A stretch of 44,376 bases of DNA from Bauldia litoralis (GTDB taxonomy: Bacteria; Pseudomonadota; Alphaproteobacteria; Rhizobiales; Kaistiaceae), in NCBI GenBank assembly GCA_945882315.1, contig CAMCWB010000030.1:1-44376 (forward strand), given 5' to 3'. Below are positions 1-44,376 of this stretch, piece after piece; position 1 is the first letter of the stretch, and every line of letters starts with the position of its first letter. Position numbers and translations under genes: made by a program. Below the pieces are notes generated by a model. That model worked only from the letters and a program-made list of their open reading frames with translations. It had not been told where the DNA came from and did no database searches.

Positions 1-107
1 GCCAAAGCAAGAAACCGCCGCGCCTGCGCAGCGTCCTTCGTCATCTTCCCAAGTTCTCGCAGAGCCGGCCCGTCAAAATCATCCCGTAGCGAAATCACTG
101 CTGCCAT
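1..107 (-). CDS. IS630-family transposase, N-terminal 35 residues (cut by window edge)
   Basis: Reading the minus strand from an ATG at 107 gives a protein starting MAAVISLRDDFDGPALREL, the typical start of the helix-turn-helix DNA-binding part of IS630/Tc1-mariner-type transposases of rhizobia. Only about 35 residues lie in the window, so the DDE catalytic domain and the rest of the element are outside to the left. A strong ribosome binding site (AAGGAGG, minus strand) sits just before the start. The gene points away from sdhB. IS630 elements usually insert at TA, but the right-hand end of this copy could not be placed exactly between 128 and 283. Family assignment is from memory of this N-terminus; completeness of the transposase is unknown. 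Confidence 0.72.
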   Translation of the reverse strand, partial: MAAVISLRDDFDGPALRELGKMTKDAAQARRFLAL

Positions 108-108
108 C

Positions 109-127
109 GTGAACCTCCTTGGTTCAC
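109..127 (-). promoter_or_regulatory. Hairpin with the transposase Shine-Dalgarno in its loop
   Basis: On the minus strand, GTGAACC and GGTTCAC form a perfect 7-bp stem around the loop AAGGA, and the transposase ATG follows one base later. The ribosome binding site is therefore partly in the loop and partly in the stem. Such structures limit transposase translation in several insertion sequences; that role here is inference. Confidence 0.45.
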
Positions 128-283
128 CTTATCGATTCAGACTTTCCGCCATTCGGAAATCCCAATGTGAGTCTCGATCAGTGCTGGCTGGTAAGCCGTC
201 GAAAATGTCCAATCGCCACAACCGTCTGTAACCGTTATAAGCTTGCCCCGAACCGCTGGCCGGAAGGGATTGAGGACGACGCA

Positions 284-1063
284 ATGGTGCAGCTGACGCT
301 CCCGAAAAACTCCAAAATCACCAAGGGGAAGGTCTGGGACCGGCCTGAGGGCGCCAAGCGGCTACGCGAATTCCACGTCTATCGCTACGATCCGGACGAC
401 GAATCGAACCCGCGCACCGACACCTATTATGTCGACATCGACGATTGCGCGCCGATGGTCCTCGACGGGCTGCTCTGGATCAAGAACAAGGTCGACCCGA
501 CGCTCGCCTTCCGGCGTTCCTGCCGCGAGGGCGTCTGCGGCTCCTGCGCGATGAATATCGACGGGACCAACACGCTCGCCTGCACCAAGGCGATGGAAGA
601 CGTCAAAGGCACGGTCGGCGTCTATCCGCTGCCGCATCTGCCGGTGATCAAGGACCTGGTTCCCGACCTCACCACCTTCTACGCCCAGCTCCAGTCGATC
701 GAGCCCTGGCTGCACACCGAGAGCGCCACGCCCGAGAAGGAGTGGCGCCAGGCGCATGCGGACCGCGAGAAGCTCGACGGGCTCTACGAGTGCATCCTCT
801 GCGCCTGCTGCTCGACCTCGTGCCCGTCCTATTGGTGGAACGGTGACCGCTATCTTGGCCCGGCCGTCCTGCTGCAGGCCTATCGCTGGCTGATCGACAG
901 CCGCGACGAGTCGACCGGCGACCGGCTCGACCATCTCGAGGATCCGTTCCGGCTCTATCGCTGCCACACGATCATGAATTGCGCGCAGACCTGTCCGAAG
1001 GGCCTCAACCCGGCCAAGGCCATCGCGGAAATCAAGAAAATGATGATCGAGCGGCGGGTTTAG
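284..1063 (+). CDS. sdhB: Succinate dehydrogenase iron-sulfur subunit
   Basis: This is the electron-transfer subunit of respiratory complex II, passing electrons from the FAD of SdhA through three iron-sulfur clusters to quinone at the inner membrane. It is 259 residues, the usual length. Cys80, Cys85, Cys88 and Cys100 form the N-terminal 2Fe-2S site; the C-terminal half carries [12 protein letters not shown] (4Fe-4S) and [14 protein letters not shown] (3Fe-4S, quinone side). The reading frame is open back to 119, but homology begins at the ATG at 284, so the longer form is not used. sdhCDA, which normally precede sdhB, are not seen on this strand between the transposase and sdhB; an IS630 copy lies there instead. 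Confidence 0.96.
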
Positions 1064-1249
1064 CTGCCCTCTGTCCTCGGTTTTGAAGTAATTCTGCGCC
1101 TCAAATTCCCGGTTTTCCGCGGGTTTCAGGCTTGCTTCGCCGGTCAGAATTGTTATGCCTTGGATCAATCGCGCCCGAAACTCGCTACAATTTCCTCGTA
1201 AGAGCGCGATTCGCTGCGATTGAGCGGGGCTGACGAGGGACGTTTCCGA

Positions 1250-1792
1250 ATGAGAATGTTTGTACTGGCGCCGGTCGCTTTGGCGGTTGCGCTGTCGGGT
1301 TGCGGATCGATTGGCGCTATCGGCATCTCACCGAAGGCCCAGGCGACTTCGGATACCGTCGATCCGGTGGCGGTGTCGCCGGTCGAGACCTCGACGCTGC
1401 CGCCCGTTGCCGGGGCCCCGGCAACCAACCCCGCCATCGTCGACGCCGCGCCTCCGGGCCAGCCCGGGACCATGGCTTCGGTCAATCCGCAGGCGGTCCC
1501 ATCGGGCGGGGCGCTCGGCCGGACCGATCTCCTCGGCGGCTGGACGATCGCCTCCAGCGGCGATTCCTGCCAGCTCTTCATGACCCTCACCAGCTGGACC
1601 GGCGGCTACCGCGCCTCGACGCGCGGCTGCGCCAGCGAGGTCCTCAAGTCGATCTCGGCCTGGAACCTGTCCGGCACGCAGGTCGTGCTCGCCGGCTCGG
1701 GCGGCAGCCCGGTGGCAACGCTCTTCGCGTCGGGCGGCAGCCGCTTCGACGGTCAGACCGGGCAGGGCGCGCCGGTCAGCTTCTACCGCTAG
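1250..1792 (+). CDS. Omp19-like outer-membrane lipoprotein, protease-inhibitor (Inh) fold
   Basis: The 180-residue product has a lipoprotein signal: a hydrophobic stretch ending in the lipobox LSGC, so Cys18 should be acylated. A Pro/Ala/Ser-rich linker (about residues 30-85) leads to a C-terminal domain (about 90-180) with a conserved Cys pair and the ending GRFDGQT-like/PVSFYR. This matches the alkaline-proteinase-inhibitor (Inh) domain and is close in length and ending to Brucella Omp19, a lipoprotein protease inhibitor. A role as a periplasmic or surface protease inhibitor is inferred from the family. The ATG at 1250 has GAGGGAC about 10 bases upstream; the in-frame start at 1220 would bury the signal peptide. 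Confidence 0.82.
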   Translation: MRMFVLAPVALAVALSGCGSIGAIGISPKAQATSDTVDPVAVSPVETSTLPPVAGAPATNPAIVDAAPPGQPGTMASVNPQAVPSGGALGRTDLLGGWTIASSGDSCQLFMTLTSWTGGYRASTRGCASEVLKSISAWNLSGTQVVLAGSGGSPVATLFASGGSRFDGQTGQGAPVSFYR

Positions 1793-1819
1793 CGCCGGAC
1801 CGACCAGCCGCGGCCGCCC

Positions 1820-2986
1820 TTGTCCATCGCGATCGAGACGCCGCAAGCCGGCTCGCTTGTCAGCCGCTATGGCGAGCTCGCCGCCAGGGGCGAGCTCAAT
1901 TCCGATCCAGCGCAACTCGCGGCCGCCGCGAAATTCGACGAACTCAATCAGCGCCTGAGCCAGGCGCCGGCGAAAGTCGGCGCGCTCGGCCGGCTGTTCC
2001 GCCGGGCGCCGGACCCGGTCAGGGGGCTCTACGTCTATGGCGAGGTCGGCCGCGGCAAGACCATGCTGATGGACACCTTCTTCCCGCTCGCCACCGAGGC
2101 GCGGAAACGGCGGGCGCATTTCCACGAATTCATGGCCGAGGTTCATGAGCGCGTTCATGCCGCCCGCAAGGGCAGCAAGGGGAGCGACCCGATCGCTACG
2201 GTGGCGGTCGAGATCGCCGCCGAGACGCGGCTTCTCTGCCTCGACGAGTTCATGGTCACCGACATCACCGATGCGATGATCCTGTCGCGGCTCTTCACCC
2301 AGCTCTTCGATCGCGGCCTCGTGCTGGTGGCGACCTCGAACAGCCCGCCGGAGGAGCTCTACAAGCACGGCCTCAACCGGGCGCTCTTCCTGCCTTTCAT
2401 CGATCTGCTCAAGCAGCGTACCGAGCTCGTCCGGCTGGCGGCGCGGACCGATTACCGGCTGGAGAAGCTCGGCGGCGCGCCGGTCTACGTGACGCCGCTC
2501 GGGCCGGCGGCCGATGCGGCGCTCGACGGGCTCTGGCGCGGGCTGACCGGGACCGAGCGCGGCAAGCCGACGGCGCTGCCGATGAAGGGGCGCGAAATCC
2601 CCGTGCCGCAGGCGGAAAAGGGCGTTGCCCGCTTTTCTTTCGCCGATCTCTGCCTGAAGCCGCTCGGCGCCAGCGATTTCCTCAAGATCGCGCGGAGCTT
2701 CCATACGGTCTTCATCGACCATATCCCGGTCCTCAAGGACGGCGAGCGGAACGCAGCGCGGCGCCTGATCTCGCTGGTCGACAGCTTCTACGACAACCGG
2801 GTCAAGCTGGTCGCCTCGGCCGAGACGGAGCCGCAGGGCATCTACCTGGCCGCCGACGGTCCCGAGGCCTTCTCCTTCCAGCGCGCCGTCTCGCGGCTCA
2901 TCGAGATGCGGTCGGAGGAGTATCTTGCCCTGCCGCATGGCTCGATCGGCGAGGCGAAAGACCGCGGCGGCGGCCTCTTAGCGTAA
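1820..2986 (+). CDS. zapE: Cell division protein ZapE / AFG1-family ATPase
   Basis: The 388-residue product is a cytoplasmic AFG1-like P-loop ATPase. The Walker A motif GEVGRGKT is at 74-81, and Walker B (LCLDEF) is at 139-144. The N-terminus (RYGELAARGELNSDPAQ) is typical of the family. In E. coli the homologue ZapE acts on the FtsZ ring under stress; in eukaryotes AFG1 acts on respiratory-chain subunits, which fits its place beside sdhB and the TCA genes. The start used is TTG at 1820, with no clear ribosome binding site. Its stop overlaps the end of the convergent vapC by 9 bases. Confidence 0.9.
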   Translation: MSIAIETPQAGSLVSRYGELAARGELNSDPAQLAAAAKFDELNQRLSQAPAKVGALGRLFRRAPDPVRGLYVYGEVGRGKTMLMDTFFPLATEARKRRAHFHEFMAEVHERVHAARKGSKGSDPIATVAVEIAAETRLLCLDEFMVTDITDAMILSRLFTQLFDRGLVLVATSNSPPEELYKHGLNRALFLPFIDLLKQRTELVRLAARTDYRLEKLGGAPVYVTPLGPAADAALDGLWRGLTGTERGKPTALPMKGREIPVPQAEKGVARFSFADLCLKPLGASDFLKIARSFHTVFIDHIPVLKDGERNAARRLISLVDSFYDNRVKLVASAETEPQGIYLAADGPEAFSFQRAVSRLIEMRSEEYLALPHGSIGEAKDRGGGLLA

Positions 2987-3406
2987 CGGATCGCTCCAGT
3001 TCAGCCTCTCGAAGCGGGCGAAGTCGCCGTCGCTGGAGCACAAGGTCAGTCCGTGTTCGATGGCGAGCGCCGCCAGATGCGCGTCCGGAACGAGGTTGCC
3101 CTGCACGCCCGGCCTGGCGAGGAGGGACGCCAGTATCTCGGCGTGCCGACTCGTCGGCTGCGGTATCCATACCGGCCCGGCATCGAGCCAGGCGCCGACC
3201 TGCTTCCAGGCGGCCGCCATTGGCAGCGGCTGCGGGAAGATGCGTGGATTGGTGGTGAGCCTCAGGAAGGCAAGGAGTACCGGCCAGGGCAGCCCGACCG
3301 GCGCCGTGCCGCTCAGCCTGTCGTCCAGCCAGGCGCGGGCCGTTTCATGGCGCTCGGCATCGCTGTCGACGGCGTAGATCAGAATATTCGCGTCGACCAG
3401 GATCAA
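2978..3406 (-). CDS. vapC: VapC-family toxin, PIN-domain ribonuclease
   Basis: The 142-residue protein is a single PIN domain. Acidic positions that would bind metal are visible: Asp5 in MILVDANILIYAV, Asp108 in LVPDAHLAALA, and Asp126/Asp128 in SSDGDFARF. VapC toxins are Mg-dependent RNases, often cutting tRNA or rRNA, and are held inactive by VapB. The start is a TTG that overlaps the vapB stop (TTGA), so translation should be coupled to the antitoxin, keeping toxin output low. The position of the usual middle Glu is occupied by Ala in LLAFLRL, a common variant in this subgroup as far as I recall. The 3' end overlaps zapE tail to tail. Confidence 0.88.
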   Translation of the reverse strand: MILVDANILIYAVDSDAERHETARAWLDDRLSGTAPVGLPWPVLLAFLRLTTNPRIFPQPLPMAAAWKQVGAWLDAGPVWIPQPTSRHAEILASLLARPGVQGNLVPDAHLAALAIEHGLTLCSSDGDFARFERLNWSDPLR

Positions 3407-3648
3407 CGAAAGCCTTCGCCTTCCGAATAGGTCAGCGCCTCCGCGATGTTGTCGACGCCGATGCGCGGCGAGCCCATCGCGTGCGTTTCCGTCCGGAAGT
3501 GCCGGCGTTCGGGCTGCGGTCCGCGCATCTCCTGGAGTCCACGCCGCAAAGCCTCGTTGATCACGTCTTTGATGCTGCCATCGCCGTCACGCCGCAGCTG
3601 GTCGATCTGGGCGGCAACGTCGTCATCAAGGGTCAGGGTCGTCCTCAT
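3403..3648 (-). CDS. vapB: VapB-family antitoxin, ribbon-helix-helix
   Basis: This 81-residue protein starts MRTTLTLDDDVAAQIDQL, a classic ribbon-helix-helix DNA-binding N-terminus (about residues 1-45). The flexible acidic C-terminal tail should wrap the VapC toxin. By family knowledge it neutralises VapC and represses its own promoter. It overlaps vapC by four bases. No ribosome binding site precedes the ATG at 3648; a good promoter lies so close that the message probably starts at or within a few bases of the ATG (see 3650-3685). Confidence 0.87.
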   Translation of the reverse strand: MRTTLTLDDDVAAQIDQLRRDGDGSIKDVINEALRRGLQEMRGPQPERRHFRTETHAMGSPRIGVDNIAEALTYSEGEGFR

Positions 3649-3649
3649 G

Positions 3650-3685
3650 CATCAAAGCATATAAACTTTGATGTCTTGATGTCAA
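3650..3685 (-). promoter_or_regulatory. vapBC promoter and overlapping palindromic operator, probably leaderless
   Basis: On the minus strand a consensus -35 TTGACA (3680-3685) is followed after 16 bases by TATATG (3658-3663), and the vapB ATG begins only 9 bases further on. A perfect inverted repeat, CATCAAAG (3650-3657) and CTTTGATG (3666-3673), straddles the -10. A third half-site (ATCAAG) lies just next to the -35. This layout suits autorepression by VapB, whose ribbon-helix-helix dimers bind short half-sites. The start point is inferred by spacing. Confidence 0.7.
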
Positions 3686-3746
3686 ATACTTGATTGATTT
3701 TCCTCTGTGATGCATGGGAATCGTGACGAACGCTCAAGATCGCGGC

Positions 3747-3775
3747 TTGCACTGCAGCATCAATCGGGCTAGTGA
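3747..3775 (+). promoter_or_regulatory. Candidate mdh promoter
   Basis: TTGCAC (3747-3752) and TAGTGA (3770-3775) are 17 bases apart, about 60 bases upstream of mdh. The match to the housekeeping consensus is moderate. Confidence 0.35.
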
Positions 3776-4801
<1,026 letters not shown>

Positions 4802-4819
4802 AGGTTCCGGCCCCCTGCC

Positions 4820-6019
4820 ATGAACATCCACGAATACCAGGCGAAAGCGGTTCTCAAGGAGTTCGGCATCGCGGTCTCCCGCGGCGTCGCCATTTTCTCG
4901 GCGGATGAAGCGGAGAAGGCGGCCCGTGAGCTTCCTGGTCCGCTCTGGGTCGTGAAGGCCCAGATCCATGCCGGCGGGCGCGGCAAGGGCAAGTTCAAAG
5001 AGGCGAAAGCCGGCGACAAGGGCGGCGTCCGGCTGGCCAAGTCGGTCGCCGAAGTCGTCGAGAATGCCGGTCAGATGCTTGGCTCGACGCTGGTCACGAT
5101 CCAGACCGGCCCCGAAGGCAAGGTCGTCAACCGCATCTACATCGAAGATGGCTCCGACATCGCCAAAGAGTTCTACCTCTCCTGCCTGGTCGATCGCGCT
5201 ACCGGCCATGTCGCCTTCATCGCCTCGCAGGAAGGCGGCGTGAATATCGAGGAAGTCGCCGCCAAGACGCCGGAGAAGATCCTCACCGTCCATGTCGATC
5301 CGGCGGCCGGCTACAGCGCTTATGTCGGGCGCACCATCGCCGCGGGCCTCGGCCTTGCCGGCGAGCAGGCGAAGCAGTGCGAGAAGCTGATCGAGACGCT
5401 CTACGGCGCCTTCATCGCCAAGGATATGAGCCTCCTCGAAATCAACCCGCTGATCGTCACCAAGGACGGCCGCGTCCTCTGCCTCGACGCCAAGATCAAT
5501 TTCGAGGACAACGCGCTCTTCCGTCATCCGGATGTCGCGAAGCTCCGCGATGAAACGGAAGAAAACGCCAAGGAAATCGAGGCGCAGAAGCACGAACTCA
5601 ACTATGTGGCGCTCGACGGGACGATCGGTTGCATGGTCAACGGCGCCGGGCTCGCCATGGCGACGATGGACATCATCAAGCTCTACGGTGCCGCGCCGGC
5701 GAACTTCCTCGACGTCGGCGGCAGCGCCACCAAGGAACGCGTCACGGCGGCCTTCAAGATCATCACCGCCGATCCGAAGGTGAAGGGCATCCTGGTCAAC
5801 ATCTTCGGCGGCATCATGCGTTGCGACGTCATTGCCGAAGGCGTCATCGCCGCGGTCAAGGAAATGGGTCTGAAAGTGCCGCTGGTGGTTCGCCTCGAAG
5901 GCACCAATGTCGAGCTCGGCAAGAAGATCATCGCCGAGTCCGGCCTCAACGTCGTCTCTGCCAACGATCTCGACGATGCCGCCCAGAAGGTCGTCAACGC
6001 GATCAAGGAGCCGGCCTGA
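4820..6019 (+). CDS. sucC: Succinyl-CoA synthetase (ADP-forming) subunit beta
   Basis: SucC is the nucleotide-binding ATP-grasp subunit of succinyl-CoA synthetase, which converts succinyl-CoA and ADP (or GDP) plus phosphate to succinate and ATP. The 399-residue protein begins [17 protein letters not shown] and shows the ATP-grasp motif [17 protein letters not shown] near residue 50. The C-terminal CoA-ligase part contains [16 protein letters not shown] near 330. Its stop codon shares one base with the sucD start (TGATG), a sign of translational coupling of the two subunits. Confidence 0.97.
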
Positions 6020-6903
6020 TGTCCGTGCTCATCGACGCGTCGACCAAGGTCATCTGCCAGGGCTTCACCGGCAAGAACGGCACCTTCCATTCCGAGCAGG
6101 CGATCGCCTACGGCACCAAGATGGTCGGCGGCACGTCACCGGGCAAAGGCGGCCAGACGCATCTCGGCCTGCCGGTCTTCGATACGGTCGTCCAGGCCAG
6201 GGAAGCGACCGGCGCCGATGCGAGCGTCGTCTATGTGCCGCCGCCCTTTGCCGCCGACGCCATCCTCGAGGCAATTGCCGCCGAGATCCCGCTCATCGTC
6301 TGCATCACGGAGGGCATCCCGGTCCTCGACATGGTGCGCGTCAAGCGGGCACTGACCGGCTCGAGATCGCGCCTGATCGGGCCGAACTGCCCCGGCGTCA
6401 TGACGGCCGGCGAATGCAAGATAGGCATCATGCCGGGCAATATCTTCCGCAAGGGCTCGGTCGGCATCGTTTCGCGCTCCGGCACGCTCACCTATGAGGC
6501 GGTGTTCCAGACGAGCAATGCCGGCCTCGGCCAGACCAGCGCCGTCGGCATCGGCGGCGACCCGGTCAAGGGCACCGATTTCATCGAAGTGCTCGAAATG
6601 TTCCTGGCCGACGACAAGACCGAGTCGATCGTCATGATCGGCGAGATCGGTGGTTCGTCGGAGGAAGATGCCGCCGATTTCCTCAAGATCGAGGCAAAGC
6701 GCGGCCGCAAGAAGCCCATGGTCGGCTTCATCGCCGGCGTGACGGCCCCGCCCGGCCGCCGCATGGGCCATGCTGGCGCAATCATTGCCGGTGGACGCGG
6801 TGGTGCCGGAGACAAGATCGAGGCCATGAAATCGGCCGGAATCAATGTTTCTCCATCGCCGGCCCGTCTCGGCAAGACGCTCGTCGAGGTCTTGAAGGGC
6901 TGA
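6019..6903 (+). CDS. sucD: Succinyl-CoA synthetase (ADP-forming) subunit alpha
   Basis: SucD binds CoA in its N-terminal Rossmann domain and carries the histidine that is phosphorylated during catalysis. The 294-residue protein starts [21 protein letters not shown]; the CoA-binding part shows [17 protein letters not shown] near 38-54. The active-site His251 is in RRMGHAGAI. The frame extends far upstream inside sucC without biological meaning; the ATG at 6019, overlapping the sucC stop, is the start that matches the family. A 97-base gap with a hairpin separates it from sucA. Confidence 0.97.
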
Positions 6904-6976
6904 GGTCCTGACGCGATATGTGCGTGTAGTTCGCGATGTCTGTGGAGCGCGGCATGTGGCTGCGCGGATTTGAGAG

Positions 6977-6998
6977 CGTGGGAGCCTCCTCTCCCGCG
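6977..6998 (+). promoter_or_regulatory. Hairpin abutting the sucA start codon
   Basis: Positions 6977-6984 and 6991-6998 form an 8-bp stem (one G-T pair) with loop CCTCCT, ending two bases before the sucA ATG at 7001. The only Shine-Dalgarno-like bases (GGGAG, 6980-6984) are in the left arm, and the loop itself is complementary to AGGAGG. Folding would hide the ribosome site, suggesting translational control of the 2-oxoglutarate dehydrogenase E1 gene. Confidence 0.45.
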
Positions 6999-7000
6999 AA

Positions 7001-9991
7001 ATGAAAATGGCACGGCAAGACGCGAACGCGGCGTTCGCGGCGACTTCCTTTCTCTATGGCGCCAATGCTGGCTACATCGAGGAGCTTCATGCGCGGTATC
7101 AGCGCGATCCGGCTTCGGTCGAGGCCGGCTGGCGTGAATTCTTCGAAGGCCTGAGCGACGACCCCGGGCAGGTGCTGGCCGAAGCCGAAGGCCCGGCCTG
7201 GCAGCGGCCCGACTGGCCGATCGTCGCCAATGGCGAACTGGTCTCGGCGCTGGACGGCAACTGGCCGGCGATCCAGAAATCGATCGGCGAAAAAATCCAG
7301 AAGGGCGCCAACGGCCGCGGCGCGGAGATCAGCGCCCAGACCGTCCAGCAGGCGACGCAGGATTCGGTCCGTGCCCTGATGATGATCCGCGCCTATCGGG
7401 CGCGGGGGCATCTCCATGCCAGGCTCGATCCGCTCGGCCTCGATGTGGCGATGGACGACAAGGAACTCGATCCCTCGTCCTTCGGCTTTGCCGAGGCGGA
7501 TTACGACCGCAAGATCTTCATCGACCATGTCCTCGGCCTCGAATTCGCGACTGTCCGCGAGATCGTCGACATCCTGAAGCGTACCTATTGCGGCACGCTC
7601 GGCATCGAATTCATGCACATCTCCGATCCGGCCGAGAAAGCCTGGATCCAGGAGCGCATCGAAGGGCCGGACAAGGGCGTCGCCTTCACGCCGGAGGGCA
7701 AGAAGGCGATCCTCAACAAGCTTGTCGAGGCCGAAGGCTTCGAGAAGTTCATCGACGTCAAATATACCGGCACCAAGCGCTTCGGCCTCGACGGCAGCGA
7801 GTCGCTGATTCCGGCGCTCGAGCAGATCATCAAGCGCGGCGGCGCACTCGGCGTGCGCGACATCGTGCTCGGCATGGCGCATCGCGGCCGTCTCAACGTG
7901 CTCGCCCAGGTCATGGGCAAGCCGCATCGCATCATCTTCCACGAGTTCAAGGGCGGCTCGGCCTCGCCCGACGAGGTCGAAGGCTCGGGCGACGTCAAAT
8001 ATCATCTCGGCGCCTCGTCGGACCGCGAGTTCGACAGCAACAAGGTGCATCTGTCGCTGACCGCCAACCCGTCGCATCTCGAGATCGTCAACCCGGTGGT
8101 TCTCGGCAAGGCACGCGCCAAGCAGGACCATGGCGGCGACCCGACGCAGGACATGATCCCGCTCGACGAGCGGGCGCGCGTCATGCCGCTGCTCATCCAT
8201 GGCGACGCAGCTTTTGCCGGCCAGGGCGTCGTGGCGGAATGCTTCGGCCTTTCGGGCCTGCGCGGCCATCGCACGGCCGGCTCGGTGCATTTCATCATCA
8301 ACAACCAGATCGGCTTCACCACCAATCCGCGTTTCGCGCGTTCTTCGCCCTATCCCTCGGATATCGCGAAGATGGTCGAGGCGCCGATCCTGCATTGCAA
8401 CGGCGACGACCCCGAAGCGGTCGTCTATGCCGCCAAGATCGCCACCGAGTTCCGGCAGACATTCCACAAGCCGGTCGTGGTCGACATGTTCTGCTACCGG
8501 CGCTTCGGCCATAATGAAGGCGACGAGCCGAGCTTCACCCAGCCGGCCATGTACCGGACGATCCGGCAGCATCCCACGACGCTGGAGATCTACGGCAAGA
8601 AGCTCGCGGAAGAGGGACTGGTCAGCACGGCCGAGTTCGACGCGATGAAGGCCGCCTGGCGGACCAAGCTCGAGGTCGAGTTCGAGGCCGGCGCCAACTA
8701 CCGCGCCAACAAGGCCGACTGGCTCGACGGCGTCTGGTCCGGCCTCAAGGCCGCCGAGACCGGCGACGCGCCGCGGCGCGGCATCACCGGCGTGCCGCTC
8801 GACAAGCTCCGCCGCTTCGGCGAGAAGCTGACCCAGGTGCCGGAAGGCTTCCACGTCCACAAGACGATCCAGCGCTTCCTCGAGAACCGCCGCAAGGCGA
8901 TCGAGACCGGCCAGGGCATCGACTGGGCGACTGCCGAGTCGCTCGCCTTCGCCTCGCTCGTCTCGAACGGCAGCAAGGTCCGCCTGTCGGGCCAGGATTC
9001 CGAGCGCGGCACCTTCTCGCAGCGCCACTCGGTGCTCTACGACCAGGAGAACGAGGAGCGCTACATCCCGCTCAACCACATCGCCGACGGCCAGGCGCGC
9101 TACGAAGTCGTCAACTCGATGCTTTCGGAAGAAGCCGTGCTCGGCTTCGAATATGGCTACACGCTCGCCGAGCCGAACGCGCTGACGCTCTGGGAGGGCC
9201 AGTTCGGCGACTTCGCCAACGGCGCCCAGGTGATCATCGACCAGTTCATCTCTTCGGGCGAGAAGAAGTGGCTGCGCATGTCGGGCCTCGTCCTTCTCCT
9301 GCCGCACGGTTATGAGGGGCAGGGGCCCGAGCATTCGTCGGCGCGCCTCGAGCGCTTTCTGCAGCTCTGCGCCGAAGACAACATGCAGGTCTGCAACATC
9401 ACTGCGCCGGCAAACTATTTTCATGCGCTGCGCCGACAGCTCAAGCGCGACTTCCGCAAGCCGCTCATCATCATGGCGCCGAAGTCGCTGCTCCGTCACA
9501 AACGGGCCGTGTCGACGCTGGAGGAGATGGGGCCGGACTCGTCCTTCCACCGGCTCCTGTGGGACGATGCCGAGTATCTCAAGGACCAGAAGATCAAGCT
9601 CGTCCCGGACGACAAGATCCGGCGCGTCGTGCTCTGCTCCGGCAAGGTCTATTACGACCTCTACGAGGAGCGCGAGAAACGCGGCATCGACGACGTCTAC
9701 CTGCTCCGCGTCGAGCAGCTCTATCCGTTCCCGGCCAAGGCGCTCATCGCCGAACTCGGGCGCTTCCGGCAGGCCGATATGGTATGGTGCCAGGAAGAGC
9801 ATAAGAACATGGGCGCGTGGAATTTCGTCGAGCCCTATCTCGAATGGGTGCTGACGCAGGTCGACGCCAAGAACCGCCGGGCGCGCTATGCCGGCCGGCC
9901 GGCAGCGGCGGCGACCTCGACCGGCCTGATGTCGAAACATCTCGCGCAACTCCAGGCCTTCCTCGACGAGGCGCTGGGCGGACAAGCATAA
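7001..9991 (+). CDS. sucA: 2-oxoglutarate dehydrogenase E1 component
   Basis: This thiamine-diphosphate enzyme decarboxylates 2-oxoglutarate and passes the succinyl group to the lipoyl arm of E2 (SucB). At 996 residues it has the family's full length. The N-terminus contains SFLYGANAGYIEELHARY, the short E2/E3-contacting segment. The ThDP-binding motif runs from HGDAAFAGQG to FIINNQIGFTT near 400-440. The transketolase-like C-terminal part includes LPHGYEGQGPEHSSARLERFLQ (about 767-788). A second in-frame ATG lies two codons in. sucB follows after 37 bases. The start region is covered by a hairpin (6977-6998). Confidence 0.97.
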   Translation: MKMARQDANAAFAATSFLYGANAGYIEELHARYQRDPASVEAGWREFFEGLSDDPGQVLAEAEGPAWQRPDWPIVANGELVSALDGNWPAIQKSIGEKIQKGANGRGAEISAQTVQQATQDSVRALMMIRAYRARGHLHARLDPLGLDVAMDDKELDPSSFGFAEADYDRKIFIDHVLGLEFATVREIVDILKRTYCGTLGIEFMHISDPAEKAWIQERIEGPDKGVAFTPEGKKAILNKLVEAEGFEKFIDVKYTGTKRFGLDGSESLIPALEQIIKRGGALGVRDIVLGMAHRGRLNVLAQVMGKPHRIIFHEFKGGSASPDEVEGSGDVKYHLGASSDREFDSNKVHLSLTANPSHLEIVNPVVLGKARAKQDHGGDPTQDMIPLDERARVMPLLIHGDAAFAGQGVVAECFGLSGLRGHRTAGSVHFIINNQIGFTTNPRFARSSPYPSDIAKMVEAPILHCNGDDPEAVVYAAKIATEFRQTFHKPVVVDMFCYRRFGHNEGDEPSFTQPAMYRTIRQHPTTLEIYGKKLAEEGLVSTAEFDAMKAAWRTKLEVEFEAGANYRANKADWLDGVWSGLKAAETGDAPRRGITGVPLDKLRRFGEKLTQVPEGFHVHKTIQRFLENRRKAIETGQGIDWATAESLAFASLVSNGSKVRLSGQDSERGTFSQRHSVLYDQENEERYIPLNHIADGQARYEVVNSMLSEEAVLGFEYGYTLAEPNALTLWEGQFGDFANGAQVIIDQFISSGEKKWLRMSGLVLLLPHGYEGQGPEHSSARLERFLQLCAEDNMQVCNITAPANYFHALRRQLKRDFRKPLIIMAPKSLLRHKRAVSTLEEMGPDSSFHRLLWDDAEYLKDQKIKLVPDDKIRRVVLCSGKVYYDLYEEREKRGIDDVYLLRVEQLYPFPAKALIAELGRFRQADMVWCQEEHKNMGAWNFVEPYLEWVLTQVDAKNRRARYAGRPAAAATSTGLMSKHLAQLQAFLDEALGGQA

Positions 9992-10028
9992 TCACCGGCG
10001 CTAAAAGCGGCCGGACAGGGAAACGATA

Positions 10029-11291
10029 ATGGCGACGGAAATCCGCGTTCCGACTCTCGGCGAATCGGTCAGCGAAGCGACGGTCGGCAAGTGGTTCAAG
10101 AAAGTCGGCGACCAGGTCGCCGCCGACGAGCCGCTGGTCGAGCTCGAGACCGACAAGGTGACGCTGGAAGTGCCGGCGCCGTCGGCCGGCGTGATCGAGG
10201 CGATCGATGCCGGCGATGGCACCGTCGTCGGGGTCGGTGCGATTCTCGGCCGGATCAATGCCAGCGCCGCCAAGGCGGCGCCCGCGACCACCGGACGGCC
10301 CGACCTCAAGACGGAAACCACCAAGCCGATTGCGGCCGGCCCCGAGCCGATCGCGGCCCGCGTCCCCGAGGCGCGGCCGGCCGAGAAGTCGGCCGCGGCA
10401 ATGCCGCCGTCGCCGGCGGTCCGCAAGATCGCCGAGGAGAAGTCGCTCGATCTCGCGACGATCGACGGTACCGGCAAGGATGGCCGCGTCACCAAGGGCG
10501 ACGCGCTGACGGCGCTGCAGCGCCCGGCGGCGGCGCCTGCGAAGCCCGCGGCGCCTGTCGCAGTGCGCGCCCCTTCGGCGCCCGGCGATGCCGAGCGCGA
10601 GGAACGCGTGCGCATGACGCGGCTTCGCCAGACCATCGCCCGCCGCCTCAAGGAGGCGCAGGACACCGCTGCCATGCTGACGACCTTCAACGAGGTCGAC
10701 ATGAGCGCCGTGATGAAGCTTCGCGCCAGCTATCGCGACGTCTTCGAGAAGAAGCACGGCGTCAAGCTCGGCTTCATGGGCTTCTTCGTGAAGGCCTGCG
10801 TGCAGGCGCTGAAGGAGATTCCGGCGGTCAATGCCGAGATCGACTGCACCGACATCGTCTACAAGAACTACTACCATGTCGGCATCGCGGTCGGCACCGA
10901 TCGCGGCCTCGTCGTGCCGGTGGTACGCGACACCGACCGGCATTCGATCGCGCAGATCGAGAAGGACATCGCCGAGCTCGGCAAGCGGGCCCGCGACGGC
11001 GAACTCGGCATCGATGACATGCAGGGCGGCACCTTCACCATCACCAATGGCGGCATCTACGGCTCGCTGATGTCGACGCCGATCCTCAACGCGCCGCAAT
11101 CCGGCATCCTCGGCATGCACAAGATCCAGGAACGTCCGGTCGCCATCGACGGCAAGGTCGAGATCCGGCCGATGATGTATCTGGCGCTCAGCTACGATCA
11201 CCGGGTCGTCGACGGCAAGGAAGCGGTGACCTTCCTGGTTCGCGTCAAGGAATGCCTGGAAGACCCGCAGCGGCTGGTGCTCGACCTCTAG
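10029..11291 (+). CDS. sucB: Dihydrolipoyllysine-residue succinyltransferase, E2 of 2-oxoglutarate dehydrogenase
   Basis: SucB forms the core of the 2-oxoglutarate dehydrogenase complex and transfers succinyl groups to CoA. The 420-residue protein has one N-terminal lipoyl domain (about 1-78) with lipoylated Lys43 in ETDKVTLEV. An Ala/Pro-rich linker leads to a peripheral subunit-binding domain (about 127-162, [12 protein letters not shown]). The catalytic domain ends with His391 and Asp395 in SYDHRVVDG. Lpd, the E3 subunit, lies 1.1 kb downstream with another gene in between. A GC-rich hairpin follows the stop. Confidence 0.96.
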
Positions 11292-11323
11292 GCTTTGCGG
11301 GGGCCATTGCTCTAGACTGCCTA

Positions 11324-11344
11324 CGGCCCGCCTCGCGCGGGCCG
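11324..11344 (+). terminator. GC-rich stem-loop after sucB
   Basis: CGGCCCGC (11324-11331) and GCGGGCCG (11337-11344) form a perfect 8-bp stem with a 5-base loop, 30 bases after the sucB stop. Only a weak T-rich run (CGTCTTAT) follows, so it may be a terminator, a processing site or an RNA-stabilising structure. Confidence 0.4.
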
Positions 11345-11372
11345 CGTCTTATAGCCCTCCGGATCGAGTCCC

Positions 11373-12356
11373 TTGGCGACGATCAGCTATATTCCGACCC
11401 GCCGTGTCATCATCACGGCGCTGCAGCGGGTGGTCGGCTCCCGCCAGTTCGTCATATGGCTGTCGCTGCTGCTCGGCACCGGCCTGTTCCTCTGGGCACG
11501 CACCGAGCTGAACTCGATGTTCGCCCGCGACGAGACCGGCGAGATCGCCTTCCGCGTCGCCAATGCCGATCCCGGCTGCGCGCCGCCCTCGCTCTACCTT
11601 CTTCCGGACCGGGCTCGCGAGGGCTCCTACTTCGTCGCCTTCGACATGCTCGGCGGCGGCATCGGCGATCCCTCGATCATGAATATCGGCCGGCCGGCGG
11701 TGGCGCTTAACTACGAGGGCGGCGGCGCCGATGCGCTCGCCGAGCGCCGCGCCACGCTCGCCGAGTGTCGGAAGATGGAACTCGCCATCGGAGATAGCGA
11801 CGCGCGGCTCATTACGCTGACGCAGGCCGAGATAGACGACATCACCAATGTCGACGGGCCGCGATCTCTACAGTCCTCGGGCGATGGCGTCGCCCTGAAA
11901 TTCGACGTTGCCGGCGAGGACGAGAGCGCAGCGCGGGCCGCCTTCCGTATCGAGGGCGTCCGCGACGTCTGGCAGTATGGCTATCGCCGGCTCAACCTCT
12001 GGAACAGCGGCCGCACGCCAGTGAATGTCTTCCTGCTCGGCGAGCCGGGCTATTCCTTCCTCTCGGAGAATTTCGACCCGATCGCCGTGCCGGTGCGCAA
12101 CCGCTCGGTCGTCGCCATGCACCTGACGGCGATCGGCCGCGAGGGCAGCAACGGCTACCAGGCGATCAGCCGGCTGATCGACTATGACGCGCGGATGCAG
12201 AGCCGGCTGATCATGGTCTCGACCGTCTTCGGCATCGGCATCTCGCTGATGGTGGAAGGCCTTATCCTGGGGCTTCTCAAGCTGGCCCGCAGCATCAGCG
12301 GCGTCAGGGATTCCGAGGACACCAAGGCGGACTTGCGCGAGGATGATGGAAGCTAG
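11373..12356 (+). CDS. Unrecognised membrane protein with a large domain between two helices
   Basis: I do not recognise this 327-residue product. It has one hydrophobic helix near the N-terminus (about 26-41, FVIWLSLLLGTGLFLW) and one near the C-terminus (about 280-300, MVSTVFGIGISLMVEGLILGLLKL). Roughly 235 polar residues lie between them, probably facing the periplasm. The tail is short and acidic (SEDTKADLREDDGS). It is preceded by an Arg-rich start, and the chosen start is a TTG at 11373; no ATG fits better. It lies between sucB and lpdA, genes usually closer together, so it may share their transcript. GC content and codon use look native. No catalytic motif is evident. Confidence 0.8.
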   Translation: MATISYIPTRRVIITALQRVVGSRQFVIWLSLLLGTGLFLWARTELNSMFARDETGEIAFRVANADPGCAPPSLYLLPDRAREGSYFVAFDMLGGGIGDPSIMNIGRPAVALNYEGGGADALAERRATLAECRKMELAIGDSDARLITLTQAEIDDITNVDGPRSLQSSGDGVALKFDVAGEDESAARAAFRIEGVRDVWQYGYRRLNLWNSGRTPVNVFLLGEPGYSFLSENFDPIAVPVRNRSVVAMHLTAIGREGSNGYQAISRLIDYDARMQSRLIMVSTVFGIGISLMVEGLILGLLKLARSISGVRDSEDTKADLREDDGS

Positions 12357-12443
12357 GCGGATTCAGCAGGGCTCCATGCCTTGATTGCGACGGCGCTTCG
12401 CGCCACTTTGCCGGCAACTACGAAACAGGACCTCGATCAGACA

Positions 12444-13850
12444 ATGGCTCAGTACGATCTGGCTATCATCGGCAGCGGCCCCGGCGGCTATGTCTGCGCG
12501 ATCCGGGCGGCGCAGCTCGGTCTCAAGGTGGCGGTGGTCGAGAAGATGCCGACCTTCGGCGGTACCTGCCTCAATATCGGCTGCATTCCTTCAAAAGCAC
12601 TGCTCCATACCTCCGAACTGTTCGATGCGGCCGGGCATGAATTCGAGGGCTTCGGCATCAAGGTCGGCAAGCCGAAGCTCGAACTGAAGACGATGCTCGG
12701 CCACAAGGACCAGGTCGTCGAGTCGAATGTCTCGGGCGTCGCCTTCCTCTTCAAGAAGAACAAGATCGACTCCTTCCGCGGCCGCGGCGCCATCGCCGGG
12801 CCGGGCAAGGTGCTCGTCACCAAGGATGACGGCTCGACCGAGACGGTCGAGGCGAAGGCGATCGTCATCGCCACCGGTTCCGATTCGACGCCGCTCCGGG
12901 GCGTCGAGACCGACGAGAAGCGCGTCGTCACCTCGACCGGTGCGTTGTCGCTGCCGGAGGTGCCGAAGCGCATGATCGTGGTCGGCGCCGGCGTCATCGG
13001 GCTCGAACTCGGCTCGGTGTGGCGGCGGCTCGGCGCCGAAGTCACGGTGGTCGAATTCCTCGACCGCATCCTGCCCGGCCTCGACGGCGAGGTCGCCCGG
13101 CAGGCGCAGCGCATCCTCGCCAGGCAGGGCCTGACCTTCCGCCTGTCGAGCAAGGTTTCCTCGGTCGATTCCTCGGGCAAGGTGCTGAAGGTCTCGGTCG
13201 AGCCGGCGCAGGATTCGTCGAGCGCCGAAATCCTCGAAGCCGATGTCGTGCTGGTCGCCATCGGCCGCCGTCCCTATACGGACGGCCTCGGCCTCAAGGA
13301 GGCCGGCGTCGAACTCGACGAGCGCGGCCGGGTGACGATCGACGCGCATTTCGCGACGACCGCGCCGGGCATCTATGCGATCGGCGACGTGATCGCCGGG
13401 CCGATGCTTGCCCATAAAGCCGAGGACGAAGGCGTGGCGCTCGCCGAGCTCCTCGCCGGCCAGGCCGGCCATGTGAATTACGGCGTCATCCCGAGCGTCG
13501 TCTACACGACGCCGGAGATCGCCTCGGTCGGCAGGACGGAAGAGGAGCTCAAGGCCGACGGTGTCGAATACCGCGCCGGAAAATTCCCCTTCACGGCCAA
13601 TGCGCGGGCCCGCGCCATGGGCGCCAAGGACGGCTTCGTGAAGGTGCTGGCCGATGCCAAGACCGACCGTGTGCTCGGCGTCCATATCGTCGGGCCGGTG
13701 GCCGGCGAGATGATCAATGAGGCGGCGGTGCTGATGGAGTTCTCCGGCTCGGCCGAGGATCTCGCCCGCACCTGCCACGCCCATCCGACGCTGTCGGAGG
13801 CCGTCAAGGAAGCGGCGCTCGCCGCCTGGTTCAAGCCGATCCATCTTTAG
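12444..13850 (+). CDS. lpdA: Dihydrolipoyl dehydrogenase (E3)
   Basis: This FAD-dependent disulfide oxidoreductase reoxidises the dihydrolipoyl arm of SucB (and probably other 2-oxoacid dehydrogenases), reducing NAD. The 468-residue form has the FAD loop GSGPGG at 10-15, the redox-active Cys42/Cys47 in [16 protein letters not shown], and a second dinucleotide-binding loop [12 protein letters not shown]. The catalytic His447-Glu452 dyad is in HPTLSE. The frame is open from 12381, but homology begins at the ATG at 12444. It closes the suc cluster; a small GC-rich inverted repeat without a T-run lies just after the stop (13870-13889). Confidence 0.96.
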
Positions 13851-13936
13851 GCTTTGGTGAACCCTTCGGCCGGCGCGCCCTTGCGCCGGTCGCTTGCATT
13901 CGTCAGACAGCCCTTCAGGAAATAGGGAGGCTGACG

Positions 13937-14416
13937 ATGATTTTGCGGAAATTGACTCTGGCTTTGGCGGCGGCGGGATTCATGGCTGCCGGCGCGGTTA
14001 TGACCGGCCCCGTACCGGGCTTCGGCACGGCGGTGGCGCAGGCGCAGGACGCCCTCGAAGCGCAGGCGAAGCCGGCGATCGAAATCTGGCTCGACGCCGT
14101 CTACAAGCGCGACCCGGCGCTTCTCGATGCGGTGCTGGCGCCGGAATTCCAGTTGATGCGCGCCGACGGCACGAGCTTCGACAAGGCCGGCTATATCGCC
14201 AGCAAGCTGCCGATCTTCGTGACCGCGCCGCAGGTCGAGGAGCTTGCCGTCACCGGCACGGCCGAGCTCTTCGTCGCCCGCTATCTGGTCGTCGCCGAGC
14301 AGACCCGCGACGGAGTCGCGCTGCAGACGACGGCGCCGCGGCTTTCGGTGTTCCGCAAGGATGGCGACAAATATCTCCTCGTCGCACACGCCAATTTCGC
14401 CGCGCTGGAACGCTGA
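13937..14416 (+). CDS. Exported NTF2-like (SnoaL/DUF4440-type) protein
   Basis: This 159-residue protein has a signal peptide ending near VAQAQDA (about residues 1-36). A compact domain of about 115 residues follows. Its pattern (IEIWLDAVYKRDPALLDAVLAPEFQLMRADG, then FDKAGYIAS and a strand-rich end) resembles NTF2/SnoaL-like folds, which are small cone-shaped barrels that often bind small ligands or act as enzymes. No catalytic residues can be named. A strong GGGAGG lies six bases before the ATG. It stands alone after lpdA and is followed by a clear terminator, so it is probably its own unit or the end of the suc transcript. Confidence 0.75.
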   Translation: MILRKLTLALAAAGFMAAGAVMTGPVPGFGTAVAQAQDALEAQAKPAIEIWLDAVYKRDPALLDAVLAPEFQLMRADGTSFDKAGYIASKLPIFVTAPQVEELAVTGTAELFVARYLVVAEQTRDGVALQTTAPRLSVFRKDGDKYLLVAHANFAALER

Positions 14417-14435
14417 TCACAGGCACAAGGAAAAG

Positions 14436-14461
14436 ACGCCGGCCCTTGGGGCCGGCGTTTC
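14436..14461. terminator. Bidirectional intrinsic terminator
   Basis: ACGCCGGCC (14436-14444) pairs with GGCCGGCGT (14450-14458), and the stem can extend to 10 bp. TTT follows on the plus strand and CTTTTCC on the minus strand. It serves the convergent genes ending at 14416 (plus) and 14497 (minus). Confidence 0.8.
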
Positions 14462-14496
14462 GCTGTTCAAACAGGGTCAGGGCTGCTTGATCGGCT

Positions 14497-14712
14497 TTAT
14501 TTTTCGACGGGCGCGTCGCTGCCGGCGGATTCCAGCTTGGCAAGCAAGACGGGATCGATCGGCGTGGCGGCGGCTTCCGTCGTCTCCTCGGTCGCAGGCG
14601 ACGTTGCCTTCGCCATGACCTGCTTCTGATATTCGCAGGCTGACGAAGTGGTTACGGCTCCGCCGATGATGCCGGCGGCGAGGAGGACGCTTACGGAGGT
14701 TTTGTTCAGCAT
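14497..14712 (-). CDS. Small exported protein, function unknown
   Basis: This 71-residue product starts MLNKTSVSVLLAAGIIGGAVTTSSAC. It has a Lys residue, a hydrophobic core and Ala-x-Ala-like processing near SSA, so it is probably secreted to the periplasm, leaving a mature peptide of about 45 residues. The mature part is rich in Thr, Ala and Glu and has one Cys at its start, not in a lipobox. GGAGG lies close before the ATG. It is downstream of the EamA transporter gene, separated by 109 bases that hold a short palindrome. I do not recognise a family. Confidence 0.7.
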   Translation of the reverse strand: MLNKTSVSVLLAAGIIGGAVTTSSACEYQKQVMAKATSPATEETTEAAATPIDPVLLAKLESAGSDAPVEK

Positions 14713-14777
14713 GTGAAGTCCTCCGGTCAGAGGGGCCGTGGATTAGGACGGCCCATGGGTCAGACTAGTCGCCGAAC

Positions 14778-14793
14778 CCTTTATGAATAAAGG
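14778..14793. promoter_or_regulatory. AT-rich palindrome, possible operator
   Basis: CCTTTAT and ATAAAGG form a perfect inverted repeat with a 2-base centre, in the gap between the transporter stop and the small exported gene. It could be a protein-binding site for the latter. Confidence 0.3.
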
Positions 14794-14821
14794 CGGTAAC
14801 GATCACGAATCCGCGACTGCC

Positions 14822-15811
14822 TCATCTGGAAGCGTTACGTTCCGACAGCGCGTACCAGCCGACGCCGACCAGGACCAAGCCGGTGCCCAGAATATCGGCC
14901 AGCGACAGCCTTTCGCCGAGGATGGCGACGGCAAGCAGGATGGTGGCGACCGGCGACAGTGTGCCGATCGTGGCGTTGGCCTGGGCCGAGATCCGCTGGA
15001 GGGCCGCATTCATGAAGAAGGTCGGCAGCACCGTCGAGCCGATGCCGAGGAAGAGGGCGAGCAGGTAGACCCTCTCGCTGACGATCAGGTCCGCCGGCGG
15101 GTGCGTGAGGAAGAATTGCGCGAAGGCGCCGATCGCCGCGCCGCCCATGGCGATGCAGGTGAAGAGCTTCGGCCCGACCTTGCCGATCAGGCCCTTGGCG
15201 AGCAACTGGTAAAGCGCGAAGGCAACCGCCGCCGAGAGCACGAGGCTGGCGCCGATGACCGTGTTGTGGCCTTCGAGCCCGGCTTTCTCGACGAAGATCA
15301 CGGCGAGGCCGACATAGGAGAGGCCGACGGCGGCGAGCACCCGCATCGACATGGGCTGGCCGAAGAACATCGCCCCGAAGACCACGACGAAGAACGGGTA
15401 GGTGAAGAGGATCAGCCGCTCGAAGGAGGCGGAGATATATTCCAGGCCGAGGAAATCGGTGTAGCTCGCGAACCAGTAGCCGATGGCGCCGACCAGCGCC
15501 GACTTCAGCACCAGGCCGGCCGAGGGCAGCGGGTCGCCGCGCTTGTTGAGGGCGTGGACCGACAGCCCGGCGATGACGATGTAGAAGGGCAGCGCCATGG
15601 CCATGCGGAGGGCCAGCAGGGTCGCGGCGTCGATCGGCTCCTCATAGGCGAGCTTGATGGCAATCGCCTTGGTCGAAAAGAGGAAGGCGCCGACGGCGGC
15701 GAAGATGTAGCCCATCTCGACATAGCCGCGCGGCGGAGCAGCGGCTGCTGCCGCGAGCGTCTGGTGGGCTGGGACAGGCTTTTCGGGTTCCATTGCGGTC
15801 GGTCCGTTCAT
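14822..15811 (-). CDS. EamA-family (drug/metabolite transporter superfamily) permease
   Basis: The 329-residue inner-membrane protein has about ten hydrophobic helices in two EamA repeats (about 33-165 and 180-320), the hallmark of the DMT superfamily. These carry small metabolites such as amino acids or riboflavin, or act as exporters; the substrate cannot be told from sequence. The N-terminal 30 residues are polar and Ala/Pro-rich. Helix ends include FEYISASFERLILFTYPF-like and PVATILLAVAILGERLS, typical for the family. It follows xerC on the same strand with a 195-base gap in which no clear site was seen. Confidence 0.88.
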   Translation of the reverse strand: MNGPTAMEPEKPVPAHQTLAAAAAAPPRGYVEMGYIFAAVGAFLFSTKAIAIKLAYEEPIDAATLLALRMAMALPFYIVIAGLSVHALNKRGDPLPSAGLVLKSALVGAIGYWFASYTDFLGLEYISASFERLILFTYPFFVVVFGAMFFGQPMSMRVLAAVGLSYVGLAVIFVEKAGLEGHNTVIGASLVLSAAVAFALYQLLAKGLIGKVGPKLFTCIAMGGAAIGAFAQFFLTHPPADLIVSERVYLLALFLGIGSTVLPTFFMNAALQRISAQANATIGTLSPVATILLAVAILGERLSLADILGTGLVLVGVGWYALSERNASR

Positions 15812-16006
15812 CAGAAGGCGCCGAAGGACCGCAGAACCGTTTTCACCGGGGCGCGGTCATCCGCGCGCCGGTCGGGGTCTTGAAATCAGACGCCGTCCCG
15901 GCCGCGCGAAGCGGCGGTAATAAGCCAAAGCGATTTTATGGCCGGGAGGGTCATGAGGCCTTTCTACCATGCGAGGCGCGGCGTCTCCAGACTCGATCGA
16001 TCACGA

Positions 16007-16951
16007 TCACGCCCGCGGATGGGCCTTGTCGTAGGCCTCCATCAGGCGGGCCGAATCGACGCCGGTATAGATCTGGGTCGTCGACAGGCTGGCATGGCCG
16101 AGAAGCTCCTGGATGGTGCGGAGATCGCCACCGCTCGACAGGAGATGGGTGGCGAAGGAATGGCGGAGCGCGTGCGGCGTGGCGGTGTCGGGCAGGCCGA
16201 GGGCGCCGCGGAGCTTCGCCATGGCGCGCTGGACGATGCGCGGATTGAGCCGCTCGCCGCGGAAGCCGAGGAAGAGCGTCCCGTCCGGCCCGGGATTGTA
16301 GGGGCAGAGCTTCAGATACTCGGCGATGCCCTGCGCGACGACCGGCAGGACCGGGACGACGCGTTCTTTGCCGCCCTTGCCGGTGACGCGGAGCATGCCG
16401 CCGTCGAGCGCCGGCGCGTCGCCGCGCGCCAGGCCGAGGGCTTCCGAGATACGGAGACCCGAGCCATAGAGGAGGGCGAGAATCGCGGCGTTCCGCGTCG
16501 CTACCCAGGGCTCCTCGTCGAGCGATTCCTCGACCGACACGACCCTGAGCGCGCTTTCCTTCTGAAGCGGCTTCGGCAGCGATCGCTTCTGGCGGGGCGC
16601 GCGGATGGCCCGGAAGGCGGCGCCGTCCGCTTGGTTCTCCTTCTCGAGGAAACGGATCAGCGAGCGGATGCCGGCGAGGCCGCGGGCAAGCGTTCGCGAG
16701 CCGGCGCCGTCATTGCGGCGCGAGGCCATGAAGGCGCGGATATCGGTGATCTTGACTCCGGCCAGATCGGCCAGCGTCGGCGGCCCGGCGAAATGCGCGG
16801 TCAGGAAGCGCAGGAACTGCTCGACGTCGCGATCATAGGCCTCGACGGTTTTGGCCGCGAGCCGGCGCTCGCCGGCAAGATGCCGCCGCCAGCGCATGAT
16901 CGCATCGGCCGCGTCCGGCGCGGCGATGATCAGGATCGTCTCGTTATGCAT
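16007..16951 (-). CDS. xerC: Tyrosine recombinase XerC
   Basis: XerC, with XerD, resolves chromosome dimers at dif near the division septum. Counting from MHNETIL, the full set of catalytic residues is present: Arg167 (SGLRISEAL), Lys192 (VTGKGGKER), His260 and Arg263 (HALRHSFATH), His286 (LLGHASLS) and nucleophile Tyr295 (TQIYTGVD). An N-terminal SAM-like DNA-binding domain precedes them. A start four codons earlier (16963) is possible, but GGAG sits six bases before the ATG at 16951. Location near priA, as in other rhizobia, supports the housekeeping recombinase rather than a phage enzyme. Confidence 0.92.
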   Translation of the reverse strand: MHNETILIIAAPDAADAIMRWRRHLAGERRLAAKTVEAYDRDVEQFLRFLTAHFAGPPTLADLAGVKITDIRAFMASRRNDGAGSRTLARGLAGIRSLIRFLEKENQADGAAFRAIRAPRQKRSLPKPLQKESALRVVSVEESLDEEPWVATRNAAILALLYGSGLRISEALGLARGDAPALDGGMLRVTGKGGKERVVPVLPVVAQGIAEYLKLCPYNPGPDGTLFLGFRGERLNPRIVQRAMAKLRGALGLPDTATPHALRHSFATHLLSSGGDLRTIQELLGHASLSTTQIYTGVDSARLMEAYDKAHPRA

Positions 16952-17042
16952 CGCGATCTCCATCCGGCGCCGGCGCGGTTAAGGCCGGGTTAATGCCGGC
17001 GGCTGTCTACTCGGCGCCCGGCAACGGAGCGCCGATTCGCCC

Positions 17043-17468
17043 ATGCGCCTCATCCATTTCGAACCTCTCGGCCAGCCGCTGGCGCTGCGCGCCGTCTTCC
17101 TCCGGCGTCTCGGCTTCAATGTCCTGGCCGCCCTGGCGGTGATCCTGGTTTCGCTGTTCGTCGGCATGCTCATCTACCGCCTCGCCGCCGGCATGGACTG
17201 GATCGATTCCTTCCTCAACGCCTCGATGATCCTCTCCGGCATGGGACCGCTGGGGGAACTCCAAACCGACTGGGCCAAATTTCTGGCCGGCATCTACGCG
17301 CTCTATTCGGGCCTGCTCCTGATCGGCGTTTCCGGCCTGGTGCTTGCCCCGGTCTTCCACCGGGTGCTGCATGGCCTGCATGTCCCCGACGAGGACGACG
17401 AGGACGACGAGGAGGACGAGGCGGCGACCAAACCGAAGCCAAAGGCGCGAACCCGCAAGGCGCGCTAG
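17043..17468 (+). CDS. Pore-like membrane protein related to two-helix ion channels, atypical filter
   Basis: The 141-residue protein has two or three membrane helices: about 28-48 (LAALAVILVSLFVGMLIYRLA) and about 80-103 (FLAGIYALYSGLLLIGVSGLVLAP). Between them is a re-entrant-like segment, WIDSFLNASMILSGMGPLG. That helix-pore-helix layout is that of K+ channels, but GMGP stands where TVGYGD would be. The tail is a run of Asp/Glu (DEDDEDDEEDE) and then Lys/Arg-rich. Channel activity is inference; the filter argues against ordinary K+ selectivity. It is divergent from xerC and 73 bases ahead of the acyl-CoA dehydrogenase. Confidence 0.75.
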   Translation: MRLIHFEPLGQPLALRAVFLRRLGFNVLAALAVILVSLFVGMLIYRLAAGMDWIDSFLNASMILSGMGPLGELQTDWAKFLAGIYALYSGLLLIGVSGLVLAPVFHRVLHGLHVPDEDDEDDEEDEAATKPKPKARTRKAR

Positions 17469-17541
17469 GCTCTTGCGTGAATCCACCGCTTCCCGTCATC
17501 CTTGCTACGGCGCTCGCGCCCAATAAGAAAGGACGGGAAGG

Positions 17542-18735
17542 ATGGATTTCTCACTCAGCGAAGAGCAACGCGAGCTGCAGGCCGTGGCGCGCGGGTTCGC
17601 CCGCGAGCGGGTGCGGCCGCGCAGCCGGGAGCTCGACCGGCTTGCCGATCCCGCGACGGCCTGGCCGGCCGACCTCTTCCGCGAGGCCTCGAAGCTCGGG
17701 CTGCGAACTTTCAAGCTGCCGCGCGAGTTTGGCGGGCGCGGCGCCGATACGCTGACCGAGCTGATCGTGCTGGAAGAACTCTGCACCGGTGACGTCGCCT
17801 TCGGCTCCAGCCTTGCCCATCCCTGGCGCGAGGGGCTGATGCTGGCGCTCGCCACGACCGACGCGCAGCGCGAGCGTTTCCTGAAGCCCTATCTCGCCAA
17901 TGACGACGCGATGACATCGCTCGGCATCACCGAGCCGCATGCCGGCAGCGACAATGCCTCCGGTTTCGACGCGGAGCTTTCAGCCGGGCCGCAAACCAGC
18001 GCCATCCTCGACGGCGACCATTGGGTGCTGAACGGACGGAAGATCTTCATCACCGCCGGCAATGTCGCGACATTCATGCTGGTCATGGCGCGCACCGATC
18101 CGTCGGTGCCGTGGCGGCGCGGCGTCTCCTTCTTCATCGTGCCGACCGACACGCAAGGCTATCGCTGCATCCGCGTCATGGACAAGCTCGGCCTGCGTCC
18201 AAATCCGAACACCGAAGTGGTCTTCGAGAATTGCCGCATTCCCGCCGACAATCTTCTCGGCCCGCTGAATGGCGGTCTCGCGCTGCTCGCCAGATACGGC
18301 ATGGGCTCCAAGGTGAAGGAAGGCGTCAAATCGCTCGGCGCGGCGCGCGCCGCCTTCGAGGAAGCCGTCGCCTTCGCGAAGACCCGCGTCCAGGGCGGCA
18401 AGAAGATCATCGAGCATCAGTCGATCCGTCATCGCCTCGTCGAGATGGCCGGCGATATCGAGATGTGCCGCTCGCTCTGCTGGCGGGCCGGCTGGTCCTG
18501 CGACCACGATCCTTCCGGCGGCCTCAAGCTGCAGACCATGGCCAAGACCAAGACTTGCGAGATGGCGGCGAAGGTGACGGTGCAGGCGCTGGAGATCTTC
18601 GGCGGCTATGGCGTGCTGAAGGAAAATCCCGTCGAGAAATTCGTTCGCGACGCGGTCACCATGCTGCACACGACCGGCGGCAGCGATGCGCTTCGCGACG
18701 GCCTCGCCGACCTTCTCTTCCCCGTGCCGTCATGA
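17542..18735 (+). CDS. Acyl-CoA dehydrogenase
   Basis: The 397-residue flavoprotein belongs to the acyl-CoA dehydrogenase family, which introduces a trans double bond next to the thioester carbonyl of acyl-CoAs and passes electrons to ETF. The three parts are visible: an N-terminal helical domain (about 1-125); a middle beta domain starting SLGITEPHAGSDNA and ending GLRPNPNTEVVFENCRIP; and a C-terminal helical domain with QALEIFGGYGVLKENPVEKFVRD. Chain length and branched or straight substrate cannot be told. AAGGACGGGAAGG precedes the ATG. Its stop overlaps the CapA gene by four bases (ATGA), so the two are coupled. Confidence 0.93.
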   Translation: MDFSLSEEQRELQAVARGFARERVRPRSRELDRLADPATAWPADLFREASKLGLRTFKLPREFGGRGADTLTELIVLEELCTGDVAFGSSLAHPWREGLMLALATTDAQRERFLKPYLANDDAMTSLGITEPHAGSDNASGFDAELSAGPQTSAILDGDHWVLNGRKIFITAGNVATFMLVMARTDPSVPWRRGVSFFIVPTDTQGYRCIRVMDKLGLRPNPNTEVVFENCRIPADNLLGPLNGGLALLARYGMGSKVKEGVKSLGAARAAFEEAVAFAKTRVQGGKKIIEHQSIRHRLVEMAGDIEMCRSLCWRAGWSCDHDPSGGLKLQTMAKTKTCEMAAKVTVQALEIFGGYGVLKENPVEKFVRDAVTMLHTTGGSDALRDGLADLLFPVPS

Positions 18736-19763
18736 GCGTCAGGCTGCTCTTCGGCGGCGACGTCGCGATCCTCCGCGATGCGCCGGAGAATCCCTTCGGC
18801 GATCTGACGACGCATATCCGCAACGCCGATCTCGCCATCGCCAATCTCGAATTCGCGCTGTCGGATCGCGGCACGGCCCTACGCGGCAAGATCTATCCGC
18901 ATAAAAGCCCGGCTTCGGTTCTGGCCTCGCTCAAGGACGCCGGCTTCAACGCCTTCAACCTCGCTAACAACCATCTCCTCGACTATGGCGAGGAGCCGCT
19001 GCTCGACACGCTCGATGCGCTGGACGGCGCCGGCATCTTGCGCTTCGGCGCCGGCCGCAGCCTCGCCGAGGCGGAAGCGCCGGTGATCGTCGAGCACGGC
19101 GGCCTCCGCATCGGACTTCTCGGCGTGACGACGACACTGCCGACCGGCTTCGCCGCCACCGCCGAGCAGCCCGGCGTCAATCCGCTCCGCGTCGCGACCG
19201 CCTGGCGGGCGGCAGTGAGCCTCATCGAATATCCGGGCACGGCACCGGTCATCGAGACGAACCCGGTCGCGGAAGATCTCGAGCGGCTGGTGTCATCGAT
19301 CGAGAAGCTCAAGGTCCGCACCGACCTCGTCCTCGTCTATGTCCATTGGGGCACGTCGATGACCGAGCGCGTCCACGACTTCCAGCGCAAGATTGCCGAA
19401 GCGGCGATCGAGGCCGGCGCGTCGGCGGTGTTCGGCGGCCATCAGCACGTCGTCTCGGGCGTCGAATTCATCAAGGGCCGGCCGGTGATCCACGGGCTCG
19501 GCAACCTCGTCTTCGATTTCGAAGCGCCCTTCTTCACCGACGCGACGCGGCGGACGCTGGTCTTCACCGCCGAACTGACCCGCGATGGCCTCACCGACTG
19601 CCGCCTCATCCCGTGCCGCACCGGCGTCAACGCACCAGTCGAGATCCTGACCTCGCTGGTCGGCGAAGGCGCCCAGATCGCCGACACTGTTCGCCGTCTG
19701 TCGGAGCCCTTCGGGACGAAAGTGACGGCTGGGGCGCGGGGGATTTCGATCGGGCCGGGTTAG
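18732..19763 (+). CDS. CapA-family metallophosphoesterase-like protein
   Basis: The 343-residue protein shows the CapA/PgsA pattern: FGGDVAI near the start, IANLEFAL, NLANNHLLDYGEEPLL, VYVHWGTSM and GGHQHVVSGVEFIKGRPVIHGLGNLVFD. These supply the metal-binding Asp, Asn and His residues of the calcineurin-like fold. CapA proteins are linked to poly-gamma-glutamate capsule export, but many stand-alone copies have no known substrate. There is no signal peptide, so it is probably cytoplasmic. The ATG overlaps the acyl-CoA dehydrogenase stop. The frame is open upstream, but homology starts here. Confidence 0.88.
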   Translation: MSVRLLFGGDVAILRDAPENPFGDLTTHIRNADLAIANLEFALSDRGTALRGKIYPHKSPASVLASLKDAGFNAFNLANNHLLDYGEEPLLDTLDALDGAGILRFGAGRSLAEAEAPVIVEHGGLRIGLLGVTTTLPTGFAATAEQPGVNPLRVATAWRAAVSLIEYPGTAPVIETNPVAEDLERLVSSIEKLKVRTDLVLVYVHWGTSMTERVHDFQRKIAEAAIEAGASAVFGGHQHVVSGVEFIKGRPVIHGLGNLVFDFEAPFFTDATRRTLVFTAELTRDGLTDCRLIPCRTGVNAPVEILTSLVGEGAQIADTVRRLSEPFGTKVTAGARGISIGPG

Positions 19764-19783
19764 AGGTTGGCCCTATGGGGCCG

Positions 19784-19951
19784 CCTCGTCCTTCGAGGCT
19801 CGCTTCGCTCGTTCCTCAGGATGAGGCGGAACTGACGCTGTCGGGGCGAATACTGAAAACGGAGTTGCTTCTCGATCCTCATCCTGAGGTGCGAGGGCCA
19901 CAAGAGATCGAGTCCGGGAAGGAAGAAAATCCCGAGCCTCGAAGGACGAGG
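19784..19951. repeat. Pair of inverted REP-like intergenic repeats
   Basis: The gap between the CapA gene and the transaldolase gene holds two inverted copies of a GC-rich palindromic repeat. The 19-bp outer arms (19784-19802 and 19933-19951) are exact reverse complements, as are the 13-bp inner arms (19814-19826 and 19877-19889). The units resemble the REP/BIME-type repeats common between genes in rhizobia, with a CTCATCCTGAGG core and GCCTCGAAGGACGAGG. Between convergent genes they could act as a two-way transcription barrier. Confidence 0.75.
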
Positions 19952-19994
19952 ATCGAGCCGAGGCGCTGTTTGCGCCAAGGCTCAACAAAGGCTC

Positions 19995-20651
19995 CTACGA
20001 AATCGTCTGCCCCGTCTTCTTCCAGTCGGCGAGGAAGGCCTCCAGGCCCTTGTCGGTGAGCGGGTGCTTGACGAGGCTCTTGATGACGGCAGCCGGGATC
20101 GTCGCGACGTCGGCGCCGGCGAGGGCAGCTTCCTTGACGTGGTTCTGGGTGCGGATCGAGGCGGCGAGGATCTCGGTGGTGAGGTTCGGGTAGTTGTCGT
20201 AGATCGTCCGGATCTCGTGGATCAACTCCATGCCGTCGAGGCCGATATCGTCGAGGCGACCGATGAAGGGCGAAATGAAGGTAGCGCCGGCCTTGGCGGC
20301 GAGCAGCGCCTGCGCCGCCGTGAAGCAAAGCGTGACATTGACCATGTGGCCGCGCTGCGACAGCGCCCGGCAGGCCTTGAGGCCGTCCCAGGTGAGCGGC
20401 ACCTTCACGGCGACATTCTTGGCAATGGCCGCGAGCTTGGTGCCCTCGTTCATCATGCCGTCGAAATCGGTGGCGGCGACCTCGGCCGAAACCGGACCTT
20501 CGACGATCGCGCAGATTTCCGCGATGACTTCCTTGATCGGCCGGCCGGACTTGGCGATCAGAGACGGGTTGGTGGTGACGCCATCGAGGAGGCCGGTCTC
20601 GGCCAGTTCCCGGATCTCGGCGACGTCGGCCGTATCGACGAAGAATTTCAT
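19995..20651 (-). CDS. Small transaldolase / fructose-6-phosphate aldolase-like protein
   Basis: The 218-residue protein belongs to the short class of transaldolases (TalC/FSA type). It begins [31 protein letters not shown]; the Schiff-base lysine is Lys83 in [12 protein letters not shown], and the end of the barrel contains [11 protein letters not shown]. Members transfer a dihydroxyacetone unit between sugar phosphates in the pentose-phosphate pathway, or cleave fructose 6-phosphate; transaldolase is the commoner activity in this group. It is divergent from priA, with a 109-base gap. Confidence 0.92.
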
Positions 20652-20760
20652 GGCGATTTCCTCTTGCGGCCGAACGGGACTCCGTGGCCGGTTCCGGGCT
20701 TCCCTTTAGCCGAAACCGGGCCCATCGTCAGCCGTTTTCGGGCAAAAGGATTCGGCCGAC

Positions 20761-22935
20761 GTGGCGGGCGACAGAGTCATTTCCGTCATGGTGCCGGTCG
20801 CTGTGGAAGCTCCCTATACATATAGGGCGCCCGCCGAATTCGACCTCCGGCCGGGCGACATTGTCGCGGTGCCGCTGGGGCCCCGCGACGTGATCGGCGT
20901 CGTCTGGGATGATCCGCCGGACCCGACCATCGGCCATAACCGGCTGCGGCCCGTCGCCGCGAAATATGACGCGCCGCCGGTGCCCGAAGCCGTCCGCCGC
21001 TTCGTCGACTGGGTGGCGAACTACACCCTCGCCCAGCGCGGCATGGTGCTGCGCATGGTCCTGCGGGCGCCGGGCGGGCTGGCGCCCGAAAACCCGATTG
21101 CCGGCGTGCGCCGGGCCGGGGCCGATCCGGAGCGCATGACGGCGGCGCGGAAGCGCGTCCTCGATCTCCTCGACGGCGACCTTGCCTGGTCGAAATCCGG
21201 CTTGGCCGCCGCCGCCGGGGTCTCGTCGAGCGTCGTTCAGGGCCTCGTCGATGGCGGCGTGCTGGAGCTGATTGAAATCCCGGCTAGGCCGGCAGCGTTG
21301 CCGCCTGATCCCGATTTTGCCGAAACGGTTCTCAATATCGAGCAGGCGGAAGCGGCCGATCATCTCCGCAAGGCGGTTGAGGCCAATGCCTATTCCGTGA
21401 CGCTGCTCGACGGCGTCACCGGCTCCGGCAAGACGGAAGTCTATCTCGAAGCCGTTGCGGCGGCGCTGAAGGCGGGCAAGCAGGCGCTGGTGCTGGTGCC
21501 GGAGATCGGCCTCACCACGGATTTCCTCGACCGGTTCGCGCTCCGCTTCGGCTGCCGGCCGGCGGAGTGGCATTCCGAGGTGCCGCCACGCATGCGCGAG
21601 AAGGTCTGGCGGGGTGTGGCGACCGGCGAGGTCCGGGTCGTGGCCGGTGCCCGCTCCTCGCTGTTCCTGCCCTTCGCCGAGCTCGGGCTGATCGTCGTCG
21701 ATGAGGAGCACGACCTCGCCTACAAGCAGGAGGACCGGGTCTTCTACAACGCCCGCGACATGGCGGTGGTGCGCGGCCATCTTGCCGGCTTCCCGGTGGT
21801 ACTGTCCTCGGCGACGCCCTCGGTCGAATCGCGGGTCAATGCCGATGCCGGCCGCTACCGCCGGATCGTGCTCACCGATCGCTACCGCGCCGCGAAGCTG
21901 CCGGAAATCACGGCGATCGGCATGCGCGGCAACCCGCCCGAGCGCGGCCGCTTCATCGCGCCGGGGCTGGTCGCGGCGATCGGCGAGACGCTCGCCGCCA
22001 AGGAGCAGGCGCTTCTCTTCCTGAATCGGCGCGGCTATGCGCCGCTGACGCTCTGCCGGCACTGCGGCCATCGCTTCCATTGCCCGAATTGCTCGACCTG
22101 GCTGGTCGAGCATCGCTTCCGCGGCATCCTGATGTGCCACCATTGCGGCCATACCGAACCGCGGCCGGAGGCCTGCCCGGCCTGCGGCGAGGAAAACAGC
22201 CTGGTCGCCTGCGGGCCGGGTGTCGAGCGGCTCGGCGAGGAGGTGCGCGAGCGCTTCCCCGAAGCGCGGGTCATCGTCATGTCGAGCGACATCCTCGGCG
22301 GGGTGAAGCGGCTACGGATGGAACTCCAGTCGATCGCCAAGGGCGAGGTCGACATCGTCATCGGCACGCAGCTCGTCGCCAAAGGCCATAATTTCCCGCT
22401 CCTGACCCTGGTCGGCGTGGTCGACGGCGATCTCGGCCTGGCGCGGGGCGACATGCGGGCCGCCGAGAGGACCTTCCAGCTCCTCAGCCAGGTCACCGGC
22501 CGGGCGGGCCGGTCGGGCGGCGCCAGCCGGGCCTTTCTCCAGACCTTCGCCCCCGAGCATCCGGTGATGCGGGCGATTGTCGCGGGGGACCGCGAAGCCT
22601 TCTATTCGCGGGAGATCGCCGAGCGCCGCGATGCGCAACTGCCGCCTTTCGGCCGGCTCGCCGGCATCGTCGTTTCCGGCCCCGACCGGCCCTCGGCGCA
22701 ATCCTACGCGAACGCCTTCCGCCGCGCCGCGCCGGAGCGGCCGGATATCGCCGTGCTTGGCCCGGCCGAAGCGCCGCTTGCTGTTATCCGCGGGCGCAGC
22801 CGCTTCCGCCTCCTCGTGCAGGCGCCGCGCAGCGCCGATCTCCAGTCATGGCTTCGCGCCTGGCTGGCGGCGGCGCCGGCACCGCGCGGTGGCGTGCGCG
22901 TGCAGGTCGACGTCGATCCGCAGAGCTTCCTCTGA
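20761..22935 (+). CDS. priA: Primosomal protein N' (replication restart helicase)
   Basis: PriA binds stalled replication forks and reloads the replicative helicase. The 724-residue protein has an N-terminal 3'-DNA-binding domain (from about residue 8), Walker A GVTGSGKT at 218-225, and DEEH helicase motif II at 314-317. A Cys-rich zinc module starts at CRHCGHRFHCPNC and continues through MCHHCGH to CPACG. The C-terminal helicase and CTD follow. The start is a GTG at 20761 with AAGGA about 11 bases upstream; an ATG at 20788 is a possible shorter start. It lies upstream of the atp operon, as in related genomes. Confidence 0.94.
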   Translation: MAGDRVISVMVPVAVEAPYTYRAPAEFDLRPGDIVAVPLGPRDVIGVVWDDPPDPTIGHNRLRPVAAKYDAPPVPEAVRRFVDWVANYTLAQRGMVLRMVLRAPGGLAPENPIAGVRRAGADPERMTAARKRVLDLLDGDLAWSKSGLAAAAGVSSSVVQGLVDGGVLELIEIPARPAALPPDPDFAETVLNIEQAEAADHLRKAVEANAYSVTLLDGVTGSGKTEVYLEAVAAALKAGKQALVLVPEIGLTTDFLDRFALRFGCRPAEWHSEVPPRMREKVWRGVATGEVRVVAGARSSLFLPFAELGLIVVDEEHDLAYKQEDRVFYNARDMAVVRGHLAGFPVVLSSATPSVESRVNADAGRYRRIVLTDRYRAAKLPEITAIGMRGNPPERGRFIAPGLVAAIGETLAAKEQALLFLNRRGYAPLTLCRHCGHRFHCPNCSTWLVEHRFRGILMCHHCGHTEPRPEACPACGEENSLVACGPGVERLGEEVRERFPEARVIVMSSDILGGVKRLRMELQSIAKGEVDIVIGTQLVAKGHNFPLLTLVGVVDGDLGLARGDMRAAERTFQLLSQVTGRAGRSGGASRAFLQTFAPEHPVMRAIVAGDREAFYSREIAERRDAQLPPFGRLAGIVVSGPDRPSAQSYANAFRRAAPERPDIAVLGPAEAPLAVIRGRSRFRLLVQAPRSADLQSWLRAWLAAAPAPRGGVRVQVDVDPQSFL

Positions 22936-22974
22936 AACGTACCAAAAGCCGCAGAAACGAGGCCGTCCGCCGTA

Positions 22975-23003
22975 TTGCCCTCCCACAATCGCTGTGTTAT
23001 CCA
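22975..23003 (+). promoter_or_regulatory. Candidate promoter of the atp operon
   Basis: TTGCCC (22975-22980) and TATCCA (22998-23003) have the ideal 17-base spacing, about 135 bases before atpH, in the only long gap between priA and the operon. The long leader could carry regulation. The -10 is imperfect. Confidence 0.42.
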
Positions 23004-23136
23004 ACCGGCGAATTTCGGGGCGGGGCCGGTCTGCATTCGTTGCGGCGGGCCCTCGAAAGACAATCCGTTCAAGGCCTTAGAATTCGGGCCGAGCCACATC
23101 CGGGGCTTGGACCGCGCGTCGGAGAACTGGGATCAG

Positions 23137-25226
<2,090 letters not shown>

Positions 25227-25258
25227 GGCGATTTTCGGGAACAGGTGACTAGCCGGCC

Positions 25259-27608
<2,350 letters not shown>

Positions 27609-27629
27609 CGTATCCGACAGGAGGCTCCC

Positions 27630-27872
27630 ATGAACGGCAAGGTCATCTTCCTGCTCGGGGGCCTCATCATCGGCGCGCTGGTCGGCTATGTGACCCGCCC
27701 CGAATCGGCCGAGATCACGCTCGGGCCGCTTTCGATCGAGGTCCAGGGCGACCGGGCGGCACGAGGCGACGGGCCGCTGACCAGCGGCCAGTGGCAGCAT
27801 ATGGCGATCTTCACGGCGATCGGCGGGATCATCGGGCTTGGCGCCGGGCTCGCTACAGGCCGGCGGGCCTGA
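27630..27872 (+). CDS. Small two-helix membrane protein inside the atp operon, function unknown
   Basis: This 80-residue product has two hydrophobic helices rich in small residues: about 4-22 (KVIFLLGGLIIGALVGYVT) and about 59-77 (AIFTAIGGIIGLGAGLATG), with GxxxG-like spacing suited to helix packing. A polar stretch of about 35 residues links them (EITLGPLSIEVQGDRA). GACAGGAGG lies seven bases before the ATG. It lies 21 bases after atpD and about 75 before atpC, where rhizobial operons normally have no gene. It could help assembly or regulation of ATP synthase, but that is only position-based. I do not recognise a family. Confidence 0.8.
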   Translation: MNGKVIFLLGGLIIGALVGYVTRPESAEITLGPLSIEVQGDRAARGDGPLTSGQWQHMAIFTAIGGIIGLGAGLATGRRA

Positions 27873-27888
27873 GAGACTTTTTATTTTC

Positions 27889-27932
27889 GCAATGTCGAAC
27901 GGAAAACCGGTTTCCATTTTTCCTGACATTGC
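27889..27932 (+). promoter_or_regulatory. Structured spacer ahead of atpC
   Basis: GCAATGTC (27889-27896) and GACATTGC (27925-27932) form a perfect 8-bp outer stem. Inside, GGAAA and TTTCC pair around an AACCGGTT palindrome, with a run of five T after it. The atpC ribosome binding site comes directly after the outer arm. It may set atpC dosage, be a processing or pausing site, or derive from a rhizobial intergenic repeat with an AAACCGGTTTCC core. Confidence 0.55.
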
Positions 27933-27946
27933 TTGAGGAACGGGAC

Positions 27947-28372
27947 ATGGCCGAAGCGTTTCAATTCGAACTGGTCGCGCCTGAGCGGCTGCTGATGTCG
28001 GAAACCGTCGACCAGGTCGTCGTGCCGGGCTCGGAAGGCTATTTCACGGTGCTGAAGGGCCATGCGCCTTTCATGTCGACGATGCGGCCGGGCGTGGTGG
28101 ACGTAACGCCGGCCGGCGGTGGTGCTGCTCAGCGCATCTTCGTGCGCGGCGGCTTCGCCGATGTCAGCAATGAAGGCCTGACGATCCTCGCCGAGCAGGC
28201 GATCCCGCTCGCCGAGATCGACGGCGAGACGCTCGCCCGCGAAGTGAAGAACGCGGAAGAAGACGTTGCCGACGCCAAGGACGGCGCCACCAAGGATGCC
28301 GCCGAACTCCGCCTCAATCAGCTCAAGGAAGTTCAGGCCGCGGTTTCGGGCGAGCGCTCGTCGGCTCACTAG
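27947..28372 (+). CDS. atpC: ATP synthase F1 subunit epsilon
   Basis: Epsilon is part of the rotor and inhibits ATP hydrolysis. The product is 141 residues: an N-terminal beta-sandwich (about 1-88, starting [15 protein letters not shown] and containing [15 protein letters not shown]) and a C-terminal helical part rich in Ala, Glu and Lys. TTGAGGAACGGG precedes the ATG at 27947; the frame is open further upstream inside the previous gene but without homology. Its stop overlaps the convergent rppH stop by two bases, with no terminator visible. Confidence 0.95.
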
Positions 28373-28887
28373 GCCTTGTTCGGGATATCCCGGAAGGCCG
28401 CGACGACGTCCTCATAGACGGCCCGCTTGAAGGGCACGATCAGCCCGGGCAGGCGCTCGAGCTTCTCCCAGCGCCAGGATGAGAATTCCGCCTTGTGCTT
28501 GCCGCCGCCGGGGTGGAGCACGTCGATCTCGCTATCCTTGCCCTCGAAGCGCAGCGCGAACCATTTCTGCTTCTGGCCGCGATAGCGCCCTTTCCAGGAT
28601 TTGCCGACCAGATCCGTGGGCAGGTCGTAGGTCAGCCAGCCCGGTGCTTCCCGGATCAGGCTCGCCTTGTCGATCGAGGTCTCCTCGTAAAGCTCACGAA
28701 GTGCGCCGGCATAGGGATCCTCGCCCTCGTCGAGGCCACCCTGCGGCATCTGCCACCAATGGCCTTCACCCTCACCCTCGGCGTCCTTGTCGGAGCGGTT
28801 GCCGGTCCAGACGAGACCGTCGCGGTTGAACAGCGCGATGCCGACGCAGGGCCGGTAGGGCAGGCGCTCGATGTCTTTCTGCTTCAT
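28369..28887 (-). CDS. rppH: RNA pyrophosphohydrolase
   Basis: RppH removes pyrophosphate from the 5' end of mRNAs, opening them to RNase E decay. The 172-residue protein has the Nudix box at about 50-72 ([10 protein letters not shown] then RELYEETSI), with catalytic glutamates in REL-EE. The N-terminus [19 protein letters not shown] and the WYDLP-like segment LTYDLPTDL are typical of RppH. The start at 28887 overlaps the stop of the upstream deacetylase gene by four bases. It is the last gene of a long minus-strand series. Confidence 0.95.
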
Positions 28888-30011
28888 GTGCGATCCGATG
28901 GGACGAGGGCGGTCAGGGGGACGATCTCGATGCCGCGACGGGCGGCGTCGCGGGCGAAGTCGACGATGCGTTCGATCGTGATCGGAAAGGCGCTGGCCGA
29001 GGCCACCGCGTAGCCGCGGCGCTTGGCGAGCGCCTCGATCTCGGCGAGACGCGCGTCGATCGCCTTGGCGTCGGTCTCGGCGTCGATGACCGCGTCGGCA
29101 CGGATGAAGGGCGTCAGGCCCTTGGCGATCTGGTCGGCGCGGCTGGCGCCGGAGGAGCCGTCGTCGAAATAGAGAAGGCCGCGCTCGCCGACCTCGGCAA
29201 GGACCGGCCTCAGGGCCTCCTCGTCGCCGGTGAAGCGCGCGCCGAGATAGTTGGTGACGCCGACATAGGTCGTCAGCCGGCTCATCAGCCAATGCAGCCG
29301 GTCGAGATTCTCGTCCGCCGGTGCGTCGACGGTGAGCGTGTGCGGGCCGGGGTCGTTGCCGGGATAGCCGTAGGGCTCGAGCGGCACCTGGAGGAGCACC
29401 TCATGGCCGGTGTCGCGGGCCCGGGCGAGAAGCCGGGGCAGGTCTTTGGAATAAGGCGCGAAGGCCAGCGTGACCTCGCCCGGCAGTTCCTCGATCGCCG
29501 TGTTGCTGCCGTCGCGGGCGACGCCGATGCCGCCGACGACGATGGCGATGCGGCTCGCCGAGCCGGCCGGCGGCTCGGCGGGGCGGGCATAGGCATCCAT
29601 CGGGCGCATCCCGTCCGGGCCGATGCGCGGCAGCAGGCCATGCTCGCCATCCTCGACGAGCTCTTCGATCGGCGCCGTCGCCAGCCGGATCGGCGGTGCG
29701 GCGGAGGGGTCGGTGATGACGACTTCGCCAGTATCGAGATCGCTCAGACCGCCGTCCGGGACGGCTTCGATCAGGCCGGGGCTGCCCGGCGGGAAGATCT
29801 TCGTCGCCTTGGCCAGGGGCTTGGCCGGCGTCGCGTCGGCCGCGACCGTCATGGTCTCGCCCGGTATCGGCGCGGTCATGTAGCGGACCGCTCCGATCGC
29901 CGCGATCGCCGCAAGCAGCGCGGCGGCGGTCGCATAGATGAGTGGACGGCGGCGCGACGACCGACGCTCTCCGGGCAGGCCGAGAGGCTTGGTCAGTTCG
30001 TCGTCGGGCAT
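28884..30011 (-). CDS. Divergent polysaccharide deacetylase family protein (DUF610)
   Basis: The 375-residue protein has a short cytoplasmic N-terminus, one membrane anchor (about 24-43, [19 protein letters not shown]) and a periplasmic C-terminal domain (about 150-375). That domain has the DUF610 pattern: [45 protein letters not shown] and [11 protein letters not shown]. The family has a polysaccharide-deacetylase-like barrel and is nearly always linked to ctpA and an EnvC-like gene, as here, so it probably acts in peptidoglycan or envelope processing. Catalytic activity is unproven. It overlaps rppH. Confidence 0.88.
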
Positions 30012-30086
30012 CGCCTCGCTGCCTCTCTTCGCAAGACCGGCGGCACTGGGCCGCCGGTCTGCATCGCGAATCTTACGTCCGAAAGC

Positions 30087-31430
30087 CTAGTTCGGAATGC
30101 CACGTTCCGGGTCGGGCGGGAAGGCGCTGTTGACCTTGATGCCGCGCAGGAGGTCGAGGGCATGGTTGAGCTGCTTGTCGTCCTTGGGGTCCGGCGGGAC
30201 ATAGGCGAGCGAGCCCGACTCTTCCTTGCCTTCCTCGGCGGTTTCGCCGGTCAGGTGGCCGCGAAGGCTGGCTTCGCCGCGCGGCTCGATCGCGGTCTGC
30301 TGGGCCGCGAGTTCCGGCGGCAGTTCCTGGATCACCTCGATGTCGGGATCGATGCCCTTGGCCTGGATCGAGCGGCCGGACGGCGTGTAGTAGCGCGCCG
30401 TGGTCAGCCGCAGCGCGCCGTTCGAGCCGAGCGGGATGATCGTCTGGACCGAACCCTTGCCGAAGGAGCGCGTGCCGACGATCGTTGCGCGGCCGTGGTC
30501 CTGGAGGGCGCCGGCGACGATTTCCGAGGCCGAGGCCGAGCCACCATTGACCAGAACGACGACCGGCTTCTTGTGGGTCAGGTCGCCGGCATTGGCGCTG
30601 TGGCGCTGGGTCTCCTCGGCATGCCGGCCGCGGGTGGAGACGATCTCGCCACGGTCGAGGAAAGCGTCGGAGACGGCGATCGCCTGGTCGAGCAGGCCGC
30701 CGGGATTGTTGCGCAGGTCGATGACGTAGCCCTTGACCTTGGCCGCCCCGACATCCTTCTCGATCGTCTCGACGGCTTCCTTGAGGCCGTCAAAGGTCTG
30801 CTCGTTGAAGGTCGTGACGCGGACGTAGCCGACCTCGCCCTCGACGCGGGAGCGGACCGAGTGGATGGTGATGATGTCGCGGACGAGACGGACATCGAAG
30901 GGCTTCTCGACGCCCTTGCGGACGATGCCGAGGATGATCGGCGTGTTGACGTCGCCGCGCATCCGGTCGACGGCCTGGTTGAGGTTCAGGCCCTGAATGC
31001 TTTCGCCGTCGAGCGAGACGATGATGTCACCGGCAAGGATGCCGGCGCGCGCCGCCGGGGTATCGTCGATCGGCGAGACCACCTTGATGATCCCTTCCTC
31101 CATCGTGACCTCGATGCCGAGCCCGCCGAACTTGCCGCTCGTCTGGACCTGCATGTCCTTGAAGTCCTTGGAGCTGAGATAGCTCGAATGCGGATCGAGC
31201 GAGGTCAGCATCCCGTCGATGGCCGTTTCGATCAGGGCCGTGTCGTCGGGGCTCTCGACGTAGTCGGCGCGGACGCGCTCGAAGACGTCGCCGAAGAGAT
31301 TGAGTTGCCGATAGGTGTCGGACGCGGCCGCGATGGCCGATCCGCCGGCGAGAAGTCCCGACTGGGTGAGCGATATGGCACCGAAAGCGCCCATCGCGAC
31401 ACCGGCGAGTAGCAAAGTAGCCTTGCGCAT
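30087..31430 (-). CDS. ctpA: Carboxyl-terminal processing protease (S41 family)
   Basis: CtpA is a periplasmic serine protease that trims C-termini of target proteins and in other bacteria controls peptidoglycan hydrolases. The 447-residue product has a signal peptide or anchor (about 1-36), a PDZ domain (about 97-185, GLGIEVTMEEG to LVRD) and the S41 protease core with Ser300 (GGSASASEI) and Lys325 (RSFGKGS). The C-terminal 80 residues are acidic and less conserved. Its start overlaps the stop of the EnvC-like gene by one base (TAATG), implying coupled expression. Confidence 0.95.
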   Translation of the reverse strand: MRKATLLLAGVAMGAFGAISLTQSGLLAGGSAIAAASDTYRQLNLFGDVFERVRADYVESPDDTALIETAIDGMLTSLDPHSSYLSSKDFKDMQVQTSGKFGGLGIEVTMEEGIIKVVSPIDDTPAARAGILAGDIIVSLDGESIQGLNLNQAVDRMRGDVNTPIILGIVRKGVEKPFDVRLVRDIITIHSVRSRVEGEVGYVRVTTFNEQTFDGLKEAVETIEKDVGAAKVKGYVIDLRNNPGGLLDQAIAVSDAFLDRGEIVSTRGRHAEETQRHSANAGDLTHKKPVVVLVNGGSASASEIVAGALQDHGRATIVGTRSFGKGSVQTIIPLGSNGALRLTTARYYTPSGRSIQAKGIDPDIEVIQELPPELAAQQTAIEPRGEASLRGHLTGETAEEGKEESGSLAYVPPDPKDDKQLNHALDLLRGIKVNSAFPPDPERGIPN

Positions 31431-32779
31431 TATCCGCCAACCTTCTGGTCACTTGAATCGGCCCACCACGGAGCCGAATCGATGGAATTCCCGTTTTTCC
31501 GAAATTCGATATAGAGCACGGGCTGGGCAGCGCCTATGTCCACGGGGCCGGCACTTGCAAGCCGCGGTGTCGCCATCGCCGCGACCGGCTCACCCGCCAG
31601 AACGAACTGCCCGAGCTGGACATCGATGCGCTCCATGCCGGCCAGGAGGACATGATAGCCACCGCCGGCGTTTATGATCAAGAGTTGCCCGTAGCTGCGG
31701 AACGGGCCGGCATAGACGACCCAGCCGTCGGCCGGCGAACTCACCTGGGCGCTGGCGCGGGTCGAGAGCGAAATACCCTGCGCAGTGCCGCCGAGATCGT
31801 CGCGGTCGCCGAAACGCTTGACTTCGCGGCCGTTGACCGGCTGCGGCAGAAGTCCCTTGGCCTCGGCGAAGGCAACGGCCGGCGCCATGCGCCCGGCGCT
31901 GCCAAGCGAGGTCGGCGGCGCCGAATCGGGGGCGCTTTCGATGGCCGCATCCGATTTATCGGCCTCGGCCGAGGCCTTGGCGGATGCCGCGATCTCCTTC
32001 TCCATCATGGCGATGAGGTCGCGGAGGCTGACGGCCTGCTCGGCCAATGCGGCGGCTTTGCGCTGTTCCTCGGCGAGCGCCACTTCGGAGGCGGCGCGGC
32101 GGGCCCGCTTTTCCTCGAGCAGAAGCCTGATTCGCGTCCGATCCTCGGCCAATGAGGTCGCGTCGGCGCGCAGGCGGTCGCGTTCGCGGCCGATTTCGGA
32201 ACGCAGCGCTATCAATTGTTTGAGATCGGCCGTCAATTCCAGCGCGGCGCCGCGCAGCGTCGGGACCACGGCGCCGAGCAGGATCGCGCTGCGCACCGAG
32301 GCCAGCGCATCCTCCGGCCGCACGAGAAGGGCCGGGGGCGGGCGGTGGCCCATCCGCTGCAGCGCGGCCAGCACCTCCGCCAGCACGCCGCGGCGTTCGA
32401 CCAGCGAGGCCCGGATCTCGGCCTCATTGTTGGAAAGGGCGCCCATGCGCTGCTCGGTCTTCTCGATCTCGCCTTCCAGCGCCTGGACCCGCTTGCCGGT
32501 GCCGATCAGCGTCTGGTTGAGCGTCGCATTGTCCTTGTCGAGCGCCTCGATCTCGGCCCGGAGTTCGCCCTGCCGCCCTTCGGTCAGCGCGATGTCGCGG
32601 GCGATCGCGTCGAGCTCGGCCTTGCGGGCCTCGCGCGCTTCCGGCGACAGCGGTTCGCTGTCCTGAGCGTAGGCCGGCGACGGAACAGCCGCCAGCGGAC
32701 CGCCAAAGCTCGCAATCAAAGCGAGGGCGGCGGCCTTCAGGACGACAGTGTCGGCCAAGGCAGCTCGGGGAAAAGTCAA
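31430..32779 (-). CDS. EnvC-like murein hydrolase activator (coiled coil plus degenerate LytM/M23 domain)
   Basis: EnvC-type proteins activate cell-wall amidases during daughter-cell separation. The product has a signal peptide ending near PSPAYAQDS, a long coiled coil (about 40 to 290 from this start) and a C-terminal M23 domain. In that domain the HxH-type metal site is replaced (GGGYHVLLAGMERIDV), as expected for a non-catalytic activator. The reading frame is open to a TTG at 32854, but those first 25 residues do not look like a signal peptide; the TTG at 32779, with AGAAGG just upstream, gives a proper one. It is in line with ctpA. Confidence 0.88.
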   Translation of the reverse strand: MTFPRAALADTVVLKAAALALIASFGGPLAAVPSPAYAQDSEPLSPEAREARKAELDAIARDIALTEGRQGELRAEIEALDKDNATLNQTLIGTGKRVQALEGEIEKTEQRMGALSNNEAEIRASLVERRGVLAEVLAALQRMGHRPPPALLVRPEDALASVRSAILLGAVVPTLRGAALELTADLKQLIALRSEIGRERDRLRADATSLAEDRTRIRLLLEEKRARRAASEVALAEEQRKAAALAEQAVSLRDLIAMMEKEIAASAKASAEADKSDAAIESAPDSAPPTSLGSAGRMAPAVAFAEAKGLLPQPVNGREVKRFGDRDDLGGTAQGISLSTRASAQVSSPADGWVVYAGPFRSYGQLLIINAGGGYHVLLAGMERIDVQLGQFVLAGEPVAAMATPRLASAGPVDIGAAQPVLYIEFRKNGNSIDSAPWWADSSDQKVGG

Positions 32780-32885
32780 AAAGCCTTCTGTCCGGCGCAG
32801 ACGCGGCGCGTCTGATTCACGAGCATCACAGCGATCTCGGTAATTTTCCGTCAAAATGCGGCCGAAGAGCGGCTTCCTATCGTCT

Positions 32886-33365
32886 TTAATCGCGATGGTA
32901 AGGATGGCCGGAGAGGATCGTCACGGCCCGGTAGAGCTGTTCCCAGAGCATCAGCCGCACCATCTGATGCGGCCAGGTCATGGCGCCGAAGGCGAGCGTC
33001 AGTTCGGCCCGGTCGAGGATCGCCTGTCCGTGTCCGTCGGCGCCGCCGATGGCGAAGACGATTTCCTCCTTGCCGGCATCGCGCCATTTGCCGAGCCTTT
33101 CGGCGAAGGCGCGGCTGTCGAGGACCCGGCCATGCTCGTCGAGCGCGACGAGCACCGATTTCGGCGACAGCACGCCGGCTAGTTCTGCGGCTTCCTGATC
33201 CTTGCGGACGGTGCTGGAACTGCCCCGGCTCTCGGTGAACTCGCGGCTGTCGAAGGAGAGGCCGATCTTGCGGCCGGCGGCATCGGCACGGCTTTTCAGG
33301 CGCTCGGCGATATCGCGCTCGGGTCCGGCCTTCAGACGGCCGATCGCAGCGATCTTTATCTTCAT
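32886..33365 (-). CDS. rlmH: 23S rRNA (pseudouridine1915-N3) methyltransferase RlmH
   Basis: RlmH methylates pseudouridine 1915 in helix 69 of 23S rRNA on the assembled ribosome, using SAM through a knotted (SPOUT) fold. The 159-residue protein has the SAM-binding loop FAIGGADGHG (about 103-112) and ends with the family signature LSGHPYHRD. It sits between rsfS and the envelope genes, the order usual in rhizobia. Confidence 0.95.
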   Translation of the reverse strand: MKIKIAAIGRLKAGPERDIAERLKSRADAAGRKIGLSFDSREFTESRGSSSTVRKDQEAAELAGVLSPKSVLVALDEHGRVLDSRAFAERLGKWRDAGKEEIVFAIGGADGHGQAILDRAELTLAFGAMTWPHQMVRLMLWEQLYRAVTILSGHPYHRD

Positions 33366-33402
33366 CGCGGTGTCGGCAACGCTGCCGGCAGGCCCGGTGC
33401 CG

Positions 33403-33894
33403 TCAGACGGCGATCGGGCCGGCGGGGTGCTCGGCGCGCCACATCTTCTCGATATTGTAGAAGGACCGGACTTCCGGGCGGAAAATATGGACGATGATGT
33501 CGCCGGCGTCGATCAGGACCCAGTCGCAATGCGGCATGCCGGCGACCCGGATATCCTGGCCTCCGGCAGTCTTGAGGTCCTCGACAACGCGGTCGGCGAT
33601 GGCACCCACATGCCGCTGCGATCGGCCGGTGGCGACGACCATATGGTCGCTCATCGACGATTTACCGGTGATGTCGATCGAAACGGTTTCCTCGGCCTTG
33701 GATTCGTCCAGACTTTCGAGGATCACCTTGAGGGCGTCGGGGGCCGCCAGTTCGCGGCGGACGGACGCTAAACGGGGCGAGCGAGCTGGCGCTTGCCCGG
33801 CACGGGTGGCTGTAGTCAGCGTTCGATCCCTTCCTTCTGACCCTTCAGGCCAGCAATACGCCGTCCTTCCATCCGGGTCGACTAGTACCGCCAC
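33403..33894 (-). CDS. rsfS: Ribosome silencing factor RsfS
   Basis: RsfS binds ribosomal protein L14 and blocks subunit joining when nutrients are low. Homology starts around ALKVILESLDESKAEETVSIDITGKS and includes SDHMVVATGRSQRHVGAIAD and DWVLIDAGDIIVHIF. The longest frame starts at a GTG at 33894, giving 163 residues, but that codon lies inside an 18-base inverted repeat and has no ribosome site. An alternative is a CTG at 33819 preceded by AGAAGGAAGGG, which would give about 138 residues and fit rhizobial homologues better. The true start is unresolved. Confidence 0.9.
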   Translation of the reverse strand: MAVLVDPDGRTAYCWPEGSEGRDRTLTTATRAGQAPARSPRLASVRRELAAPDALKVILESLDESKAEETVSIDITGKSSMSDHMVVATGRSQRHVGAIADRVVEDLKTAGGQDIRVAGMPHCDWVLIDAGDIIVHIFRPEVRSFYNIEKMWRAEHPAGPIAV

Positions 33895-33902
33895 GGCGGT
33901 AC
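33885..33902. repeat. Perfect 18-base inverted repeat ahead of rsfS
   Basis: GTACCGCC and GGCGGTAC are separated by two bases. As RNA on the minus strand it gives a 7-bp hairpin with a 4-base loop between nadD and rsfS. There is no T-run, so termination is unlikely; processing or attenuation is possible. Confidence 0.5.
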
Positions 33903-33934
33903 GCCTTAAAGATAGGCACCGGAGGGTGACGCTT

Positions 33935-34567
33935 TCAAGACGTGGATCGCGGTTTCCTTAAGGCCCGGAGTTGCGTCGAGGACAGCGGGATGTGGGGCCG
34001 CGACAGGAAAGTCCAGGCAGGCGGGGCCTCGGAGGCGAGATTTGCCGCCGCCTGTTCGGGCAGGCGCCAGGCCGCGAGCGAATGTGCCGCGGGGCCGGCG
34101 AGCGCCTTCAGGGCAAGGCCCGGGCGGTTGAAAATGGCGATCGGAACGCTTGCCGCGATCGTCTGCCAGTCCTTCCAGCGGTGGAACTGGGCGAGATTGT
34201 CGGCGCCCATCATCCAGACGACGGAGACCCCGGCGAGCCGCGGCAGCAGCCGGCGCAGCAGCTCGGCCGTGTAATTGGTACCGAGCGTCGCCTCGATGCC
34301 GGTGACGCGGATGCGCGGATGGTTCGCCACGAGGCGGGCAGCGCGGACGCGGCGGTCGAGATCCTCCGACGGCGCGGTCGATTTCAGCGGGTTTTGCGGC
34401 GACACCAGCCACCACACCTGGTCGAGGCCGAGGGCGCGCAGCCCGACCAGGCTGACCTGGCGGTGACCCTCATGGGCGGGGTCGAAGGAGCCGCCGAAAA
34501 TGCCGACGCGCATTCCCGGGAAATGCAGAGGGAGCGCGACCGTGTCGCTGGCCGGTGATTCTTGCAT
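33935..34567 (-). CDS. nadD: Nicotinate-nucleotide adenylyltransferase
   Basis: NadD converts nicotinate mononucleotide and ATP to nicotinate adenine dinucleotide in NAD synthesis. The 210-residue protein has the nucleotidyltransferase motif GGSFDPAHEGH at 25-35 and the C-terminal ISSTxxR-like SSTQLR. The first 19 residues are extra compared with many homologues, so a start at the Met in PGMRVGIFGG (34513) is possible. It follows proA after 12 bases and precedes rsfS, a conserved order. Confidence 0.95.
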   Translation of the reverse strand: MQESPASDTVALPLHFPGMRVGIFGGSFDPAHEGHRQVSLVGLRALGLDQVWWLVSPQNPLKSTAPSEDLDRRVRAARLVANHPRIRVTGIEATLGTNYTAELLRRLLPRLAGVSVVWMMGADNLAQFHRWKDWQTIAASVPIAIFNRPGLALKALAGPAAHSLAAWRLPEQAAANLASEAPPAWTFLSRPHIPLSSTQLRALRKPRSTS

Positions 34568-34579
34568 CAGCCAGGCGGC

Positions 34580-35881
34580 TCAGGGCCGGATCTGGCCGCT
34601 GCCGCGCAGCCGGTATTTGAAGCTGGTCAGCTGCTCGACGCCGACGGGGCCGCGCGCATGCATCTTGCCGGTCGCGATGCCGATCTCGGCACCCATGCCG
34701 AACTCGCCGCCATCGGCAAACTGGGTCGAGGCGTTGTGAAGCACGATGGCGCTGTCGACACGCGACAGGAAGCGCTCGGCGGCGTCCTTGTCGCCGGTGA
34801 CGATCGCGTCGGTGTGGTGCGAGCCGTAGCGCTCGATATGGTCGATCGCGGCATCGACGCCGTCGACCAGCCTCACCGAAATGATCGCGTCGAGATATTC
34901 GGTCGACCAGTCGGCCTCGGTCGCCGGTTTGACATCGGCGACGGCGCGCCGCGTCTCGTCGTCGCCGCGGATCTCGCAGCCGGCTTTCTGCAGCGCTTCG
35001 ACGAGCGGGCGAAGATGGGTGTCCGCGACGGCGCGGTCGACGAGCATGGTCTCGGCGGCGCCGCAGACACCGACGCGGCGCATCTTGGCGTTGACGACGA
35101 TCGTCTCGGCCATCTTCAGATCGGCGGCGCGGTCGACATAGACGTGGTTGACGCCTTCGAGATGCGCGAACACCGGAACGCGGGCTTCCTTCTGGACGCG
35201 CTCGACGAGACTGCGGCCGCCGCGCGGCACGATCACGTCGATGGCGCCGCCGAGGCCCGACAGCATCTCGCCGACGGCGGCGCGGTCGCGGGTCGGCACG
35301 ATCTGGATGGCGTCCTCGGGAAGGCCGGCGGCGGCGAGGCCTTCGGCCAGGCATTGGCGGATGGCGCTGCTCGAGCGGAACGAGTCGGAGCCGCCGCGCA
35401 GGATCGCGGCATTGCCCGCCTTCAGAGCGAGGGCGCCGGCGTCGGCCGTCACATTGGGCCGGCTCTCATAAATGATGCCGATGACGCCCAGCGGCGTGCG
35501 GACGCGTTCGATATGGAGGCCGTTGGGGCGATCCCATTCGGCGATGACAGTGCCGACCGGATCGGGCAGGGCGGCGATCTCCTCGATGCCCTTGACCATG
35601 CCGGCGACGCGCTCGGGCGTCAGCGTCAGGCGGTCGATGAAGGAGCCGGTGACGCCGGCGGTCCGGGCATTGGCGACATCGACCGCATTGGCGGCGAGGA
35701 TAGCCGCCTCGTTGCGGCGGATGGCTGCCGCCATGCCGGCAAGGGCGGCATTCTTCTCGGCCGTGGTGGCGAGCGCCAGGCGGCGGGCAGCGGCGCGGGC
35801 GCGGTCGCCGATCGCCTGCATGCCTGCGGCAATATCGGAGAATTCGTCGGTTTCCGAGGCCAGACGCTGGGCGGCGGTCAT
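34580..35881 (-). CDS. proA: Glutamate-5-semialdehyde dehydrogenase (gamma-glutamyl phosphate reductase)
   Basis: ProA performs the second step of proline synthesis, reducing gamma-glutamyl phosphate with NADPH. The 433-residue protein belongs to the aldehyde dehydrogenase superfamily; the catalytic Cys273 lies in [16 protein letters not shown]. The cofactor part shows [29 protein letters not shown]-like sequence (about 132-160). Its partner proB is 1.1 kb upstream on the same strand, but a plus-strand transporter gene sits between them. nadD follows closely. Confidence 0.96.
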
Positions 35882-36036
35882 AGGGTTTCCTTCCGGATCG
35901 GCCGGGCCGTTCCGCGTTGAGTGTTTCGCACGGCGGCGGGCCTATTGGCAACAATCCGGCTTTGCCGGCTACCCGGCTGGACTTCATCCGGGCGAGGCGT
36001 CAGAAGGGCCGGGAGGAAACGCCGCAAGAGAGAATC

Positions 36037-36960
36037 ATGCCCGGTCGCGGCGCGCCAATCGCGGAACGCCAGAACATCCCGGCCGGAATCGGCCTGATGC
36101 TCCTCGGCTTCCTGCTGTTCTCGGCCAATGACGCGCTCGGCAAATATCTCGCCGGCACCTATTCGCCCGGCCAGATCCTCCTTTTCCGCAGCCTCTTTGC
36201 CCTCGCTTTTCTGGCGCCGGTCATCGCCAGGCGCGGCTATCGCGAACTGATCGGCCTCGAGCGCCCCTGGCTGCAGGTCTTCCGCCTGATCTGCGGAACG
36301 CTGGAGACCTTCCTGTTCTATTGGGCGGTCTCGGTGCTGCCGCTCGCCGATGCGATGACCTATTACCTCGCCGGCCCGATCTACGTGACCGTGATGGCGG
36401 CGCTGTTCCTCGGCGAGCGGGTGGGCTGGCGGCGCTGGCTGGCGGTGGCCGTCGGATTCGTCGGTGTCGTCGTTGCGCTCCAGCCGACCGCCGCCGCCTT
36501 TGGCGGCTACGCGCTCATCGCGCTTGCCGGCAGCATCATCTATGCGGTCTTCATCGCGATGACGCGATCGGTGCGCGGCACGCCGGATATCGCGCTCGCC
36601 TTCTGGCAATTCGCGGCGTCGCTGGTTGCCGGTGCGGTGACGGCGCCCTTCGGCTGGACGCCGCTCGCGAGCCCTGGCGATGTGCTGCTGATCGGCTGCC
36701 TCGGTTTGCTGGCGCTGGTCGCGATCCTCTGCGTCAACCGCTCGCTGATGCTGGCGCCGGCCTCCGTGGTCGTGCCCTACCAGAACACGCTGATCATCTG
36801 GGCGCTGGCCTTCAGTTATTTTTTCTTCGGCGACGTGCCAACCGTCAGCCGCCTGGTCGGCGCGGCGATCATCATCGCCGCCTGCCTCTACATCTTCTTC
36901 CGCGAGCAGAAAGTGGCGCGACGGCCGGAGCCGGATATCGTCGCCGGCCCCGGATCGTAG
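36037..36960 (+). CDS. EamA-family (DMT superfamily) permease between proA and proB
   Basis: The 307-residue inner-membrane protein has about ten helices in two EamA repeats (about 15-135 and 152-290), with the RhaT/EamA-like ends ALFLGERVGW and FFFGDVPTVSRLVGAAIIIAACLYIFF. The substrate is unknown. The ATG at 36037 follows AAGAGAG; upstream frame is open but not conserved. It is on the opposite strand to everything around it. It diverges from proA by 155 bases, and its stop is immediately next to the proB stop, with no gap, so it looks like an insertion into a proB-proA operon. Confidence 0.87.
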   Translation: MPGRGAPIAERQNIPAGIGLMLLGFLLFSANDALGKYLAGTYSPGQILLFRSLFALAFLAPVIARRGYRELIGLERPWLQVFRLICGTLETFLFYWAVSVLPLADAMTYYLAGPIYVTVMAALFLGERVGWRRWLAVAVGFVGVVVALQPTAAAFGGYALIALAGSIIYAVFIAMTRSVRGTPDIALAFWQFAASLVAGAVTAPFGWTPLASPGDVLLIGCLGLLALVAILCVNRSLMLAPASVVVPYQNTLIIWALAFSYFFFGDVPTVSRLVGAAIIIAACLYIFFREQKVARRPEPDIVAGPGS

Positions 36961-38082
36961 TTACTCGCCGCGCAGCGCCATGTCGTCGCGATGGATCATC
37001 TCGGCGCGGCCGGCATAGCCGAGGATCGCCTCGATCTCGCCGCTGTTGCGGCCGGCGATCCGTTCGGCGTCGGCGAGGTCGTAGGCAACCAAGCCGCGGC
37101 CGATCTCTTCGCCCTTCGGCCCCTTGATCGCCACCGCATCGCCGCGCTGGAAGCGGCCTTCGACGCGGCGGACGCCGGCCGGCAGCAGGCTCTTGCCCGC
37201 GCGCAGCGCCCGGATGGCGCCGTCGTCGATGACGAGCGCGCCCTTGGTTTCGAGATGGCCCGAGATCCAGGTCTTGCGCGCCGTAACGGGGTTGGCGTCG
37301 GCGAGGAACCAGGTGCAATTGGCGCCTTCCGAAATACGCCGGATCGGATGGAGCGGCTTGCCGCTGGCGATCACCATCGCCGTGCCGGCGGCGGTGGCGA
37401 TCTTGCCGGCCTCGATCTTGGTCTGCATGCCGCCGCGCGACAGCTCCGAACCGGCGCTGCCGGCCATGGCTTCAATCTCGGGCGTAATCCGCTCGACGAT
37501 CGGCAGGAGCTCGGCCTTCGGATCGAGGGCGGGGGGCGCCGAATAGAGGCCGTCGATGTCGGAGAGCAGGATCAGGAGATCGGCGCCCATCATGGTCGCG
37601 ACGCGGGCGCCCAGCCGGTCATTGTCGCCATAGCGGATCTCGCTGGTGGCGACCGTGTCGTTCTCGTTGATGACCGGGATGGCGCCGAGACGCAGAAGCG
37701 TGGCGATGGTCGAGCGGGCGTTGAGGTAGCGCCGGCGCTCCTCAGTGTCGCCGAGAGTCAGCAGTATCTGGCCGGTGGTGAGTTGGTGGCCGTCGAAGGC
37801 TTCCGACCAGGCGCGCGCCAGTGCGATCTGGCCGATTGCCGCGGCGGCCTGGCTCTCCTCGAGCTTCAGCGCGCCGCGCGGCAGGCCGAGCACGCGCCGG
37901 CCGAGCGCGATGGCGCCCGAGGAGACGACGAGGATGTCGCGCTTGCCCGAGGCGAGACCGGCGAGATCGGCGACCAGGGCCGACAGCCAGTCGGTCTTGA
38001 GGCGGCCGCTCGCCTGGTCGACGAGCAGGGCCGAGCCGATCTTGACGACGATGCGGCGGAAAGCTTCGGGGGTGCGGGTCAC
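36961..38082 (-). CDS. proB: Glutamate 5-kinase
   Basis: ProB phosphorylates glutamate, the first and feedback-inhibited step of proline synthesis. The 373-residue protein has an amino-acid-kinase domain (about 8-260: [43 protein letters not shown]) and a C-terminal PUA domain (about 280-365). The start is a GTG at 38082. It follows obgE by 77 bases, an order common in alphaproteobacteria, but is separated from proA by a reversed transporter gene. Confidence 0.95.
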
Positions 38083-38159
38083 GGCGAGGGCCGAATTATT
38101 GGGAACGGGCGAGGCGAGTTAGAGCCCGCTTTGCAGTTGGTTTGCAAGGGCTTGCGGAG

Positions 38160-39820
<1,661 letters not shown>

Positions 39821-39841
39821 GGCTTCCTCCGATCAGGCACG

Positions 39842-39871
39842 AAAAAGGGGAGATGGCGCCCCATCTCCCCT
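39842..39871 (-). terminator. Intrinsic terminator of the rplU-rpmA operon
   Basis: On the minus strand an 11-bp stem (AGGGGAGATGG with its complement) has a 4-base loop and runs into TTTTT. It lies about 55 bases after the rpmA stop. Confidence 0.9.
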
Positions 39872-39927
39872 CTTCGAATTCCTGAAGTCGCCGGGTCGAT
39901 GTGACGCCGGCAACTGAAGTCAGCCGG

Positions 39928-40197
39928 CTATTCTGCAGCCTCCATAGCCGGATTGACCGACACATAAGTGCGGCCGTTGGCTTTGGTGCGGAAGGCTACG
40001 GTGCCGTCGGTGACGGCAAAAATCGTATGGTCCCGGCCAAGGCCAACCCCGGTGCCGGGGCGCCACTTGGTGCCGCGCTGACGGATGAGGATGTTGCCGG
40101 AGATGACGCGCTCTCCGCCGAACTTCTTCACGCCGAGCCGCTGGCCGGCCGAATCGCGGCCGTTACGGGACGAGCCGCCTGCTTTCTTGTGAGCCAT
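39928..40197 (-). CDS. rpmA: 50S ribosomal protein L27
   Basis: L27 lies near the peptidyl-transferase centre; its N-terminal tail reaches the P-site tRNA. The 89-residue protein starts [24 protein letters not shown], with no removable N-terminal extension of the kind found in Firmicutes. It follows rplU by 12 bases, the universal pair, and is followed by a strong terminator. Confidence 0.98.
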
Positions 40198-40209
40198 CGC
40201 GGTGTCTCC

Positions 40210-40701
40210 TTATTCCTGGTCTGCGCTCTTGGCGGCCTTGGCCTGGGGCTTCCGGGCGGGCTTCGCCGCTGCTTCGGTTTCGCCGGTCGCTTCGGCCGCT
40301 TTGCGCGGGGCGCGCTTCGGCTTGGCGGCGGCTTCGTCGCCCGTGGCTTCGACGGCCGGAGCCGCCTTCTTCATCTCGGGCTTGCGACCGTCGGTCAGGA
40401 TCTCGGTGATCCGGACGATGGTCTGGTCCTGGCGATGGCCGCGTGTCCGCTTGGAGTTCTGCCGGCGGCGCTTCTTGAAGACGATGATCTTCGCGGTGCG
40501 CTTCTGGCCGACGATCTCGCCGGCGACGGCGGCGCCGGAAACCAGCGGGCTGCCGAGCGTGGTGTCGTTTTCGCCGCCGACGAGGAGAACCTCCTCGAAA
40601 GCAACGGTATCGCCGGCTTCGCCCGCGATCTTGGCAACCGCCACGAGGCCGCCGGGGGCGACCTTGTACTGCTTGCCGCCGGTCTTGATGACTGCGTACA
40701 T
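40210..40701 (-). CDS. rplU: 50S ribosomal protein L21 with a long Ala/Lys-rich tail
   Basis: L21 binds 23S rRNA early in large-subunit assembly. Residues 1-103 are the conserved domain (MYAVIKTGGKQYKVAPGG, KKRRRQNSKRTRGHRQDQT). The remaining 60 residues are a low-complexity tail rich in Ala, Lys, Glu and Pro, seen in many alphaproteobacteria and probably disordered. The ATG at 40701 is the family start; the frame is open further upstream through the leader, which has a hairpin and a strong promoter. Confidence 0.97.
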   Translation of the reverse strand: MYAVIKTGGKQYKVAPGGLVAVAKIAGEAGDTVAFEEVLLVGGENDTTLGSPLVSGAAVAGEIVGQKRTAKIIVFKKRRRQNSKRTRGHRQDQTIVRITEILTDGRKPEMKKAAPAVEATGDEAAAKPKRAPRKAAEATGETEAAAKPARKPQAKAAKSADQE

Positions 40702-40770
40702 TTGACTAATCCAGCTTTCGGCCTGGCCTGCATAAGCCAGCGCCAAGGCGTATCCATGAGGAAAAGCAAG

Positions 40771-40792
40771 GGCGCGGCCAAAAGACCGCGCC
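40771..40792 (-). promoter_or_regulatory. Hairpin plus T-rich run in the rplU leader
   Basis: GGCGCGG and CCGCGCC form a perfect 7-bp stem around an 8-base loop about 10 bases into the predicted transcript. CTTGCTTTTCC follows on the minus strand, giving a terminator-like shape. It is a candidate attenuator or L21-binding leader; other bacteria use structured leaders to autoregulate L21. Confidence 0.45.
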
Positions 40793-40804
40793 AATTCGGG
40801 CCGC

Positions 40805-40832
40805 ACTATAGGGATGGCGCCTTCTCTGTCAA
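40805..40832 (-). promoter_or_regulatory. rplU-rpmA promoter
   Basis: On the minus strand TTGACA (40827-40832) and TATAGT (40805-40810) are 16 bases apart, a near-consensus housekeeping promoter, giving a leader of about 95 bases before rplU. Confidence 0.8.
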
Positions 40833-40876
40833 GGAAAGGCCGGCGCTTATAGCGGCAAACCGGCCCGTTTATCGTC

Positions 40877-40905
40877 TTGTTCGGCCCGGGGGCCATGTGT
40901 ATGGT
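40877..40905 (+). promoter_or_regulatory. Candidate tRNA-Ser promoter
   Basis: TTGTTC (40877-40882) and TATGGT (40900-40905) are spaced 17 bases apart, 27 bases before the tRNA. Confidence 0.5.
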
Positions 40906-40932
40906 CCGCCCGCCGTCGACCGGCCCTAACGC

Positions 40933-41022
<90 letters not shown>

Positions 41023-41066
41023 ATCCTCATTGATTTTGCTTGTTTTTTTATGTAATAGTGAGTCGC

Positions 41067-41086
41067 ACCCATCATAGAACCCATCA
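41067..41086 (+). repeat. Short direct repeats next to the att site
   Basis: ACCCATCA occurs at 41067-41074 and again at 41079-41086, about one helical turn apart. Such repeats flank att sites as integrase arm-binding sites; this role is inference. Confidence 0.35.
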
Positions 41087-41168
41087 AAACCGGTTTCCTG
41101 TAGCCGCCGATAGACCGTGCCCGAGAATTGTGCATTCCTCTGCTTTCCGAGCGTGAGGGTGCGCGGAC

Positions 41169-42005
41169 TTGCGAAAGCTGCTGAAGCTCAAAGAATGGCT
41201 GACCGTCCCCGACGCAGCCCGGCACCTTTCAATTCTCTTCGGGGAAGAAGTCGGCGAAGCTGACGTGTTGAGGCTCGCTTTGGATGGGCACCTAACGCTT
41301 TCTGTCGATTTCGTAAACCACGCCAGTGCGCGTTGCGGACCCATAGTTCCGATCGAAGACGCAAAAAGCTTCATGATCCGGATCTCCGAGACGGAGTTGA
41401 TGCAAAGAATAAAGGGATTGAGCTTGGGCGACGGGAGGGTCCTGGAGCTTGGGGAGAGTGTGGAGTTCCTCGATGGCGTTTGGGACCTAACGATGCTTGG
41501 TTCCGAACGCCTCGATGTCGAGCACAATTATCAGATGCTCACCGACGGCCCCGCCGTGGATCTGGTCTTCCTTGATGGCCCCATTGTACGCAGAGAAGAA
41601 GGAGTCGCCTGTCGTCTTGAATCTCACTTCGGAGACAACGAGTTTTTCGACAAGAAGAAGCTAAAAAAGCCCCTTAATCACCCGTCCAATTACTATCCCG
41701 CAGGCGGTCTCCCCCCGGATAGCGTTCTCGTAGTCCGTATTGCTGCCCTCAAGGAGCTGGAGGCGCGCGTCTCGGAACTCGATAAACCGGCAGAAAAGCC
41801 GATCGGACGGCGGGAAAGAACGACACTCCTTGTGATGATCGCGGCGCTTGCCAAGCTGGCCAAGGTCGATGTGACCAAGCCATCCGGCGCCGCCGTGACG
41901 ATCGAAAGCCAGACTACGCTCTTGGGCGCGCGGATCGCGGCAAGGACAATCGAAAACCACCTGAAACGCATCCCTGAGGCACTGGACAACCGGACCGAAG
42001 ACTGA
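41169..42005 (+). CDS. Island protein of unknown function between tRNA-Ser and the integrase module
   Basis: The 278-residue cytoplasmic protein starts WLTVPDAARHLSILFGEEVGEADVLRLALDGHL after five residues, a winged-helix-like segment. It ends with a conserved-looking helical block, TLLVMIAALAKLAKVD through ARTIENHLKRIPEAL. I recall proteins with both ends as widespread passengers of proteobacterial mobile elements, with no known function. The C-terminal block has the look of a helix-turn-helix. The start is a TTG at 41169 with GAGGG about 11 bases before it. Base composition is visibly less GC-rich than the core genes, supporting transfer. Confidence 0.75.
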   Translation: MRKLLKLKEWLTVPDAARHLSILFGEEVGEADVLRLALDGHLTLSVDFVNHASARCGPIVPIEDAKSFMIRISETELMQRIKGLSLGDGRVLELGESVEFLDGVWDLTMLGSERLDVEHNYQMLTDGPAVDLVFLDGPIVRREEGVACRLESHFGDNEFFDKKKLKKPLNHPSNYYPAGGLPPDSVLVVRIAALKELEARVSELDKPAEKPIGRRERTTLLVMIAALAKLAKVDVTKPSGAAVTIESQTTLLGARIAARTIENHLKRIPEALDNRTED

Positions 42006-42012
42006 CTGCTTC

Positions 42013-42043
42013 CGCAATTGCGAAAATCGCCCGCGCAATTGCG
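42013..42043. promoter_or_regulatory. Two identical palindromes, 21 bp centre to centre
   Basis: CGCAATTGCG, a perfect 10-bp palindrome, occurs at 42013-42022 and 42034-42043. The 21-bp spacing is two helical turns, putting both sites on one face of the DNA. They lie 65-95 bases before the AlpA-like gene and look like a cooperative operator. Confidence 0.6.
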
Positions 42044-42108
42044 CCATCCGGCTCGACAGGCGGTGTCCATTCCACGTCGCATCAACGCACCTCAAGGAGC
42101 GTCGCGAC

Positions 42109-42321
42109 ATGGCAAGCACTCCACTCCCTTTGGGCTCTTTGCCCGAGACCGGCTACGTTCGCCAATCCCAACTGATACCGGCCATCTTCCCGTTTTCGTC
42201 GGCGACGTTGTGGCGAAAGGTCAAGGCCGGCACCTTCCCCAAGCCGGTCAAGCTCGGCCCGCGCATTACTGCATGGCGCGTCGAGGACATCCGGGAGATC
42301 ATCAAGAGCGGCGCTGCGTGA
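42109..42321 (+). CDS. AlpA-family DNA-binding regulator / excisionase-like
   Basis: This 70-residue protein has a single MerR-like winged helix-turn-helix: YVRQSQLIPAIFPFSSATLWRKVKAGTFPKPVKLGPRITAWRVEDI. The motif of SSATLWRKVKAGTFP and KLGPRITAWR is that of AlpA, which in prophages activates or directs integrase expression and excision. AAGGAG lies about 10 bases before the ATG. It is the first of three tightly packed genes ending in the integrase, four bases ahead of the next, and is preceded by paired palindromes. Confidence 0.85.
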   Translation: MASTPLPLGSLPETGYVRQSQLIPAIFPFSSATLWRKVKAGTFPKPVKLGPRITAWRVEDIREIIKSGAA

Positions 42322-42325
42322 CCGA

Positions 42326-42790
42326 ATGGCGCGCCGCTACCCCAACCCGCGGCTCGCGAAGGTTCATTGGATCTACACCGTAGATGAGCTTTCGCGGCTG
42401 TTCAGGAAGCATCCGAACACCATACGCAACTGGATCAAGGACGGGCTGACTCCGATCGACCGGTCGCGCAGCATCCTCATCAGGGGCTACGACATCCGGG
42501 CGTACTTGGAACGGAAGCGGGCAAGCGGCAAATCAAAATGCCCACCGGGCACGATCTATTGTTTCACCTGCAAGGCGCCAAGGCCGCCAGCTGCCGGCAT
42601 GGTCGATTTCACCCCCGGACTTGGCGGCGTGGGCACCATCACCGCGATCTGTCCGAATTGCGAAACAGTAATGAAGCAGGTCGTCTCGGAAACACGACTG
42701 CGCGCTTTCCGACTGAACGGCGACCTCACGATTCGACCCGCACAGCGACGACTAAGTGGTTCGGAATTACCCGGTGAAGATTGTGACTAG
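42326..42790 (+). CDS. Helix-turn-helix plus zinc-ribbon protein of the integrase module
   Basis: The 154-residue protein has an N-terminal helix-turn-helix (about 17-60: YTVDELSRLFRKHPNTIRNWIKDGL, then a wing). A probable zinc-binding part follows, with Cys72, Cys79, Cys82 and a second pair, Cys109 and Cys112 (ICPNCETV). The tail is basic. It starts four bases after the AlpA-like stop and ends 17 bases before the integrase. The context suggests a recombination directionality factor or a regulator of the integrase; the exact function is unknown. Confidence 0.8.
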   Translation: MARRYPNPRLAKVHWIYTVDELSRLFRKHPNTIRNWIKDGLTPIDRSRSILIRGYDIRAYLERKRASGKSKCPPGTIYCFTCKAPRPPAAGMVDFTPGLGGVGTITAICPNCETVMKQVVSETRLRAFRLNGDLTIRPAQRRLSGSELPGEDCD

Positions 42791-42807
42791 GACCAAGGAG
42801 TTTACTC

Positions 42808-43905
42808 ATGTCAATTCACAACGCCGAAAATGACCGCATCAAGCGGCGCTACATTGACCGGCTGAAGCATGCCAAAGGCCACAGCGACCAGACTATCGAT
42901 CGAGCGTTGGCTTCGATCGACCGCTTTGAGAGCTATATCGGCGGCCGCTCATTCAAGGCATTCCATATCCAGCAGGCGGCGGGGTTCAAGACCCGGCTCT
43001 TGGAGAGCACCAACCCGTCCACCAAGAAGCCGCTGTCGAAGGCGACAGTGCACGGCATTCTTTCCGACAACCAAAGGTTTTTTCATTGGCTGGCGGAACA
43101 GCACGGCTATCGCTCCCGCATCCGCTATGGGGACTCCGACTACTTCAACCTGTCGGATAGAGATGTGCGAATTGCCAGCGCGTCGATCCCGCGCGAGGGG
43201 CCTTCGCTTGCCCAGATCAGGCAGGTTCTGGGAGGTATGCCGGCCGTAACGCCAGTAGAAAAGCGTGACCGGGCAATCATCGCCTTCACGATCTTGACCG
43301 GCGCGCGCGACGCGGCGACTGCGTCGATGAAGCTGAAGCACATCAACCTCTCGGAAGGCCAAATCTTCCAGGATGCCCGCGAAGTCAAAACCAAATTCGC
43401 CAAAAGCTTCCCAACCTGGTTCTTCCCGGTCGGCGACGACATTCGCGCGATCGTGGAGGAGTGGGTCGGCTTCCTTGATGCCAAAATGCTTTTCGGGCCA
43501 AACGACCCGCTGTTCCCGGCGACGGAGGTCGTGCAGGCGGGCGGCCGGAAATTCAAGTCCAACGGCCTCAGTCGCCGGCACTGGTCAACCGCGAACCGTA
43601 TCCGGCATATATTCAAGCAGGCATTCCAGGCTGCCGGCCTCCCCTATTTCAACCCGCACTCGTTCCGGAACACTCTCGTCGCCTTGGGGATGGACCTTTG
43701 CGACGGGAACATCGAGGCCATCAAAGCCTGGTCGCAGAATCTTGGCCACGAGAAGCTGCTCACGACGCTGACTAGCTACGGGAACGTCGCTCCAAAGAGG
43801 CAGGCCGATATTCTCCGTGGATTGATTCGACGTCGTCAGCCAGGGGCCGACGTGTTAGAGATCGCTCGGGAACTGGTCGACGCCGTCCAACGCAGGCGTG
43901 AATGA
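42808..43905 (+). CDS. Tyrosine-type site-specific integrase
   Basis: The 365-residue enzyme has an N-terminal core-binding (SAM-like) domain (about 12-110) and a C-terminal catalytic domain. Catalytic residues can be placed: Arg167 (TGARDAATASMKL), Lys194 or Lys196 (EVKTKFAK), His284 and Arg287 (NPHSFRNTL), His314 (LGHEKL) and the nucleophile Tyr324 (LTSYGNV). AAGGAG precedes the ATG. It should integrate and excise the element at the tRNA-Ser att site, although it is unusually 1.8 kb away and points away from the tRNA. Confidence 0.93.
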   Translation: MSIHNAENDRIKRRYIDRLKHAKGHSDQTIDRALASIDRFESYIGGRSFKAFHIQQAAGFKTRLLESTNPSTKKPLSKATVHGILSDNQRFFHWLAEQHGYRSRIRYGDSDYFNLSDRDVRIASASIPREGPSLAQIRQVLGGMPAVTPVEKRDRAIIAFTILTGARDAATASMKLKHINLSEGQIFQDAREVKTKFAKSFPTWFFPVGDDIRAIVEEWVGFLDAKMLFGPNDPLFPATEVVQAGGRKFKSNGLSRRHWSTANRIRHIFKQAFQAAGLPYFNPHSFRNTLVALGMDLCDGNIEAIKAWSQNLGHEKLLTTLTSYGNVAPKRQADILRGLIRRRQPGADVLEIARELVDAVQRRRE

Positions 43906-43918
43906 AGCCTTAATTTGA

Positions 43919-44257
43919 TTGAGATCAACGCCCCGTGTCGGCGAGGCGGCCGCGTCATTCATCCGTATCGTCGAAGGGCGCGAGACCATCGTCCTCCTCT
44001 GCGATTGGTCGGATGTGGCCGGCTGGACCTGCGAGCCCGAATCGCTTCCCGTCTATGAAATCGCTGCGGGGTCTTTACGAAAAGCGCGGCTATCTGTCGA
44101 CGACGGAGGTGTTCTGTGCAGGCCACGCCGCGGCGTTCTCGTTCTTCGGCAAAGTGCCGAACCAGAACCAGGAACGCTTGTCGTTTATGCAGCCAAGCAT
44201 GGCGAGCTTGCGCTCGATGGCGACGGCAGGTGCCGTCGCGAAGTTGGTTGGAATTGA
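43919..44257 (+). CDS. Doubtful reading frame, possibly remnant
   Basis: A TTG-started frame of 112 residues (starts RSTPRVGEAAASFIRIVEGRETIVLLCDWSDVAGW) follows the integrase by 13 bases. Its first 45 codons have GC-rich third positions like real genes, but the later part does not, and another frame looks better there. No ribosome site or family is evident. Confidence 0.25.
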   Translation: MRSTPRVGEAAASFIRIVEGRETIVLLCDWSDVAGWTCEPESLPVYEIAAGSLRKARLSVDDGGVLCRPRRGVLVLRQSAEPEPGTLVVYAAKHGELALDGDGRCRREVGWN

Positions 44258-44369
44258 GGGTGGCGTAGTCTCCGGGTGCTTTAACCCGAACGAGTCCAGC
44301 GTTGACGCGCCGGACAGGAGACCACGCCATGACGAGCACTACCACGAAGCCCGATGCCGTTCAGCCTGA
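44055..44369 (+). CDS. Doubtful overlapping reading frame
   Basis: In a second frame, an ATG at 44055 opens 104 residues (MKSLRGLYEKRGYLSTTEVF) with strongly GC-rich third positions up to about 44250, then degrades. It has no visible ribosome binding site. It may be the rest of a decayed gene whose first part is in the frame starting at 43919. Its end overlaps the next gene's start. Confidence 0.25.
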   Translation: MKSLRGLYEKRGYLSTTEVFCAGHAAAFSFFGKVPNQNQERLSFMQPSMASLRSMATAGAVAKLVGIEGGVVSGCFNPNESSVDAPDRRPRHDEHYHEARCRSA

Positions 44370-44376
44370 TACCGAG
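44329..44376 (+). CDS. Start of a cargo gene (cut by window edge)
   Basis: CAGGAG followed eight bases later by ATG opens a frame reading MTSTTTKPDAVQPDTE up to the window end. The ribosome site is good and the low-complexity N-terminus is ordinary, but 16 residues are too few to assign a family. Confidence 0.6.
   Translation, partial: MTSTTTKPDAVQPDTE

Follow-up and report, generated by a model that had tools for sequence, protein, structure and literature searches.

The bacterial F1Fo ATP synthase is usually pictured as an eight-subunit-type machine served by a few helpers, among them AtpI, AtpZ, AtpTheta and zeta. AtpI (PF09527) is a small, glycine-rich membrane hairpin of two helices that is encoded together with the ATP synthase genes. 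AtpZ of alkaliphilic Bacillus and orfX of Nonomuraea represent extra small hydrophobic genes of atp operons that occur in some species only; atpZ lies just before atpI, and orfX lies between atpI and the gene for the a subunit (PMC4453477). AtpTheta of cyanobacteria is described as a small inhibitor of the synthase located in the thylakoid membrane (PMC11124002). Zeta (PF07345), a component of the alphaproteobacterial F1Fo enzyme, is described as an F1 inhibitor encoded outside atp operons (PMC9317440).

Here we analyze an 80-codon gene, for which we use the working name X, located between atpD and atpC in a 44,376-nucleotide stretch of Bauldia litoralis DNA (the window). X is a further family among the small membrane proteins of atp operons, at a new place between the genes for the beta and epsilon subunits. 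It shares with AtpI the small size, the glycine-rich two-helix hairpin and the company of ATP synthase genes, with AtpZ and orfX the status of an extra small hydrophobic operon gene present in some species only, and with zeta that of a lineage-specific extra. AtpTheta and X are both small and lineage-specific, but AtpTheta is described as an inhibitor in the thylakoid membrane, and X belongs to the operon, between atpD and atpC.

The gene and its operon

The relevant features of the window, all on the forward strand, are as follows.

23697..25226, +, atpA, F1 alpha subunit; recognized from its translation, no profile scan
25259..26137, +, atpG, F1 gamma subunit; recognized from its translation, no profile scan
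26163..27608, +, atpD, F1 beta subunit (Pfam PF00006, PF02874); directly upstream of X
27619..27625, +, AGGAGGC, resembling a ribosome binding site, a few bases 5′ of the X start codon; read directly
27630..27872, +, X, predicted membrane hairpin of 80 residues, its two helices bearing the glycine zippers G11xxxG15xxxG19 and G65xxxG69xxxG73; from the ORF, homologs, dN/dS, hydropathy and AlphaFold
27947..28372, +, atpC, F1 epsilon subunit (Pfam PF02823); directly downstream of X

The X frame begins with ATG 21 nt from the atpD stop (27608), and the ATG of atpC at 27947 lies 74 nt past its end. A preliminary description of this DNA had proposed an extra membrane-protein gene with a good ribosome site at this place. 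Both points hold: the flanking genes are confirmed by Pfam, the product has two hydrophobic segments, and an AGGAGG-type site precedes the ATG. Upstream of atpD are what we take, from their translations, to be atpH, atpA and atpG. In this genome the genes for Fo are on a separate contig, C2, which carries atpI (identified by Pfam) along with genes that, named by eye, are presumably atpB, atpE and two b genes. Directly behind atpC, on the opposite strand (28369-29292), lies a gene whose product we assume, again by eye, to be a Nudix/RppH-like protein; an RppH-like ORF is also found near atpC in another locus, L004.

A search for promoter- and terminator-like sites between 27000 and 28600 found none, which is consistent with co-transcription of X, although the search used only the sigma-70 consensus and is a weak test. 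An RNA element was ruled out, as the region 22500-28700 gave no Rfam match at gathering score.

The open frame of X is by itself weak proof of a gene, since in this GC-rich DNA the ORF list holds a 605-residue reverse-strand ORF covering the same place. More telling is the conservation of its homologs. In ten pairs of close relatives, chosen by hand from 630 possible pairs, dN/dS ranged from 0.08 to 0.45, as under purifying selection, and in nine of the ten, third codon positions carried more than half of the changes. Conservation together with these dN/dS values means that X is more than a chance ORF, an explanation that we therefore exclude. X is a conserved coding sequence and a genuine member gene of the F1 operon. 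One could still imagine that the ORF is a spacer whose translation, through translational coupling, fixes how much beta is made relative to epsilon, while the peptide itself is irrelevant. The very short distance from atpD (1–10 nt in 14 of the 15 rows of family f42) would suit such an arrangement. However, the constraint on amino acids, the invariant glycines and proline retained across divergent rows, and the fact that relatives manage without X make this hardly credible.

Distribution, gain and loss

Homologs of X were identified at 36 distinct loci. Every one of them is flanked by atpD and atpC in the same orientation, with a distance of 1–106 nt from atpD and of −1 to 82 nt to atpC. The proposal in the preliminary description hinged on homologs at the same position in other atp operons, and the search supplied them at all 36 loci, with one further weak match elsewhere. 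The loci comprise seven from the gene's own family, 14 from each of two other families and one Methylobacterium bullatum record. They thus span three family-level groups of its own order, one of which includes Methylobacterium (group g89).

Within these groups the presence of X is uneven. In its own family, where the atpD–atpC interval was read in all 28 genomes, X is present in seven, and the intervals of the remaining 21 (5–143 nt) hold no X-like frame. Profile searches detected it in 14 of 18 genomes of the second family and in 14 of 199 of the third. A first protein search of 101 relatives had returned six genomes, the source genome included. In samples of the order, a profile made from the first homologs matched 21 of 397 genomes and a deeper profile 18 of 337, the latter figure including a weak match outside the atp locus in genome G202; in two samples of the class, the source genome was the sole match (1/385 and 1/327). 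For many genomes in these order and class searches 13–16 first-pass candidates were scored per genome (27 in the family of 199), so the absences are less certain than the matches. A scan of named genomes had Methylobacterium jeotgali among the matches listed, with other named species possible. Group g89 is assigned to Methylobacterium on the ground that locus L008 of G397 falls within the M. jeotgali locus L007, and the two were entered as a single case, under M. jeotgali.

We also inspected, by way of their atpD, 30 more genomes of the order in which the profile had no match in the operon. The second family contributed four of these and the third 19, in addition to seven others; G202 was included. 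The atpD–atpC interval could be measured in 28 of them, G068 being without an atpC match and G789 without a true atpD, and none of the 28 intervals (−1 to 369 nt) contained X. One genome without X (G785) has a 62-residue frame that starts in the interval and runs into atpC. In two others the gap is occupied by ORFs unrelated to X, of 64 residues in G107 (locus L137) and 86 residues in G028 (L139), neither with a Pfam match. The atpD–atpC gap may be a site that takes up small genes.

The weak match in G202 (L116:1489-1746) encodes 86 residues, has an E-value of 1.7e-4 and reads GALVGVVTRP at the end of helix 1. The 3.2-kb locus around it contains no atpD or atpC match, and the genome's own atpD–atpC interval, 139 nt long, is without X. 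This protein may be a remote relative encoded away from the operon. Mobile sources of X were considered and rejected: no relative was confirmed among viral contigs (103 candidate stretches), and the single match in a plasmid collection is the 2.8-Mb M. bullatum record, in which X again sits between atpD and atpC.

To follow presence and absence among relatives, we mapped them on a rapidly made tree of AtpD (74 rows), built without G015 (a 76-residue fragment), ten genomes of the own family lacking X (the rest of group g9) and G029; at least 16 changes are needed on this tree. The Methylobacterium clade is represented by six rows, of which G141 alone is without X. Because its AtpD is nearly identical to those of G329, G217 and M. 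bullatum, which have the gene, loss of X is the simplest reading in that clade. This probable loss and the patchy presence in general indicate that X is dispensable over evolutionary time. In the tree of X itself, G000 and G006 are separate from the other five rows of the own family, at a point where long branches meet; horizontal transfer and loss are both candidate explanations of this pattern.

Our literature searches found no published description of the gene. Figure 4 of a published survey of atp loci indicates ‘hypothetical intervening ORFs’, so the X ORF may have been drawn before; the name Methylobacterium does not occur in the part of the survey's text that was examined (PMC4154653). 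Another source gives the gene order of Methylobacterium as epsilon-beta-gamma-alpha-delta, with no extra gene (PMC5709465).

Predicted structure and similarity to known families

The hydrophobic segments of X span residues 3–21 and 58–76. Two such segments are present in all 36 homologs, and the first carries a GxxxGxxxG motif in each. Across 35 aligned rows the invariant residues are G11, G15, G19, P24, G65 and G69. The mean net charge is +1 for the N-terminal part, −1.3 for the loop and +2.1 for the C-terminal part, with boundaries set by a simple rule and misplaced in some rows (for example, that between loop and C-terminal part in G012); with this limitation, the pattern fits a protein having both ends in the cytoplasm. 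AlphaFold models of X and of the M. jeotgali protein (mean pLDDT 75.8 and 77.7) both consist of a helix, a beta-hairpin and a second helix, but they are not independent, as they draw on a common set of 35 sequences. The helices are fairly sure, and the loop with the beta-hairpin has a pLDDT of about 58–68 in blocks of ten residues. X is accordingly predicted to form two glycine-zipper transmembrane helices with a beta-hairpin-containing loop between them.

Searches against known families gave weak similarities. The window protein reached no cut-off in Pfam or NCBIfam and had no match in PHROGs. When all 36 members were scanned against Pfam and NCBIfam, by E-value only, the weak matches fell mostly on glycine-rich or membrane families. 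bPH_10, a YqeB-like PH-domain profile, matched 33 members (best E 1.6e-4; 15 bits for the window protein, against a cut-off of 27), and an NCBIfam LPXTG-anchor model matched 28 (best E 8.6e-4); we attributed both to the glycine-rich helices and set them aside. Against the sequence profiles of solved structures (PDB) the best E-value was 0.6, and Foldseek searches of the PDB and viral models returned nothing with E below 0.001. Homology to the c subunit was rejected (hhalign probability 0.4%).

Further similarities are to glycine-zipper envelope proteins. Gly-zipper_Omp touches 24 of the 36 members (best E 5.9e-4) and YMGG 22 (best E 3.7e-4). In the VIA structural comparison, SlyB ranked second (Z 5.7, rmsd 2.6, 54 aligned residues), after the Dot/Icm outer-membrane cap (Z 6.6) and ahead of photosystem I chain K (Z about 5), although Z-scores below 8 may reflect a common arrangement only. 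Together with the weak relative away from the atp genes in G202, these matches could mean that X is a general envelope protein of the SlyB/YMGG type that makes use of a strong, constant promoter and has no tie to the synthase. We consider this distinctly unlikely. The same atp gap is occupied in 36 of 36 loci, and the window protein reaches the gathering score of none of the glycine-zipper 2TM families PF13488, PF13441 and PF05433: YMGG scored 9.5 bits against a required 28.9, and the other two were not listed. SlyB and YMGG do have two helices with GxxxG repeats, but X, inspected by eye, is without a lipoprotein-type N-terminus, and its location is tied to the atp genes. Thus, X resembles the glycine-zipper families and SlyB in general shape only.

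A putative accessory protein of the ATP synthase

AtpI and zeta were sought in genomes with and without X. AtpI (PF09527) is present in all 54 genomes checked, 30 with X (out of 35 such genomes) and 24 without. Zeta is present in 51 of the 54, including 28 of the 30 with X, and differs from X in being encoded outside atp operons (PMC9317440). X as a replacement for AtpI or zeta is therefore rejected. Zeta gave no match in three near-complete genomes, all of Methylobacterium: X is present in two of them, G217 and G953, and absent from the third, G141.

The preliminary description had gone further and likened X to AtpI. If the analogy held, X would be an Fo assembly chaperone that acts on the c-ring, or on the joining of c-ring and F1, and leaves the finished enzyme. 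Its general build, a small glycine-rich two-helix hairpin encoded in an atp operon, fits this idea, and there are faint traces in sequence: weak matches to PF09527 occur in five of the 36 members (best E 0.036), and helix 1 aligns with that of AtpI. Yet the window protein is not listed for PF09527 at E-values up to 10, and the hhalign alignment covers just 14 glycine-rich residues at 26% probability. Moreover, AtpI has an Asp, D79, that is invariant in 15 AtpI rows and stands four residues beyond the final zipper glycine in its first helix. The position of X aligned with it, residue 23, is occupied by Arg in the majority of rows, otherwise by Ala, Leu, Lys or Thr, and never by Asp. X also lacks the long N-terminal part of AtpI, and its loop, with the predicted beta-hairpin, is longer. 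The Fo operon of the source genome encodes an AtpI of its own, and X is in the F1 operon. Finally, c subunits are identical between some genomes that differ in X: G254 compared with G235 and G373, and G329 compared with G141 (73 aligned residues in this pair). This comparison covered, among Fo subunits, c in the 30 of the 54 genomes for which an AtpI locus had been retrieved; it makes it less likely that X is required for building the c-ring. Given these points and the presence of AtpI in all 54 genomes, we regard a chaperone role as unlikely. Of the earlier suggestion of an undescribed AtpI-like partner, the partnership is kept, since the 36 homologs in atp operons make a partner of the ATP synthase the best inference; the likeness to AtpI is a general one.

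AtpZ offers a different precedent, being an extra small hydrophobic protein of the atp operon with a part in Mg2+ homeostasis (PMC4453477). X is likewise extra and patchy, and it might similarly be an ion-homeostasis protein, for instance for Mg2+ uptake, that rides with the atp operon and is no part of the synthase. We find this very unlikely: the only invariant residues of X are glycines and a proline, neither helix has an invariant residue that is acidic or polar, and the window protein does not reach the Pfam family of AtpZ and AtpI. Its place between atpD and atpC is different as well, and it is by position that X is set apart from orfX.

The reading that we favor, with a probability of roughly 0.55, is that X serves the F1Fo ATP synthase as an accessory protein that is lineage-specific and dispensable. 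A gene that is gained and lost and nevertheless fixed at one place of the atp operon in all 36 clear homologs is best explained by a job on the ATP synthase. Each of the two helices has a glycine face, which suggests that they pack closely against other helices. X would be synthesized alongside beta and epsilon and would insert as a hairpin, with both ends cytoplasmic and the loop periplasmic. Its glycine faces might pack on Fo (the rim of the c-ring, the a subunit or b/b′) or on copies of X itself arranged around Fo. There it could stabilize or tune the membrane part of the synthase, or aid the docking of F1 during assembly, in a role confined to conditions that only some of the species meet. 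We count against this accessory role the patchy presence, the lack of a matching change in c, the weak G202 match away from the atp locus, the weak matches of the members to unrelated membrane families, such as simple glycine-rich helices produce, and the outcome of the structure-based searches, which gave no decisive hit.

A more specific version is that X is a stoichiometric supernumerary membrane subunit, either a glycine-zipper hairpin on the outside of Fo or a belt of copies, with its beta-hairpin in the periplasm. It would come and go between closely related species that otherwise have a standard enzyme. This possibility is tentative and on balance doubtful, but if true, it would provide an independent bacterial parallel to the extra small membrane subunits of mitochondria. 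The conserved gene between beta and epsilon in Methylobacterium gives a direct way to ask if an additional membrane subunit is part of the enzyme in some bacteria, and near-identical natural pairs with and without X, such as G329 and G141, allow a clean comparison.

In the course of these searches, additional synthase genes came to light in some relatives. Second PF09527 matches occur in G257, G785, G790 and G792, and in three of these genomes (G257, G785 and G790) there is also a second AtpD at 50–54% identity. G017 has a second pair of epsilon-like and AtpI-like genes (L057, G017:C1149). The extra AtpI-type, epsilon-like and AtpD copies suggest a second synthase in some relatives, which in G017 and the others we presume to be perhaps of the N-ATPase type.
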